64,000 bases of DNA from an uncultured Bacteroidota bacterium (GTDB lineage: Bacteria; Bacteroidota; Bacteroidia; Flavobacteriales; BACL11): NCBI GenBank assembly GCA_902587125.1, contig CACIJW010000001.1, positions 139,566 through 203,565 on the forward strand, given 5' to 3'. Positions 1-64,000 of the stretch are shown here, piece by piece; position 1 is the first letter of the stretch; the number at the start of each line of letters is the position of its first letter. The notes under the pieces were generated by a model. That model was not told the DNA's origin. It made no database searches and was given only the letters and a program-made list of their open reading frames with translations. The position numbers and the translations under genes are program-made.

Positions 1-1
1 T

Positions 2-346
2 TTAATTGTATCAACACCTACTGGCTCAACAGGATATTCATTGAGTTGCGGAGGCCCAATAATTATGCCACAATCTGGAAATATTATTATCACCCCAATT
101 GCACAGCATAATCTTAATGTAAGACCTATCGTTATTGATGATCAATCAGTAATAAAGTTAAAAGTTATTGATCGTGACGATTTAGCATTAATTTCTTTAG
201 ATTCTCGCTCTAGAGCTTTTGACTCATCTACAGAAATCACAATCAAAAAAGCTAGTTTTAATATAAAATTGATAAATCCATCTTTTAACTCATTTTTGTC
301 TACAGTAAGAAATAAGCTTATGTGGGGAATTGACAAAAGGAATTAG
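2..346 (+). CDS. nadK: NAD kinase, C-terminal part (5' end outside window)
   Basis: This is the last 114 codons of an NAD kinase (NAD + ATP to NADP), open at the left edge. The visible part holds the conserved strand STPTGSTGYSLSCGGP, which in this family forms the NAD-binding region, followed by the P-x-x-x-H-x-L-x-x-R-P-I segment and a C-terminal beta domain. The catalytic GGDG motif would lie before the window. Its place directly before the DUF6089 and uppS genes is the usual Flavobacteriia order. Identity is confident despite truncation. Confidence 0.93.
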   Translation, partial: LIVSTPTGSTGYSLSCGGPIIMPQSGNIIITPIAQHNLNVRPIVIDDQSVIKLKVIDRDDLALISLDSRSRAFDSSTEITIKKASFNIKLINPSFNSFLSTVRNKLMWGIDKRN

Positions 347-367
347 CTTTTTTCTTATAGTATATTT

Positions 368-375
368 TATATTTG
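368..375 (+). promoter_or_regulatory. Putative -7 box (TATATTTG) of the DUF6089 gene
   Basis: Matches the Bacteroidota -7 consensus TAnnTTTG and ends 16 bases before the ATG at 392. No convincing -33 TTG at standard spacing. Confidence 0.45.
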
Positions 376-391
376 TATTAATTATTTAAAA

Positions 392-1231
392 ATGAAAAGA
401 AAAATAGTAGTAATATTCTGCTTATTCGTCACGCAATTTTGTTATGGTCAATTTAAAACAAACACTGAGCTGGGAATTCAGACAGGTGTCATGTACTATC
501 TAGGTGATTTGAACAAATGTGATGGGTGCATCTCTGGTGGACATTTTCGAGAATCTAAACCATTCATTAGTCTAAATTACAAGCAAAACATTGACAAAAG
601 AGTTTCATATAGAGCAAATATTTTGCTAGGACAAATTTCTGGAGATGATAGACTTGAAAATAGAGACTCTATAAGTAATGCTCGTGGCCTTCACTTTAAA
701 TCAAATATTTATGAACTTGCAGGAAAAGTAGAGTTTAACTTTTTACCTTATGAACTTGGAAATCCAAGGTATAAATGGACTCCATATCTTTTTTCCGGAC
801 TTTCAATGTTTTATTTTAACCCTCAGGCTGAAAACGCAAATGGAGAATGGGTTGATCTACAACCTCTTTCAACTGAAGGCCAGGGAACTACCTCATTTCC
901 TGACAGGAAGAAATATAGGCTTGCTCAATTCGCAATTCCACTTGGAGGAGGATTTAAATTTTCATTAAATAAAGTTTCTAATATTATAATAGAATATTCC
1001 TTTAGAAAGACATTTACTGATTACTTAGATGATGTCAGCACAACATATCCAGGAGAAAACGTGTTAAGACCAGAATTTGGGAATGAATCCGTATATATGT
1101 CTGATCCAACTGGCAACTTCAATGCCGGAGACCAAAGAGGTAATTCAGAAAAAAATGACTGGTACTCATACCTTGGGATAACAATATCATTTAAACTTAA
1201 TGATAATAACAAGGGTTGTGATTACGAATAA
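392..1231 (+). CDS. DUF6089 family outer-membrane beta-barrel protein
   Basis: A 279-residue protein with a clear signal peptide (cleavage near YGQ-F at about residue 20) and a length, aromatic content and alternating strands typical of small outer-membrane barrels. It resembles the DUF6089 family, found in Bacteroidota between nadK and uppS/bamA; that context is exactly reproduced here. The function is unknown. The neighbourhood suggests a role in envelope assembly, but that is inference only. Start is ATG with a -7 box 16 bases upstream. Confidence 0.8.
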   Translation: MKRKIVVIFCLFVTQFCYGQFKTNTELGIQTGVMYYLGDLNKCDGCISGGHFRESKPFISLNYKQNIDKRVSYRANILLGQISGDDRLENRDSISNARGLHFKSNIYELAGKVEFNFLPYELGNPRYKWTPYLFSGLSMFYFNPQAENANGEWVDLQPLSTEGQGTTSFPDRKKYRLAQFAIPLGGGFKFSLNKVSNIIIEYSFRKTFTDYLDDVSTTYPGENVLRPEFGNESVYMSDPTGNFNAGDQRGNSEKNDWYSYLGITISFKLNDNNKGCDYE

Positions 1232-1248
1232 TTAGAAAATCAATTAAT

Positions 1249-1965
1249 GTGGCAAAGGATCATTTTTTAGATCAAAATAATTTACCAAAACACATTGCAA
1301 TAATTATGGATGGAAATGGTAGATGGGCAAAACAAAAAAATAAATCTAGAATTTTTGGCCACAGAAATGGTGTTAAAGCTGTTAGAGAAACTGTCGAATA
1401 TGCAGCGGAAATAGGAATTAATTATTTAACACTTTATGCTTTTTCAACAGAAAATTGGCAAAGACCAAAAAAAGAAGTTTCTGGATTAATGTCTCTTTTA
1501 GTATCAACAATAAGAAGTGAAACTAAGACATTGATGGAAAATAACATTAAACTTTCTTCAATTGGTAACATGAATATGTTACCTGAAAAATGTAAAAAGG
1601 AGCTCGATGAATCCATTAAACTTACTAGTGGAAATACAAAATTAAATTTAATTTTAGCACTAAGTTACAGTAGTAGGTGGGAAATAAAAAATGCAATTAG
1701 AAAAATTATTGGTGATGGGTTGAAAGTAAATGAAATAAGTGAAGATATAATTGAACAATATTTAGCTACAAAGAACGTTCCTGACCCTGAGCTTTTAATT
1801 AGAACAAGCGGAGAAAATAGAGTTAGTAATTTTTTACTTTGGCAAATTGCATATACTGAATTTTATTTCTGTAAAAAGTTTTGGCCAGATTTTAGAAAGG
1901 AAGACTTAAAAGATGCAATTTTAGAATATCAAAAAAGAGAAAGAAGATTTGGCAAAACAGCTTAA
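1249..1965 (+). CDS. uppS: Isoprenyl transferase (undecaprenyl diphosphate synthase)
   Basis: Cis-prenyltransferase of 238 residues that builds the C55 lipid carrier for peptidoglycan and O-antigen. The MDGNGRWA motif at residues 20-27 carries the catalytic Asp21. The C-terminal RTSGE...SNFLLWQ...E segment (about 184-207) is the pyrophosphate/Mg site. The only in-frame start with the correct N-terminus is GTG at 1249; an ATG two bases earlier is out of frame. It lies 17 bases after the DUF6089 stop, and its 3' end overlaps bamA by 17 bases, so it is part of an operon. Confidence 0.96.
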   Translation: MAKDHFLDQNNLPKHIAIIMDGNGRWAKQKNKSRIFGHRNGVKAVRETVEYAAEIGINYLTLYAFSTENWQRPKKEVSGLMSLLVSTIRSETKTLMENNIKLSSIGNMNMLPEKCKKELDESIKLTSGNTKLNLILALSYSSRWEIKNAIRKIIGDGLKVNEISEDIIEQYLATKNVPDPELLIRTSGENRVSNFLLWQIAYTEFYFCKKFWPDFRKEDLKDAILEYQKRERRFGKTA

Positions 1966-4501
1966 ACACATAACATGCAAAGAATTATTTTTGAATATTG
2001 TAACAATTGTTTTACTAGCATGTTCTAACTCCTCTAATGCACAAAACAATGAATTAATTGATTATTCAAACAAAAAGTCATATAAAATTGAGGCCATAGA
2101 TGTCGTTGGCTTAGAATTCATCAATGAATCTAATATAATTAAGATGACTGAGCTGGAAGTTGGAAAAATTATTAATGTACCGGGAGACATCATTTCTGAA
2201 TCGATAAAAAAACTTTGGGATCAAAATTTATTTTCTGACATAAAAATTTCAATAAATAAAATAGATAGTAACAAAATAAACTTAGATATTAATTTGACTG
2301 AGTTGCCAAGACTCTCCAAATTTAAATTTGAAGGAAAAATTAGTAAATCAGATATTAGTTCATTAAAAGAGGACCTAAATCTTATTAGTGGTAGTGTTAT
2401 TAGTAAAAATACTATTTCAAATAGTTCTAACATAATAAGAAACTTTTACATAAGCAAGGGCTTTTACAGCATTAAAATAGACAGTAAAGTAGAAGATGAC
2501 AAACAAAGTAAGAATTCTAAAATTTTAGTGTTTAAGATTGATAAAGGCAAAAAAGTAAAAATTAAAAATATTGAAATATCTGGCAGAAAAAAGATTTTAA
2601 ATTCTTCCAAAAAGTTTTTAGATAAATCTGATTCAACTTTCATTATTAGCGATTCAAAATTTAAAAGACTACTGAAAGAAACAAAAGAAAAGAAGTGGTG
2701 GAGATTTTTCAAGGTTTCAAAATATATTGAAGAAAATTATGAAAATGATAAAAGCTCAATAATTAAAAAATATAATGAACTTGGTTACAGAGATGCAAAA
2801 ATTTCATTTGACACTATTTTAATTAATGATGACAACACAATTAGTATCAATATTAAGGTTGATGAAGGTGAAAAATACTTTTTTGGTAATGTTTTTTGGA
2901 TTGGAAACAAGATTTACTCAAATGATGAATTATCAAAAAGACTTTCAATTAAGTCAGGTGATATATACAACCAAACATTCCTTGAGGAAAAGCTTTTTGG
3001 TAACGCGAACGGAGATGATGTTAGCTCTTTATATTTAGACGATGGTTATTTATTTTTTAATGCAAGTCCCTCAGAAATTGTTAAAGAAAATAATTATATA
3101 GATTTAAATATTAAACTCTATGAAGGCGATAAAGCAAAAGTAAACAAGGTAAACGTGATTGGTAACTCTAAAACTAATGATCATGTGATTATGAGAGAAA
3201 TTAGAACAAAACCTGGTGATTTATTTAAGCGATCAGACATAATGAGATCTCAAAGAGAATTGAACAATTTACAATATTTTGATCCAGAAAAGTTCGATGT
3301 TAAAATTGAGCCTAATCAAAGTAGAAATACAGTAGATATCACTTATGTTGTCTCAGAAAAATCAACAGATCAAATTAATTTACAAGGTGGTTGGGGTGCT
3401 GGAAGAGTTGTTGGTTCGCTTGGTTTTAGGTTTACAAACTTTTCAAGTAAAAAGTTTTTTACTAAGGATGCTTGGAAACCTCTTCCGTCTGGTGATGGGC
3501 AAACTTTATCAATCTCAGCCTCTTCTAATGGTATTTATTACCAGAACTATAATTTAACTTTTGTAGAGCCTTGGCTTGGAGGTAAGAAACCAAATTCTCT
3601 TTCAGTGTCTGCATACAAGTCAATAAGCTCAAATGGACAAACCGGTAATGATAGACAATCAATTGAAATAACTGGAGTTTCTTTGGGTTTGGGTAAAAGA
3701 TTAAAGATTCCTGATGATTATTTTACTTTATACAACGGCATTACATTTCAGAGGTACGATTTAAATAATTCACAATCATTTTTTAGCTTTAATAATGGAT
3801 ACTCTAACAATTTTAATCTTAACATTAACATAGGTAGAAATTCTATTGATCAGTTGATTTATCCAAGAAGTGGATCCAAGTTTAATCTGAGTTTAAAGTT
3901 GACACCGCCCTACTCACTATTTTCAAAAAATGAGGATTTTGCTAATATGACAGACCAAGAAAGATTTAAGTGGGTAGAATATTACAAATGGAAATTTACA
4001 TCTTCCTGGTTTTCTGCTTTTAATGACAAGCTTGTTTTAAACAATAGAGCAGAAATGGGACTTTTAGGCGCTTACAATAACCAAATCGGTGTTTCTCCAT
4101 TTGAGAGATTTTATGTTGGTGGTGACGGTTTAAGTGGAATGGGGTATGTTTTTGATGGAAGAGAGCTGATTTCTTTAAGAGGATACAGCAATAATTCTGT
4201 TTCTCCCCAAACTGGAGGTACTATATATACTAAATACACCTCGGAACTTAGATATGCTTTAAGTCTTAACCCTACGTCAACTGTTTATATTTTAGCATTT
4301 TTAGAGGGTGGTAATTCTTGGGATAACTTTGATTTTTATAATCCTTTTGAAATAAAAAAATCAGCAGGATTTGGTGTAAGAATTATGCTGCCAATGGTTG
4401 GTATGATGGGTATAGATTATGGCTGGGGATTTGATGAAATCTTAAATAACCCTGATGCAAACGGAGGACAATTTCATTTTTCAATTGGTCAACAATTTTA
4501 G
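1949..4501 (+). CDS. bamA: Outer membrane protein assembly factor BamA
   Basis: 850-residue Omp85-family protein that inserts barrels into the outer membrane. An N-terminal signal peptide (cleavage near NAQ-N, residue 32) is followed by POTRA repeats to about residue 460 and a C-terminal 16-strand barrel. The conserved (V)RGF/Y loop motif appears as SLRGYSNNS, and the protein ends in Phe as barrels do. The start is TTG inside uppS. A later TTG at 1991 would leave a signal peptide with no basic N-region, so the earlier one is preferred. An LLAC sequence in the signal mimics a lipobox, but BamA is not a lipoprotein. Confidence 0.93.
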   Translation: MAKQLKHITCKELFLNIVTIVLLACSNSSNAQNNELIDYSNKKSYKIEAIDVVGLEFINESNIIKMTELEVGKIINVPGDIISESIKKLWDQNLFSDIKISINKIDSNKINLDINLTELPRLSKFKFEGKISKSDISSLKEDLNLISGSVISKNTISNSSNIIRNFYISKGFYSIKIDSKVEDDKQSKNSKILVFKIDKGKKVKIKNIEISGRKKILNSSKKFLDKSDSTFIISDSKFKRLLKETKEKKWWRFFKVSKYIEENYENDKSSIIKKYNELGYRDAKISFDTILINDDNTISINIKVDEGEKYFFGNVFWIGNKIYSNDELSKRLSIKSGDIYNQTFLEEKLFGNANGDDVSSLYLDDGYLFFNASPSEIVKENNYIDLNIKLYEGDKAKVNKVNVIGNSKTNDHVIMREIRTKPGDLFKRSDIMRSQRELNNLQYFDPEKFDVKIEPNQSRNTVDITYVVSEKSTDQINLQGGWGAGRVVGSLGFRFTNFSSKKFFTKDAWKPLPSGDGQTLSISASSNGIYYQNYNLTFVEPWLGGKKPNSLSVSAYKSISSNGQTGNDRQSIEITGVSLGLGKRLKIPDDYFTLYNGITFQRYDLNNSQSFFSFNNGYSNNFNLNINIGRNSIDQLIYPRSGSKFNLSLKLTPPYSLFSKNEDFANMTDQERFKWVEYYKWKFTSSWFSAFNDKLVLNNRAEMGLLGAYNNQIGVSPFERFYVGGDGLSGMGYVFDGRELISLRGYSNNSVSPQTGGTIYTKYTSELRYALSLNPTSTVYILAFLEGGNSWDNFDFYNPFEIKKSAGFGVRIMLPMVGMMGIDYGWGFDEILNNPDANGGQFHFSIGQQF

Positions 4502-4502
4502 T

Positions 4503-4510
4503 TAAATTTG
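4503..4510 (+). promoter_or_regulatory. Putative -7 box (TAAATTTG) before the first ompH
   Basis: Perfect TAnnTTTG starting directly after the bamA stop and ending 4 bases before the ompH ATG. If used, transcription would start at or next to the start codon. Confidence 0.45.
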
Positions 4511-4514
4511 TAAT

Positions 4515-5021
4515 ATGAAAAAAATCAAATTTTTAATCTTATTTTTCGTAATTACAAATTACTCACTTGCTCAAAAGTTTGCATATGTTGACACTGATTA
4601 TATACTTGCAAAAATACCTGAATACAATCAAGCTCAAGACAAACTTGATAATTATTCAAAAGGGTGGCAAGAGGAAATTGAAATGACTATGCAAAAAATT
4701 GAAAAAATGTATAGATCTTACCAAAGTGAACAAATTTTACTCACTGAAGAGATGAAAAGTGCAAGAGAAGACATGATATTTGCTGAGGAAAAAAAAGTTC
4801 AAGATTTACAAATAAAATATTTTGGTCCTGAAGGTATGCTTTTTTCAAAAAGACAAGAACTAATAAAACCTATACAAGACAAAATTTATGATGCTATTCA
4901 ACAGGTAGCAACTAACAACAAATATTCAGTTATATTTGATAGCTCCAGCGATTTAATTATGCTTTACACAAATAATAATTTAGACAAGAGCGACAAGGTA
5001 TTGGAACTAATGGGTTATTAA
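4515..5021 (+). CDS. OmpH/Skp family periplasmic chaperone (copy 1)
   Basis: 168-residue OmpH/Skp-like protein. It has a signal peptide ending LAQ-K (about residue 20), then the family opening KFAYVDTDYILAKIPEY, a long charged helical hairpin from about 40 to 120, and the closing YSVIFDSSSDL strand. Skp proteins hold unfolded outer-membrane proteins in the periplasm and deliver them to the BAM complex, which fits the position directly after bamA. It is followed after 14 bases by a second, divergent copy. Confidence 0.9.
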   Translation: MKKIKFLILFFVITNYSLAQKFAYVDTDYILAKIPEYNQAQDKLDNYSKGWQEEIEMTMQKIEKMYRSYQSEQILLTEEMKSAREDMIFAEEKKVQDLQIKYFGPEGMLFSKRQELIKPIQDKIYDAIQQVATNNKYSVIFDSSSDLIMLYTNNNLDKSDKVLELMGY

Positions 5022-5035
5022 CTAAAAAAAACAAT

Positions 5036-5530
5036 ATGAAAAAAATATTAATACTTTTAATTTCAACTTTAACATTAACATCATTACACGCTCAAAAGTT
5101 TGGGTTTATTGACTCTCAAGAACTACTACTTTTGATGCCTGAAAGAAAAACTGCTGAAACTGAGGTTCAAGAGTTTGCTAAAAGTCTAGAATCACAGCTT
5201 GCAGCAATGACTTCTGAATATCAGCAAAGTGTTGAAAATTATCAGGCTAATGAATCAACATACACTGATTTAGTAAAGCAAGATAAAATCGCCGAAATTA
5301 CTGGTCTAGAACAAAGGATTCAGTCATTTCAACAAAATGCCCAGCAAGCTTTACAAAGTAAAGAGCAAGAATTGCTTGAGCCTATATTGCAAAAAGCAAG
5401 AAATGCAATTAATGAAGTTGCAGAAGAAGGAAAATACACATACATTTTTGATAAAAGTATGGGGACATTGCTTTATGCTGAAGATAGTGAAAACATAATT
5501 TCAAAAGTCAAGAAAAAACTTGGTCTTTAA
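5036..5530 (+). CDS. OmpH/Skp family periplasmic chaperone (copy 2)
   Basis: 164-residue paralogue of the preceding gene, with signal peptide (cleavage after LHAQ), the QKFGFIDSQELL opening, a Gln/Glu-rich coiled-coil arm and a C-terminal YTYIFDKS strand. The two copies share fold and motifs but little sequence in the arms, so the duplication is old. Such tandem ompH pairs between bamA and murI are usual in Flavobacteriia. Co-transcription with copy 1 is likely. Confidence 0.9.
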   Translation: MKKILILLISTLTLTSLHAQKFGFIDSQELLLLMPERKTAETEVQEFAKSLESQLAAMTSEYQQSVENYQANESTYTDLVKQDKIAEITGLEQRIQSFQQNAQQALQSKEQELLEPILQKARNAINEVAEEGKYTYIFDKSMGTLLYAEDSENIISKVKKKLGL

Positions 5531-5539
5531 TTCATTTTT

Positions 5540-6325
5540 TTGAAAAATAATAACCCTATAGGTATATTTGATTCTGGAATTGGTGGTTTAACAATAGCAA
5601 GAGCAATTAAGAGAAAATTACCAAATGAATCTTTGATTTATTTTGGAGACACTCAACATTTACCCTATGGTGATAAATCATCAAAATCAATAGTTTTTTT
5701 TTCAGAACAAATAATAAATTTTCTAAGGACAAAAAAATGTAAAGCTATAATAGTTGCTTGCAATAGCGCTTCGTCTTATTTACCCATTTCAGGTGATTAT
5801 CAAAATATTTTTAATGTAATAGATCCAGTGATAAAATATTTGAAAAAATTCAAAAAACTCAAAATTGGTATTATTGGTACAAAGGCAACCATTTCTTCAA
5901 AAGTATATTTTGATAAAATTAAAAGTTTAAATAGAGAATTATCTGTTGAACAAATGTCAACTCCATTGCTGGTACCTATGATAGAAGAAGGATTTGTAAA
6001 TGAAATAATTAGTAAAACAATAATTAAAAATTACTTAACAAGAAAACAGTTTGAAAAAATAGATAAACTTATTTTAGCTTGCACACATTATCCTCTTATT
6101 GAGAAACAAATAGCAGAAGTATGTCCTGAAATTGAAATAATCAATACAGTAGATATAATCTCAGAATTTATAAAAAAAAGTTTAAAATCTTTGGATTTAC
6201 TTTCTTTAAATTCATCTCCAAAATATGATTTTTATGCCTCTAACTACACTAATTCGTTTGAAAAAACTGCAAGTTTATTTTTTAAAGAAGAAATTAAACT
6301 AAAAGAAATTAAAATATGGTCCTAA
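5540..6325 (+). CDS. murI: Glutamate racemase
   Basis: 261-residue cofactor-independent racemase making D-glutamate for peptidoglycan. Motifs present: GIFDSGIGGLT (Asp11-Ser12), the first catalytic cysteine in VACNSAS (Cys74) and the second in LACTHYPLI (Cys181), the pair of acid/base thiols. The start is TTG at 5540; no ATG occurs before the essential FDSGIGG motif. It lies 9 bases after ompH copy 2 and closes the envelope operon. Confidence 0.95.
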   Translation: MKNNNPIGIFDSGIGGLTIARAIKRKLPNESLIYFGDTQHLPYGDKSSKSIVFFSEQIINFLRTKKCKAIIVACNSASSYLPISGDYQNIFNVIDPVIKYLKKFKKLKIGIIGTKATISSKVYFDKIKSLNRELSVEQMSTPLLVPMIEEGFVNEIISKTIIKNYLTRKQFEKIDKLILACTHYPLIEKQIAEVCPEIEIINTVDIISEFIKKSLKSLDLLSLNSSPKYDFYASNYTNSFEKTASLFFKEEIKLKEIKIWS

Positions 6326-6334
6326 AGAACTAAT

Positions 6335-6937
6335 ATGAATTATACAATTTACATGGAAAGCACACCTAACCCCGAGGTTATGAAATTTGTTGCAAATAAG
6401 ATCTTAACTGAAGATAGTATAGAACTATTAAACAATAAAAATAGCAACCAAGTTCCTCTGGCAATGGAACTTTTTAAATTCCCATTTATTAAGTCTATTT
6501 TTATTAGCTATAACTTTATTTCAATTACAAAAAATAATGATATTGATTGGCACGAAATATCAACAGAAGTTAGGGAGTTCATTAATAATTATCTAAATAA
6601 AAAAGGTTTTGTAAATAACTTTAAAAGTTCTGCCAATGTTGAGTCAGAACTTTTAAATGATGATATTACTCAACACAAAAAAATTGACACTAAAAATCTA
6701 AGTGATTTTGAAAAGAATATAGTTTCGATAATTGATCAATATATTCAACCTGCAGTTGCTGCAGATGGTGGTAGTATTGTTTTTAAATCTTTTGAAAAAG
6801 GTGTTGTATATGTAATTTTGAAGGGAGCTTGTAGTGGTTGTCCTTCATCAACGATTACGCTTAAACAAGGTATAGAGAATCTATTAAAGCAAAAACTTGG
6901 AAACGATATTAAAGAAGTGATGGCGTATAATGGATAG
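6335..6937 (+). CDS. Nfu-type Fe-S cluster carrier (NifU family protein)
   Basis: 200-residue Fe-S carrier with the two-domain Nfu layout. An N-terminal Nfu_N domain (about 1-90, opening YMESTPNPEVMKFV) is followed by a C-terminal NifU domain (about 117-190) with the cluster-binding CSGCPSS motif. It likely delivers Fe-S clusters to target apoproteins. It sits next to a 4Fe-4S ferredoxin, a ferredoxin reductase and a 2Fe-2S ferredoxin. It is 9 bases after murI and converges with the ferredoxin gene, whose stop is 1 base away. Confidence 0.92.
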   Translation: MNYTIYMESTPNPEVMKFVANKILTEDSIELLNNKNSNQVPLAMELFKFPFIKSIFISYNFISITKNNDIDWHEISTEVREFINNYLNKKGFVNNFKSSANVESELLNDDITQHKKIDTKNLSDFEKNIVSIIDQYIQPAVAADGGSIVFKSFEKGVVYVILKGACSGCPSSTITLKQGIENLLKQKLGNDIKEVMAYNG

Positions 6938-6938
6938 A

Positions 6939-7286
6939 CTAAGAATGCATTAATTGCTTCTTTTTTAATAAAATATCATTTGTTTCTACATTATTTTCAT
7001 CAGGTAAACAACAATCTACAGGGCATACAGCAGCACATTGTGGCTCCTCATGAAAACCTACACACTCTGTACATTTATTAGTTACAATGTAAAAAAATTC
7101 TTCAGAAACAGGTTGATTAGATGCATCAGCATCAACAGATTGCCCGTTGTGTAAATACACATTTCCTGATAATGATGTCCCTTCAGAATATTTCCAAAGC
7201 TCATCAGGTCCATATATCGCATTGTTTGGGCATTCTGCTTCGCAAGCTCCGCAGTTAATGCAATCATCGGTTATTTTTATTGCCAT
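6939..7286 (-). CDS. 2x[4Fe-4S]-type ferredoxin
   Basis: 115-residue ferredoxin with two cysteine clusters. The first is C9-x2-C12-x2-C15-x3-C19, followed by P20. The second is C72-x2-C75-x8-C84-x3-C88, where the long spacing is typical of the YfhL/Allochromatium-like ferredoxins. A roughly 45-residue insertion separates the two motifs, a form common in Bacteroidota. It is a low-potential electron carrier, plausibly served by the reductase encoded divergently. Start ATG lies 7 bases from a -7 box. Confidence 0.9.
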   Translation of the reverse strand: MAIKITDDCINCGACEAECPNNAIYGPDELWKYSEGTSLSGNVYLHNGQSVDADASNQPVSEEFFYIVTNKCTECVGFHEEPQCAAVCPVDCCLPDENNVETNDILLKKKQLMHS

Positions 7287-7293
7287 AGTATTG

Positions 7294-7301
7294 CAAAATT
7301 A
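7294..7301 (-). promoter_or_regulatory. Putative -7 box (TAATTTTG, minus strand) of the 4Fe-4S ferredoxin gene
   Basis: Reverse complement reads TAATTTTG and ends 7 bases before the ferredoxin ATG. Together with the box at 7356-7363 it makes the 90-base gap a divergent promoter region. Confidence 0.55.
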
Positions 7302-7355
7302 AATATATTTTAACAAAAAATATTATTAGCAACCTAATATTAATTTTTTGCTTTG

Positions 7356-7363
7356 TACTTTTG
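7356..7363 (+). promoter_or_regulatory. Putative -7 box (TACTTTTG) of the ferredoxin reductase gene
   Basis: Perfect TAnnTTTG match ending 13 bases before the ATG at 7377. Confidence 0.55.
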
Positions 7364-7376
7364 CAAAAATTAGTTT

Positions 7377-8432
7377 ATGATTAAAACTGATATTTTAATA
7401 ATTGGAGCTGGCCCGACTGGTCTTTTTGCAGTTTTTGAAGCTGGACTTTTAAAAATGAAATGTCATTTGATTGATGCTTTGGCACAACCTGGTGGTCAGT
7501 GTGCCGAAATCTATCCGAAAAAACCTATTTATGATATACCAGGCTTTCCTGAAATATTGGCTGGAGAGTTAGTCGATAATCTTATGAGCCAGTGCAAACA
7601 ATTTGAGCCCGGATTCACACTTGGTGAGAGAGCTGATAAACTTGAGAAATTAGATGATGGAAGTTTCATTGTTACAACTAACAAGGGTACTAAACATAAT
7701 TCAAAAATTATCGCAATAGCAGGTGGTCTTGGAAGTTTTGAACCTAGAAAACCAATTCTTGAAAATCTTCAAAAATATGAAGATAATGGAGTTGATTACA
7801 TGATTAAAGATCCTCAAAAATTTAAAGATAAAAGTGTAATTATAGCTGGCGGAGGCGACTCTGCTTTAGACTGGACTATTTTTTTAGCTGACATATGTAA
7901 ATCTGTGACTCTGATTCACAGAAGAAATGAATTTAGAGGAGCATTAGATTCGGTTGACAAAGTAATAGAGTTAAAAGATAAAAACAAGGTTAATGTTATT
8001 ACTCCCGCAGAAGTAGAAAAATTACATGGAGATAAAAAACTTGAAAAAATAACAATAAGAATTAATCAAGATAACTTAAAAGAAATTTCCACAGATTTTT
8101 TCATTCCTCTTTTTGGACTATCTCCAAAACTGGGTCCACTGTCAGAATGGGGATTTGATATTGAAAAAAATGCTATTAAAGTTGATACTTTCGACTATCA
8201 AACAAACATACCTGGAATATTTGCAATTGGAGATATAAATACATATAAAGGAAAACTAAAATTAATTTTATGTGGTTTTCATGAAGCAACACTAATGTGT
8301 CAGTCTGCATATAAAATTCTAAATCCTGGAAAAAATTTAATATTGAAGTATACAACAGTAAGTGGAGTTCACGGATTTGATGGCTCAAAAAAAGAAGCTG
8401 AGAAATCGGTTGTTAAATCAATTAATTCTTAA
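7377..8432 (+). CDS. Thioredoxin-reductase-like ferredoxin-NADP(+) reductase
   Basis: 351-residue flavoprotein with an N-terminal FAD-binding GAGPTG motif (residues 10-15), an NADPH-binding segment VIIAGGGDSALDW in the middle, and the C-terminal FAIGDIN FAD motif. It lacks the redox CxxC of thioredoxin reductase, placing it in the TrxR-like FNR group (YumC type). It moves electrons between NADPH and ferredoxin. It is translationally coupled to the following 2Fe-2S ferredoxin (overlap TAATG) and faces a 4Fe-4S ferredoxin. Both carriers are plausible partners; which one is used cannot be read from the sequence. Confidence 0.9.
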   Translation: MIKTDILIIGAGPTGLFAVFEAGLLKMKCHLIDALAQPGGQCAEIYPKKPIYDIPGFPEILAGELVDNLMSQCKQFEPGFTLGERADKLEKLDDGSFIVTTNKGTKHNSKIIAIAGGLGSFEPRKPILENLQKYEDNGVDYMIKDPQKFKDKSVIIAGGGDSALDWTIFLADICKSVTLIHRRNEFRGALDSVDKVIELKDKNKVNVITPAEVEKLHGDKKLEKITIRINQDNLKEISTDFFIPLFGLSPKLGPLSEWGFDIEKNAIKVDTFDYQTNIPGIFAIGDINTYKGKLKLILCGFHEATLMCQSAYKILNPGKNLILKYTTVSGVHGFDGSKKEAEKSVVKSINS

Positions 8433-8761
8433 TGACTGATATCTCCATATCTATAAAAGACCGAACAGGTAAAATTCATTCTGTGAGTGCTCCTACTGAT
8501 ATGTCAATGAATTTAATGGAATTAGTAAAAAGCTATGAAATTGAGGATGAGGGGACAATAGGAACATGTGGAGGAATGGCTATGTGTGCATCTTGCCAAT
8601 GTTATATTTTGTCTGAACATCAACTAAAAGAAATGGAAGATGATGAAGAAGCAATGTTATCTGAAGCTTTTTTTGTGAAAGACAATAGTAGATTGAGCTG
8701 CCAGATTTTTATAACTAAGGATTTAGATGGACTTGAATTTGAAATTGCTCCAGCTAGTTAA
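8432..8761 (+). CDS. 2Fe-2S ferredoxin (adrenodoxin-like)
   Basis: 109-residue plant/adrenodoxin-fold ferredoxin. The cluster ligands follow C46-x5-C52-x2-C55 with the fourth at C90 in the RLSCQI motif; C57 is an extra cysteine. The acidic helix ahead of C90 and the RLSCQ ending point to the adrenodoxin subgroup. It starts on the last base of the reductase stop codon, so the pair is translationally coupled. Its 3' end overlaps the convergent odhB gene by 8 bases. Confidence 0.9.
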
Positions 8762-9941
8762 ACAAATTCTTCTCATAGTTGTCTAACAACTTTTCAACTG
8801 GATTTTCTAAATACTCTTTTATGTTATACAAAAATCCAACTGATTCTTTACCATCAATAATTCTATGATCATATGAAAGTGCTACATACATAATTGGTCT
8901 TATAGTAATTTCACCATCTACAACAACTGGTCTTTCAACAATATTATGCATACCCAGTATTGCTGACTGAGGTGGGTTGATTATCGGAGTTGACAGCATA
9001 GAACCAAAAACACCTCCGTTAGTGATTGTAAAAGTACCTCCTTGCATTTCTTCGATTGAAAGTTTATTGTCTCTAGCTTTAACGGCTAATCTCTTTATAT
9101 TTAATTCAACTTGAGAAAAAGTCATTTTTTCTGCATTTCTAAGAACAGGAACCATTAGGCCTTTGGGAGCACTTACTGCAATTCCTAAATCTACGTACTT
9201 ATAACTTATAATTTTATCACCATCAATTAATGAGTTTACATGTGGGAATTCATTTGCGGCTTTAGTTACAGCTTTAGCAAAAAAAGACATAAAACCTAAA
9301 CCTACTTCAAATTTTTCTTTAAAGTCCTCTTTATATTTTGACCTTAAAGTCATTACACTACTCATATCAACTTCGTTGAAGGTTGTTAACATAGCAGTTT
9401 CGTTCTTAACTTTTACTAATCTACTAGAAATTTTTTTTCTAAGCGAGGATAATTTTTTAGTCTCAAATCCACGATCTCCACTTTGAGATATTGATGATAA
9501 ATTATCGATTATATCTTGTTTTTTAATTTTTTTCTCATCTTTATCTGAAACACTAAGATTCTCTACAGTGGCAATTGAATTAGCCAGTGGTGTTAGATTT
9601 TTTTTCTTTTCATTTTCTAACTTATTCATTTTTTCAACTTCTATTCCGTGGTCATTATTTTTTTCTGAAATACTCACATTTTTTTTCTCTTTCTTTTTTA
9701 CAGAAGTATCAATAGTACATACAACCTGTCCTACATTTACAATGTCTCCTTCATCAACAAGAATATTGATTACTCCACTCTCTTCTGCTGGTAGTTCTAA
9801 AGTTGCTTTATCAGAATCTACTTCGGCTATTGATTGATCTTTTTCAACATAATCACCGCTTGAAACAAGCCATTCTATCAATTCAACTTCAGAAATAGAT
9901 TCACCCGGACTTGGAACTTTCATATTTAGTAGTTTACTCAT
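8754..9941 (-). CDS. odhB: 2-oxoglutarate dehydrogenase E2, dihydrolipoamide succinyltransferase
   Basis: 395-residue E2 component of the 2-oxoglutarate dehydrogenase complex. The N-terminal lipoyl domain carries the lipoylated Lys45 in [10 protein letters not shown] Lys/Glu-rich linker follows, and the C-terminal catalytic domain has the HRIIDG active-site motif and [10 protein letters not shown]. Between them the E3-binding domain is degenerate: only TPLA at its start and a KKQDI helix are recognisable, and the GTG loop is missing. The start chosen is ATG at 9941 rather than TTG at 9947. It overlaps the end of odhA by 8 bases. Confidence 0.93.
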
Positions 9942-12630
9942 TTTCAAAAACTTTATTTAATAAATTTTCTTGCTTTTGTAAAAAATCTTGACTTGATCCA
10001 CTAGCAGTAGCAGCACTGACAGGTCTAGAAATTAACTGTATATTATATTTTACTAAGTTACTTAAAATATAGGTCCATGGCCCCATATTTTCAGGCTCTT
10101 CCTGAACCCAGATAATTTTTTTAGGATTATATTTATTGATGATTTTTTTAATTTTACTAAAATCCAAAGGATATAGTTGCTCTAGCCTAACAATTGCATA
10201 GTTGGTAGATTGAATATCTTCTCTTTTCTTTTTTAAATCGTAAAATATTTTTCCAGAGCAGAGCACTAAGTTATCTATATTAGTTGCAGGAATATTATCA
10301 TCAATAATTGTTTGAAATGAAGCTGATGTAAAATCTTTAATTTTTGATTTGCAGCTCGGATGTCTCAATAAACTTTTTGGAGTAAAAACAATCAATGGCT
10401 TTCGATAGCTTCTTATCATTTGTCTTCTGAGCAAATGAAAAAAATTTGCAGGGGTTGTACAGTTTACTACCTCCATATTATATTGACCACATAACTGAAG
10501 ATATCTTTCAATTCGAGCCGAAGAATGTTCAGCTCCTTGACCCTCATATCCATGTGGAAGCAATACAACTAGACCGCTGTTCAACCTCCACTTATCTTCA
10601 GCACTTGAAACAAATTGATCAAAAATAATTTGAGCCCCATTACCAAAATCTCCAAACTGAGCTTCCCAAATTACCAAGCTTTTTGGCATACTAATTGAAT
10701 AACCATATTCAAAGCCTAAAACTCCATATTCAGATAAGTGAGAATTATATATTTCAAAATTAGCTTCTTTAGAAATGTTATTAAGTGGAGAGATTGTTTC
10801 TGTTGAGTCTTCATAAGTTAATATTGCGTGTCTGTGCGAAAATGTACCTCTTTCTACATCCTGACCAGAAATCCTAATATTATACCCATCACTCAATATA
10901 CCTGCATATGCAAGCAACTCACCCATCGACCAGTCCAATGAATCATTTTCAAGCATCTTTTTTCTATCGTTCAATAGCTTAATTGTTTTTTTAAATAGCT
11001 TATCTTTTTCTTTGAATTCGTATAGAAATTTTGCGAGACTTTTAAGTTTAGTTTCACTTAATGAAGTTTTAACATTTTCAAAACAATCCTTTAACTGCTG
11101 AAATCCTTTCCATTCTTCTTCCATAAATGGAGTAATAACTGCTCTACTAACTTTCTTTGATTCGTCAAATCTCGTTTCTAGCATTGATTTAAACTCCTCT
11201 TTTATTTCAATTGGCAAATTAGAATCCATTAAATTTTCATTCAATAATTTTTTTACGTAGATTTCCTTTGCGTTGGGGTGTTTCGAAATAATTTTATATA
11301 GTAATGGTTGAGTAAATCTTGGCTCATCTCCTTCATTATGACCATATTTCCTATAGCACAATAAATCAATAAATACATCTTTATTAAATTTTTGTCTATA
11401 CTCAATAGCTATTTCTAAAGTGTGAACTACTGCTTCAACATCATCTCCATTTACATGAAAAACTGGGGATAGTGTAACTTTTCCTACATCTGTGCAATAT
11501 GTACTTGATCTAGCATCAATATAATTTGTAGTAAACCCTACCTGATTATTAATAACAATATGTACTGTACCACCTGTTTTAAACCCCTTAAGGTTTGCCA
11601 TTTGTATGACCTCATAAACTACACCCTGACCCGCTAAAGCTGCATCTCCATGAATTAAAATTGGAACAGTGTTGCTTTCGTTTCCAAAGTATACATTATC
11701 TATTTTTGCTCTAGTTATTCCTTCAACTACAGGGTCTACTGCTTCAAGATGTGATGGGTTAGGACAAAGACTTAATTTCACTTTTTTTCCATTGTCACAT
11801 TTCTGAACTGAAGTAAAACCTAAATGATATTTTACATCACCAGCTATTGTGTCATCTTCGTATTTATTTCCTTCAAACTCAGAAAAAATTTCTTTGTAAG
11901 TTTTATTAAATATGTTGGCGAGTACATTAAGTCTACCTCTATGAGCCATTCCCATAATAAACTCTTTAACTCCAATGCTTGAACCATGCTCAATTAACGA
12001 ATCAAGTGCAGGTATTAAAGATTCTGCACCCTCCAGAGAAAATCTTTTTTGGCCTACAAATTTTTTATGTAAGAAGGCTTCAAAAGAAACAGCCTGATTT
12101 AGTTTATTTAAAATATGAATCTTTTTGCTAGACGAAAAAGATGGATTATTGTCATTAACATGTAATCTTTTTTTGAACCAGTTTACTTCAATTGGATTTC
12201 TAATATAAGTAAACTCAACTCCAATTGACTGACAATATACCTTTTCAAGATGTTGAATTATTTGCTTTAATTTTGCCGCACCAATACCGATTTCATTTCC
12301 CGCCTGGAAAGTGATTTCTAGATCAGTATCAATTAATTGAAAATTTCTAAAATCAAGATTTGGAGAATATTTTCTTCTCTCTCTAACTGGATTGGTTTTA
12401 GTAAATAAATGCCCTCTTTTTCTGTATGCCTCAATTAGATCAATCACTTTAAACTCTTTGCGTAGAGCGCTTGGAATATCATCTTCATTATATACTTCTT
12501 TTGCAAAGTTATAACCCTGAAAAAAATCTCTCCACTGCTTATGCACACTTGAACTATCTTTTAGATAATCCTCGTACATTTTTTCTATTAATGAAGTATG
12601 TGAAGAACCAAGAAAGGGGAATTTGTCCAT
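9934..12630 (-). CDS. odhA: 2-oxoglutarate dehydrogenase E1 component
   Basis: 898-residue thiamine-diphosphate-dependent E1 that decarboxylates 2-oxoglutarate in the TCA cycle. Visible features are the short N-terminal segment [40 protein letters not shown], the GDEPRFTQP segment and the C-terminal transketolase-like domain with [16 protein letters not shown]. Length is close to the E. coli enzyme (933). It is the first gene of an odhA-odhB pair with its own -7 box 15 bases upstream. Confidence 0.96.
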
Positions 12631-12645
12631 AGTCTAAATATCTAG

Positions 12646-12653
12646 CAAAATTA
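12646..12653 (-). promoter_or_regulatory. Putative -7 box (TAATTTTG, minus strand) of odhAB
   Basis: Perfect TAnnTTTG on the minus strand, 15 bases before the odhA ATG, in the 46-base gap after the prenyl synthase gene. Confidence 0.5.
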
Positions 12654-12676
12654 TTTAATTTTAGCCATACATGGTC

Positions 12677-13639
12677 CTAATTTTTCCTTTTAAATAATAA
12701 TTCTGAATAATTTTTTAGCTTATCATAAGGCACACTAACTTTTTTGATATTACTACTAGCTAGCTCATAGTAGCTCTCACTTAATTGATTACAATATTCA
12801 TCAACGCCATATTTTTTAAAAATCTGTGTGACTAACTGAACATCCTCATTATTTAATATTGATTTTTTACTATATATTTTTTCCAAAAAAATCCGATCTT
12901 CATCGCTAGATTTTTGCATGGCGTTGATAAAAAGTACAGTTTTTTTCTTTGACTTTATGTCTGAACCTATTATTTTACCAAAGTTGTCAGATTTACCAAA
13001 AGTATCTAAATAATCATCTCTTAACTGAAAAGCTATTCCAATATTTAAACCAAAATTGTAAAGAGAATCAATATCATTATTTGAAGCGCCAGATAAAATT
13101 GCGGCAACTTTTAAAGAGGCTGCAAACAAAACAGCTGTTTTAAGCTCTATCATCAACAAATAATTGTCAATAGTTACATCATTTTTTGTTTCAAAGTCCA
13201 TATCCATTTGCTGTCCTTCACAAACTTTTAATGCAATTTCGTTGAAGAAATTAATAATATCATCTTTTTTTTCTGAACTTATCTTGTTTAAAAACTGGTA
13301 AGATTTTATTAATAATGCATCGCCTGAAAGAATTGCAATATTATTGTTCCATTTTTTATTGATGGTATCTTTTCCTCTTCTATATTTTGAATCATCCATT
13401 ATATCATCATGAGCTAAAGTAAAATTATGGAAGATTTCAATTGCTAGCGAGGCATTAATGATATCAGCACTGATTTCTTTAAATAATGAAAAAGTAATTA
13501 AGCTCGCTATTGGCCTTACTCTTTTGCCACCAATACTTATTAAATACTCAATTGGCTCATAAAGATTTTTGGGAGATGTAGGGAATTTAATTGCTGATAA
13601 ATGTTTATTTACCAGACTTTCATAATTAATCAAGTCCAT
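12677..13639 (-). CDS. Polyprenyl synthetase (trans-prenyltransferase)
   Basis: 320-residue all-trans prenyl diphosphate synthase. The first aspartate-rich motif is DDIMD (Asp78, Asp79, Asp82) and the second is FQLRDDYLD in the last third; the IGGKRVRP motif near residue 37 binds the homoallylic substrate. Chain length cannot be fixed from sequence by eye; an octaprenyl-type synthase for menaquinone is the usual role in this phylum. It lies 10 bases after rfbA and is probably co-transcribed with it. Confidence 0.92.
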   Translation of the reverse strand: MDLINYESLVNKHLSAIKFPTSPKNLYEPIEYLISIGGKRVRPIASLITFSLFKEISADIINASLAIEIFHNFTLAHDDIMDDSKYRRGKDTINKKWNNNIAILSGDALLIKSYQFLNKISSEKKDDIINFFNEIALKVCEGQQMDMDFETKNDVTIDNYLLMIELKTAVLFAASLKVAAILSGASNNDIDSLYNFGLNIGIAFQLRDDYLDTFGKSDNFGKIIGSDIKSKKKTVLFINAMQKSSDEDRIFLEKIYSKKSILNNEDVQLVTQIFKKYGVDEYCNQLSESYYELASSNIKKVSVPYDKLKNYSELLFKRKN

Positions 13640-13649
13640 AATAATTTAC

Positions 13650-14498
13650 TTATATTGATAAGAGATATTTACCGTAACCGCTGTTGACAAGTTCTTTAGC
13701 TAATTCATGTAATTGACTTTTATCAATTAAACCCATTCTATATGATGCCTCCTCAATACATCCTATTTTTCTACCCTGTCTCTCTTCAATAACTTGAACA
13801 TAATTATTAGCTTGCATCAAGGAATCAAACGTACCAGTGTCTAGCCAAACTGTACCTCTACCCAAAAGCTTTACTTTTAATCTTTTATTTTCTAAATAGT
13901 ACTTATTAACATCAGTAATTTCATATTCACCTCTTTTCGATGGCTTTAAATTTTTTGCGACTTCCAAAACACTGTTATCATAAAAGTATAATCCAGGTAC
14001 TGCATAATTTGATTTTGGGTTTTTAGGCTTTTCCTCAATTGAAATAACATTTTTATCATTATCAAATTCCACAACACCATATCTTTGTGGATCATTAACA
14101 TGATAACCGAAGACTATACTACCCTCTACATTTTGACAGTCTCTTAAATTATTTATTTTCATTTGAAAAATATTATCTCCTAGTATCAAACAAACTTTAT
14201 CTTGACCAATAAAATCTTCAGCGATTATAAATGCTTGTGCAAGGCCGTTGGGTACCTCTTGAACTAGATAAGTGAATTTACATCCATATTTTTGACCATT
14301 ACCCAACAATGCTTCGAAGGCTGGCAGATCTTTAGGTGTTGAAATAATAGCAATTTCATTGATACCTGAATATATTAATGTAGTTAGCGGGTAATATATC
14401 ATTGGTTTGTCATAAACAGGAACAAGTTGTTTACTAATAGATTTTGTTATTGGGTAAAGCCTAGTTCCTGATCCTCCGGCAAGAATTATTCCTTTCAT
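13650..14498 (-). CDS. rfbA: Glucose-1-phosphate thymidylyltransferase
   Basis: 282-residue nucleotidyltransferase making dTDP-glucose, the first step to dTDP-rhamnose and other deoxysugars for surface polysaccharides. The N-terminus GGSGTRLYPITKSISKQLVPVYDKPMIYY (read in two parts: GGSGTRLYPIT and KQLVPVYDKPM) and GDNIFQ, EKP and WLDTGT motifs are diagnostic. The rest of the pathway (rfbB, C, D) is not in the window. It lies 5 bases downstream of frr, an unusual attachment to a translation operon. Confidence 0.94.
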   Translation of the reverse strand: MKGIILAGGSGTRLYPITKSISKQLVPVYDKPMIYYPLTTLIYSGINEIAIISTPKDLPAFEALLGNGQKYGCKFTYLVQEVPNGLAQAFIIAEDFIGQDKVCLILGDNIFQMKINNLRDCQNVEGSIVFGYHVNDPQRYGVVEFDNDKNVISIEEKPKNPKSNYAVPGLYFYDNSVLEVAKNLKPSKRGEYEITDVNKYYLENKRLKVKLLGRGTVWLDTGTFDSLMQANNYVQVIEERQGRKIGCIEEASYRMGLIDKSQLHELAKELVNSGYGKYLLSI

Positions 14499-14503
14499 GT
14501 TAG

Positions 14504-15067
14504 TTAAACTTTCATAATATCTGACTCCTTAGATTTAAAAATTTCATCAATTTTTACAACAAATGAATCAGTTAGTTTTTGAACACTATTCTCTGCATCT
14601 CTTAACAAATCCTCTGACAAACCACTCTTGGAAAGTAATTTCATCTCATCATTAGCTTTTTGACGAATACTTCTGATTGATACTTTAGAATTTTCAATCT
14701 CTGATTTTACTTGCTTTACAAGTTCTCTTCTTCTTTCCTCAGTTAATGGAGGAACATTTATTATGACCCTTTCCCCATTATTCGAAGGGTTAAAGCCTAA
14801 ATTAGATTCAATGATTGCTTGCTCAATATCATTAATCAATCCTTTATCAAAAGGCTGAATTGAAATAGTTTGTGAATCAGGAGTTGTGATATTAGATGCT
14901 TGAGATAATGGAGTACTAACTCCATAGTAGTCTATAATTACAGTTCTTAGCATTTGAGGACTAGCCTTGCCAGCTCTAATTTTAGACAATACATTGTCCA
15001 AGTGAGTTATAGTTTCTTTCATTTGCTCTTCAGCAATTTCGAGATTGAGATCGACCTCTTCAATCAT
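14504..15067 (-). CDS. frr: Ribosome recycling factor
   Basis: 187 residues, full length for RRF. It splits post-termination ribosomes together with EF-G. The LSKIRAGKASP motif near the N-terminus and the C-terminal helix with VRSIRQKAND-like sequence (here SIRSIRQKANDE) are clear. It follows pyrH by 15 bases in the conserved rpsB-tsf-pyrH-frr order. Confidence 0.96.
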   Translation of the reverse strand: MIEEVDLNLEIAEEQMKETITHLDNVLSKIRAGKASPQMLRTVIIDYYGVSTPLSQASNITTPDSQTISIQPFDKGLINDIEQAIIESNLGFNPSNNGERVIINVPPLTEERRRELVKQVKSEIENSKVSIRSIRQKANDEMKLLSKSGLSEDLLRDAENSVQKLTDSFVVKIDEIFKSKESDIMKV

Positions 15068-15082
15068 ACTTTTTATTGCAAT

Positions 15083-15790
15083 TTATGAAAAATTAACTTC
15101 AGTACCTACTTTTTTTCCTTGGCAAATATGAAGAAGATTGTTTTCTTTGTTCATGTTGAATACACAGAGTGGTAATTTATTTTCTTTGCACAAAGTAATG
15201 GCAGTCATATCCATTACATCCAGCTTTTTGTCATAAATTTCTTCAAAAGTAATATTATCAAATTTTATTGCTGAGGGATTTTTTTCAGGATCAGAATCAT
15301 ATATCCCATCTACTCTGGTTCCTTTAATTATTACATCAGCCTCTATTTCAATAGCTCTTAGTGTTGCTGCTGTATCAGTAGTAAAATAAGGGTTACCTGT
15401 ACCACCTCCAAAAATTACAATTCTTGATTTTTCTAAATGTCTAATTGCCTTTCTTCTTATGAAAGGTTCTGCTATTTGCTCCATTCTAATAGCAGTTAAC
15501 ATTCTTGTTTGCAAACCTTCTTTCTCAAGAGCAGATTGTAATGCAATTCCGTTTATGATTGTTGCAAGCATTCCCATATAATCACCTTGAACTCTATCAA
15601 AACCAGCACTCTTTGATTTATCGCCTCGATAGATATTACCTCCTCCTATAACTATAGCTATCTGAATTTCTTTAGATATTAACTTAATTTGTTTAGAATA
15701 AAATGAAAGCATGTTGTAGTCAATACCATAGTTTTCATTTCCCATTAGTGATTCGCCGCTTAATTTTAAAAGAATTCTTTTGTACTTCAT
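15083..15790 (-). CDS. pyrH: Uridylate kinase
   Basis: 235-residue hexameric UMP kinase (UMP to UDP). N-terminal [11 protein letters not shown], the glycine-rich [10 protein letters not shown] loop, and [18 protein letters not shown] near the nucleotide site are all present. It sits between tsf (15 bases upstream) and frr. Confidence 0.97.
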
Positions 15791-15805
15791 ATTTAAATAT
15801 GATCT

Positions 15806-16630
15806 TTAAGATAGTCCAACTCTTTCAAATGATATCACTTTAGCATTCTCAGAATTTGATGCAATGTACTTACTAACAGACATTTTTGAGTCTTTGATAA
15901 AAGCTTGGCTTAGCAAGGTATTCTCTTTAAAGAATTTATTCAGTCTACCTAATGCAATTTTATCAAGCATATTTTCAGGCTTACCCTCTTGCTTAGCTAA
16001 ATCTTTCCCAATTTCAATTTCTTTATTAATTGTTTCTTCTGAAACCGAATCTTTGTCTATAGCGATAGGATTCATAGCAGCAATTTGCATCGCAATATCT
16101 TTTGCAATATTTTCATCAAGCTTTTTGTCAAAACCAACCATTGAAGCTAATCTCGATCCTGCATGTATATAGCATGAAACAAATTCTGCTTTAATTGATT
16201 TCAAACTTAATTCAAGCTTTTCACCAATGATACCTGTTTGTTCTATGATATTATCTTCAACAGATTTTCCATTTGTAAATTCTAAAGAATTAAGTCCTTC
16301 TAAAGTAGTTGTTTCATTTTTTATTGCTAGCTCTAATATACTGTTAGCGAGTTTAATAAAATCTTCATTTTTTGCAACAAAATCAGTTTCACAATTTAAT
16401 GATACTATAATACCAATATTTTTACTAGAGTTAACAGCAGATATAACAACACCTTCTGATGCGCTTCTATCTGCTCTTTTAGCAGCAATTTTTTGTCCTT
16501 TTTTTCTAAGTATATCGATTGCTTTTTCAAAATCTCCGTTCGACTCTACTAGAGCATTTTTACAGTCCATCATTCCAGCTCCTGTCTGCTTTCTTAACTT
16601 GTTGACTTCAGAGGCAGTTATTTTACTCAT
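15806..16630 (-). CDS. tsf: Translation elongation factor Ts
   Basis: 274-residue EF-Tu nucleotide exchange factor. An N-terminal UBA-like domain with the signature KLRKQTGAGMMDCKNAL is followed by the dimerisation/core domain with NCETDFVAKN, the segment that inserts into EF-Tu. It is 3 bases after the rpsB stop, as usual. Long reading frames on the opposite strand here are shadows of its Ala/Ser/Lys-rich codons. Confidence 0.97.
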   Translation of the reverse strand: MSKITASEVNKLRKQTGAGMMDCKNALVESNGDFEKAIDILRKKGQKIAAKRADRSASEGVVISAVNSSKNIGIIVSLNCETDFVAKNEDFIKLANSILELAIKNETTTLEGLNSLEFTNGKSVEDNIIEQTGIIGEKLELSLKSIKAEFVSCYIHAGSRLASMVGFDKKLDENIAKDIAMQIAAMNPIAIDKDSVSEETINKEIEIGKDLAKQEGKPENMLDKIALGRLNKFFKENTLLSQAFIKDSKMSVSKYIASNSENAKVISFERVGLS

Positions 16631-16633
16631 AGG

Positions 16634-17386
16634 TTAATTGTCTTTATTTAGTATTTCTTTTGCTTTTTCTTGCTTAATTTTTGCATTTTCTTCAATAGTT
16701 TTTGATCTTTCACTTAAGCCTTCAGCTATGGCTTCAGAAATTATTTGCATTATTTTTGAAATAGATTTTGTAGAATCATCATTAGCAGGAATTGGAAAAT
16801 CAACGAGCTTAGGATTTGTGTTTGTGTCTACCATAGCATATGAGCGCATTCCCAACTTATTTGCTTCTGCAATCGCAATATGCTCTTTGTTTATATCGAC
16901 AACGAAAATAGCTTCAGGAATTCTGTTCATATTTTCTATTGATCCAAAATTAAGCTCTAACTTTTCTCTAGTTCTCTCAATCTGCAATTTTTCTCTCTTG
17001 GAAAGTGTGTCGAATGTTCCATCCTCCTTCATAGTATCAATGGAATTCATCTTTTTTATAGATTTTCTAATAGTGGAAAAATTGGTTAATAAACCGCCTG
17101 GCCATCTTTCTGTGATGTACGGCATATTTAATGATTTTGCTGATTCTGCAACAATTGTTTTTGCTTGCTTCTTAGTAGCTACAAATAATATTTTTTTTCC
17201 AGATTTTGCAATCTGCTTAAGCGATCTACAAGCCTCATCCAATTTTGATATTGTTTTGTTGAGATCGATGATGTGAATCTTATTTTTTTCCATAAATACA
17301 TATGGTGACATTTTCGGATTCCACTTTTTTTTCAGATGTCCAAAATGAACACCGGCTTCTAATAGTTCTTTGAAATTTGTTTTCAT
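16634..17386 (-). CDS. rpsB: 30S ribosomal protein S2
   Basis: 250-residue S2 with the N-terminal LLEAGVHFGH, RWPGGLLTNF and VVDINKEHIAIAEA segments, ending in a Lys/Glu-rich tail. It opens the rpsB-tsf-pyrH-frr operon. The 75-base leader to rpsI contains a near match to the -7 element but with a 3-base spacer, so I do not call a promoter. Confidence 0.98.
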   Translation of the reverse strand: MKTNFKELLEAGVHFGHLKKKWNPKMSPYVFMEKNKIHIIDLNKTISKLDEACRSLKQIAKSGKKILFVATKKQAKTIVAESAKSLNMPYITERWPGGLLTNFSTIRKSIKKMNSIDTMKEDGTFDTLSKREKLQIERTREKLELNFGSIENMNRIPEAIFVVDINKEHIAIAEANKLGMRSYAMVDTNTNPKLVDFPIPANDDSTKSISKIMQIISEAIAEGLSERSKTIEENAKIKQEKAKEILNKDN

Positions 17387-17461
17387 GTTTACTTTCTTTT
17401 AATTTACAACTTGTAGATATTAATTAATTCTACCAGTTTAGATTCTAAACAAAATATAATT

Positions 17462-17848
17462 TTATCTTTTAACCCATTGAAATTTCTTTCTTGCTTTCTT
17501 TTGTCCGGGTTTTTTTCTTTCAACAACTCTTGAATCTCTTGTCAATAACCCCTCTTTTTTTAATAATGGGCGATATTCTTCATTAACTTCGCATAAAGCT
17601 CTAGAAACAGCTAATTTAATAGCATCAGCTTGACCCGTATTTCCACCACCAGAAACATTAACAGACAAATCGAATTTACCAATTGTCTCTGTAATAATAA
17701 ATGGAAGATTGATTTTTGACTTTAAACCATCAGTTGAGAAGTAATTATTCAAATCTATGTTGTTTATTTTAACATCTCCACTTCCCTTTGAAAGATATAT
17801 TCTAGCAATCGATGCCTTTCTACGTCCTATTTTATGAATTTTCTCCAT
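17462..17848 (-). CDS. rpsI: 30S ribosomal protein S9
   Basis: 128-residue S9 with IGRRKASIARIYL at the N-terminus, GGGNTGQADAIKLAVSRAL in the middle and the basic C-terminal tail ending KKFQWVKR that reaches the P-site tRNA. It follows rplM with no gap. Confidence 0.98.
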   Translation of the reverse strand: MEKIHKIGRRKASIARIYLSKGSGDVKINNIDLNNYFSTDGLKSKINLPFIITETIGKFDLSVNVSGGGNTGQADAIKLAVSRALCEVNEEYRPLLKKEGLLTRDSRVVERKKPGQKKARKKFQWVKR

Positions 17849-18304
17849 TTACTTTAAATTTTTTAAATTTAATAATTCAGGCTTCTGAGCGTTTTGATTA
17901 TGTTCTTCTGAAGAATATATGTAGCAATTCTTTAGTATTGCTCTTCCGAGCTTATTTTTTGGAAGCATTCCCTTAATTGCATGCCTAACAACAGAAGTTC
18001 CATCTTTTTCAAGCATCTCAGTTGGAGTTATTTTCTTTTGACCACCAGGGTAACCAGTGTAAGAAAATATTTCTCTGTTAGTCATCTTATTACCAGTCAT
18101 TTTAAACTTGTTAGCGTTTATTATTACAACATTGTCTCCGCAATCAGCATGAGGTGTGAAGTTTGTTTTATACTTTCCTCTTAACACTTTTGCTATTTTG
18201 GAAGCAGCTCTACCTAAAACCTCACCATCAAGATCAACTAAATACCACTTTTTTTTGGCATTCTCTTTGTTTGCTGAAAGCGTCTTGTAGCTTAATGTAT
18301 TCAT
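17849..18304 (-). CDS. rplM: 50S ribosomal protein L13
   Basis: 151-residue L13 with WYLVDLDGEVLGRAAS near the N-terminus, GDNVVIINA and the AIKGMLPKNKLGR motif. It is the first gene of the rplM-rpsI pair, directly joined to rpsI. Confidence 0.98.
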   Translation of the reverse strand: MNTLSYKTLSANKENAKKKWYLVDLDGEVLGRAASKIAKVLRGKYKTNFTPHADCGDNVVIINANKFKMTGNKMTNREIFSYTGYPGGQKKITPTEMLEKDGTSVVRHAIKGMLPKNKLGRAILKNCYIYSSEEHNQNAQKPELLNLKNLK

Positions 18305-18326
18305 TATTCCTATTTGTTAAGGATGG

Positions 18327-18334
18327 CAAAAGTA
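18327..18334 (-). promoter_or_regulatory. Putative -7 box (TACTTTTG, minus strand) of rplM-rpsI
   Basis: Perfect TAnnTTTG on the minus strand, 22 bases before the rplM ATG and inside the 58-base gap to kbl. Confidence 0.55.
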
Positions 18335-18362
18335 CAATTTTTTATCTTCTCTGAAAAATATA

Positions 18363-19553
18363 TTATATTATATTTAATTCTTTGCCAATCTTGTTAAAAA
18401 TATTTAATGCCTTATCAATTTGACTGATAGAATGAGATGCAGATATTTGTACTCTTATTCTTGCTTCACCTCTTGGAACAACTGGAAAAAAAAAGCCAAC
18501 GACGTAAACTCCTTCCTCAAGTAATCTATTAGACATTTTTTGTGATAGTTTAGCATCATATAACATAATGGGTACAATTGGATGAGTTCCAGATTTTATG
18601 TCAAAACCCATTTCACTTATCTTAGTTCTAAAATAATTTGTATTTGTTTCAAGTTTATCTCTGTAGCTAGTGGTCTCTTCAATTATATTAAGTACTTCAA
18701 TGGAGGCTCCAACAATTGATGGAGCTAATGAGTTAGAAAACAAGTACGGTCTAGATTTTTGCCTTAGTACATCTATAATTTCTTTTTTACCAGAGGTAAA
18801 ACCTCCCATTGCTCCTCCCAATGCCTTACCAAGTGTAGAAGTAATTATATCTACTCTACCAACAACACCGCAATGCTCATGTGTTCCTCGTCCAGTTTTT
18901 CCAAGAAATCCTGTTGAGTGACAATCATCGACCATTACCAATGCATTGTATTTTTCTGCTAAATCACAAATTTGGTCTAGCTTAGCTATGTAGCCATCCA
19001 TTGAAAATACTCCATCTGTAACTATAACTCTATTTCTTTGTGATTGTGAATCTATTAGTTTTGACTCTAAATCTGTCATGTCATTATTTTGATATCGATA
19101 TCGAACAGCTTTACAGAGCCTAATGCCATCAATAATTGAAGCGTGGTTTAAAGAATCTGAGATTATAGCATCTTCTTTGTCAAATAATGGTTCAAAAAAA
19201 CCTCCATTTGCATCAAAAGCAGCGGCATATAAAATCGTATCCTCAGTCGATAAAAAATTTGAGAGTCTGTTCTCAAGTTCTTTGTGTATTGTCTGAGTTC
19301 CGCAAATAAATCTTACAGAAGACATTCCATAACCGAACTTATCTAATGTTCTTTTCGCAGCACTCACTACTCTATTATCGGATGATAGTCCTAAGTAGTT
19401 ATTTGCGCAAAAATTAAGAACTTCAGAACTGTCCTCAACTTTTATATTAGACCCTTGCTCTTCAAGAATAATCCTTTCTTTTTTAAATAAGCCTAAACTT
19501 TTTGTGCTATTTAGATCTAAGTTTAATTTTTCCAGAAAATCTTTAGTAATCAT
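18363..19553 (-). CDS. kbl: Glycine C-acetyltransferase (2-amino-3-ketobutyrate CoA ligase)
   Basis: 396-residue PLP enzyme of the alpha-oxoamine synthase family. NFCANNYLGLS opens the fold, VDDCHSTGFLG holds the PLP-contacting Asp/His, and STLGKALGGAMGG contains the Schiff-base Lys243. Kbl cleaves 2-amino-3-oxobutyrate with CoA to glycine and acetyl-CoA. No threonine dehydrogenase is adjacent, so another family member (for example KbL-like serine palmitoyltransferase) cannot be fully excluded, but length and motifs fit Kbl best. It begins 2 bases after the gdhA stop. Confidence 0.9.
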   Translation of the reverse strand: MITKDFLEKLNLDLNSTKSLGLFKKERIILEEQGSNIKVEDSSEVLNFCANNYLGLSSDNRVVSAAKRTLDKFGYGMSSVRFICGTQTIHKELENRLSNFLSTEDTILYAAAFDANGGFFEPLFDKEDAIISDSLNHASIIDGIRLCKAVRYRYQNNDMTDLESKLIDSQSQRNRVIVTDGVFSMDGYIAKLDQICDLAEKYNALVMVDDCHSTGFLGKTGRGTHEHCGVVGRVDIITSTLGKALGGAMGGFTSGKKEIIDVLRQKSRPYLFSNSLAPSIVGASIEVLNIIEETTSYRDKLETNTNYFRTKISEMGFDIKSGTHPIVPIMLYDAKLSQKMSNRLLEEGVYVVGFFFPVVPRGEARIRVQISASHSISQIDKALNIFNKIGKELNII

Positions 19554-19555
19554 TA

Positions 19556-20890
19556 TTATACGATACCTTGATCAATCATTGCATCAGCAACTTTAACAAA
19601 ACCAGCAATGTTTGCACCTTTTACATAATCAACAGATTTTCCAGCTCTACCAAACTCAACGCATGAATTGTGAATATTTAACATGATATCTTTCAATCTT
19701 TGATCTACCTCTTCTCTTGTCCAATTTATCCTCAAAGAGTTTTGACTCATTTCTAATCCTGATGTAGCAACGCCTCCAGCATTTGAAGCTTTACCTGGGG
19801 CATAAAGTACATTTGAGCTTTGGAAATGATTTATAGCATCTGAAGTACACGGCATGTTAGCACCTTCAGAAACAGCAATACAACCATTTGAAACTAAAGC
19901 TTTTGCATCATTTAGATTGAGTTCATTTTGAGTAGCACACGGAAGAGCAATATCACATTTCAATTGCCAAGGTTTGCCTTCAGAAAATTTACAACCAAAT
20001 TTTTTCGCATACTCTTTAATTCTACCTCTTCTAATATTTTTTAGTTCTTTGATGTACTCCAGCTTTTCTTCATTAATACCATCTGGATCGTAAATATAGC
20101 CTGAGGAATCAGAAAATGAAATTACTTTTGCTCCTAACTCAATGGCTTTTTCGCATGAATATTGAGCTACATTTCCAGAGCCTGAAATAACAATTGTTTT
20201 TCCATCAAATGTTTCATCGGCAAGATTGAGCATACTTTGAGCAAAATAAATATTTCCATAGCCAGTTGCCTCAGGACGGATTAGTGAACCGCCCCAGTTT
20301 ATTCCCTTACCTGTCAAAACACCAGAAAATTCATTAGTTATTCTTTTATATTGACCAAACATAAATCCAATTTCTCTTGCTCCAACACCAATATCACCAG
20401 CTGGCACATCTGTATTTGCACCGATATGTCTATACAATTCAGTGATAAATGATTGACAAAAGCGCATAACTTCACTTTCCGACTTTCCTTTAGGATCAAA
20501 ATCGGATCCTCCTTTTCCACCACCCAAGGGTAGACTAGTAAGTGAGTTTTTAAATACTTGCTCAAAGCCTAAAAATTTCAGTATTGAGAGATTAACACTT
20601 GGGTGGAATCTTAACCCTCCCTTGTAAGGCCCTATTGCAGAGTTAAATTCAACTCTATATCCTCTGTTAACTTGTATACTTCCACTATCATCTTGCCATG
20701 GAACTCTAAATATAATTGTTCTTTCTGGCTCAACAAGTCTTTCCAGTATATTGTGAGTTTGATATTTTTTATTTTCTTGAATGAAGGGAATGATTACTTC
20801 TGAAACTTCTAATACTGCTTGTAAAAACTCTTTTTCACCAGAGTTTCTTGACTCAACAAGCTTCATGAAGCTACTAATATGTTTATCCAT
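19556..20890 (-). CDS. gdhA: NADP-type glutamate dehydrogenase
   Basis: 444-residue hexameric glutamate dehydrogenase that assimilates ammonium into 2-oxoglutarate. Present are GGLRFHPSVN, the catalytic-Lys segment PLGGGKGGSDFDP and the Rossmann motif SGSGNVAQY. I start at ATG 20890 (MDKHISSFMK), the usual N-terminus of the family. An in-frame TTG seven codons further upstream lies inside the -7 box and cannot be translated from that promoter. Co-transcribed with kbl (2-base gap). Three AATTCAA repeats lie upstream. Confidence 0.94.
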   Translation of the reverse strand: MDKHISSFMKLVESRNSGEKEFLQAVLEVSEVIIPFIQENKKYQTHNILERLVEPERTIIFRVPWQDDSGSIQVNRGYRVEFNSAIGPYKGGLRFHPSVNLSILKFLGFEQVFKNSLTSLPLGGGKGGSDFDPKGKSESEVMRFCQSFITELYRHIGANTDVPAGDIGVGAREIGFMFGQYKRITNEFSGVLTGKGINWGGSLIRPEATGYGNIYFAQSMLNLADETFDGKTIVISGSGNVAQYSCEKAIELGAKVISFSDSSGYIYDPDGINEEKLEYIKELKNIRRGRIKEYAKKFGCKFSEGKPWQLKCDIALPCATQNELNLNDAKALVSNGCIAVSEGANMPCTSDAINHFQSSNVLYAPGKASNAGGVATSGLEMSQNSLRINWTREEVDQRLKDIMLNIHNSCVEFGRAGKSVDYVKGANIAGFVKVADAMIDQGIV

Positions 20891-20908
20891 GAATTGGTTT
20901 TTATTGGG

Positions 20909-20916
20909 CAAATTTA
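20909..20916 (-). promoter_or_regulatory. Putative gdhA-kbl promoter: -7 box TAAATTTG, minus strand
   Basis: Perfect TAnnTTTG, 18 bases before the gdhA ATG at 20890. A -33-type TTG (plus-strand CAA at 20938-20940) stands 21 bases upstream, a suitable spacing for the Bacteroidota sigma factor. Confidence 0.6.
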
Positions 20917-20933
20917 TATTATAATTTTAAATT

Positions 20934-20958
20934 AATTCAACAAATTCAATTAATTCAA
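20934..20958. repeat. Three direct AATTCAA repeats at 9-base period
   Basis: AATTCAA occurs at 20934-20940, 20943-20949 and 20952-20958, exactly 9 bases apart. The array lies between the divergent gdhA and TonB-receptor promoters. The first copy contains the putative gdhA -33 TTG on the minus strand. It may be an operator; the AT richness of the region tempers this. Confidence 0.45.
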
Positions 20959-20999
20959 GTTAGTGTTAATTTTACACATTACAGTAAATTTCAAATTTC

Positions 21000-21007
21000 T
21001 ATATTTG
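21000..21007 (+). promoter_or_regulatory. Putative -7 box (TATATTTG) of the TonB-receptor gene
   Basis: Perfect TAnnTTTG ending 5 bases before the ATG at 21013, which predicts a leaderless or nearly leaderless message. Confidence 0.5.
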
Positions 21008-21012
21008 CTCGT

Positions 21013-23421
21013 ATGACTTTTAAAAAAAGAGCCCTACTTCTTATTTTTACTTTATTCAGTTTCATAATTAATGGTCAAACTTTGACTGGAGTTGTTGCAG
21101 ATAAAAATAATGTCCCGCTAATAGGTGTTAATGTTTTTAATGATTCTGGCAAAGGTGTAATTACTGATATCAATGGTAGTTTTACATTAACATTGGAGCA
21201 GGGCAGTACAAAAATTAATTTCAGCTATATTGGTTTTGAAACACTATCTCAGCAATACTTTTTAGAAGCAAACGAACTAAAAAATGTAAAAATTGTTTTA
21301 AATGAAGTATCTAAAAAATTAGATGTTGTTGTAATATCAGCTGGAAAGTTTGAACAAAGAATTGAAGAAACGACTATTTCAATGGAGGTTATTAAACCAC
21401 AGATGATAGAGAATAAAAATACAACAGAAATACAGACTGCAATGGAGCAAATACCTGGCGTTAACATTACTGATGGACAAGCTAATATCAGGGGCGGTAG
21501 TGGATGGAGTTACGGGGCTGGCAGCAGAGTTCTAGTAATGGTTGATGATATGCCCTTAATTTCTGGCGATGCAGGTCAAGTGCAATGGAAGCTAATTGCC
21601 ACAGAAAATATTAACCAAGTTGAAGTTATTAAAGGTGCTTCATCGGTTTTATATGGCTCCTCAGCTTTGAATGGAGTTATAAATATAAGAACAGCTTTCC
21701 CTTCTAAAAAAGATATTGACAAGCATCCTTCAATTGGATATACAAAAATTAACACTCATTACGGATTTATTGATTTTCCTCAAAGATCTAGTTTAATATG
21801 GTGGAATCAATACAAAAGAAGGGTTTATAAGGGTCTTGAGTTTTTTCATGCTCAAAAATTAGAAAATATTAACTTAACAATTGGAGGTAATGTTTTTAAA
21901 GACCAAGGATATAGAAAAGGAGAAGTTACAGACAGAAAGAGATTTAATTTTAGTTTAGAGAAACAGGACGAAAAAATTAAAAATCTGATTTATGGAATCA
22001 AAGGAAACTTTTTATTTCAATCAACTGGCTCTGCACTAATATGGGACTCTTATGAAAATGGATATATTCCGCTTGATGACAAGATTACTACTACTAGCGG
22101 TGATGTGTTCAATGTTGATCCATATGTTAAATACACAATTGGGAACAATAGGCACTCGCTTAACACTAGATATCTTCACTTAATTAATGACAATGAAACT
22201 AAAGGAAGCGAAACCAATGATGACAACAGATCACGTCTTTTTTATACAGATTATCAATGGCAAAAAAGATTTGAAAAAATTAATTTACTTATTACAACTG
22301 GTACAACAAATGAAATAGTCTTTGCTCAATCTAAAATTTTTCAAGGCAAGAACTCAAGAAGCAATCACTCATTATATAGTCAAATTGATAAAAAATTAGG
22401 CAAGTTAAACATTTCTGCCGGAGCTAGATATGAATATTTTAGTCTAGACTCAGAGGATGGACATGAAATCAGTGGAGACACGATTTATCATTTTGCTGAG
22501 GCAAAGCCTGTTTTTAGAGGTGGTCTTAATTATCAAATTGCGGATGGTACTTTTATTCGTTCATCATGGGGACAGGGTTATCGATTTCCATCAATGGCAG
22601 AACTATTTGTGACTACTAATGTATCTGATATTGAAATATTTCCTAACCCAGAGCTCAGGTCTGAAAAGGGATGGAGCTCGGAAATAGGTCTCAAACAAGC
22701 AGTTCAATTTGGTAGATTTAAATCATTTATTGATATAGCAGCTTTCATAATGAGATATGATAATATGATGGAATTCACTTTTGGTCAATGGGGAGAACCT
22801 GAATTTGATGAAAATGGAAACGTATCAAACTTCTTTGGTTTGGGCTTTAAGTCAGTTAATGTTGGAAAAACAGAAATTAGTGGTATTGAGCTTAGTATAA
22901 CTGGCGAAGGAAAAATTAATGAGATAACAAAAATTAATTTTATTGGAGGGTACACATATATGAATCCAGTATCATTAGAGCTTAACAAATCATATGCAAA
23001 TGATTACTATGGTAATCCAATTACATACAACAACAGTAGCTCTGACTCAACAATTTTAAAATATAGATATAGGAATGTAGCTAAACTTGATATTGAAGTA
23101 TTAAGAGACAAATTTTCAATTGGCTCTAGCGTTAGATATAATGACTTTATGTCAAACATAGATTACATTTTTACAACAGATTTAATAAATAACGGAGATC
23201 CAAATTTTGGAGTTGATGCGCTAATTCCTGGTATTAATGAATCTAGAGAAAAATTTAAAGATGGTGATTTAGTTTTTGACATTAGAGTTGGTTATCAGCT
23301 TGATGAAATATCAAAAATTGGGTTTGTTGTAAATAACTTGTTTAATAGAGAATATATGAGCAGACCAGCAAATATGATGCCTCCAAGAACATTCGCTTTT
23401 CAGCTAAATTTAAAAATTTAG
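21013..23421 (+). CDS. TonB-dependent outer-membrane receptor
   Basis: 802-residue receptor with signal peptide (cleavage near NGQ-T, about residue 22), a carboxypeptidase-regulatory-like domain (about 23-105, LTGVVADKNNVPLIGVNV), a plug domain (about 115-225, ending VLYGSSALNGVINI) and a 22-strand barrel ending in a hydrophobic Ile. It lacks the typical SusC sequence and has no SusD partner, so it probably transports a small siderophore- or vitamin-like ligand; the substrate is not readable. Its stop codon overlaps the GTG start of kdsB by one base. Confidence 0.9.
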   Translation: MTFKKRALLLIFTLFSFIINGQTLTGVVADKNNVPLIGVNVFNDSGKGVITDINGSFTLTLEQGSTKINFSYIGFETLSQQYFLEANELKNVKIVLNEVSKKLDVVVISAGKFEQRIEETTISMEVIKPQMIENKNTTEIQTAMEQIPGVNITDGQANIRGGSGWSYGAGSRVLVMVDDMPLISGDAGQVQWKLIATENINQVEVIKGASSVLYGSSALNGVINIRTAFPSKKDIDKHPSIGYTKINTHYGFIDFPQRSSLIWWNQYKRRVYKGLEFFHAQKLENINLTIGGNVFKDQGYRKGEVTDRKRFNFSLEKQDEKIKNLIYGIKGNFLFQSTGSALIWDSYENGYIPLDDKITTTSGDVFNVDPYVKYTIGNNRHSLNTRYLHLINDNETKGSETNDDNRSRLFYTDYQWQKRFEKINLLITTGTTNEIVFAQSKIFQGKNSRSNHSLYSQIDKKLGKLNISAGARYEYFSLDSEDGHEISGDTIYHFAEAKPVFRGGLNYQIADGTFIRSSWGQGYRFPSMAELFVTTNVSDIEIFPNPELRSEKGWSSEIGLKQAVQFGRFKSFIDIAAFIMRYDNMMEFTFGQWGEPEFDENGNVSNFFGLGFKSVNVGKTEISGIELSITGEGKINEITKINFIGGYTYMNPVSLELNKSYANDYYGNPITYNNSSSDSTILKYRYRNVAKLDIEVLRDKFSIGSSVRYNDFMSNIDYIFTTDLINNGDPNFGVDALIPGINESREKFKDGDLVFDIRVGYQLDEISKIGFVVNNLFNREYMSRPANMMPPRTFAFQLNLKI

Positions 23422-24128
23422 TGAAAACTCTAGTAATAATTCCCTGTAGGTATAATTCAAGTAGATTCCCAGGAAAATCTCTTGCTAAGTTTGAAGGTAT
23501 TCCTTTGGTGCAAAGAGTTTATGAACAAGTAAAAAAATCGAGCGTAATTGATCATGTAATTATCGCTACAGACGATAAAAGAATATATGATTTTGCAAAA
23601 GAAATTAATGCAGATTGCTCTTACAGCTTGAAAGCATATGAAAACGGAAGTGAAAGGTGCTTTGATGTAATAAAAGAAAATTATGACGAATATGACTTTT
23701 TCATAAATGTTCAAGGAGATATTGCAGTTTTCAATCCAAGAGAAATTGATGAGCTTTGTTTAGTATTCAAGAAAGAAAAACCACAAATAATAACTATTGC
23801 AAATAAAATTATTAATGAATTAGAAAATAGTGATAGGGACATTGTAAAAGTAAGTTTTAATAAGAACAAAATGGCTACATCATTCTACAGAAATTCAGAG
23901 TTTAAGAACTCTGAATTTAAGCATAGAGGAATTTACGGATTTAACAAAAGCATAGTACATGAAATTAGCAATCTGAAACCAGACACTGATGAAACAAGGT
24001 TAAATCTTGAACAACTAAGATGGATAAAAAATGACTTCCAGATTAGGGTTGTAATCAGTGACAATGACTCTCATTCAATAGACAGGATTGAAGATTTAAA
24101 TAAATCCTCATTATTATCAGATAAATAA
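23421..24128 (+). CDS. kdsB: 3-deoxy-manno-octulosonate cytidylyltransferase
   Basis: 235-residue CMP-Kdo synthetase for LPS core assembly. IIPCRYNSSRFPGKSL at the N-terminus binds CTP, INVQGD is the metal-binding motif, and ATDD and RGIYGF fit the family. The start is GTG, sharing one base with the receptor stop. Around residues 157-168 the pentapeptide NSEFK is duplicated, and the DNA there forms a perfect 12-bp inverted repeat (23891-23918). The duplication lies just before the conserved IYGF strand and may be tolerated as a loop insertion. Confidence 0.9.
   Translation: MKTLVIIPCRYNSSRFPGKSLAKFEGIPLVQRVYEQVKKSSVIDHVIIATDDKRIYDFAKEINADCSYSLKAYENGSERCFDVIKENYDEYDFFINVQGDIAVFNPREIDELCLVFKKEKPQIITIANKIINELENSDRDIVKVSFNKNKMATSFYRNSEFKNSEFKHRGIYGFNKSIVHEISNLKPDTDETRLNLEQLRWIKNDFQIRVVISDNDSHSIDRIEDLNKSSLLSDK
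23891..23918. repeat. Perfect 12-bp inverted repeat inside kdsB
   Basis: AAATTCAGAGTT (23891-23902), loop TAAG, then AACTCTGAATTT (23907-23918). It arises from two NSEFK codon blocks written with different synonymous codons. No T-tract follows, so it is not a classical terminator. Confidence 0.85.
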
Positions 24129-24129
24129 T

Positions 24130-24137
24130 TAAATTTG
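24130..24137 (+). promoter_or_regulatory. Putative -7 box (TAAATTTG) of the CCDC81/SPOR gene
   Basis: Perfect TAnnTTTG in the 12-base gap after kdsB, ending 3 bases before the ATG at 24141. The in-frame TTG at 24135 is the end of this box, not a start codon. Confidence 0.45.
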
Positions 24138-24140
24138 TAT

Positions 24141-25037
24141 ATGATTTACAGCCCAGAGGAGCATATAAAAGAACTCTTATTCAGACACGATTGTGTTATT
24201 ATTCCAAACTTTGGAGGTTTAGTTTCCAATCCTGTTTCATCAAAAATAAATACTGTCTCTGGCACTATTTTTCCTCCAAGTAAACTAATTGTTTTTAACA
24301 AAAATCTATCTATTAACGATGGATTATTAATTAACCATATTTCAAAAAAAGAAAAGATTTCCGTTGATGACTCTAAGAAAATAGTTTTTGATTTTTCAAA
24401 AAAAATAACTGATTCCTTGATGACTGAAAGAAGTATGAGATTGAAAAATATTGGGCTTTTTACATTGGGAAGTGAGGATAACATTATATTTCACCAAGAT
24501 ATTGCAAACAACTTTGACTTAAACTCTTTTGGTTTTGAAAGTTTTCAAATCCAAAAAAAGACAAAAACAAAGAAAATAATTGATATTAATCAATCTAGCA
24601 CAACAAAAAAAATCTCATATAAGGCAGCTGCAGTACTAGTTCCGTTAATTCTTCTATCTCTAACTAATATACTATTAGATACAAGCACTAACAATATTAA
24701 CATTCAAAAATCTGATTTAAATTTTTTTAAAAAGAGTAAAGTGCCAAAATTAAATTTGGCTGAAAACAAGATTGAAAAAGAAATAGAAAAAATTGAAACT
24801 ATAACTACTCCAGAAATGAAAAATTTTCATGTCATTGCGGGTGCATTTATCGAAAAGAGTAATGCTGAAAAGCTAAATAATTCACTAATAGAGTCAAACT
24901 TTGACTCTGAAATTCTATTGTCTGAAAATGGTTATCACAGAGTTTCTTACAACTCATTTGAAAGCAAAGAAAATGCTATAATTGAATTAGAAAAAATAAA
25001 GAGAATTAACAAATCCGCTTGGATTTTAACAAATTAG
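24141..25037 (+). CDS. HU-CCDC81-like and SPOR domain membrane protein
   Basis: 298-residue protein with three parts. The N-terminal HU/CCDC81-type domain (about 1-130) has HDCVIIPNFGGLVSNPVS. One transmembrane segment lies at about 168-188 (KAAAVLVPLILLSLTNILL). The C-terminal SPOR domain (about 230-298) begins FHVIAGAF. SPOR domains bind denuded peptidoglycan at division sites, so a septal role is likely; the cytoplasmic HU-like part may bind DNA or protein. This architecture is characteristic of Bacteroidota. I start at ATG 24141. Confidence 0.85.
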   Translation: MIYSPEEHIKELLFRHDCVIIPNFGGLVSNPVSSKINTVSGTIFPPSKLIVFNKNLSINDGLLINHISKKEKISVDDSKKIVFDFSKKITDSLMTERSMRLKNIGLFTLGSEDNIIFHQDIANNFDLNSFGFESFQIQKKTKTKKIIDINQSSTTKKISYKAAAVLVPLILLSLTNILLDTSTNNINIQKSDLNFFKKSKVPKLNLAENKIEKEIEKIETITTPEMKNFHVIAGAFIEKSNAEKLNNSLIESNFDSEILLSENGYHRVSYNSFESKENAIIELEKIKRINKSAWILTN

Positions 25038-25038
25038 T

Positions 25039-25554
25039 ATGAAATCAAAAAAAGCAAGTGAATCTGCTTCAATCACTACTGAAATAGTCCTTCCAAACGA
25101 TACTAATAACCTTGACAACTTAATGGGTGGTAGGCTACTACATTGGATGGATATTGCAGCAGCAATTTCATCACATCGACATTGTGGGAGAATAGTTGTT
25201 ACCGCATCAGTAAACAATGTTTCATTTAATAAAGCTATTCCAAGAGGAAGTATTGTTACTCTCGAAGCAAAAGTTTCAAGAGCATTTAACTCTTCAATGG
25301 AAATTTTTGTGGATGTATGGATGGAAAATAGAGCTGAAAAAGGCAAAATAAAATGTAATGAAGCTATATATACTTTTGTAGCTGTAGATCAGTTAGGAAA
25401 TCCCATAGAAGTTCCTGAACTAGTACCTGAAACTAAAAAAGAAAAAGAAAGATATGATGGAGCTTTAAGAAGAAGACAATTAAGTCTTATTTTATCAGGT
25501 AGAATGAAAGCAGATGATGCATCAGAGCTAAAAGCATTATTTACAAAAAATTAA
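25039..25554 (+). CDS. Acyl-CoA thioesterase (hotdog fold)
   Basis: 171-residue BACH/YciA-like hotdog thioesterase that hydrolyses acyl-CoA. DTNNLDNLMGGRLLHWMDIAA contains the family's conserved Asn, Gly-Gly and Asp for thioester binding and catalysis, and VNNVSFNKAIPRGSIV forms the next conserved strand. It starts 1 base after the CCDC81/SPOR gene and its last 18 bases overlap the convergent glycosyltransferase. Confidence 0.9.
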   Translation: MKSKKASESASITTEIVLPNDTNNLDNLMGGRLLHWMDIAAAISSHRHCGRIVVTASVNNVSFNKAIPRGSIVTLEAKVSRAFNSSMEIFVDVWMENRAEKGKIKCNEAIYTFVAVDQLGNPIEVPELVPETKKEKERYDGALRRRQLSLILSGRMKADDASELKALFTKN

Positions 25555-26478
25555 TTCGATAGCCTGTTTTAACTTTTGAGTTGAAATATAATCAATACAT
25601 TTTGTTATTGATCTGCATTTTTTACCATATCTGTGACAAGAATCTACATACTTTTCTGAAACTATATAAATTGAATGATTATTAGTTTGATAAGGGGTAT
25701 ATCCTAAGTCTGGCTTTGTACAGCCCCAAAGTGAAATAATTGGTATTTTGAAAGAGGCTCCAATATGCATGAATCCAGTGTCATTAGTAATTAGCAAATT
25801 GCAATTTTTTATTATTGTTGCCGTTTCTTGTATACTTAGACTACCACAAAAGTTTTTTATTTTCCTATTTGAAGATTGATTTAAGATATAATCCCCTATT
25901 TCAATATCATCAGAACCTCCAACAAAAATAATTGGATAGTTTATTGCGTTGCTAACCTCTAAAATTTTATTTGCACTTAACTTTTTATTGTCATGCTTTG
26001 AACCAATACACCATGCAATAAAATTTTCATTGTAATTAAACTTTTTTTCTAACTCTTTTGATAAGAAAAAATCTAAGCCTAAATTATCATTCTTAATTTG
26101 TAATTTTTTTAAGGCCAATAAGTATCTTTCTGCAATGTGTATATTGTTTGTTTTGTTGAACAAGTTTTTCTTTAGCTTAAATGTTTTTTTGAATAACATG
26201 AAAGTCAAAATATTAGATCTAATGTTATTGTGAAGATCTATTATAAAATCAAAATTTTCTTTTTTTAAATTAAAAAAAATATTTTTAAGCGAGTCTTTAA
26301 GTAAATGTATTTTGTGGATATTTGGATTTTCACTTACTAAAGAATAGTATTCATTTTTAGTTAAAAAATGAACCTCATATTTTTTTGAACTATTTAGTAG
26401 TCTTAAAACAGGAGATGTCAAAACAATATCACCAATAGAGCTAAACCTTATAACTAAAATTTTAACTTCTTCCATCAT
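25537..26478 (-). CDS. Glycosyltransferase family 9 (heptosyltransferase-like)
   Basis: 313-residue GT9 protein of LPS core synthesis. It opens with VKILVIRFSSIGDIVLTSP, the classic ADP-heptose transferase N-terminus, and has DFIIDLHNNIRS and the C-terminal donor-site motif TNDTGFMHIGASFKIPIISLWG (read as TNDTGFMHIGA and PIISLWG). Donor sugar is uncertain. Two ATG codons stand in tandem at the start. Convergent overlap with the thioesterase gene is 18 bases. Confidence 0.88.
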   Translation of the reverse strand: MMEEVKILVIRFSSIGDIVLTSPVLRLLNSSKKYEVHFLTKNEYYSLVSENPNIHKIHLLKDSLKNIFFNLKKENFDFIIDLHNNIRSNILTFMLFKKTFKLKKNLFNKTNNIHIAERYLLALKKLQIKNDNLGLDFFLSKELEKKFNYNENFIAWCIGSKHDNKKLSANKILEVSNAINYPIIFVGGSDDIEIGDYILNQSSNRKIKNFCGSLSIQETATIIKNCNLLITNDTGFMHIGASFKIPIISLWGCTKPDLGYTPYQTNNHSIYIVSEKYVDSCHRYGKKCRSITKCIDYISTQKLKQAIELIFCK

Positions 26479-26502
26479 TTGATAAAATTAGGTAAATAAT
26501 AC

Positions 26503-26510
26503 TAATTTTG
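26503..26510 (+). promoter_or_regulatory. Putative -7 box (TAATTTTG) of tatD
   Basis: Perfect TAnnTTTG ending 4 bases before the tatD ATG; predicts a leaderless message. Confidence 0.5.
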
Positions 26511-26514
26511 TTTC

Positions 26515-27297
26515 ATGTATCTAATTGATAGTCATTGTCATTTATATGCTAAGAACTTTGAAGATGATATTGAAAAGGTGGTTCAGCAATCAATAAATAA
26601 TAATGTAAAAAAAATACTTTTACCAAACATTTCATCCCAAACAACAGATGTTATGCTTAACGTTTGTAATAGATTTTCTAATTGTTTACCTATGATTGGC
26701 TTACATCCTTGTGAAGTAAATAATAACACATATGAAAGTGAATTAAAACATGTTGAAGAATCTCTAAGAAATAATAATTTTATTGCAGTGGGGGAAACTG
26801 GAATAGATTTATATTGGAATAAAGAAACACTCGAAATACAAAAAGAAGCATTTCTATTTCAGATTAAATTAGCAAAAAAATATTCTTTACCCATTGTAAT
26901 ACACTTAAGAGAATCTTTTGATGAGGTTATTGAAATAATAGAAGCTGAAAATGACGAAAACTTGTCTGGAGTTTTTCATTGCTTCAGTGGTGATTTGAAT
27001 CAAGCAAATAGAGTAATTAATTTAAATGGATTCTATTTAGGGATTGGTGGTGTTGTTACCTTTAAGAATTCTAGTCTAGATACAATTTTGAAAGATATAG
27101 ACTTAAAGCACATTATTTTAGAGACAGATTCACCATATCTGTCACCCCACCCTTTTAGAGGAAAAAGAAATGAACCTAAAAATATATTAACAATAGCAGA
27201 AAAAATATCAATTATAAAAACATGTGACATATTGGAAGTTGCCGAAATAACAACTTATAATTGCAATAAATTATTTGATTTAAAACTTGAAACATAA
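26515..27297 (+). CDS. tatD: TatD family metal-dependent DNase
   Basis: 260-residue TIM-barrel hydrolase. Metal ligands are visible in IDSHCHL (N-terminus), VGETGIDLYW, HCFSGD and the closing LETDSPYLSPHPFRGKRN. TatD proteins are 3'-5' exonucleases or D-aminoacyl-tRNA deacylase-like hydrolases acting in the cytoplasm. The stop codon is immediately followed by the tRNA-Ser gene without any spacer. Confidence 0.93.
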   Translation: MYLIDSHCHLYAKNFEDDIEKVVQQSINNNVKKILLPNISSQTTDVMLNVCNRFSNCLPMIGLHPCEVNNNTYESELKHVEESLRNNNFIAVGETGIDLYWNKETLEIQKEAFLFQIKLAKKYSLPIVIHLRESFDEVIEIIEAENDENLSGVFHCFSGDLNQANRVINLNGFYLGIGGVVTFKNSSLDTILKDIDLKHIILETDSPYLSPHPFRGKRNEPKNILTIAEKISIIKTCDILEVAEITTYNCNKLFDLKLET

Positions 27298-27384
27298 GGT
27301 GAGGTGGCCGAGTGGCTTAAGGCGCACGCTTGGAAAGCGTGTAAACGGGAAACTGTTTCGGGGGTTCGAATCCCTTCCTCACCG
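27298..27384 (+). tRNA. tRNA-Ser (anticodon GGA)
   Basis: 87 bases with a full cloverleaf. The acceptor stem GGTGAGG/CCTCACC is perfect (27298-27304 with 27377-27383) with discriminator G at 27384. The anticodon stem is CACGC/GCGTG with loop TTGGAAA, giving anticodon GGA for TCC/TCT. A long variable arm, typical of serine tRNAs, follows, then the GGTTCGAATCC T-loop region. The CCA end is not encoded. The gene abuts the tatD stop, so both may lie on one transcript that is processed. Confidence 0.97.
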
Positions 27385-27468
27385 CAAATAATTTAATTTT
27401 TACAAACATTTTACTCTAAATTTATGAAGATTTAATAAACTGATTCAATGTAATTTTTTATTAAGATC

Positions 27469-27476
27469 TAGTTTTG
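27469..27476 (+). promoter_or_regulatory. Putative -7 box (TAGTTTTG) of the GNAT-like gene
   Basis: Perfect TAnnTTTG ending 4 bases before the GTG at 27481. Confidence 0.45.
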
Positions 27477-27480
27477 ATAT

Positions 27481-27849
27481 GTGAAAATTGAAATTATAGA
27501 GGTAGATAAATGCACTGTGATTTTTTTAGCTATATCTAATAGTAAAGTTATAGGAAAATGCTCTTTTAAAATTAGAGCAAACAAAACAATCAGATATTTT
27601 GATGCTTATATTTCTACTAAGCACAGAAACAAAGGAATATATAATTCTCTATTTAAGAGGAGACAAAAATTTATTGAAAACAACTTTCCAAATTGGAAAA
27701 TTGAATCTTATTGTAGAAGTTCTACAATTGAATTATTTAAGAACAATGGATTTGAAATAATTGAAAATTTGTACTTAGTTTCAAAAAAAAGTGTTTTTAT
27801 TAATGATTCATTAAACTCAAAAAAAATTAATATAAATAAAAAAACTTAA
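27481..27849 (+). CDS. GNAT-like N-acetyltransferase, small
   Basis: 122-residue protein with a shortened GNAT fold. KVIGKCSFKIR is a candidate beta2-beta4 region, YISTKHRNKGIYNSLFKRR resembles acetyl-CoA motif A (R/Q-x-x-G-x-G/A), and IELFKNNGFEIIENLYLV is the classic C-terminal 'lone Phe-Gly-Phe' motif B. The A motif has Ile where the second Gly is usual. The start is GTG at 27481 because the ATG two bases earlier meets a stop at once. The Lys/Asn-rich tail is extra. Substrate unknown. Confidence 0.65.
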   Translation: MKIEIIEVDKCTVIFLAISNSKVIGKCSFKIRANKTIRYFDAYISTKHRNKGIYNSLFKRRQKFIENNFPNWKIESYCRSSTIELFKNNGFEIIENLYLVSKKSVFINDSLNSKKININKKT

Positions 27850-27935
27850 ACTAAGAGACACTTTAAAATAAAAGCCTTAAGAAACCAACTTTCTCAATTG
27901 TATTTAAATTTTTTTTATTTAAAATTGAAGCATTT

Positions 27936-29222
27936 TTATAGTTTATTAAAAGCCAAATTAGCAAGCATTGAACGCTCTCCTTTTTCTAGGTGAATATGAG
28001 CATACATTTTATCTCCCTTAAACCTATTTATTAGGTGACACAATCCATTACTTTCCTCATCTAAATAAGGTGTGTCAATCTGTTTTTTATCACCCGTCAA
28101 AACAATTTTTGTATTTTCTCCAGCTCTAGTAATAATAGTTTTTATTTCTAAAGGAGTTAGATTTTGTGCTTCGTCAATAATTATAAATTTATTAACAAAA
28201 CTACGCCCCCTAATAAATGCTAAAGGTGTAACTAAGATTTTTTCTTTTTTAATTAATGCATTTATTTTTATTGCATTTTTTGATTTTGGTTGAAATTTGC
28301 TTTTTATAAACTCTAAATTATCCCAAAAAGGCATCATGTAAGGGCTTACTTTTTCTTTTTCATTTCCAGGGAGATAACCAATTTCCTTATTATTTAGTGG
28401 AACAAGTGGTCTTGAGATAAAAATCCTATCATAATTATTTTGTAAATCTATTGCAGCAGCAATTGCTAAAAGTGTTTTACCTGTGCCTGCAGGCCCTTCC
28501 AATGTAACAACTTTAATACTTTCATTCATTAAAGCATTAATAGCAAAAAATTGCCGATTATTTCTTGGTTTTATTCCAACAGCTATCTTTTTCTCAATCT
28601 TTTGTATCCTACCACTATAGCTATTAAAAAATGCTAAAGCATTAACGTTATCTGATTTAAATATAAAAAACTCATTTGGCAATGGATTCTTTACATAATC
28701 ACTAAAGTCAGTACTTATATTATTATTGTTAATATGCTCTACAAAAGATTTTTTAGTTTCAATTTCACGAACACCTTTATATATGTTTGTTTTAACTTTA
28801 CCTCTCAAGTAATCTTCAGAGCAAAGAGATAATGCGCGAGCTTTGACTCTTTGATTAATATCCTTGGAAACCAAGATGACTTGGAAATCTTTTTTATGTT
28901 TTTCTTTTAAAAATAAGCCAGTTTCAATTATTTTATTATCATTTGTCACTGATAAAAAGTCTTTACAAATAATTTTAATTTTTGCATCAGAGTCAGGCGT
29001 CATACTAATCCACCTTTTTGATATGTTTTTTGAGGATAAAGAATCTAAATAGCGAATGAACTCTCGCGCTTGATAATTTTTATTTTGGTTCCCTTTTTTT
29101 AGACCATCCATTTCTTCCAAAACACAAATTGGTATGGCTATCCTATTATCCTTAAAAGAAAAAATACAACTGGAATCGTATAAAATTACTGAAGTATCTA
29201 TAACGAATATTTTATTACTCAT
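27936..29222 (-). CDS. PIN-PhoH fusion ATPase (PhoH2 type)
   Basis: 428-residue protein with an N-terminal PIN nuclease domain (about 1-140, opening VIDTSVIL, with the acidic site EEMDGLKKG) joined to a C-terminal PhoH ATPase. The P-loop LEGPAGTGKTLLA is near residue 245 and the Walker B FIIDEAQNLT near 350. PhoH2 proteins act as RNA helicase-ribonucleases. A toxin-antitoxin partner (phoAT-like small gene) is not seen upstream. It has no obvious own promoter box. Confidence 0.92.
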   Translation of the reverse strand: MSNKIFVIDTSVILYDSSCIFSFKDNRIAIPICVLEEMDGLKKGNQNKNYQAREFIRYLDSLSSKNISKRWISMTPDSDAKIKIICKDFLSVTNDNKIIETGLFLKEKHKKDFQVILVSKDINQRVKARALSLCSEDYLRGKVKTNIYKGVREIETKKSFVEHINNNNISTDFSDYVKNPLPNEFFIFKSDNVNALAFFNSYSGRIQKIEKKIAVGIKPRNNRQFFAINALMNESIKVVTLEGPAGTGKTLLAIAAAIDLQNNYDRIFISRPLVPLNNKEIGYLPGNEKEKVSPYMMPFWDNLEFIKSKFQPKSKNAIKINALIKKEKILVTPLAFIRGRSFVNKFIIIDEAQNLTPLEIKTIITRAGENTKIVLTGDKKQIDTPYLDEESNGLCHLINRFKGDKMYAHIHLEKGERSMLANLAFNKL

Positions 29223-29240
29223 GAATATATTTTAAAATTT

Positions 29241-30245
29241 TTAATGCAGCTTGCAATTAACTTTGTTAACCATTTTACTTATTTTACGAACTAAGTAATC
29301 TTCAAAATTTGATTTAAATGTCATTTTTATGGGTTTCATCATTAACCACTCATTTATTAAGTCAAGTGATTTCCTGTTTAATTTTTTGATAACAGTGATA
29401 CCTATTTTTTTTAATGCTACTGCATTACATTCCTGTTCATATTGCTTTTTTACAGGAACTACTATTAATCTCTTGCCCAGGAAAAGAGCTTCTGATGGAG
29501 TTTCAAAACCAGCATTACATATTACTCCGTGACAAGAAGCTAGACTTTTATCAAATTTTTGAGTTGAGATAGATTTAAATATAATATTCTTATTTGAATA
29601 TTCTTTTACAATGTTGGGCTTAAATACATGAAAAGTATGATTTTGAATTTTTGAAAAGATATCAATTAATGTTTCATCATCTTCAAAAGGTAGATAAATC
29701 GTAATATGACTTTCATCTGTAGTTTTTAAATTTAAAATACTTTTTTTGATTATTGGATTAGAAATATTATCCGAATATTTTTTAAAATGCAGACCAATAT
29801 ATTCATTTGTTGGGGCGAAATATTTAATTATGAGCTCAGCGAATGGATTAATAATGAACGGTCGTGGTGATTTCATTGAATTAAAAGCTGCTTGATGACT
29901 GATTTGCAAAGATTTTATACCGTATTTTTTAGCGCCCCAAGATGTAATAGGTTCAAAATCTGATACTACTAAATCGTATTTATCAAAGGAGATTGAGTTA
30001 ATATCAATCAGAAAAGTTTTAAGATCTAAATTTTTTAAAGTTAACCAATAATTTATTTGACCTCTTGTAACTGAAAATGAAATTCCCTTTTTTTTATATT
30101 TTACGGGAAAACTAGGTTTTAGACTATAATTAGAAGCTGAAATTAATATATCTACATCTGCATATTTTTTTAGTATAGGGTAAATTGTCTCTGCTTTACT
30201 AATATGTCCATTTCCCGTGCCTTGAATACCATAAAGTATTTTCAT
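29241..30245 (-). CDS. Glycosyltransferase, MJ1255-like family
   Basis: 334-residue GT-B type transferase. ILYGIQGTGNGHISKAETIYPIL at the N-terminus is typical of the MJ1255/YjiC-like family, with the NAGFETPSEALFLGKRLIVVP donor-site motif near residue 245. It probably adds a sugar to a lipid or polyprenyl acceptor; the acceptor is not known. Its ATG overlaps the stop of the LpxH-like phosphoesterase by 4 bases, which suggests the two act on the same glycolipid pathway. Confidence 0.78.
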   Translation of the reverse strand: MKILYGIQGTGNGHISKAETIYPILKKYADVDILISASNYSLKPSFPVKYKKKGISFSVTRGQINYWLTLKNLDLKTFLIDINSISFDKYDLVVSDFEPITSWGAKKYGIKSLQISHQAAFNSMKSPRPFIINPFAELIIKYFAPTNEYIGLHFKKYSDNISNPIIKKSILNLKTTDESHITIYLPFEDDETLIDIFSKIQNHTFHVFKPNIVKEYSNKNIIFKSISTQKFDKSLASCHGVICNAGFETPSEALFLGKRLIVVPVKKQYEQECNAVALKKIGITVIKKLNRKSLDLINEWLMMKPIKMTFKSNFEDYLVRKISKMVNKVNCKLH

Positions 30246-31054
30246 AAAAAATCATGTTTCAAGTTAGAATCTAGATCCACTTTTTTTTCATTTTCTATGT
30301 TTATACTTTTAATATAATCTGTATGAAAATTAAAAATTTTCCACTCTTCGTCTTTATATTCCAAAGCTGTTAGGCTTTCAACCCAATCGCCAGAATTTAA
30401 ATACGTCACTGTTTTATTTCCAATAGTTATATTTTTAATAGCTGGTTGATGAATATGACCACAAGAAACAAAATCATAATTATTTTGGATAGCAATTTCA
30501 GCAACAGTATTTTCAAAATCTCCAATAAATTTCACTGCTTTTTTTACACTATTTTTTATTCGTTTTGAAAAAGACACCTTCTGACGACCAATTAATAATA
30601 AAAACTGATTAATGAAACGATTTAAAATGATAAGGAAATCATAACCTATACCCCCAAGCTTTGCTAAAAACTTGGCATTTTTCATAGTGAAGTCAAGAAT
30701 ATCACCATGGAACACCCAAAGTTTTTTATTTTTAACATGCAGTACTAACTTGTCTTTAAAATGTAATCTTCCTAAATCTAGAGGAGTAAACTTTCTTAAC
30801 ATCTCATCATGATTGCCTGAGATATAATATATGTCTGTTTTTTTACTTGCAAAACTTATTATTTTTTTTGCAACTTTCATATGTGATTTTGGCCAATAAC
30901 TTTTTCTAAATTGCCAGATATCAATAATATCACCGTTGAGGATTAAAATTTTAGGCTTTATAGAGTTCAAGTAATGTATAAGCTCATCAGCATGGCACCC
31001 ATAAGTACCTAAATGAACATCTGATATTATAACAATATCTAACTCTCTTTTCAC
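30242..31054 (-). CDS. LpxH-like UDP-2,3-diacylglucosamine diphosphatase / metallophosphoesterase
   Basis: 270-residue calcineurin-like phosphoesterase. All metal-site motifs are present: SDVHLG (Asp12, His14), NGDIIDIW, SGNHDE and GHIHQPAI. It resembles the LpxH/LpxH2 group that hydrolyses UDP-2,3-diacylglucosamine to lipid X in lipid A synthesis. Because it is coupled to a glycosyltransferase and not to lpx genes, a related lipid-phosphate role is possible. The start is GTG at 31054; an overlapping ATG is out of frame. Confidence 0.8.
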   Translation of the reverse strand: MKRELDIVIISDVHLGTYGCHADELIHYLNSIKPKILILNGDIIDIWQFRKSYWPKSHMKVAKKIISFASKKTDIYYISGNHDEMLRKFTPLDLGRLHFKDKLVLHVKNKKLWVFHGDILDFTMKNAKFLAKLGGIGYDFLIILNRFINQFLLLIGRQKVSFSKRIKNSVKKAVKFIGDFENTVAEIAIQNNYDFVSCGHIHQPAIKNITIGNKTVTYLNSGDWVESLTALEYKDEEWKIFNFHTDYIKSINIENEKKVDLDSNLKHDFL

Positions 31055-31291
31055 ATCTTCAATATTTGAAATTATTTTATGTTTTTTAAGCTATCTTTTT
31101 TAAAGATTTGTAAATTATTTATACGATTACTTTATGCTAAAAAAACATTTATTGTTGTCGGTTTATTTTAATCTATCTTTACTCAGCTTTTCTTTATTTA
31201 ATTTATTTTATTTCTGAATAATAAGCTTATATCTAAATAAAAAGCAAATTAGATTCTTTTTAAAACTATTTCAATTCTAAATAATTGTTAT

Positions 31292-31299
31292 TAATTTTG
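31292..31299 (+). promoter_or_regulatory. Putative -7 box (TAATTTTG) of the carotenoid desaturase gene
   Basis: Perfect TAnnTTTG, 31 bases before the TTG start. It lies in the window's longest gap (31055-31330, 276 bases), which otherwise holds only AT-rich sequence and a 27-codon reading frame I do not trust. Confidence 0.5.
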
Positions 31300-31330
31300 C
31301 ATAACTTTTTATATAAAAGATTATATAAAA

Positions 31331-32824
31331 TTGATTGGTTCAAAAAAAAACAAAACAAAAAATATCTCAATCATAGGTTCAGGCATAGCTGGTATTTCTT
31401 GTGCTATTAGATTAAAAAATGAAGGATATAATGTCAAAATCTATGAAAAAAATAAATCTTTTGGAGGCAAAATAGATGAGCTAAAAATGATGGGGTATAG
31501 ATTTGATATTGGCCCCTCATTGTTAACGATGCCAGATCTAATTGAAGAAATTTTTGAATTAACTGGCAAAAAAATTGATAACTATCTAAATTTCAAAAAG
31601 AAAAAATATATATGTAATTATTTTTATGAAGATGGTACGCGATTTAATGCACCCGCTGAAAAAAAAGAGTTTGCAAAGATAGCCTCTAAAACTTTTAATG
31701 TAAGTGAAAATGAATTAATAAATTATTTTGAACTAAATAAGAAAAAATATGATTTAACAAATGGTATTTTTTTGAGAAAGTCCTTGCACAAAATATCAAG
31801 TTACTTATCATTAGAAACTTTCAAAGCTATTTTAAATATTGGAAAGCTTGGGATTTTTAAAAACTTATCTGATTTTAATGATAACACATTTAGCGATAAA
31901 AGATTAGCTCAATTTTACAATAGATTTGCAACATACAATGGCTCATCACCATACAAAACTCCTGCAATAATGTCTATGATACCGCATTTAGAGCAACATT
32001 ATGGAGTATATTTCCCAATAGGAGGAATGAGAATGATTTCAAAAAAACTTTTTGAACTTGCTGTAGAAATTGGAGTTGAGTTTAATTTTAAATCTGAGGT
32101 AAATGAAATAATAATCAAAAATAAAAAAGCAATTGGTTTAGTTGTAAATCAAAAGCAAATTATTTCTGATATTGTAATAAGTAATTCTGACATTGAACAC
32201 ACTTACGGCTTAATGTCAAAGAAAATTACACCAAGTAATGTTACAAAAAATGAAAAGAGTAGTTCAGCCATTATTTTCCTTTGGGGCGTCAAGAAAAAAT
32301 TTAAAGAATTAGATCTCCACAATATTTTCTTTTCTGCTGATTACAAACAAGAATTTGATGATATTTTTCTAAATAAAAAAATCTCTAAAGATCCAACAAT
32401 ATATATTAATATAACCTCAAAAGAAAATATTGAAGATGCACCTGTAAACTGTGAAAACTGGTTTACAATGATTAATGTGCCAAATAACTATGGACAAGAC
32501 TGGAGTGATTTAATAAAATCTGCAAAAAAAAATATTATCAAAAAATTAAATAAGAATTTAAAAATTGATTTAGAAAATTATATTGATTTTGAAAAAGTAA
32601 TTAGCCCGTTAGATATTGAAAAAAAAACAAACTCATCAAATGGATCATTGTATGGAGCGTCAAGCAATGATAAATTTTCTGCTTTGTTGAGACATTCTAA
32701 TTTCTCTAACAAAATAAAAAATCTTTTCTTTTGCGGTGGAAGTGTACACCCTGGAGGAGGTATACCATTATGCTTACTCTCTGCTAAAATTGTTACTGAT
32801 TTAATTAAAGAACAAAAACACTAA
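31331..32824 (+). CDS. Carotenoid desaturase, CrtI/CrtD family
   Basis: 497-residue FAD-dependent desaturase. The N-terminal dinucleotide site is IIGSGIAGISCAIRL (Gly16-x-Gly18-x2-Gly21), RFDIGPSLLTMP is the family's second motif, and the C-terminal signature is FFCGGSVHPGGGIPLCLLSAK. That ending resembles CrtD-type hydroxycarotenoid 3,4-desaturases of marine Bacteroidota more than phytoene desaturases, but eye comparison cannot settle this. It is an orphan: no crtB, crtY, crtC or rhodopsin gene is nearby. The start is TTG with no better ATG. Confidence 0.85.
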   Translation: MIGSKKNKTKNISIIGSGIAGISCAIRLKNEGYNVKIYEKNKSFGGKIDELKMMGYRFDIGPSLLTMPDLIEEIFELTGKKIDNYLNFKKKKYICNYFYEDGTRFNAPAEKKEFAKIASKTFNVSENELINYFELNKKKYDLTNGIFLRKSLHKISSYLSLETFKAILNIGKLGIFKNLSDFNDNTFSDKRLAQFYNRFATYNGSSPYKTPAIMSMIPHLEQHYGVYFPIGGMRMISKKLFELAVEIGVEFNFKSEVNEIIIKNKKAIGLVVNQKQIISDIVISNSDIEHTYGLMSKKITPSNVTKNEKSSSAIIFLWGVKKKFKELDLHNIFFSADYKQEFDDIFLNKKISKDPTIYINITSKENIEDAPVNCENWFTMINVPNNYGQDWSDLIKSAKKNIIKKLNKNLKIDLENYIDFEKVISPLDIEKKTNSSNGSLYGASSNDKFSALLRHSNFSNKIKNLFFCGGSVHPGGGIPLCLLSAKIVTDLIKEQKH

Positions 32825-32906
32825 ACTTAAAATTTATAGTTTATTAAAATGCTTTAATCAATCTTAATATTTAATAAATTACATTGGTTATTTAAGTTAT
32901 TAAATC

Positions 32907-33155
32907 ATGAACAAAATTAAATTAGCTCTTGACTGGACACCAAATATTAATCACATCGGTTTTTTTGTTGCTAAAGAAAAAGGGTATTACAAAGAAAAAG
33001 ATATTGATTTGAAAATTATCTCAGCAGAAATGTATAATTATAAAGAAACTCCCGCAAAAAAAACCCAAGTAAAAACTTGGGTCTTTTTTTTTATAAAACA
33101 AATTCTTATTTACCCATTTCTTGATCTGGAGCTAGTGCCATTACCATACCAGTAG
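32907..33155 (+). pseudogene. Truncated THI5/NMT1-like substrate-binding protein gene (N-terminal remnant)
   Basis: The first 50 or so codons read as the start of an NMT1/THI5-like periplasmic-type binding protein for thiamine pyrimidine precursors ([34 protein letters not shown] in two stretches: [11 protein letters not shown] and [11 protein letters not shown]). The intact family is about 300 residues. After the TPAKK-like segment the frame runs straight into a terminator hairpin at 33063 and then antisense to the next gene. So the 3' four-fifths are missing. It has no signal peptide. No promoter box is recognisable. Confidence 0.75.
33056..33092. terminator. Bidirectional Rho-independent terminator
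   Basis: A perfect 8-bp stem, ACCCAAGT (33063-33070) and ACTTGGGT (33075-33082) with loop AAAA, is flanked by eight A on the left and nine T on the right. It therefore works on both strands: for the truncated THI5-like gene and for the NTF2-like lipoprotein gene that ends 14 bases to the right. Confidence 0.92.
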
Positions 33156-33609
33156 CATCGAAATAATCTCCTGATGCAGTAATTTTACCATCCTTAACAT
33201 AAAAATAGTGATAAGAATCAACTGCAAATTCTTTTCCTGAAGCGTTACTAGTTCCAGTCCAAGTTCCGTAAACCCTCACACTTCCATTGTTTTGATAATT
33301 TACAGTATCAACACCAGGTAACCACTTGGCATTTTCAAACTTTACATTTGAAAATCCGTTCATATAAAACTGTGCCTGCCCCATTACACCATCATAGTCT
33401 ACAACTCCTTGACCATACATTGGTGATTGATGTTTAACGCTTTCGCAGATTAAAGTTTTAAAGGTCTCAAAATCTTGAGGTGTTTCATAACATGCCATTG
33501 CTTTTTTTACAATTTCAAGATTAGCATTGTATAATGTCATATCTGGGGTAGTGTTTGGTGATGTACATGCAAATAACACAAAGAATAATGCATAAAATAA
33601 ATTTTTCAT
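33106..33609 (-). CDS. NTF2-like (SnoaL-type) lipoprotein
   Basis: 167-residue protein with a lipoprotein signal (lipobox FVLFAC, Cys15) followed by an NTF2-like cone fold. The pattern of an N-terminal helix, [19 protein letters not shown] and a C-terminal sheet with [18 protein letters not shown] is typical of SnoaL/ketosteroid-isomerase-like proteins in marine Bacteroidota. Function unknown; a small-ligand binding or hydrolase role is plausible. The gene ends at the bidirectional terminator. Confidence 0.78.
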
Positions 33610-33670
33610 TTTTTTTGTTTTAGTTAATAATTTGGTAAAAATAGTTTTTTAATTAGTTTCTAATAATAAA

Positions 33671-33835
33671 CTAATTCAATTTTTGAATTTCCTTCAAAAC
33701 ATCATCTGCTTTTTTTTCAAGCTCATCACTTTTTTTTCTGTCAAACTTCGACAATTCAAATGCCTCTTTTTTTAACTTATTATATTGATTTTGAAGTTTC
33801 TCTTTTTTTGATTTTTTCTTAAATAATCCAAACAT
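33671..33835 (-). CDS. Small Lacal_2735-type protein
   Basis: 54-residue frame, too short for usual gene finders. It starts MFGLFKKKSKKEKLQ and continues as a charged amphipathic helix ending LKEIQKLN. This matches my memory of the Lacal_2735 family, small proteins conserved in Flavobacteriia. It lies 10 bases after the stop of the CotH gene on the same strand, so it may share that transcript. Function unknown; the basic N-terminus with Phe/Leu could be membrane-associated. Confidence 0.75.
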   Translation of the reverse strand: MFGLFKKKSKKEKLQNQYNKLKKEAFELSKFDRKKSDELEKKADDVLKEIQKLN

Positions 33836-33845
33836 TTTTAAATAT

Positions 33846-35636
33846 TTATCTTTTTATTTGAAATCTTTTTTCAACTGTTCCATCATCATAAATAAACAGA
33901 ACTGGCTTATTTGTAACTTGATTTGTTTTTCTTCCTAAAACATCTAAAACTTCAACTAATTTCTTTTCTGAAATCAGTTGGGAGTTGGTGGATGAAGTAG
34001 CTAATGGAGCCATTTGAAAGAAAAAATATTCAGCCCTCTCAGGAAGTAATGATATCGCATCAATATTTTCAGACCTAAAATAATAATTGATTGTATCGTT
34101 ATAGTTTTGTAAATCAAAAGTTGTGCTAAAAAATCCATCTCCTGCAGTGAGGTCTCCATTAATTCCATCATCATTCATTAAAAATGATTTGAATTTTGAT
34201 TTTTGTTTATTAGTTGACACCATTAGCTCAACCTTATCAGTATTTGAAGAATATATTGTAAAAACGTTATTATTAAAGTTATGAGAAGTTAAAACAGGTG
34301 GAACATAGTTAACCTCGGGGTGATTCATTAGAAACTGCTTTCTTTCAATCATTGTTTTCATGATACCACCAAATCCCCATCCTGTCCAAATAGGGTTTTC
34401 TGTATTATCATAGTATTGTGATAGACTAAATTGTTTGTTGATGTCACTATTTACATCATTATTAGCTCTTACTTGATAGTCATTTATATATGTTCTGATT
34501 TTAGTTGTATCAAAGGATTCGTTTAAAATTGTTCTTAAATGAGCTGTGTATATTTTTCTGTAGAGGTCATTATTTAAAAGCTTATCAAGTAATGGCCTCC
34601 ATTCCCATGGCTGTGGTGCTCCCATTGGTCCAGTGTATGGACCACCCACATAATACGGATCGTATTCATAAATTGCAGATTGGTTCCAAAAGTTCCAACC
34701 CATGATTGCTCCTGCGAAGCTATTATCTAAATCCCATGGTATCATTTGAAAAAGACCGTCTTCAGTTTGATACAAATAATAATTATGAACATAATAAGTG
34801 TTGTAGCAGTCTAGATTCTGTAGAGTTTGATTAGCTGCGAAAGCCCATAAGGTACGATCCACATTCAACACACTATCTACATTTTGAAATTCATAAACAA
34901 TAGTTTTTATTAAATCAACAAGCTCAGTCCAACCGTGATCAGATTTCATATCATATGAATTATAATATAGAGTTGAGTCATCTCCTAAAAAGTTGAGATT
35001 AGGAGGCATAGCAGATGGTGCCCCAACAGTATCACAAAATCGATCTATGTTATCACATTTAAATAAGGGTCCGTTTTTTTCATCAAAGTGCTTATCTAAA
35101 AATTGTTTATTAATTGACTCATCATTAACATACATTCCTAAATAATTGCCTTGAGAAAATAATTTAACGAGATTTGATTCCCCAGCTGGCAAATACTCTT
35201 GATAAATTTTTGCAGAAATGACTTGCTTCATAAATGTTGGATCCATCCATGCGTTAGCTAATTTCATTTTCTTATATCCCATCACCTTTTGGCCTCCAAC
35301 AAAATAGTTAATGTCAATATTGTATGGCACCTTTTGATTTGACGCATCATTAGGCAAGCAAAATGTTGAGTTACCTTTGTATCTCACGCCGACACTATCA
35401 TAATCAATATTATTAATTGTTAAAACCGCTGGTATCCTTAAATCAGGGTTATAAAACCAAGAATTAACCAATACTTGATGATAGTTTGGATTATAAAAAT
35501 CTAAATAGATACTTCTTAACGAATCATGATCAAATAATCCGCCACCTGCGTCATACTTGACAGTTGGGTCGTAAATTGACTGAGCACTTACTAAGTAGCA
35601 AGAAAAAAACAATAATATTATGTAAAAATGTTTCAT
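33846..35636 (-). CDS. CotH-family secreted kinase with T9SS sorting domain
   Basis: 596-residue protein. A signal peptide (cleavage after VSAQ, residue 19) is followed by a CotH kinase domain (about 50-430). It contains GVRYKGNSTF, a KKMKLANAW segment carrying the likely ATP-site Lys, and the metal-binding MIPWDLDNS near residue 300. A short beta domain follows. The last roughly 60 residues (KLVEVLDVLGRKT...FIYDDGTVEKRFQIK) form a T9SS C-terminal signal, so the protein is exported to the cell surface. CotH proteins phosphorylate secreted proteins. A -7 box stands 10 bases upstream. Confidence 0.88.
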   Translation of the reverse strand: MKHFYIILLFFSCYLVSAQSIYDPTVKYDAGGGLFDHDSLRSIYLDFYNPNYHQVLVNSWFYNPDLRIPAVLTINNIDYDSVGVRYKGNSTFCLPNDASNQKVPYNIDINYFVGGQKVMGYKKMKLANAWMDPTFMKQVISAKIYQEYLPAGESNLVKLFSQGNYLGMYVNDESINKQFLDKHFDEKNGPLFKCDNIDRFCDTVGAPSAMPPNLNFLGDDSTLYYNSYDMKSDHGWTELVDLIKTIVYEFQNVDSVLNVDRTLWAFAANQTLQNLDCYNTYYVHNYYLYQTEDGLFQMIPWDLDNSFAGAIMGWNFWNQSAIYEYDPYYVGGPYTGPMGAPQPWEWRPLLDKLLNNDLYRKIYTAHLRTILNESFDTTKIRTYINDYQVRANNDVNSDINKQFSLSQYYDNTENPIWTGWGFGGIMKTMIERKQFLMNHPEVNYVPPVLTSHNFNNNVFTIYSSNTDKVELMVSTNKQKSKFKSFLMNDDGINGDLTAGDGFFSTTFDLQNYNDTINYYFRSENIDAISLLPERAEYFFFQMAPLATSSTNSQLISEKKLVEVLDVLGRKTNQVTNKPVLFIYDDGTVEKRFQIKR

Positions 35637-35646
35637 AAAAGCTATG

Positions 35647-35654
35647 CAAATTTA
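35647..35654 (-). promoter_or_regulatory. Putative -7 box (TAAATTTG, minus strand) of the CotH gene
   Basis: Perfect TAnnTTTG on the minus strand, 10 bases before the ATG at 35636. Confidence 0.5.
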
Positions 35655-35697
35655 AATAAAACTTTAAAGTAAATATTAAATAAAAAGAAGTAACCTA

Positions 35698-36687
35698 TTA
35701 GTCAAGTAAATTAAAAAATTCATCAAGATTAGGTGATAGTATGATATCTATTCTTCTATTTGCACTTCTTCCCTCTACAGTTAAATTAGTCATTATAGGT
35801 GAAAACTCGCCCTTACCAGCGGCCATTAATTGAGATGATTTAATCTGCGAATTGTTAGTTAAAACCTTAACTACTGAGGTAGCTCTCAAAACACTTAAGT
35901 CCCAATTATCTTTTACTAAGCCTCTGCCACTCAAAGGTATACTATCTGTATGCCCCTCGACAATAATCTCTAACTCTTGTTGATTTGATAAAACTTCTGA
36001 CAATTTATTTAGCGCACTTACGCCTTCATTGTTTACATCATATTTGCCTGAGGGAAAAAGTAAACTTTCCTCTAACGATAAATATACTTTTCCGTTTCTT
36101 TTTTCAATTGTTAAGCCATTTCCTTCTAGTCCAGAAAGTGCACTTGAAATTCTTGCCTTTAAAGCAGTAACCATAGAATCTTTCTTATTTATGATTGATT
36201 CAAGCTCTTTAACTCTCAAAGATCTGTAATCAAGTTCTTTATTTGCTTTTGTAAGCATATCTTTTTGAAACTGAATTGAATCAGAGAGTGATTGAAGTTC
36301 TTCTTTCTTAGAAATTAATTTCATTTGTGAATCATCTAACTTCTCAATAAGCCTTTTTGTTTCTTTGGCTTTTTCTGACATAAATCTTGAACTTTTTGAT
36401 GACAACAAATCATATGCCTCACTAAGGTCTTGATACTTGCTATTCAAACTTTTATATGCTTGGCCATTATTTATTGAATCTTCTTTGATTTTTTTGAGAT
36501 TTTCTTGTGCTAGCCTAACTGAATTATTTAATTCTATGATTTCATTTTGAAGTTTTAAGTTTTTTAAATCTTTTTCATTTGCTCTGTTCTTATTGTACTC
36601 ATTTTGCTTAACAAGATCGTTATGAATCGTAGGTGTTACACATGAAAACAAAAATATCGATGAGAATATTAATAATTTTTTCATCAT
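35698..36687 (-). CDS. OmpA-family lipoprotein with coiled coil
   Basis: 329 residues. A lipobox (IFLFSC, about Cys16) follows two tandem Met codons at the start. Residues about 25-190 form a long coiled coil. From about 205 to 325 is an OmpA/MotB-type peptidoglycan-binding domain with the diagnostic EGHTDSIPLSGRG, NWDLSVLRATSVVKVL and GRSANRRIDI. It probably anchors the outer membrane to the wall. It stands between two secreted CotH kinases but shows no T9SS signal itself. Confidence 0.88.
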   Translation of the reverse strand: MMKKLLIFSSIFLFSCVTPTIHNDLVKQNEYNKNRANEKDLKNLKLQNEIIELNNSVRLAQENLKKIKEDSINNGQAYKSLNSKYQDLSEAYDLLSSKSSRFMSEKAKETKRLIEKLDDSQMKLISKKEELQSLSDSIQFQKDMLTKANKELDYRSLRVKELESIINKKDSMVTALKARISSALSGLEGNGLTIEKRNGKVYLSLEESLLFPSGKYDVNNEGVSALNKLSEVLSNQQELEIIVEGHTDSIPLSGRGLVKDNWDLSVLRATSVVKVLTNNSQIKSSQLMAAGKGEFSPIMTNLTVEGRSANRRIDIILSPNLDEFFNLLD

Positions 36688-36768
36688 TTGAATTTTTATA
36701 AATTTATTAATGAATTCACTTTGAAATATAAATGAGGTACTTATTTTTCAACAAATTCAATTGAACAA

Positions 36769-37983
36769 CTAGTTAACTACTAGTCTATGAACTGTCCTTT
36801 GATTATTTTCAATTAGATTTATAAAGTAGATACCAGCTGACAAGCTCCTGGTATTCATCTCAGAGTGATTTGAGAACCTATCTATTTGTAAACTGACTTT
36901 TTTCCCATATAAATCAGTAATGTATAATTTTTGATTAATACTTGAATGTATAATTGCATAATCTTTTGAAGGATTGGGAAATACTTTATGCTTTTTGTTT
37001 TGTTCGAAGATTAATGAGTTACTAGGAAGCGGGGTGATTTTAGATAGGCCCGTTGAAGTCCCAACCCAAACATTGTTGTTATAATCTACTTTTAAGCAAG
37101 TTACATTTGGACCAGCAACTCCATCAGAAATATCAAAATCTTGCCAAATCGATCCATTATAAAAAGCTACACCACCTTCGGCAAGATAGCCTACATAAAT
37201 TGCCACCCATATTCTGTTCCAGGAATCAATATCAATCTCTACTACTGGATTTAAAGTATCAGGAGGTGGAAGGGAATACATAATTGTATGGTTTTCAATA
37301 AAATTATTGTTGTTATCAAATACTGATAACCCACTATTTGTCCCTACCCATTTTCTATTATATTGATCAATTAGTATATCGGTAATTCCATTACTAATCA
37401 GATTACTATTATTTGTATTAATATTTGAGAAATTATTATTCGCGCTATCTACTATTACTCCATCTAACAAACTTGCAAACCATGCATTCCCAAGAACATC
37501 AAAATCACATGAAAGAATGAAATTACCTGGATTAATTACTGACCAACTGGCACCATCAAAGACACTAACTCCAGAGCTGAAGTTTGCATGGGAGCACCAA
37601 ACATCACCACCTTGATTAATATCTATATTTACAATTTTGTTATCTGATAGTCCTGAAAGTATATCATATGACAGCCAATTACTACCATTATAAACACTTA
37701 ACCCAAAGTTTGTCCCAACATATACTTCATTATTTAAACCACATTTGATAGATAAAATATTGTTATCGATAATACCATCTGAAACATTATAATTAGTAAA
37801 TGATGTCCCATCAAAATATGAAACTCCATTATTTGTACCAATCCATATATTGCCACTATTATCTGTGTCGATGCATGTAATAAAATCACTAACTAAACCA
37901 TCAGTACTATAAAAATTTTCAATGTTTTGTGATTTTGTAAATAAAGAACAGCTAAGTAGTAAAAAAAATAGTAATAATCTCAC
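36769..37983 (-). CDS. Secreted beta-propeller protein with T9SS sorting domain
   Basis: 404 residues with a signal peptide (cleavage near TKSQ-N). About seven 'two-component regulator propeller' repeats follow, each of the form N-x-W-x-G-T-N-x-G-[VL]-S-x-F/Y-D/N-G. The C-terminal 75 residues (KVFPNPSKDYAIIH...GIYFINLIENN) are a T9SS type A domain. Unlike sensor kinases with the same repeats there is no membrane or kinase part. It probably binds a surface ligand. The start is GTG, 6 bases after the stop of the upstream CotH gene, within an operon. Confidence 0.85.
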   Translation of the reverse strand: MRLLLFFLLLSCSLFTKSQNIENFYSTDGLVSDFITCIDTDNSGNIWIGTNNGVSYFDGTSFTNYNVSDGIIDNNILSIKCGLNNEVYVGTNFGLSVYNGSNWLSYDILSGLSDNKIVNIDINQGGDVWCSHANFSSGVSVFDGASWSVINPGNFILSCDFDVLGNAWFASLLDGVIVDSANNNFSNINTNNSNLISNGITDILIDQYNRKWVGTNSGLSVFDNNNNFIENHTIMYSLPPPDTLNPVVEIDIDSWNRIWVAIYVGYLAEGGVAFYNGSIWQDFDISDGVAGPNVTCLKVDYNNNVWVGTSTGLSKITPLPSNSLIFEQNKKHKVFPNPSKDYAIIHSSINQKLYITDLYGKKVSLQIDRFSNHSEMNTRSLSAGIYFINLIENNQRTVHRLVVN

Positions 37984-37989
37984 CTAGCG

Positions 37990-40242
37990 TTATATTTTAA
38001 TCAATTTAACTATTTGATCAGTATCGCTGATGCGAATAAAATAAGTTCCTCTATTAAGTCTTTCAATTGAAATAAAATCAGAGTTTTCTCCATTCATCAC
38101 TTCTCTAAAAAACATATCGAAAATTGTAAAATTAGATTTCTGACTAAAATTCAAATACTTATTCGATGGATTAGGGAAAATTTGAATCTTTTCTTTAATT
38201 ATTTCATTGTTGCTTATCAATAAATTATTACTTCTGTTAAAGGTATGTGGTTGCAAAACAAATGAGCCAAAACCGTTTGGAGATCTTGCAAATGCTATAT
38301 CAGCAGGTTGAGGAGCAATTGTGATTGAATCAAATATTACACCACTTGAATTTGACAAAGTAATTTTCTCTCCAAAGTTGAAAAGTCTAAAATTCGCATG
38401 ATTAAAACCTTCTTGCTTTTGTTCATCAGCCCAAATTATATAGTAACCATACGGCTCAATTGCAATTGAAGGCAACTGCCATTTAAGAAGATTTGTTGAT
38501 GTATCTGATAAAAATAAATCTTCAACATTAATATAAGAGTTAGTGGAGTTATATAACTCTATCCAATCATCTGTTTCACCAGCAGGATCTTCAACCGCAC
38601 TAACATTATTTGACATCAGCTCGTTGATAACAATACTTGAAGCTGGAAGATTCACATTAACTGAGTAATACTCAAAAGCTGCTCTTGCAGGGGAAAATTC
38701 TCCAGCAATATTATTTTCAGCATATACATAAAAATCAATCTTATTACAAGTATTTGAAATTTTTGCACCAAAAATACCATCATTTGGCAATCCATCATTA
38801 TTATTACCATCATCAAGCATATTAATACTTGTAAATTTCATATTATCACCAAACCTAAAATTTAGAAATACACTGTCAACATTAGAAACTGTTGCATTGA
38901 TAAAGATGTCATCTCCTAAATTATAATTTGTTGGACAATTAACATTAGTAATATCTGGATTTCCATTGTAGCCTGCATAATTAGATAAGTAATTTTCTCT
39001 ACTGCTCATTAACTGAGTGATACCTGGACAATCTCCATTCACCAGACTTACAGAATTATTAAGATTTGAAAGGAAATCAGAGTGTGTATAAAATTTATTT
39101 GTATCGTTTTGGACATGAGCATCTATCAGTGATCTCATTTGGTTAGCTCTATTTATATAACTCTGATTAGTAAAGTTTTCACTAACAATAGTTCTAATAT
39201 GAGCAAGATACATTTTTCTATTTCTTTCACTAGCAAATAAATTTCTCATCAGTGGTCTAGGTGATAGTGACATATTATTATGATGAACAAATGGATCCAT
39301 ATTTTGAGCTTGTGGAATTGAAAAGCCATTAAAATAAAGTGCAGATGCATCAGTCAATCTAAAACCTCCAAATGACATATTTAAATCCCAAATAAGAGGG
39401 CTAAATTGTTTTGTTAATTCTTGATACAAATAATAATTTTGTGAATAGCCAATATAGGAGTCGAAATTAACTAGAACATAATTGAATGCATGCATCCACA
39501 ACGTTCTGTCAATGTTTAAGTTATCATCTAATGAGTTTGGGAAGTTATTTAGTGTATCAATTAGTCCGTATAATTGAGACCAACCATATGAAGATTCTAA
39601 TCTGTAATAGTCATAATAATCAGCGCTATCACTACCATGTGAATCACTCAAATTTGAGTTTTCACCACCAATACTTATATCAAGATTGTCAGGCTCACAT
39701 TTAAAAAATGGATTGTGCCTTTCTCCAAAGTTTGTACTTACAAAATCTCTATTAATTGCCTCAACATTAGTATACAAACCCCATAATGTGTCATTAATAA
39801 ATACATTAGCAAAATTTGCTTTTGGAGCTGGCATGTACTTTCTGGCAATTTCATATGATAAAACCTCTCTCAAAAAACTGGGGTCATATATTATATTTGC
39901 CAACTTTATTTTTTTGTAGCCGTCTAAATCTTGTTTTCCTTTAACATAATTTAATTTTATATTAAAAGGATTCTTTATAGTATTTACTGAAACAGAACTA
40001 AACCCTTTATACCTAATTCCCACACTATCATATTGTTCTCCATCAATAATTAAATATGCTAATATTCTTTGATCATTACCAATAATATACAAACTATCTA
40101 GAGTGGATTGCCAGTTGGGTTCATAAAAATAAATTCTTATCTCTTTTAGTGAATCAGTCTCATAAAAAGAAGATTGAGCCTTAGAAAGATTAGATATAAA
40201 AATCAAAACGAAAGTTAAGTATATTATATTAATTTTTCTCAA
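37990..40242 (-). CDS. CotH-family secreted kinase with lamin-tail and T9SS domains
   Basis: 750 residues: signal peptide (after SKAQ), CotH kinase domain (about 25-430) with GVRYKGFSSV, KKIKLANI and the metal motif LIWDLNMSFGG near 285, a short beta domain, a lamin-tail domain (about 545-650, SSIVINELMSNN...DDWIELYN), and a T9SS signal (FPNPSNKYLNF...GTYFIRI). Its start overlaps the ASST-like gene's stop by 4 bases, so the two are co-translated. The second CotH in the block lacks the lamin-tail domain. Confidence 0.88.
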   Translation of the reverse strand: MRKINIIYLTFVLIFISNLSKAQSSFYETDSLKEIRIYFYEPNWQSTLDSLYIIGNDQRILAYLIIDGEQYDSVGIRYKGFSSVSVNTIKNPFNIKLNYVKGKQDLDGYKKIKLANIIYDPSFLREVLSYEIARKYMPAPKANFANVFINDTLWGLYTNVEAINRDFVSTNFGERHNPFFKCEPDNLDISIGGENSNLSDSHGSDSADYYDYYRLESSYGWSQLYGLIDTLNNFPNSLDDNLNIDRTLWMHAFNYVLVNFDSYIGYSQNYYLYQELTKQFSPLIWDLNMSFGGFRLTDASALYFNGFSIPQAQNMDPFVHHNNMSLSPRPLMRNLFASERNRKMYLAHIRTIVSENFTNQSYINRANQMRSLIDAHVQNDTNKFYTHSDFLSNLNNSVSLVNGDCPGITQLMSSRENYLSNYAGYNGNPDITNVNCPTNYNLGDDIFINATVSNVDSVFLNFRFGDNMKFTSINMLDDGNNNDGLPNDGIFGAKISNTCNKIDFYVYAENNIAGEFSPARAAFEYYSVNVNLPASSIVINELMSNNVSAVEDPAGETDDWIELYNSTNSYINVEDLFLSDTSTNLLKWQLPSIAIEPYGYYIIWADEQKQEGFNHANFRLFNFGEKITLSNSSGVIFDSITIAPQPADIAFARSPNGFGSFVLQPHTFNRSNNLLISNNEIIKEKIQIFPNPSNKYLNFSQKSNFTIFDMFFREVMNGENSDFISIERLNRGTYFIRISDTDQIVKLIKI

Positions 40243-41804
40243 ATTACTATCTTTTGTATGAATTGTCGGTTCCTAAGTTTATATTTGATATAGTATAATC
40301 CTTTACTTATAAATTTTGTGCTAATGTTAGATTTTAAATCTTTACTCTTATAAACTACTCTTCCATCTGATGAAAAAATCATAAGTTCTTCAGCTATTTC
40401 ATTTATATTGTCATATTTTATTAAACTGTTGTGATGATAAAAAAGTATCGGATTATTTAGTTCCTCAATACTAGAAGCATTAAAACATGATGTACTACTT
40501 GTGTTCATATAGTCTTTTAGAACTTGTATTCCTGGGTGATCACACTCATATCTGAAAGCTTTTTGAGATTGAGCATTGTATGGTCCCCAAATAATATTGT
40601 TTAATGAGTCAACTTCATACATTACACCAGCACCACCTTGTCCTCCAGATGCATTAACAAAAATGTTACCATTGGACATTCTATCAGATGCTGATTGACC
40701 AGGTGCTGAATATTGACAAAAATATCTGGACGTGTAGCTACTTGGACCATAGGGTTGGCCAGAACTTCTAAAATAAGTATATCCATTTACTGGAGTCAGA
40801 ATAGCATCAACAGTTGACTGATTATTACCTCCTCCAGAGTTATTAAAAATTTGTAAGTGCCCACCTAATGGTCTTCCATCGTCTTTGACCCATCTTACAT
40901 CGTGTACTGCATTAGGGATCACTCTTTGGCCTGTCATACCATAGTTAGCAGGATTTCCCCATCTGTAAAGGATATCTCCACCCATTCCAGAGTTACCACC
41001 TGTGTGACTTGCAGCTTCTGCAGTTGTGGTACTATGATCTATTATATATATCTCGCTTGAGAATCTCGAAGAAAAGGCTATTTGATCCAAATCAGGATTA
41101 TAATCTACTCCGTTAACATGAAACCAATCACCTCCACCTCCTCCAGGTCCTCCTCCACTATTTTGTATAATATTAATATCAATTAGCTCGGGGTGATCTG
41201 AAATATTATTTACATAATTTGGCTTATTTGGATCTACATCTTGACATAAATGATCCCAAATATGCCACTCCCAAACAATTTGGGCTGTGCCTGTATTTGG
41301 ATTTCCCTCAATTTCAACAAAATGAGTTGGCCACTTTCCAGAGTTAGAAACATTTCCTGTAAAGCCTGTATTAATAAGCTCAGCTTGTGATTTGACTTCC
41401 CAAGCAGTTAATAAAACATTATCTCCTATTAGACATATATCATGGTGCGATAAAACACTCGAGCTTGAATAAATAAAATCCCAAACAACATTTCCGTTTG
41501 GATCAATCTCTTGTACTCTTCCTGCATCTGCAGCACCTCCTAAAGAATTGTTTGTTCCTCCTGTCTGGGTATTATTTTTTGTTCCTCTAACAATATTTCC
41601 ATTGTCTTTAAGAAGAACGGTGTAATTGCATTCTGTACTTAAATTCCAGGTATGAGCTATATTTTCATTCTCATCAATTAAATATGTTGTAGTGTTGCCT
41701 TGTCTGTTATACAGAGCAAAGCCACTGAACTGAGCTAAAACTTCGCTGGTAAAAAAGATTAGGAGAACAATTATTTTTATAATCCTCTTTGTTTTTAAAT
41801 TCAT
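40239..41804 (-). CDS. Arylsulfotransferase-like (ASST) T9SS-secreted protein
   Basis: 521-residue secreted protein. After the signal peptide (TSEVLAQ) lies a six-bladed propeller typical of the bacterial arylsulfotransferase/aryl-sulfate sulfotransferase family: GFALYNRQGN, HTWNLSTECNY, SHHDICLIGDNVLL, GNVVWDF and DWFHVNGVDYN with catalytic-type histidines. The last 80 residues form a T9SS domain. Whether it transfers sulfate or only shares the fold is unknown. I start at ATG 41804; the TTG at 41828 lies inside the -7 box. First gene of the operon. Confidence 0.82.
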   Translation of the reverse strand: MNLKTKRIIKIIVLLIFFTSEVLAQFSGFALYNRQGNTTTYLIDENENIAHTWNLSTECNYTVLLKDNGNIVRGTKNNTQTGGTNNSLGGAADAGRVQEIDPNGNVVWDFIYSSSSVLSHHDICLIGDNVLLTAWEVKSQAELINTGFTGNVSNSGKWPTHFVEIEGNPNTGTAQIVWEWHIWDHLCQDVDPNKPNYVNNISDHPELIDINIIQNSGGGPGGGGGDWFHVNGVDYNPDLDQIAFSSRFSSEIYIIDHSTTTAEAASHTGGNSGMGGDILYRWGNPANYGMTGQRVIPNAVHDVRWVKDDGRPLGGHLQIFNNSGGGNNQSTVDAILTPVNGYTYFRSSGQPYGPSSYTSRYFCQYSAPGQSASDRMSNGNIFVNASGGQGGAGVMYEVDSLNNIIWGPYNAQSQKAFRYECDHPGIQVLKDYMNTSSTSCFNASSIEELNNPILFYHHNSLIKYDNINEIAEELMIFSSDGRVVYKSKDLKSNISTKFISKGLYYIKYKLRNRQFIQKIVI

Positions 41805-41825
41805 TAAATAAATCTTTGACAAAAT

Positions 41826-41833
41826 CAAAGATA
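41826..41833 (-). promoter_or_regulatory. Putative -7 box (TATCTTTG, minus strand) of the ASST-CotH-propeller operon
   Basis: Perfect TAnnTTTG, 21 bases before the ATG at 41804. It lies directly after the YXWGXW gene's stop. Confidence 0.5.
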
Positions 41834-41844
41834 GTTAATAAATT

Positions 41845-42270
41845 TTAGTAGGTCATCGGAACCCAACAGCCATCAACCCACAAAAAACCAGTAGGCATGC
41901 TTTCCCAATATCCTTTTTTCCATTTGTAACCTATCTTTTTTTTCTTCCATTTTCCTGAAATCCAAACATATTGCTGATAGAAAGGACTCCATTTCCAATG
42001 ACCACCTACCCAAACATATCCTCTCTTTTTGTATTTTGGATTATTAATCTTTGCTTTTTTTCTGATAGGTTTTTTAATAACAACTCTATTTTTCTTTTTT
42101 CTTTTTTTCTTCTTATAGTAAATATTTCCATTTTTATCAATGTATTTATTTTTCTCAGGTTTAGTTATAATTTTCTCTGATTTATTTTTTTTTAAGTTAA
42201 CTACTGTTTGAGAATATACATCATTAAAGAAGAAAAAGAATAATATTGCTATTGTTGTTAATTTGTTCAT
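41845..42270 (-). CDS. YXWGXW-repeat-like secreted protein
   Basis: 141-residue protein with signal peptide (after DVYSQ) and a very basic middle section (Lys/Arg-rich). It ends in three Trp-rich units of the YxWxxGxW kind: YVWVGGHWKWSP, YVWISGKWKKK and FLWVDGCWVP. Such YXWGXW repeats occur in envelope proteins of unknown function. The high positive charge suggests binding to polyanions such as LPS or peptidoglycan, which is inference. No promoter box is seen in the 54-base gap to DUF502. Confidence 0.75.
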   Translation of the reverse strand: MNKLTTIAILFFFFFNDVYSQTVVNLKKNKSEKIITKPEKNKYIDKNGNIYYKKKKRKKKNRVVIKKPIRKKAKINNPKYKKRGYVWVGGHWKWSPFYQQYVWISGKWKKKKIGYKWKKGYWESMPTGFLWVDGCWVPMTY

Positions 42271-42324
42271 GCTAAAAAGTTTAGATTTTATATTTTTATA
42301 ACTTTAAATCTGATTATTTATTGT

Positions 42325-42897
42325 ATGATAAAAAAATTAATTTATTACTTTTTACAAGGTTTATTATATATAGTACCTATTGCAGTAACATCTTATGTAG
42401 CGATTTGGGTCATCAGAAGTTTAGAAAATATTTTTGATTTCAAAGTGCCTGGTCTAGGCCTAATTGTTGTAATATTTTCAATCATCATTATTGGCTTCAT
42501 TGGATCTATTGTTATAAAAAGTCCTATTAATGCTTTCTTTAAAAGAATTCTAAAGAAAGCTCCATTGCTTGAAACTATATACTCCTCTGTTAAGGATTTA
42601 ATGGGAGCATTTATTGGTAAAAAGAAAGGGTTTAAACAAGCAGTTTTTGTTAAAATTTTTGATAATTCAACAATTGAGAGAATTGGATTTATTACAAACG
42701 AGGATTTAGAAAAATTAAAAATAAATGAAGGAAGAGTATTGGTATATATTCCTCACTCTTATAACTTTTCTGGAAATCTTTACGTAGTAGAAAAGAAATA
42801 TATAACTCCAATAGATGCTTCATCAAGTGAAGTTATGAAGTTAATTGTTTCAGGTGGGGTTGCTGAATTTAATCAATCGGAAAAAAAAGAACAATAA
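42325..42897 (+). CDS. DUF502 family inner-membrane protein
   Basis: 190 residues with two transmembrane helices near the N-terminus (about 8-28, LQGLLYIVPIAVTSYVAIWVI, and about 44-66, GLIVVIFSIIIIGFIGSIV). A soluble domain with PLLETIYSSVKDLMGAF and VYIPHSYNFSGNL follows. This matches DUF502. Function unknown. Its stop codon overlaps the ATG of the PNGase F-related gene (TAATG), so the two are translationally coupled. Confidence 0.85.
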   Translation: MIKKLIYYFLQGLLYIVPIAVTSYVAIWVIRSLENIFDFKVPGLGLIVVIFSIIIIGFIGSIVIKSPINAFFKRILKKAPLLETIYSSVKDLMGAFIGKKKGFKQAVFVKIFDNSTIERIGFITNEDLEKLKINEGRVLVYIPHSYNFSGNLYVVEKKYITPIDASSSEVMKLIVSGGVAEFNQSEKKEQ

Positions 42898-45149
42898 TGA
42901 AAAAAATATATCTATTACTGATAATGTTCTCTGTTACATTTGGTTTTGCTCAAAACCCTGGAGACACTATTGTTGTACAAACATTTGACTACAGCATGAC
43001 CTACGGACAAGCATGGGGTCCTCCAAGAGATACTATTGCTCATTTCCCTAATGATCCAAATTTAACTTTTGAGAAGATTATTATGTCTTATAGTATGAGA
43101 TGCAAAGATGGTCAGGTAAATCAGTCAGGAGGAAATAATGTAGCATGTGGAGAATGGGATTACAGCTGTCACACTTATATACATGACAGCACCAGAATAG
43201 ACTCAATTCTTAATAGAACAGCTAGTCATTCAATCACTAATTTTAATGGATCAAATTACCCTTATATCAATTATCCTATTTATAATTACTTACAAACAAT
43301 TGACTCTCTAGGAAACATCATTATTGATTCTGTACTCGCCAGTGCAGATACTATTTATGAAATGGGTATAATTTCCAATAGCAATAGTTTACTTCATGAT
43401 GTTATAGACACATTATCTGTTAATACTTATTGGCAACCTTATAGCTACACAACTGACAGCTTAGGAAATGTCATAAATATTGATACAATGGTTTCCACAG
43501 GCGTAATTAATATTTCCCAAATTAACTATTACAAAAGATACCCAATGGCCTTTCAAATAATGTCTTTTGTAACACCATACGGAATTGGTTTAGATTTAGG
43601 TCCTGAAGGTAAAACTTGGTATTTTGATTTAACCGATTATGCTCCAATTTTTAAAGGAAATAAGAGGATCACTGTTAGTGGAGGTGGACAATGGCAAGAG
43701 GATATGGATATAAAGTTTTATTTCATTGTTGGAACCCCCCCAAGAGATGTTCTTGAAATGCAGCAAATTTGGAGGCCTCAATCAAAAAGTTACACAAGCA
43801 TCATGAATGATGACTGTTTTGAACCACGATCTCATAAAATGCTTTCCAGTGCAAGTACATTTAAAATTAACACTGTGGTCACTGGACATGGACAGCAAGG
43901 GGAATTTATTCCAAGAAATCATTACATTGATGTTGACAATAACCCTTCAAATAAAAACACATGGAGAGTATGGACTGAATGTGCTGAAAATCCTGTATAC
44001 CCACAAGGGGGTACTTGGATTTATGATAGAGCCGGATGGTGCCCTGGGCAAGCTTCTGATGTTAATGAATTTGACATAACAAGTCTCGTTACTCCAGGTC
44101 AACAACATACATTTGACTATGGGCTAAACAACGCAACTGGGTCATCAAATTACTGGGTTAGCAGTCAGTTAATTAGCTATGGGACACCAAACTTTAACTT
44201 GGATGCAAGAATTACAGACATATTATCTCCAACTAATAAAGTTATTAACTCAAGAAAAAACCCAATATGTTCAAAGCCTGAAGTTGTTATTCAAAATACT
44301 GGATCAACAAATTTGACATCTCTGATCATTAACTATTGGGTTGAAGGATCACCAAACCAAGAAACATTCCAATGGAGTGGTAATCTATCGTTCATGCAAA
44401 AAGATACCGTTAAATTACCAGATCCTCAGAGTCTATGGAATCAATCTACTAATACTATCTTCAACGTTACTATTACAAGTCCTAATGGTGGCTTTGATGA
44501 GTATGTTTTAAACAACTCAATGAGCAGTCACTTTGAATATCCTCCAGAATACAATGATATTTTTACAATATGGGTTCAAACCAATAGTGGTGTAATAAAT
44601 TCTCTAACTCAATACTCAGAGACATCATGGGAAATTACTGATAATTCTGATAATATGATTTATAATTCTGGTATACTTATATCAAATACCCAGTACAGAG
44701 ACACTGTTCAATTTGCTCCGGGATGCTATACATTCAAGGTAACTGATGTAGATGATGACGGATTAGATTTCTGGGCTAACAATGACGGTGCAGGTATGAT
44801 TAGATTCAGAGATATTGGAGCTTCCTGGTTCAAAATTTTTGATTGCGATTTCGGCTCCTTCATACATCATGAATTCAGAGTTACAAACAATACAGCAGGA
44901 GTTGAAAATTTCAATACTCCAATAAGCATTTTCCCTAATCCAGCTAAAAATCAGATAACAATTAGCTCAAGTATATATAATCCTGTTAGTATATCAATCG
45001 TTGACAAAGTTGGTAGGATAATTGAAAAGAAAGATTGTATAAATTTGGTTAATGAGGTAATTGATATCAAGAACGTGAATAGTGGATCGTATTTTATTGA
45101 AATTATTTCAGACGACAAGAAATATATTAAGAAGTTTGTCAAAAACTAA
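42897..45149 (+). CDS. PNGase F-related secreted protein with T9SS domain
   Basis: 750 residues. After a signal peptide (GFAQ) come two segments resembling the peptide-N-glycosidase F fold. These are GEWDYSCHTYI near residue 84 and, far downstream near 371, GTWIYDRAGWCPGQASDV within a CTE...NPVYPQGG context. Residues about 560-670 form a further beta domain and the last 75 residues a T9SS type A signal. PNGase F releases N-glycans; whether the catalytic acidic residues are kept cannot be judged by eye. Start overlaps DUF502, stop overlaps ispG by one base. Confidence 0.78.
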   Translation: MKKIYLLLIMFSVTFGFAQNPGDTIVVQTFDYSMTYGQAWGPPRDTIAHFPNDPNLTFEKIIMSYSMRCKDGQVNQSGGNNVACGEWDYSCHTYIHDSTRIDSILNRTASHSITNFNGSNYPYINYPIYNYLQTIDSLGNIIIDSVLASADTIYEMGIISNSNSLLHDVIDTLSVNTYWQPYSYTTDSLGNVINIDTMVSTGVINISQINYYKRYPMAFQIMSFVTPYGIGLDLGPEGKTWYFDLTDYAPIFKGNKRITVSGGGQWQEDMDIKFYFIVGTPPRDVLEMQQIWRPQSKSYTSIMNDDCFEPRSHKMLSSASTFKINTVVTGHGQQGEFIPRNHYIDVDNNPSNKNTWRVWTECAENPVYPQGGTWIYDRAGWCPGQASDVNEFDITSLVTPGQQHTFDYGLNNATGSSNYWVSSQLISYGTPNFNLDARITDILSPTNKVINSRKNPICSKPEVVIQNTGSTNLTSLIINYWVEGSPNQETFQWSGNLSFMQKDTVKLPDPQSLWNQSTNTIFNVTITSPNGGFDEYVLNNSMSSHFEYPPEYNDIFTIWVQTNSGVINSLTQYSETSWEITDNSDNMIYNSGILISNTQYRDTVQFAPGCYTFKVTDVDDDGLDFWANNDGAGMIRFRDIGASWFKIFDCDFGSFIHHEFRVTNNTAGVENFNTPISIFPNPAKNQITISSSIYNPVSISIVDKVGRIIEKKDCINLVNEVIDIKNVNSGSYFIEIISDDKKYIKKFVKN

Positions 45150-47062
45150 TGTCACACTTCGAAAACCTTTCTAATTATACAAGATTCAAAACCATTGAGG
45201 TAAAGGTTGGCCCAATAGCTATTGGTGGTAAAAACCCAATTCATATTCAATCGATGACAACTGCAAACACAATGAACACTTCTGCAACAGTTGATGAATC
45301 TATCAGAATGATAGATGCAGGATGTAAACTTGTTAGAATAACAGCGCCTAGTAAAAAAGATGCTGAAAATCTTACCAACATAAAAAATGAGTTAAGATTA
45401 AAAGGTTATAAAACTCCTCTAGTTGCAGATATTCATTACACTCCAAATGCAGCAGAGATAGCTGCAAAAATCGTTGAAAAAGTAAGGATTAACCCTGGCA
45501 ACTATGCTGACAAAAAAAAGTTCGAAGAGATAGATTATACCGATGAAAGTTACAATAATGAATTACTAAGAATTGAAGAGAAATTTACACCACTTGTACA
45601 AATATGTAAGCAAAATAATACAAGTATGAGAATAGGAACCAACCACGGTTCTCTTTCAGATAGAATTTTAAGTAGATATGGCGACACACCAAAGGGAATG
45701 GTAGAGTCAGCTTTAGAGTTTATAAGAATATGTAGAAAACATGATTACCATAACATTGTCATCTCAATGAAAGCATCAAATACTAGAGTTATGGTCTATG
45801 CATACAGATTGTTAGTAAACGAGATGATTAAAGAAGGTATGAAATATCCTCTACATCTTGGAGTCACTGAAGCAGGAGAGGGTGAAGATGGAAGAATTAA
45901 ATCAGCAGTTGGAATCGGGACGCTTCTTAGTGAAGGTATTGGTGATACAATTAGAGTGTCATTAACTGAGGCTCCTGAGCATGAAATGCCAGTTGCTCAA
46001 AAAATTCTGGATCATTTCAAAAACATACATAACCACAAAAAAATAGCTGAGACTAAACAACATCAAATTGATTATTTCCAGTATGAGAAAAGAAAAACCT
46101 TTCAAATTGAAAATATTGGTAACAAAAATGTTCCAATAGTAATTTCAGATTTATCAAACAGAAAAAAAATCACTCAAGCTTCATTTTTTTCACTTGGTTA
46201 CAGGTACTCTGTTCCTTTAGACAAATGGCATATTTCAGAAATGGCATCTGATTTTATTTATATTGGTGAGAACGAAATTAACTTTGAAATTCCCGGAACG
46301 CTAAGAATAATTTCAAACTATTCATCTTGGATAAAGCACAAGAAAGGATTTCCAATTTTTAATCTTAAAGAGTATGAAAAAATTAAAGACTTTAGTGAAA
46401 CTTTAAATTTTTTAAAAATTTATGATGATGAGATTACACCTTCGTCAATTGATATTTTAAAAAACAACAAATCACTAGTAATTTTTCTAGAGTCTGAGAA
46501 TATTAATTGCATAGCTGCAATGAGAAAATTTTTCTTTGAACTGATGGAGGAAAAAATAGAAAATCCAATTATAATTTCAAGAAAATATGAATTTAACGAT
46601 GACGAGCAACTACAAATATCAGCATCGATTGATATTGGGTCACTTTTAATTGACGGTCTTGGAGATGGTATTTGTATTTCTTCAAATAATTGTTCAAACA
46701 AAATGCTTAACTCCATTTCCTTTGGTATTCTTCAAGCTAGTAGAACAAGGATTTCTAAAACAGAATATATTTCATGTCCAAGTTGCGGAAGGACTCTATT
46801 TGATTTGCAAGAAACGACAGCTAAAATCAGAAAAGTAACAGATCACTTAAAAGGAGTTAAAATTGGAATTATGGGGTGTATTGTTAACGGTCCTGGTGAA
46901 ATGGCTGATGCAGATTATGGATATGTTGGTACTGGCCCTGGAAAAATTACTCTTTATAAGGAAAAAACTGTTGTCAAGAAAAATGTTCCTGAAAGTGAAG
47001 CTGTTGATGCCTTGATTGACTTAATTAAAGAAAATGGTGATTGGGTAGATAAGTCTAACTAA
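45149..47062 (+). CDS. ispG: 4-hydroxy-3-methylbut-2-enyl diphosphate synthase
   Basis: 637-residue GcpE of the MEP isoprenoid pathway. The TIM barrel with PIHIQSMTTANT, LVADIHYTP and RIGTNHGSLSDR is followed by the large insertion domain (about 300-520) of the Bacteroidota/plant form. The C-terminal Fe-S part has CPSCGRT near 542 and GCIVNGPGE near 577, giving three cluster cysteines, then GTGPGKITLY. Reduction needs flavodoxin or ferredoxin; ferredoxins are encoded at 6.9-8.8 kb. ATG overlaps the previous stop. Confidence 0.96.
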   Translation: MSHFENLSNYTRFKTIEVKVGPIAIGGKNPIHIQSMTTANTMNTSATVDESIRMIDAGCKLVRITAPSKKDAENLTNIKNELRLKGYKTPLVADIHYTPNAAEIAAKIVEKVRINPGNYADKKKFEEIDYTDESYNNELLRIEEKFTPLVQICKQNNTSMRIGTNHGSLSDRILSRYGDTPKGMVESALEFIRICRKHDYHNIVISMKASNTRVMVYAYRLLVNEMIKEGMKYPLHLGVTEAGEGEDGRIKSAVGIGTLLSEGIGDTIRVSLTEAPEHEMPVAQKILDHFKNIHNHKKIAETKQHQIDYFQYEKRKTFQIENIGNKNVPIVISDLSNRKKITQASFFSLGYRYSVPLDKWHISEMASDFIYIGENEINFEIPGTLRIISNYSSWIKHKKGFPIFNLKEYEKIKDFSETLNFLKIYDDEITPSSIDILKNNKSLVIFLESENINCIAAMRKFFFELMEEKIENPIIISRKYEFNDDEQLQISASIDIGSLLIDGLGDGICISSNNCSNKMLNSISFGILQASRTRISKTEYISCPSCGRTLFDLQETTAKIRKVTDHLKGVKIGIMGCIVNGPGEMADADYGYVGTGPGKITLYKEKTVVKKNVPESEAVDALIDLIKENGDWVDKSN

Positions 47063-47065
47063 AAA

Positions 47066-48226
47066 TCAACTAAATTTTATTTGAGATGAAACTGCCTTTG
47101 CTTTGTCAATTAATTTTTCGACCGGCTCTGGTCCATAAGAAAGCGCAACTCCCATTCTTCTATTTACTCTTAAACTAGGCTTTCCAAAAATTCTAACATC
47201 GGTATTTGTAATTTGACTTACTTTTTCAAGACCAGTAAAAGTTGGAGTATCAATTGAGTTGTGTTGTGATAAAATAACTGATGAAGCTCCATTTTGAATT
47301 AAATATATATCCTTAATAGGAAGTCCAAGAATAGCTCTAGCATGTAACTCAAACTCGGAAAAGTTTTGAGTACCCGCTAAAGTAACCATACCAGTATCGT
47401 GAGGCCTGGGAGATAGCTCAGAAAAGAATACAACATCTTTTTTGACAAAGAATTCAATACCCCAAATTCCACATCCGCTTAATTTCTCAACAATTTTCTT
47501 TGATATTTCTTGTGCATCTTTTAAAACATTTTGATTCATTTTTGCTGGCTGCCAGCTTTGTTGATAATCTCCACTTTTTTGAATATGCCCAATTGGTGGA
47601 CAAAAAAGTGTATTATTATTTTTTTGTGTAACTGTTAGAAGAGTTATTTCATAATCAAATGAAATGAATTCTTCAACGATCACCTCATTTATATCCCCTC
47701 TTGATCCCTTAATTGAATAATTCCAGGCTTCTCTTACTTGAGATGGTTCTGAAATTGTAGATTGACCTTTTCCTGAACTACTCATTAGTGGTTTTATAAC
47801 ACATGGAAATCCAATAATATTAACTGCTTCTGTTAGTTCCTCAAGAGAGCTGGCATATTCATAATTTGCTGTTTTTATATTTAATTCCTTTGCAGCAAGA
47901 TCTCTTATTGATTTCCTGTTCATAGTAAAATTTACTGCTTTTGCTGATGGTATAACGCAAATACCATTCTTCTCAAAATCATACAACTTTTCTGTTCTTA
48001 TACTTTCTACCTCAGGAACAATATGGTCAGGCATATGCTTTGAAACAATCTTTTCCAGATCATCAGCATTAAGCATATCAATTACTTCATAAGTATCTGA
48101 AACTTGCATAGCTGGCGCGTTTTCATAATTATCAACAGCAATAACAGTTTGCCCTAATCTCTTTAGTGAAATCACTAGCTCTTTACCTAACTCACCTGAG
48201 CCCAATAACATTATTTTATTTGTCAT
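47066..48226 (-). CDS. purT: Formate-dependent phosphoribosylglycinamide formyltransferase (GAR transformylase 2)
   Basis: 386-residue ATP-grasp enzyme of purine synthesis that uses free formate and ATP. N-terminal [16 protein letters not shown], the conserved [14 protein letters not shown]-grasp loop, and [11 protein letters not shown] near the C-terminus are diagnostic. Its ATG overlaps the stop of ribE by 11 bases, and it is convergent with ispG with 3 bases between stops. Confidence 0.96.
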
Positions 48227-48797
48227 TAACTAACTTTTTTATGTACTTACCAAGAATATCGAATTCAACATTAACATAATCATTAATTTTTAAATATTTA
48301 AAATTTGTATGCTCATAGGTATATGGAATAATACATACTGAAAATTCATTTTTTAATGAATCAACAACTGTAAGACTAACTCCATTTACAGTTATTGATC
48401 CTTTTTCTACCGTTATTGAATCATCATCATATTGAAAAAAATATTTCCATGAACCTTCATTTATTTCAATTGAAGTACATTTAGCAGTAGTGTCAACATG
48501 CCCTTGAACCATATGTCCATCTAAACGATCTCCAATCTTGAGAGATCTCTCAAGGTTTAAAAAATCCCCAGCTTTGACATATTTAAAATTAGTTCTTTGA
48601 ATTGTTTCCTCTATTAAATCAACTTGATATGAACTATCATTTAATTTTGTCACTGTTAAGCATGCTCCGTTGTGTGAAATACTTTGATCTACCTTTAGCT
48701 CATGTATATTTTTAAAATATATTTCCATTATCAAATTATTTTTTGAAGCAACGAGACTTTTAACCTCAACCATTTTTTCTACAATACCAGTGAACAT
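48216..48797 (-). CDS. ribE: Riboflavin synthase, alpha subunit
   Basis: 193-residue trimeric enzyme joining two lumazines to riboflavin. It shows the internal duplication of the family: [12 protein letters not shown] opens lobe 1 with SHNGACLTV, and lobe 2 has [10 protein letters not shown] and VNGVSLTV. It is the first gene of a ribE-purT pair, divergent from pepA. Confidence 0.95.
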
Positions 48798-48821
48798 AGC
48801 ACAAAAGTTTAATTTAATAAC

Positions 48822-48829
48822 TAATTTTG
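48822..48829 (+). promoter_or_regulatory. Putative -7 box (TAATTTTG) of the pepA-pdxA operon
   Basis: Perfect TAnnTTTG, 19 bases before the ATG at 48849, in the divergent gap with ribE. Confidence 0.5.
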
Positions 48830-48848
48830 TTTAAAATTAAACATTTAT

Positions 48849-50270
48849 ATGCAGATTTCAATCAAAAAAAAATCCATTCCTAACTCAGAAAATGAAATTA
48901 CATTTCTTGTAAACTCAAATCAACTAAATGAAATAAATATCAGTCAAGAGGAAAAAAAATATTTCTTGAATAAGATAAAGTCAAGTAAAAAGAATATTGT
49001 TTCTATCAACAGATTAAATCAAAATTTTGTTCTTGTAAACTGTAATAAAGAAATAAATAACTATAAAGATTCGGAGTTTTACAGAAATATTGGTCACAAG
49101 CTCAATAAAGTATTAGATTCAAAATATACAATTAATGTTATTGACACAGTAAATAAATCAGATATTTTAAACTGTATTTTAGAAGGATTAGCACTTACGG
49201 GATACGAGTATGACAGATTTAAAAAGCAAAAAAAAGATTTAAAAATTATTGTAGATAGTGTTCAGGACCAAAATTTAAACTTTGATGAACTTGTTTCTGT
49301 GATAGAATCAACATTTCTTTGCAGAGATTTAGTTAATGATCCCTTCTCTCATCTTAAAGCTAAAGATCTAGCAACAATCATTAAAAAATTAGGTAAAAAG
49401 AATAATTTTAAAACTAAGCATTTCTTCAAAAGTGATATTAAAAAAATGAAAATGGGTGGTTTATTAGCAGTAAATCAAGGGAGTTTAGATGAACCCAGTT
49501 TCAGTATTTTAGAGCATAAACCAATTAACGCAGTTAATAAACGACCTTTAATACTTGTTGGTAAAGGAATAGTATATGATACTGGTGGACTGAGTCTCAA
49601 ACCTACAAAAGGTATGGATATAATGAAGGTGGATATGGGAGGTGCTGCTTGTGTTATATCCGCAATTAATGCAGTAGCAAAAAGTAATCTTCCTGTATAT
49701 GTAATTGGTCTGATACCAGCAACAGATAATAGACCTTCTGGTAATGCTTATGCACCAGGCGATGTTGTTGAGATGTACGATGGTACGAATGTTGAGGTTT
49801 TAAATACTGATGCTGAGGGAAGAATGATTCTAGCTGATGCTTTATCTTATGCAAAAAAATATAATCCTCAGTTAGTAATTGACATGGCAACTTTAACTGG
49901 ATCTGCAGCTAGAGCAATTGGACATTTTGGAATAGTATCAATGCATAATAAGGCTGAAAAACAACATCAGAAATTAAAAGAAGCTGGATTGGAGGTTTAT
50001 GAAAGACTGGCAGAAATGCCCTTTTGGGATGAATATGATGAGCTTATGAAGTCAGATATAGCTGATATTAGAAACATAGGAAATGCTGATTTCGCTGGAG
50101 CAATAACTGCTGGTAAATTTTTAGTTCATTTCACAGATTACCCATGGATTCATCTTGACATTGCAGGTCCAACTTATGTAACCAGTGAATTTGGATACAG
50201 AGGCAAAGGAGCAACAGCCATAGGTGTCAGACTTATTTATAACTTCATTAAAAACTACACAAAAATTTAA
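48849..50270 (+). CDS. pepA: Leucyl aminopeptidase (M17)
   Basis: 473-residue cytosolic metallo-aminopeptidase. The N-terminal macro-like domain is divergent. The catalytic domain is clear: KGIVYDTGGLSLKP with the zinc ligand Lys/Asp, NTDAEGRMILADAL with the two-metal Asp/Glu pair, and FGYRGKGATAIGVR at the C-terminus. The stop overlaps the pdxA ATG by one base. Confidence 0.93.
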   Translation: MQISIKKKSIPNSENEITFLVNSNQLNEINISQEEKKYFLNKIKSSKKNIVSINRLNQNFVLVNCNKEINNYKDSEFYRNIGHKLNKVLDSKYTINVIDTVNKSDILNCILEGLALTGYEYDRFKKQKKDLKIIVDSVQDQNLNFDELVSVIESTFLCRDLVNDPFSHLKAKDLATIIKKLGKKNNFKTKHFFKSDIKKMKMGGLLAVNQGSLDEPSFSILEHKPINAVNKRPLILVGKGIVYDTGGLSLKPTKGMDIMKVDMGGAACVISAINAVAKSNLPVYVIGLIPATDNRPSGNAYAPGDVVEMYDGTNVEVLNTDAEGRMILADALSYAKKYNPQLVIDMATLTGSAARAIGHFGIVSMHNKAEKQHQKLKEAGLEVYERLAEMPFWDEYDELMKSDIADIRNIGNADFAGAITAGKFLVHFTDYPWIHLDIAGPTYVTSEFGYRGKGATAIGVRLIYNFIKNYTKI

Positions 50271-51271
50271 TGAAAAAAGTCAGGCTTGGTATTAGTGTTG
50301 GTGATATAAATGGAGTTGGGCTTGAGCTTATCATAAAAAGCTTCCAAGATTTAAGTTTATTTGAATACTGTAATCCAATATTATATTGCTGCAAAAACTT
50401 AGTTTCTAAATATGCTGAGAAAGCTAAAATAAATCTAAAAAAAATAAATTTTATTCAGGAAGAAAATCAAGCAGAAGAAAACGTCGTTAATTGTATGCAC
50501 AATTTCAAATCTGATTATCTCTTAAATTTAGGAACTTCAACTAAAGAATCTGGCCTCATAGCTCTTCAATCTTTAAAACACGTTTCTAAAGCTGCACTGG
50601 CTGGAAAGATTGATTGCCTGGTCACATGTCCAATTAATAAAGAAACTGTCAAATTACACAGTAAAGATTTTATTGGTCACACCGAGTACTTTGAAAATCT
50701 GTTTCATGGATCATCTCTAATGTTAATGACTAGTGATCAAATGAAAATAGCCTTTTTAACTGGCCATATTGCATTAAATAAGGTCAGTAAAAGAATAAAT
50801 GATAAAGCTATTTACTCTAAAGTTAAAACCTTACATAAAACTTTACAGAACGATTTTCTTATAAAACATCCCAAAATAGCCGTATTAGCTCTTAATCCAC
50901 ATGCAGGAGAAAATGGGATTCTAGGTTTTGAAGAAACAGAGACAATTGTTCCAGCAATAAAAAAAATAAAAAATGAAAATATAATATGCGATGGTCCGTT
51001 TCCCGCTGATAGTTTTTTTAGCAAATCAAATCTGAAAAAGTATGATGCAATTTTATCAATGTATCATGATCAAGGATTAATTCCATTTAAGATGTGTTCA
51101 TTCAGTTCTGGAGTTAATTTTACTTCTGGGCTAGAGATTGTTCGAACCTCACCAGTTCATGGTCCTGCATTTGATTTATCTGGTAAAAACATGGCTGAAA
51201 TTGGTTCTTTCAAGCAATCTATAATTCAGGCGTGTTTGATTTACAAAAATAGAACGAGTCTTAATCTTTAA
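50270..51271 (+). CDS. pdxA: 4-hydroxythreonine-4-phosphate dehydrogenase
   Basis: 333-residue NAD enzyme of pyridoxal phosphate synthesis. Metal-binding histidines lie in GHTEYF, the MYHDQGLIPFK motif and RTSPVHGPAFDLSGK; VGDINGVGLE opens the chain. It is coupled to pepA by a TAATG overlap and followed by the DUF177-rpmF-fabH group after 43 bases. Confidence 0.95.
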   Translation: MKKVRLGISVGDINGVGLELIIKSFQDLSLFEYCNPILYCCKNLVSKYAEKAKINLKKINFIQEENQAEENVVNCMHNFKSDYLLNLGTSTKESGLIALQSLKHVSKAALAGKIDCLVTCPINKETVKLHSKDFIGHTEYFENLFHGSSLMLMTSDQMKIAFLTGHIALNKVSKRINDKAIYSKVKTLHKTLQNDFLIKHPKIAVLALNPHAGENGILGFEETETIVPAIKKIKNENIICDGPFPADSFFSKSNLKKYDAILSMYHDQGLIPFKMCSFSSGVNFTSGLEIVRTSPVHGPAFDLSGKNMAEIGSFKQSIIQACLIYKNRTSLNL

Positions 51272-51288
51272 AAAAATCAATAAATTAT

Positions 51289-51296
51289 TATATTTG
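51289..51296 (+). promoter_or_regulatory. Putative -7 box (TATATTTG) of the DUF177-rpmF genes
   Basis: Perfect TAnnTTTG, 18 bases before the ATG at 51315, in the 43-base gap after pdxA. Confidence 0.55.
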
Positions 51297-51314
51297 CAAC
51301 CCTAATTTCAAGTT

Positions 51315-51818
51315 ATGTATAGCTTAAAGCTTAACAAAGAAAATTTTAATAAAAAAATAAAATTTGAAATTAGTGACGAGTTCTTTGAGACATACACCTT
51401 TGACAGGTTTGAGAATGCTAAGCTTCAAATATCTCTTTTTCTCCAAAGAAATGGGGTTTCAAGCAATTATCTACTTAAATTCGAATTAGAAGGAATTTTA
51501 ATAGACATGGCATGCGACATATGTGGTGATAATTTAGATTTTAAAATAAAAAATGAAACAGAGTTCATAATTAAAGAATCAACTAAAATTAATAATTCTG
51601 ATGATGAGATTATTTTTATAAATCCAAAACAAAAAGTAATTGAATTAAATCAGTTTTTTTATGAGTTTATTTATACTTCTGTTCCACAAAGAATTACTCA
51701 CGAATCTAGCAAAAGTGAATGTAACATTGAAATGCTAAGATTAATAGAAAAGTATAAAGAAAATAAAAGAACAGATACATCCAATTGGGATAAACTCAAA
51801 GAATTAAAAATAGATTAA
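51315..51818 (+). CDS. YceD/DUF177 family protein
   Basis: 167-residue protein of the DUF177 family, whose genes almost always precede rpm[17 protein letters not shown] carries the conserved CxxC pair and [17 protein letters not shown] the following helix. The family is linked to 23S rRNA accumulation in plants and maize; in bacteria the role is unclear. The rpmF gene begins 1 base after its stop, so ribosomal coupling is strong. Confidence 0.9.
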
Positions 51819-51819
51819 C

Positions 51820-51996
51820 ATGGCACATCCAAAAAGAAAAATATCAAAGACAAGAAGAGATAAAAGAAGAACTCACTATAAAGCTTCAACTCAAACAATT
51901 AAGCTATGTCCTAAAACTGGAGAATCACATTTATATCATCATGCATACGAACATGAAGGAAAAATTTACTATCGAGGTAAATTATTTTCAGAATAA
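51820..51996 (+). CDS. rpmF: 50S ribosomal protein L32
   Basis: 58-residue L32, below the usual size cut-off but clear: [22 protein letters not shown] at the N-terminus, [16 protein letters not shown] in the middle and the YYRGKL ending. Only one cysteine (Cys30) remains, so the zinc ribbon of the C+ form is lost. It lies 1 base after DUF177. No plsX follows, unlike many bacteria. Confidence 0.97.
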
Positions 51997-52008
51997 ATGA
52001 ACTCATTA

Positions 52009-52033
52009 AATTTTTAATTGTTAATTAAAAATT
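52009..52033. repeat. AT-only inverted repeat after rpmF
   Basis: AATTTTTAATT (52009-52019), loop GTT, AATTAAAAATT (52023-52033): an 11-bp perfect stem of A-T pairs only, 12 bases after the rpmF stop and within the 116-base gap before fabH. It could be a weak terminator but lacks a T-tract. Confidence 0.4.
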
Positions 52034-52112
52034 AATATCTAATCATACTTCATTCCTTTTAATTACATAATTTAATTAATTTTCTTGATTATTATTTCTA
52101 ATACATAATTGT

Positions 52113-53108
52113 ATGAATAACATTAAAGCTGCAATAACTGCTATAGGGGGTTACGTTCCAGATTACATAATGACAAACCATGAACTTGAAAAAATGGTTG
52201 ATACAAATGATGAATGGATTATGTCAAGAACCGGTATTAAAGAAAGAAGAATTTTAAAAGAAGAAGGAAAAGGGTCATCAGATTTGGCTGTAAATGCGAT
52301 CAAAAATATCTTTAAAAAAACTCATCACAAAGCTGAGGAAATCGATATGATAATTTGTGCAACAGCTACTCCAGATATGATTTTCCCCTCAACAGCATGT
52401 GTAATAGCTGATAAAATTGGTGCAGTAAACGCATTTTGTTACGATCTTATGGCAGCATGCTCTGGATTTCTGTATTCTCTAACTACTGCATCTAAGTATA
52501 TAGAATCTGGAAGCCATAAAAAAATTTTAGTTGTTGGTACAGACAAGATGTCTTCAATAATCGACTACCAAGACAGAGCAACTTGTATAATTTTTGGAGA
52601 CGGAGCTGGAGTTGCAATTTTAGAACCAAATAGTGAAGGTTTAGGAATTCAGGACAGTATTTTAAGATCTGACGGAAGTGGAAGGAATTTTTTACATGTG
52701 AAAGCAGGTGGATCTGTTAAACCAATTACCAAAGATAACATTGAAAAAAGAGAACAGTTTGCTTATCAAGATGGACAAACAGTATTTAAAACAGCTGTTA
52801 AAAGTATGGCAGATGTATCTGCTGAAATTATGGAAAAAAACAATCTTAGTTCATCTGATATTTCTTGGCTAGTTCCTCATCAAGCTAATAAAAGAATAAT
52901 AGATGCAACAGCTAGAAGAATTGGAGTGGGAAATGATAAGGTTATGATTAACATTGAAAAGTATGGAAATACAACAAATGGAACCATTCCACTATGTCTT
53001 TGGGAATGGGAAAATCAATTGAGAAAAGGAGATAATATAATACTTGCAGCATTCGGTGGTGGATTTACTTGGGGATCAATTTATATGAAGTGGGCTTATG
53101 ATTCATAG
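52113..53108 (+). CDS. fabH: Beta-ketoacyl-ACP synthase III
   Basis: 331-residue initiator of fatty acid elongation, condensing acetyl-CoA with malonyl-ACP. The triad is visible: Cys116 in AACSGFLYSL, His in VPHQANKR (about 254) and Asn in YGNTTNGTIPL (about 284). The N-terminus TNDEWIMSRTGIKERR binds CoA. No plsX precedes it. It leads accB and accC, the malonyl-CoA source. Confidence 0.95.
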   Translation: MNNIKAAITAIGGYVPDYIMTNHELEKMVDTNDEWIMSRTGIKERRILKEEGKGSSDLAVNAIKNIFKKTHHKAEEIDMIICATATPDMIFPSTACVIADKIGAVNAFCYDLMAACSGFLYSLTTASKYIESGSHKKILVVGTDKMSSIIDYQDRATCIIFGDGAGVAILEPNSEGLGIQDSILRSDGSGRNFLHVKAGGSVKPITKDNIEKREQFAYQDGQTVFKTAVKSMADVSAEIMEKNNLSSSDISWLVPHQANKRIIDATARRIGVGNDKVMINIEKYGNTTNGTIPLCLWEWENQLRKGDNIILAAFGGGFTWGSIYMKWAYDS

Positions 53109-53115
53109 AAATAAT

Positions 53116-53123
53116 TATTTTTG
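53116..53123 (+). promoter_or_regulatory. Putative -7 box (TATTTTTG) of accBC
   Basis: Perfect TAnnTTTG, 11 bases before the accB ATG, in the 26-base gap after fabH. It may add a second promoter within the fab-acc group. Confidence 0.4.
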
Positions 53124-53134
53124 TTAAAAAAAAT

Positions 53135-53680
53135 ATGGACTTAAAAGATATTCAAGAGTTAATTAAGTTTGTTGCAAAGTCTGGAGCAACAGAAGTGGAG
53201 CTTGAAATTGATAATGTCAAAATAAGCATAAAATCTCCTGCTAAAAAAAGAAGAGGTCAACCAGTTGAAGGCACAAATAATATTGTCCATCATATCACTC
53301 AGCCTTCTCATCAAGTTGAGCAGATTATCAGCACACCAACGCCACAGCCCCAAGTAATAGTTAATCAAGCTGAATTGTCTCAAACTAATACAAAAAATAA
53401 AAATGAAGCTACTGATTCAGAAGCTCAAGAAAACAATAATTATGTAACAATCAAAGCAAGTATGATTGGAACATTTTATAGAAGTCCTTCTCCTGAAGAA
53501 CCTACCTTTGTTAATGTTGGAGATACTATTTCAAAAGGACAAACAATATGCATAATTGAAGCAATGAAGCTATTCAACGAAATAGAATCTGAAATCTCTG
53601 GAAAAGTTGTAAAAGTACTTGTTGATGATTCTCAGCCAGTTGAATTTGACCAACCATTGTTCATAGTAGACCCCTCATAA
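53135..53680 (+). CDS. accB: Biotin carboxyl carrier protein of acetyl-CoA carboxylase
   Basis: 181 residues: an N-terminal helix pair, a long Pro/Gln-rich linker (about 40-105) and the C-terminal biotinyl domain with biotinylated Lys145 in IEAMKLFNE (Phe replaces the usual Met). It also has the [12 protein letters not shown] motif with the thumb. It carries CO2 between AccC and AccAD. accC begins 10 bases downstream. Confidence 0.95.
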
Positions 53681-53690
53681 ATATTTATCA

Positions 53691-55028
53691 ATGTTTAAAA
53701 AAATACTAATCGCCAACAGAGGTGAAATCGCTTTAAGAGTAATAAGAACTTGCAAAGAAATGAATATAAAGACAGTAGCTGTCTACTCTTTGGCTGATAA
53801 AGAAAGTTTACATGTTAGATTTGCAGATGAAGCTGTATGCATTGGGCCTGCTTCAAGCTCTGATTCTTATTTAAACATCCCAAATATCATCGCAGCAGCG
53901 GAAATTACAAATTCCGATGCAATACATCCAGGATATGGGTTTCTTGCTGAAAACGCAAAATTTTCTAAAATATGTAAAGAAAATCATTTAAAATTTATTG
54001 GAGCATCAGCTGAGATGATAAACTCAATGGGAGATAAGGCAAAGGCTAAAGAAACAATGAAGAGAGCAGGAGTGCCAACCATCCCTGGCTCAAAAGGAAT
54101 CATTAAGGACTTCAATTCCCTAAAAAAAATAGCACTTGAAATAGGCTATCCAGTGATGCTAAAAGCAACTGCTGGAGGTGGAGGAAAGGGAATGAGATTA
54201 GTCTGGAAAGAAGAAGAATTAAAATCCAATTGGGAAAACGCAAAAAATGAGGCTAAGGCCTCATTTGGTGATGATGGAATGTACCTGGAAAAGTTCATTG
54301 AAAAACCAAGACATATTGAGATTCAAATAATTAGTGATCAAAAAGGTAGAGCTGCTCACTTGTCAGAAAGAGATTGTTCAATACAAAGACGCCATCAAAA
54401 ATTAGTTGAGGAAACACCATCTCCTTTTATGACCAAAAAATTGAGGGACGAAATGGGTAAAGCTGCAATAAAGGCGGCTGAAGCTGTGAAGTATGAGGGA
54501 GTTGGGACTGTTGAATTTTTAGTAGATAAAAATAGAAACTTCTATTTCATGGAAATGAATACTAGAATCCAAGTTGAACATCCTGTAACAGAAGAAGTGG
54601 TTGATTATGACTTGATAAGAGAGCAAATTAAAGTAGCTGCGGGTATTGAAATTTCAGGCAAAAATTATTTTCCACAACTTCATGCAATTGAATGTAGAAT
54701 AAATGCTGAAGATCCGTTCAGTGACTTTCGTCCTTCACCAGGACTCATAACTAATTTTCATTCACCAGGAGGACATGGAATAAGAATTGATACACATGTA
54801 TACGCTAATTATACTATTCCACCATTCTATGATTCTATGATTGCCAAGTTAATCACTGTTGCACAAACCAGAGAAGAGGCCATTGAAAAAATGAAAAGAG
54901 CTTTAGACGAATTTGTAATCGAAGGAGTTCACACCACAATTCCCTTTCATAAAAAATTGATGTGTGAGGAGGCCTTCGTTAAAGGCGATTACACAACAAA
55001 CTTTATGGACAGTTTTGAAATTAGTTGA
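53691..55028 (+). CDS. accC: Acetyl-CoA carboxylase, biotin carboxylase subunit
   Basis: 445-residue ATP-grasp biotin carboxylase. [18 protein letters not shown] opens it, [10 protein letters not shown] and the glycine-rich loop [13 protein letters not shown] bind ATP, and [16 protein letters not shown] is the active-site motif. Its last 8 bases overlap the convergent PLD-like gene. Confidence 0.97.
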
Positions 55029-57159
55029 TTACTATTTTTTTAAAAAACTCTAATTCATCTTTTAAGATTTTAACCAAAAATATTCCATTTTTTTTAATCT
55101 CAATGCTTGAACAAGAACTTGTCTCATGTACCAACTCCCCTAAATTATTATAAACCATAATTTTATCGATTAATTCATAATTTGAAAAGTAGAAGCGACC
55201 ATTGTTTGGGTTCGGAAATATATCAATTCCAAGATTTTCAAGAACTTTTAAGTTGGTTGATGACAACTCATTAAATCTTTGTGTGAATTCTTGCAAATAT
55301 ATGTTTGCAATGGTTTGATCATGTATAATTAAAGTGTTTTCATCAGAATTATTTTCTGCATTATTACTCCAATTATGAGAACCTGTTAATAATGTTGGAT
55401 CAGAGGCAGCTACATTAGCATCAGTAATTAAATATTTATGATGTAAGGAGTTTGCAATACCAGCATGTGATTTAACATTTACATTGTTCGTATAGAGGTT
55501 TGAAAATTCACTTCCAGTAGTGTTTTCGTCTTCTATTATTCCTCTTGCAACCACGCCAAATTCAGAATCCTTGTCTATTATATTATTTGCTAAATCATCT
55601 CTTGTAAATGATAATAAAGCAAATTCTAGTGAGTAGTTAACATTATTTATAACTTCATTAATTTTTGAAGTAGTATTGTCAGATGGAGAAAAATAGAGCT
55701 CAATTTCTACACCATTAACATTAAACTTATGAGGAGTATTATCAGATTTGTTAGAGCCAAATACACCACTCCACATTTCATTAAATTCTAATGTATACGC
55801 CTTAGCAAGAGCTTGATCTTGAATAAAGATAAGATTATTATAATCATTAAAAAGATTAGAAGGATTTGTCCAGTTAGTAGATCCAGACATTATCCATGAA
55901 TTATTTTCAGAATGAGCATCAATTATTACAAATTTGTTGTGCATAATTCCTTGTAATGAAGGATCTCTGTATACTACAGGTATATTTGGGTTCAATGAGT
56001 TCAACATAGAATTAACTACATCATCATCTGCTATGTATCTTACGTTCACTCCTCTATTATATGCATCGTTAATTGCTGTAGCAATAGTTGCGTCTGAGGC
56101 ATTATATACGCAAATATCAATTGTACTATCTGCTCTGTCCATATAGGCCTTTATAGTATCGTTAAAATATGTTGTAATATTTTGAGCATCAACACCTAAT
56201 GACACCGAATTATCTACACTATGATTAAAATAAGGTCTAATTTTTCCAGTTGAATTTGATGCAGTTGAGTAGTAACCCACATTTGAAAATGCAGTGTCTG
56301 TACCATTAACAGAAAAGCATTCAACAAAATAAAATGTAGCAGGTTGTAGTCCAGTTAGAGTTATTGTGTGTGCTTTTGTATATGAGTTTCCATTAATATG
56401 AGTGGCTAATGGTTGAGTAACTGCATAGTTGGCTTCAGTGGTTGATGAGTCTGAAGTATTCCATGTGAGATCAAATCCTGTACTGGTTATATTTGATTGA
56501 GTTACTGCGGAAGTAATTATTAGACCTGAAGGTATTATCAAATCATTTGTATCTCTGGGAAGTATTTGATACCCATCAATCGCTGGCACTGAAAAAGTAT
56601 ATTGGGAGGAAATTCCAATTAACGAAATGGGACCAACTGGAATTGTTAATCCAATCAGCGGATGATTTGATCTTATATATATTTTGCCTGACTGGCCACC
56701 AGATGTGAAATCATAGGTACCCACGCTGAATAAACTTCCACCTGAAACAAAGACGGCATTATCTATTTGTACTAACTCTGATTCAGTAGTTTCTCCAATT
56801 TGTGCTGGTAGCATAATTTGTGGAGCAGGATAATTGTTATTAGATGAATGTATCGTTGGAAAGCCTGTAACATATACTTCTAGCAATCCATTAAAATCAG
56901 CTAACTCTCCTGTAATTGTTAAACTATCTCCTCTATTTACATTTGCCAAATAATTATTGGCTGTGAGATCATAAAGAGCTATGCCTGCAGTTGAATCTTG
57001 CATATATCTTATTACTCCAAGCTCATATCCGTTTGTTACTACACCTGTTACGGTAACAGTAGAACCAAGTGGTTGTAATCTAGCACTTGAAATACTAGAC
57101 TGAGCATAAGAAAGATTGGAAAAAAATATAATTAATATTAGTGATAAAAAGTTTTTCAT
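55021..57159 (-). CDS. T9SS-secreted phospholipase D-like protein (two HKD motifs)
   Basis: 712 residues. A signal peptide (after LSYAQ) is followed by an OB-fold-like region (about 20-205, [14 protein letters not shown], of the DUF5689/YhcR kind), a fibronectin type III domain (about 212-300), and two PLD half-sites. These are HxKxxxxD at His407/Lys409/Asp414 followed by SGSTNWTNP, and at His573/Lys575/Asp580 followed by TGSHNWSNN. The two halves form one active site in this family. The last 70 residues are a T9SS signal. PLD enzymes of this type cleave phospholipids or DNA. Last gene of a three-gene operon. Confidence 0.88.
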
Positions 57160-57162
57160 AAT

Positions 57163-59967
57163 TTAAAAATTTAGTCGAGCAGACATCGTAAATCTACGAC
57201 CCAGCCCAAAAAATACACTAGCTGATTTAGCATCAAAATCTTGATATGAAACATCGTTGTATGGATCATTATTTTGAGCATCTGATATATAAATTTTATC
57301 AAACAAATTTAAAATACTTAATCTCAGTGATAGTTTATTTTTTTGATTTAGTTTAAAGTTATACCCGCAATGCAAATCAATTAAATCATATGAAGGTATC
57401 TGCCAACTATCTCTTCCCCCGTTTTCACCACCCAGAGAAATTGGATCAAAATCTGCAAAATAGTCATCAAAAAAAGTATATCTTAACTTTACATAGGATA
57501 CTGTGGTCGGTTCATATCTTAAACTAAATCCTAGTTGAGTTTGAGCAGCATCACCAACACGTACACCATCAGCATCAAAACTTACTTCTATGGTGTCACC
57601 ACTATTGGGATCTAAAGCAATACTATTATCGTCATCATAAAATCTTACGGTCTCAGTAGAAGTCCATCTCCAATCTCCAATTGACAATAAACCCTCTAAA
57701 GACAAATTAGATAATAATTTACAGGACAAATCAAGTTCGATTCCCTTGTGAAGTGCATCCATACCATTGATATTTGCTCGAAATGGTATATCATCTATTG
57801 TTACTGTAATACCTCCGTTAGATGGTTTATTATTCCAAATAGTATAATACATATTTAAATTTGAGGAAAAAACACTTGATCGAAATGAATATCCAAGTTC
57901 TAAAGCACTGACGCTTTCATTTTTTATATCTCTGTATAGTCTATTAGAGTAGTCATAAACATTATTAAATCTTGGTGCTTTTGATAGATAACCTAGATTG
58001 AGAAAAACATTGTTTTTATCATCTAAATTATAGTTGGCACCAGTCTTGATAGTAAATCCTGGTATATTCTTCCAATTAGTTTCAGCAAGTTTGGCCTCAT
58101 CAGAGTTCATTGTATAAGCCACGCCATTGTGTACAATTGTATCTAAAACTTGTGTTTTGTTTGCGCCAACTAAATTACCTTGATCGTCAAAAATTAAATT
58201 AGTTGTTACAGAAGTTCCTAGAGCTTCTCTATATGTTGTATCACTTAAAACAAGATCTCTTTTTTTAAAGTAATCTATTCTTTTGTACCCTGAGTTGGAA
58301 GCTGACAAATTAAAAAAAGCACTCAGCATTCCATTTGAGTATTCAATTTGAGAAAATGCTCCACCCCACCGAACTATACCATCATTGTGATATGAAACTT
58401 TATCTCCAACTCTCTTTACAGAAGTTAATCTTTGCTCATTGCTTTCATCAATTACATAATCTGCACCAAGAAGATCGTATACTTCTCTGTAATGTTGACC
58501 AGTGTAGTATCTAAAGTCTAATCCTCCACTTAAATTATAATAGCCATTGATTTCATAGTTCATAGTTGAAAGTAGTCCATACCAAAAATGATTATTGATT
58601 GAACTGCTTAAATAAGTACTACCCTTATTTTGATTATCTGAATACAACAGATCAATATTATTTACATTCGCATCGTATGCTTCTTGCAAGTTATACTGAC
58701 CAAAAGTGTCATAATTATTTGTGTTACCACTAATTCTTGTTCCTCCACCATTTCCAACAGATAAATAACTGACATTTGATAAGTAAAATTTTTCATTTAC
58801 TCTCCAAAAATGTCTAAGAGAGTACTGAGGTTTATGATAATAATTTTGCCTTGTATTCAGTCTTTCTCTATTATTTAACGTGTCTCCAGAGTTATTAATC
58901 TGCCATCTGTTTAACTTCCCCCAGTGCTTATTATATGTGATGCCTTTGTTAGTGATTTGATTATCCCAATTACTTGTGTCACCAAGTTCTCTAGCTATAG
59001 TAGTATCATAAGTAGCTATGTTGCTCTTGTAAGATCTTTGCCCATGCTTTTGAGGAGCACCCATAACAGAAAGACTAATTAAATGATTGCCTATTTCTTT
59101 TTGCAACTTAGCATAATAAAAATATCCTTCTGTCCAAGTTTGATCAACAAAACCATTACCTTGTTTGTAAGAACCTGCAAGAGTAAACCCCCAACCATTA
59201 TTTAGTTTACCCGAATTATACCCAAGTGAACTTCTAATCTTTCCAAAAGAACCAATTTCTTGTTTAAATGAACCTCCAGCTTTATTTCCTGTTCCTCGAG
59301 TTATAATATTCATAGTACCTCCAACAGAGGGGATTGCAATCTTAGAAGCACCTAAACCTCTTTGGACTTGAATATTAGATGTTACAGCATCTAAACCAAA
59401 CCAATTGCTCCAATAAACCCACCCATTCTCCATATCGTTTACTGGAATACCGTCAATCATAACAGCAACATTTCTTTGATTAAAACCTCTAATTGTTATT
59501 CTAGCATCACCATCTCCTCCTCCAGTTTGGGTTGCGTACACTCCTGGAGTTGAATTTAATACCATTGGAATATCTTGTGAAGCAAGTTCTTCATTAATTT
59601 TTTTCATTGGAATTGTAGAAAAAGCAACAGGTGTTTTTCTCTCTGTTGCTAAATCAGCAATTACTCTAACTTCATTTAACTTAATTGAACTTAAGCGAAA
59701 ATCAACACTAGTCAGCTTTGAATTCAATTCAATTTTCTTTTCTAATGATTCATAACCAACATAAGAAATTTTTAAGGTCAAGCTTTTTTTATCAGTAGAG
59801 AATCTAAAATTTCCATCAAAATCTGTGGTAGTTCCTTTATTACTTTCATAAATAACGCTTGCACCTATTAAGTATTCTCCAGATGTTAAATCGCTAACAT
59901 TACCAGTGACAATATTTTGTGAATAAGTGCTAAAAGGAAGTACAAAAATTAATAAAAATAATCTCAA
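57163..59967 (-). CDS. TonB-dependent outer-membrane receptor with carboxypeptidase-like domain
   Basis: 934-residue receptor with signal peptide (after FSTYSQ), carboxypeptidase-regulatory-like domain (about 18-105, IVTGNVSDLTSGEYLIGASV), a plug (about 115-235, containing VMIDGIPVNDMENGWVYWSNWFGLD) and a large barrel ending in Phe. There is no SusD partner. The start is TTG at 59967, one base after the lamin-tail gene's stop. Position between a lamin-tail protein and a PLD-like enzyme suggests uptake of products from that enzyme, which is inference. Confidence 0.9.
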   Translation of the reverse strand: MRLFLLIFVLPFSTYSQNIVTGNVSDLTSGEYLIGASVIYESNKGTTTDFDGNFRFSTDKKSLTLKISYVGYESLEKKIELNSKLTSVDFRLSSIKLNEVRVIADLATERKTPVAFSTIPMKKINEELASQDIPMVLNSTPGVYATQTGGGDGDARITIRGFNQRNVAVMIDGIPVNDMENGWVYWSNWFGLDAVTSNIQVQRGLGASKIAIPSVGGTMNIITRGTGNKAGGSFKQEIGSFGKIRSSLGYNSGKLNNGWGFTLAGSYKQGNGFVDQTWTEGYFYYAKLQKEIGNHLISLSVMGAPQKHGQRSYKSNIATYDTTIARELGDTSNWDNQITNKGITYNKHWGKLNRWQINNSGDTLNNRERLNTRQNYYHKPQYSLRHFWRVNEKFYLSNVSYLSVGNGGGTRISGNTNNYDTFGQYNLQEAYDANVNNIDLLYSDNQNKGSTYLSSSINNHFWYGLLSTMNYEINGYYNLSGGLDFRYYTGQHYREVYDLLGADYVIDESNEQRLTSVKRVGDKVSYHNDGIVRWGGAFSQIEYSNGMLSAFFNLSASNSGYKRIDYFKKRDLVLSDTTYREALGTSVTTNLIFDDQGNLVGANKTQVLDTIVHNGVAYTMNSDEAKLAETNWKNIPGFTIKTGANYNLDDKNNVFLNLGYLSKAPRFNNVYDYSNRLYRDIKNESVSALELGYSFRSSVFSSNLNMYYTIWNNKPSNGGITVTIDDIPFRANINGMDALHKGIELDLSCKLLSNLSLEGLLSIGDWRWTSTETVRFYDDDNSIALDPNSGDTIEVSFDADGVRVGDAAQTQLGFSLRYEPTTVSYVKLRYTFFDDYFADFDPISLGGENGGRDSWQIPSYDLIDLHCGYNFKLNQKNKLSLRLSILNLFDKIYISDAQNNDPYNDVSYQDFDAKSASVFFGLGRRFTMSARLNF

Positions 59968-59968
59968 A

Positions 59969-60874
59969 TTATTGTACTATTAATTTCTTCTGATTAAATG
60001 ATCCATCTCTGTGCTTCAGCTCAATAAGATAAAACCCCGAACTTAATAGAGAGAAATTAATTTCATCACGCGAGCTAATTAAATTTCCTGTCATATCAAA
60101 TAATCTTATTTCATAATTATTTTTTGATGAGATTATTTGAACTGATTCACCTTGTATCATTGGGTTTGGATAAATTGAAAAATCCAAGCCTGTCTTATAA
60201 TTCACCGAGGAAACAGCACAATCACATGAGTGAGATCCCATGCCAGAGTAGGTTGCATCCGGAAGTGAATCATATTCAGCAGTGGGGTTAAATAAAATAG
60301 GGTTTTGAGTGACTCCCTTTTTAACACTTGACTTTCTGACTAAAGTCTGTCTCTTTGTCCACCATGTTCCACCATTTGCATCTGTAAATCCAGCAGTAAC
60401 GTCATCGGTCCAAGCATTTCCTGGGTCTTCTCCTACTTTTCCAAAAATATCTACAATATCACCATTTATTTTTTCTAAAGTAATTGCATCATCACCATTA
60501 AAATAAAATGGAGTAGGATAAATACCACTACATGAATAGTCACAAGCAGCTAAAAATGTTGGGTCAACTGGAAGCGACCAGTATGTGCTAACCCAGACTG
60601 AATCAACCTGACCATTACCAATTGCAATTGCTTGACCTGATGCGATTGAACCACTTAGTGGCCAGCTGTCAGGTGACGTGGATGCTCCATTTCCATACCT
60701 ATTTATAGAATATTCTGATAAATCAATAGTAGAACCTGTAGGGTTGTAAATTTCAATTGCATTATTATTTCCTGGTCCTTCAACGTATTCAGAAATAAAA
60801 AGTTCACTGCAGTCTTGAGCACCAGCTGATGCAGCTAGTATTATTGAGCAAATTATAGTGTAAATTTTTTTCAT
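59969..60874 (-). CDS. Lamin-tail-domain T9SS-secreted protein
   Basis: 301 residues: signal peptide (after SAGAQ), then a lamin-tail domain (about 22-170) of the type CSELFISEYVEGPGNNNAIEIYNP, seen in extracellular nucleases and phosphatases. A T9SS signal follows (IYPNPMIQGESVQI...GFYLIELKH). No catalytic domain is present: in nuclease-type proteins it would follow the lamin-tail domain, but here only about 50 residues separate it from the T9SS tail. It may tether other proteins at the surface. First gene of the operon. Confidence 0.85.
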   Translation of the reverse strand: MKKIYTIICSIILAASAGAQDCSELFISEYVEGPGNNNAIEIYNPTGSTIDLSEYSINRYGNGASTSPDSWPLSGSIASGQAIAIGNGQVDSVWVSTYWSLPVDPTFLAACDYSCSGIYPTPFYFNGDDAITLEKINGDIVDIFGKVGEDPGNAWTDDVTAGFTDANGGTWWTKRQTLVRKSSVKKGVTQNPILFNPTAEYDSLPDATYSGMGSHSCDCAVSSVNYKTGLDFSIYPNPMIQGESVQIISSKNNYEIRLFDMTGNLISSRDEINFSLLSSGFYLIELKHRDGSFNQKKLIVQ

Positions 60875-60963
60875 TTATTTTTCTTGCTAATTTAAAAAAT
60901 AGTGATAATTAATCTAAATATTAATAAATAAATAAATGTTAATTTTATTTAAAATTATTTCTG

Positions 60964-62850
60964 ATGATATCAAACTTTGATGATTATTTAAAAAAATACA
61001 AAGAAAGCGTTGAGTCTCCTGAGAAATTCTGGTCAAGTTATGCAGAGAACTTCAAATGGGAAAAAAAATGGGATGACATATTAAAATGGGATTTTAGAGT
61101 ACCAAAAGTTGAATGGTTTCGAAACGCAAAACTCAACATCACAACCAATTGCCTTGACAGACATTTAAAAAAACATGGCAAAAAGATTGCTTATAAGTGG
61201 ATTCCTAATGACCCAAAAGAAGATTCCATTTCTATAACTTATGAGCAACTTCATAGGGAAGTATGTAAGTTTTCAAATGTATTGACTAAAAATGGAGTAA
61301 AAAAAGGTGATCGAGTTTGTATTTATATGCCCATGCTCATTGAGTTGACCATAGCTGTTTTGGCTTGTGCAAGAGTTGGTGCAATACACTCTGTTGTTTT
61401 TGCTGGATTTTCTGCCCAAGCTCTTTCTGAAAGGATAAATGATGCTACATGTAAATTGCTTATTACTTCAGATGGAAGTTACAGAGGAGAGAAAGAAATA
61501 AAGCTTAAAGAAATATGTGATGAGGCACTAGAAAATACACCAACAATTGAAAGCTGTATAGTTTATAAAAGAACTGGCTCTGAAGTAAAAATGAGAAACG
61601 GCAGAGATAAGTGGTGGCATGAGGAAATGAAAGATATATCCAATATTTTCGAGCCAATTATTGTAGATGCTGAGGACCCACTATTCATATTATATACATC
61701 TGGATCTACCGGAAAACCAAAAGGCATTCAACATTCAACAGCAGGTTACATGGTCTATACCTCTTTTTCATTTAAAAATGTATTTCAATATGAAGAAGAT
61801 GATATTTATTGGTGTACTGCAGATATCGGATGGATAACTGGTCACTCCTATATAATATATGGTCCTTTATTAAATGGAGCATCCTCAATTTTATTTGAAG
61901 GAATACCATCGTTCCCAGATTTTGGAAGATTTTGGAAGATAGTTGAGGAAAACAAAGTAAATATTTTTTACACTGCCCCGACTGCAATTAGAGCACTTGA
62001 AGCTAAGGGATTAAAATATGTTAAGCCATATGATTTAAGGTCTCTTAAAGTTCTTGGTACTGTTGGTGAACCTATAAACGAGGATGCTTGGAACTGGTAT
62101 AATAAAAATATTGGAGAAAAAGATATTCCAATTGTTGACACATGGTGGCAAACTGAAACTGGAGGAATAATGATATCAAACCTTGCAGGTGTGACACCAT
62201 CAAAAGCCACATTTGCTACACTACCCTTACCGGGAATACAACCATGTATAATGGATAATGATGGAAACCAATTAAATAATCTAAATGTTGAAGGAAAATT
62301 ATGTATTAAATTTCCATGGCCCTCCATGGCAAGAACAATTTATGGAGATCATAAAAGATTTAAAGACACATACTTTAGCACTTTCGAAAACATGTACTTT
62401 ACTGGCGATGGGTGTATTCGAGATAATGAGGGTATGTATAGAATTACAGGTAGAGTTGACGATGTAATCATTGTTTCTGGTCACAATCTTGGAACAGCAG
62501 AGATTGAAAGTGCAATTGATGAACATCCTAATGTATGTGAAACAGCTATTGTTGGATATCCACACAAAATCAAAGGCAATGCTATATACGCCTTTGTCAT
62601 AACACAAGGAGATATCAAGAATGAAATAAATACAAGAGCTGAAATAAATAATTTGATTGTAAAAAATGTTGGACCAATTGCAAAAGTTGAAAAAATCCAA
62701 TTTGTAAAAGGTTTACCTAAAACAAGATCTGGAAAAATAATGAGAAGAATACTTCGCAAAATTGCTTCAAATGATTTTAGTAATTTTGGAGATACAAGTA
62801 CTTTACTAGATCCTAACGTAGTTGAAGAAATTATAAGAGAAAAAATTTAA
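60964..62850 (+). CDS. acs: Acetyl-CoA synthetase (AMP-forming)
   Basis: 628 residues, full length. ILYTSGSTGKPKG (P-loop-like), WWQTETGGIM, the hinge Asp in RITGRVDDVI and the acetylatable lysine in PKTRSGKIMRRIL are all present. It converts acetate and CoA to acetyl-CoA. Divergent from the lamin-tail operon across an 89-base gap where I see no exact -7 box. The next gene starts 1 base after its stop. Confidence 0.96.
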   Translation: MISNFDDYLKKYKESVESPEKFWSSYAENFKWEKKWDDILKWDFRVPKVEWFRNAKLNITTNCLDRHLKKHGKKIAYKWIPNDPKEDSISITYEQLHREVCKFSNVLTKNGVKKGDRVCIYMPMLIELTIAVLACARVGAIHSVVFAGFSAQALSERINDATCKLLITSDGSYRGEKEIKLKEICDEALENTPTIESCIVYKRTGSEVKMRNGRDKWWHEEMKDISNIFEPIIVDAEDPLFILYTSGSTGKPKGIQHSTAGYMVYTSFSFKNVFQYEEDDIYWCTADIGWITGHSYIIYGPLLNGASSILFEGIPSFPDFGRFWKIVEENKVNIFYTAPTAIRALEAKGLKYVKPYDLRSLKVLGTVGEPINEDAWNWYNKNIGEKDIPIVDTWWQTETGGIMISNLAGVTPSKATFATLPLPGIQPCIMDNDGNQLNNLNVEGKLCIKFPWPSMARTIYGDHKRFKDTYFSTFENMYFTGDGCIRDNEGMYRITGRVDDVIIVSGHNLGTAEIESAIDEHPNVCETAIVGYPHKIKGNAIYAFVITQGDIKNEINTRAEINNLIVKNVGPIAKVEKIQFVKGLPKTRSGKIMRRILRKIASNDFSNFGDTSTLLDPNVVEEIIREKI

Positions 62851-62851
62851 T

Positions 62852-63583
62852 ATGTCTGATAGTTTAGTTATTATACCGACTTACAACGAGAAAGAAAACA
62901 TAGAAAAACTCGTAAGAACAATATTTTCATTAAACAAGTTATTTCATATTTTAATTGTAGATGATGGTTCACCAGATGGCACTGCAGACATTGTGATAGA
63001 TTTGCAAAGTAAATTTCAAGACTCTCTTTTTATTCAAGAGAGAACAGGCAAATTAGGACTTGGTACAGCTTATATTCATGGATTTAAATGGGCCTTAGAA
63101 AGAAATTATTCATATGTTTTTGAAATGGATGCAGATTTTTCGCATAATCCTGCCGATCTTGTAAGACTTTACAATGCAAATGAAGAAAAAGGTGGTGATT
63201 TATCTATTGGCTCAAGATATGTAAAAGGTGTCAATATTATCAACTGGCCAATGTCAAGACTTCTACTTTCTTTTTTCGCATCAAAATACGTAAGGTTAAT
63301 CACGGGAATGCCAATCAATGATTCCACAGCAGGATTTAAATGTTATAAAAGAGAAGTATTAGAAACAATAAATTTAGATGAGATACAATTTGTTGGTTAT
63401 GCTTTTCAAATTGAAATGAAATTTAAGGCATGGAAGTATGGTTTTAATGTAATTGAAGTGCCAGTAATTTTTACTGACAGAAGTGAAGGAGAATCCAAAA
63501 TGAGTGGTGGAATTTTTTATGAAGCTGTCCTTGGTGTAATAAATATGAAAATTAGAAGTATTTTCAAAAATTGGAAAAGATAA
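62852..63583 (+). CDS. Polyprenol monophosphomannose synthase (Dpm1-like GT2)
   Basis: 243-residue GT2 transferase. VIIPTYNEKENIEKLV is the N-terminal Rossmann start, IVDDGSPDGTADIV the DxD-like nucleotide site, FEMDADFSHNP the catalytic Asp motif, and AYAFQIEMKFKAWKYGF with DRSEGESKMS closes the family signature (seen here as GYAFQIEMKFKAWKYGF). It has no C-terminal membrane part. It likely transfers mannose to a polyprenyl phosphate. Directly followed by the dihydroorotase gene, as in other Bacteroidota. Confidence 0.9.
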   Translation: MSDSLVIIPTYNEKENIEKLVRTIFSLNKLFHILIVDDGSPDGTADIVIDLQSKFQDSLFIQERTGKLGLGTAYIHGFKWALERNYSYVFEMDADFSHNPADLVRLYNANEEKGGDLSIGSRYVKGVNIINWPMSRLLLSFFASKYVRLITGMPINDSTAGFKCYKREVLETINLDEIQFVGYAFQIEMKFKAWKYGFNVIEVPVIFTDRSEGESKMSGGIFYEAVLGVINMKIRSIFKNWKR

Positions 63584-63587
63584 AAGC

Positions 63588-64000
63588 TTGAAAACTCTTA
63601 TAAAAAACAGTTTTATTGTTGATAGTGGAAATTTACAAAAAAAGGATATTTTAATTTCTAATGATATTATCCAAAAAGTCTCCAGTGAAATTAATATTAG
63701 GGCTGACAGGATACTTGATTGTAGCGGGCTACATATTATACCTGGAGTTATTGATGATCAAGTTCATTTTCGCGAGCCGGGCTTGACTCATAAAGGAGAT
63801 ATATATTCGGAAAGTAAAGCTGCTGTAGCTGGTGGGATAACTTCTTTTATGGAAATGCCTAATACTTCACCACAAACATTGACGCAAGATTTATTGAAAA
63901 AGAAATTTCTATTGGGCGAACAAAAATCTTTGGCAAATTTTTCATTTTTTATGGGGGCTTCAAATGACAATATAGATGAAGTTCTTCTCTGCGACCCAAA
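63588..64000 (+). CDS. pyrC: Dihydroorotase (class I), N-terminal part, runs off the window
   Basis: The first 137 codons of a dihydroorotase/amidohydrolase. The strand PGVIDDQVHFREPGLTHKGD carries the metal-binding His-x-(H/R) motif; here the usual His-x-His is replaced by His-x-Arg with Gln before it (DQVHFRE). SKAAVAGGITSFMEMPNTSP is the next family motif. The start is TTG at 63588, 4 bases after the GT2 stop. It catalyses pyrimidine ring closure if the rest is intact. The gene is cut by the window edge. Confidence 0.88.
   Translation, partial: MKTLIKNSFIVDSGNLQKKDILISNDIIQKVSSEINIRADRILDCSGLHIIPGVIDDQVHFREPGLTHKGDIYSESKAAVAGGITSFMEMPNTSPQTLTQDLLKKKFLLGEQKSLANFSFFMGASNDNIDEVLLCDP

Follow-up and report, generated by a model that had tools for sequence, protein, structure and literature searches.

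Promoter boxes placed four bases before start codons predict leaderless mRNAs in a family of Flavobacteriales

In Flavobacterium johnsoniae, the transcription starts predicted by RNA-seq lie 4 or 5 bases after a TAnnTTTG box, with the box at -12 to -5 (PMC6847099), and its position in F. psychrophilum agrees (-12 to -5; PMC9723704). Leaders of 10 nt or less make up 13% in F. johnsoniae (PMC6847099), the leaderless share is 5.5% in F. psychrophilum (PMC9723704), and in B. thetaiotaomicron 3.7% of the 5' UTRs are under 10 nt according to dRNA-seq (PMC7366714). Furthermore, Bacteroidota do without Shine-Dalgarno (SD) sites, and upstream bases tune initiation (PMC6847099). Leaderless RTG starts at +1 have been described in mycobacteria (PMC4633059), and Zheng et al. 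(2011), who used the Pribnow box, reported leaderless genes in 1 of 37 Bacteroidetes/Chlorobi genomes, stating that genes under other promoters could be missed (PMC3160421).

The genes considered here carry the TAnnTTTG -7 element of sigma-ABfr, i.e., the same box as in the Flavobacterium maps, where a leaderless class exists as well. Leaderless transcripts from this promoter are thus known at a low share, and what is new is their predicted abundance in the family of the present genome, a family that can be called marine from the isolate names of close named relatives (marine single-cell or metagenome Bacteroidota/Flavobacteriales). In contrast to the values of 5.5% and 13% measured in Flavobacterium, we consider it probable (roughly 0.85) that sigma-ABfr -7 boxes 4 or 5 bases before the start codon give rise to predicted leaderless mRNAs at about 30-35% of the perfect-box promoters in this family. 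B. thetaiotaomicron shares the promoter class and differs in its small fraction of short 5' UTRs. The mycobacterial transcripts are similar in that RTG stands at +1 in many genes beside leadered ones, but they belong to another phylum with another promoter and ribosome, and translation was shown there by ribosome profiling, as opposed to the sequence prediction made here. The logic of a promoter box at a fixed distance to the start is that of Zheng et al., with TAnnTTTG in place of the Pribnow box. Mechanistically, the -7 element of this primary sigma factor would be sited such that RNA polymerase starts at the start codon or one base before it; the messages would begin with AUG, in the genus under study sometimes with GUG, and would be translated in the leaderless mode from their 5' ends, lacking the A-rich leader found in other genes.

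In the window (the whole stretch of DNA that was analysed, 64,000 nt), the first-pass annotation had named five genes as preceded by perfect TAnnTTTG boxes at a distance of 3-5 bases, and all five boxes are indeed present. They are given here together with a variant box on the opposite strand and the respective genes:

26503..26510, + strand: TAATTTTG, promoter -7 box of tatD, 4 bases before the ATG; spacer 4-5 in most loci of the family
26515..27297, + strand: tatD (TatD DNase), predicted leaderless; PF01026, 2e-72; family alignments begin at residue 1
26483..26490, - strand: TAATTTTA, -7 box with one mismatch on the strand opposite to tatD, with spacer 4 to the start (ATG) of the divergent gene
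25537..26478, - strand: gene divergent to tatD; on a reading of the sequence, the variant box predicts it to be leaderless
24130..24137, + strand: TAAATTTG, box of the CCDC81/SPOR gene, 3 bases before the ATG at 24141
24141..25037, + strand: gene for a protein with HU-CCDC81 and SPOR domains, Pfam above cut-off
4503..4510, + strand: TAAATTTG, box of ompH1, located in the 13 bp that separate ompH1 from the POTRA (BamA-like) gene; spacer 4
4515..5021, + strand: ompH copy 1 (OmpH-like), predicted leaderless in its own genus; Pfam OmpH above cut-off
21000..21007, + strand: TATATTTG, box of the TonB-dependent receptor gene, 5 bases before the ATG at 21013
21013..23421, + strand: TonB-dependent receptor gene, Pfam above cut-off
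27469..27476, + strand: TAGTTTTG, box of the GNAT-like ORF, 4 bases before the GTG at 27481; weak, with G at box position 3
27481..27849, + strand: GNAT-like ORF beginning with GTG; a weakly supported gene, below the Pfam cut-off and missed by the gene finder

The individual spacers, i.e., the numbers of bases between box and start codon, are 3, 4, 4, 4 and 5. Of the proposed gene identities, HU-CCDC81/SPOR, TatD, OmpH and TonB receptor hold above the Pfam cut-off, but GNAT falls below it (22.8 bits vs 27). Between tatD and the GNAT-like ORF lies a tRNA-like sequence (27299-27385), by eye probably a tRNA-Ser. As the window contains no more boxes than shuffled sequence (106 vs 113 expected), and as box-N4-ATG occurs 3 times vs 1.9 expected, which is not beyond chance, the window alone does not carry the leaderless claim.

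The genome comprises 1.54 Mb (1542 kb) in 36 contigs, of which 859 kb with a G + C content of 29.9%, taken in stretches and including the window, were used for a spacer histogram. A simple home-made caller, which sets gene starts by coding score and does not use upstream motifs, yielded 730 genes in this sample; the spacer was scored for 727 of them, counting perfect TAnnTTTG boxes only. At spacer 4 there are 41 of the 727 genes and at spacer 5 there are 10, while every other spacer from 0 to 9 holds between 0 and 5 genes. The 41 genes compare with a mean of 4.2 over spacers 6-30 (Poisson P ~1e-26). No peak at spacer 4 is seen with the reversed or complemented motif or with most of the scrambled ones (0-2 genes there), and TAnnTTTA, which differs in one letter, gives a minor peak of 9 genes. 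This histogram is the very check that had been named beforehand for the leaderless claim, a lack of excess at this distance being the outcome set against it, and a sharp excess was found at spacer 4 and then at 5. The proposed range of 3-5 bases can, however, be upheld in part only, since the genome-wide signal is spacer 4, sometimes 5, and spacer 3, with 4 genes, is not clearly enriched. With transcription starting 4-5 bases after the box, a distance adopted for the present genome from the published Flavobacterium work, spacer 4 would place +1 at the A of the ATG. That the peak falls exactly where the published mapping predicts it supports leaderless or near-leaderless messages, in the form of a narrower rule by which they would be expected at spacer 4 and sometimes at 5.

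Across the entire genome, box-N4-ATG occurs 103 times vs 33 occurrences of the frame-matched control box-N7-ATG. When called starts are left aside and the raw DNA of this genome is searched for boxes beginning outside genes, spacer 4 is followed by ATG in 45 and by GTG in 11 cases, and there is no peak for TTG and CTG, in keeping with the description of leaderless mRNAs as beginning with ATG or GTG but not TTG. Likewise, GTG starts are enriched at spacer 4-5 (9/51 vs 3/109 leadered genes). In a genome of a second genus of the family, G339, the distribution is bimodal, with 26 genes at spacer 4, 10 at spacer 5, few at 6-13 and a leadered hump at 14-31; in the genome under study, unlike G339, spacers 6-13 are not empty. 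GTG has no spacer-4 peak in G339.

After subtraction of the background, and considering perfect-box promoters with a box-to-start distance of up to 50, the predicted leaderless share is 35% (95% interval 27-44) in the genome under study and 30% (21-40) in G339. For G154, which belongs to a different family within the order, the estimate is 10%, based on 6 genes at spacer 4-5 and with a wide interval (2-22); the predicted 30-35% of the family under study are about three times this value. Counts for further genomes were taken from a table comprising all genomes of the same order and class and a hand-chosen part of more distant ones, which is not a full ranking of the phylum. In the 27 tabulated genomes of the family, including the one under study, 2601 occurrences at spacer 4 vs 960 at spacer 7 correspond to an excess of 37.5 per Mb. 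The excess is 9.4 per Mb in f3, a large family of the order, and about 2, almost no spacer-4 excess, in a Bacteroidaceae-like family (f18, the identity being a guess). A strong excess is also found in other families (occurrences at spacer 4 vs spacer 7: G041 128 vs 40, G115 80 vs 16, G144 56 vs 8), with G041, whose sample is too small for a spacer histogram, as high as the family under study. Of the genes predicted to be leaderless here, 8 of 23 orthologs are leaderless in G339, compared to 12 of 249 others (P = 5e-5), which suggests partial conservation of the leaderless state along with turnover, only about one third of the calls being kept between the two genera.

The surroundings of the box are those of a promoter. 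Divergent orientation is found for 30 of the 51 genes with spacer 4 or 5, as opposed to 113/567 of the genes lacking a box; a same-strand gene ending less than 30 bases upstream precedes only 11 of the 51, as opposed to 350/567. The base directly after the box is C or T at 84% of the leaderless and 74% of the leadered boxes, and therefore both look like one element. In the columns aligned on the box, only A/T richness is visible upstream and no clear -33 TTTG element, which is weak in F. johnsoniae too (PMC6847099). Leadered genes are A-rich ahead of the start, where leaderless genes have the box instead. These data bear on the idea that the box at spacer 4 is a ribosome-recruiting motif in mRNAs whose transcription starts further upstream. 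The tuning of initiation by upstream bases in Bacteroidota lacking SD sites, as referred to above, makes such a signal conceivable, but it would not be expected to occur in first genes, to be rare close behind another gene, and to recur with the same following pyrimidine in leadered genes. Nor would it explain that the ompH1 box stays in place with the start anywhere from 4 to 23 bases away, or that tatD has just 36 bp at its disposal, which are shared with a divergent gene. A translation signal is accordingly very unlikely.

The 36-bp intergenic region of tatD has a box for either direction, the minus-strand neighbour reading TAATTTTA-TCAA-ATG, and, from the reading of these letters, both genes may be leaderless. 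Back-to-back boxes are also seen elsewhere: a spacer-4 box with ATG has a reverse box no more than 30 bases upstream of it in 5-19 cases per family genome vs 0-2 cases for the reversed control. Four divergent pairs are exactly 36 bp apart (window 26479-26514, C1:20152, C3:74565 and C4:61138), each start having a box or near-box at a distance of 4 bases; this 36-bp spacing is not repeated among the divergent leaderless pairs of G339. In the sample of the genome under study, reverse boxes peak 24 bases upstream of the starts (17 genes). A palindromic box with shared TA, CAAAnnTAnnTTTG, was considered and rejected, as some of its 11 copies lie inside genes and about 4 are estimated by chance.

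In most loci of the family the tatD box is found at spacer 4 or 5; in a few it has a single mismatch, and one box lies at spacer 6. The letters of the spacer drift, and the identity of the TatD proteins is about 57-61% outside the genus. The same protein helps in judging whether the promoters might be real with many true start codons lying further inside the genes, which would result in short leaders. Starts were called by coding score, and some ORFs, such as that of the TonB receptor, stay open upstream of the called start. However, the relatives of TatD align from residue 1, and, with the DSHCH motif at residues 5-9, there is hardly space for a start further inside; the relatives of the CCDC81 protein have the same N-terminal length, and starts misplaced at random would not create a single-base peak for ATG and GTG. 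Misplaced starts are therefore a highly improbable explanation. Finally, that TAnnTTTG before ATG is simply frequent in a genome of 30% GC and that the cases were picked, for which the lack of an excess within the window might speak, can practically be dismissed in view of a genome-wide peak at one spacing that is absent for scrambled motifs and at the frame-matched spacer 7 and is repeated in the 27 family genomes.

Given leaderless transcription as the preferred reading, the ompH1 locus offers a natural series of one promoter with several leader lengths. At the end of the POTRA gene, the family has kept both the box and its flanking sequence, with a distance to the start of 4 in the genus under study and a few others and of 18-23 in most genera; as the box is fixed while the spacer varies, one promoter appears to serve leaderless and leadered versions. 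Upstream of CCDC81/SPOR, a perfect box at spacer 3-5 is present in 16 of 30 loci and a single-mismatch box in 7 more (23/30), the spacer being 3 in the genus under study (four genomes) and mostly 4-5 in other relatives. Since a gene on the same strand ends 13 bases before ompH1 and 12 bases before CCDC81/SPOR, both are probably also read from longer messages, and read-through from the preceding gene could account for most of the expression of some genes such as these two.

The TonB receptor has a leadered ortholog in G339. The weakest of the five cases is the GNAT-like ORF, a doubtful one, for which four other genomes of the genus yielded no relative and whose box has a G at a position where F. 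johnsoniae is virtually devoid of G.

If about one third of the recognisable promoters of the family are leaderless, SD-blind initiation becomes directly testable by means of leaderless and leadered orthologs, and for this family a box plus 4 bases could serve as a rule for the correction of start codons. Rather unlikely, but broader in scope, is a scenario in which a large part of initiation in the family has moved to the 5' ends of the RNAs, with about a third of the promoters leaderless and often compact and back-to-back, with A-tract leaders in the genus under study perhaps lengthened by slippage, and possibly with a changed anti-SD. When 30 family genomes of at least 80% completeness were searched for the canonical anti-SD pattern of the 16S 3' end, it was not found in 29; the tail may differ or the rRNA may be absent from the assemblies, and no 16S gene was found in the DNA sampled from the genome under study. 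Upstream of rpsU in G339 there is no obvious SD, a single locus that proves nothing alone. Ribosomal protein bS21 is present in 27 of the 30 family genomes.

Among boxes at spacer 8-14 in the sample of the genome under study, 12 of 36 are followed by at least seven consecutive A ahead of the start, compared to 11 of 535 genes lacking a box and to 0 of 11 such boxes in G339. As these runs cover the expected transcription start, slippage could make 5' poly(A) leaders; examples are located at C1:79165 (-), C3:115597 (+) and C4:8983 (-).
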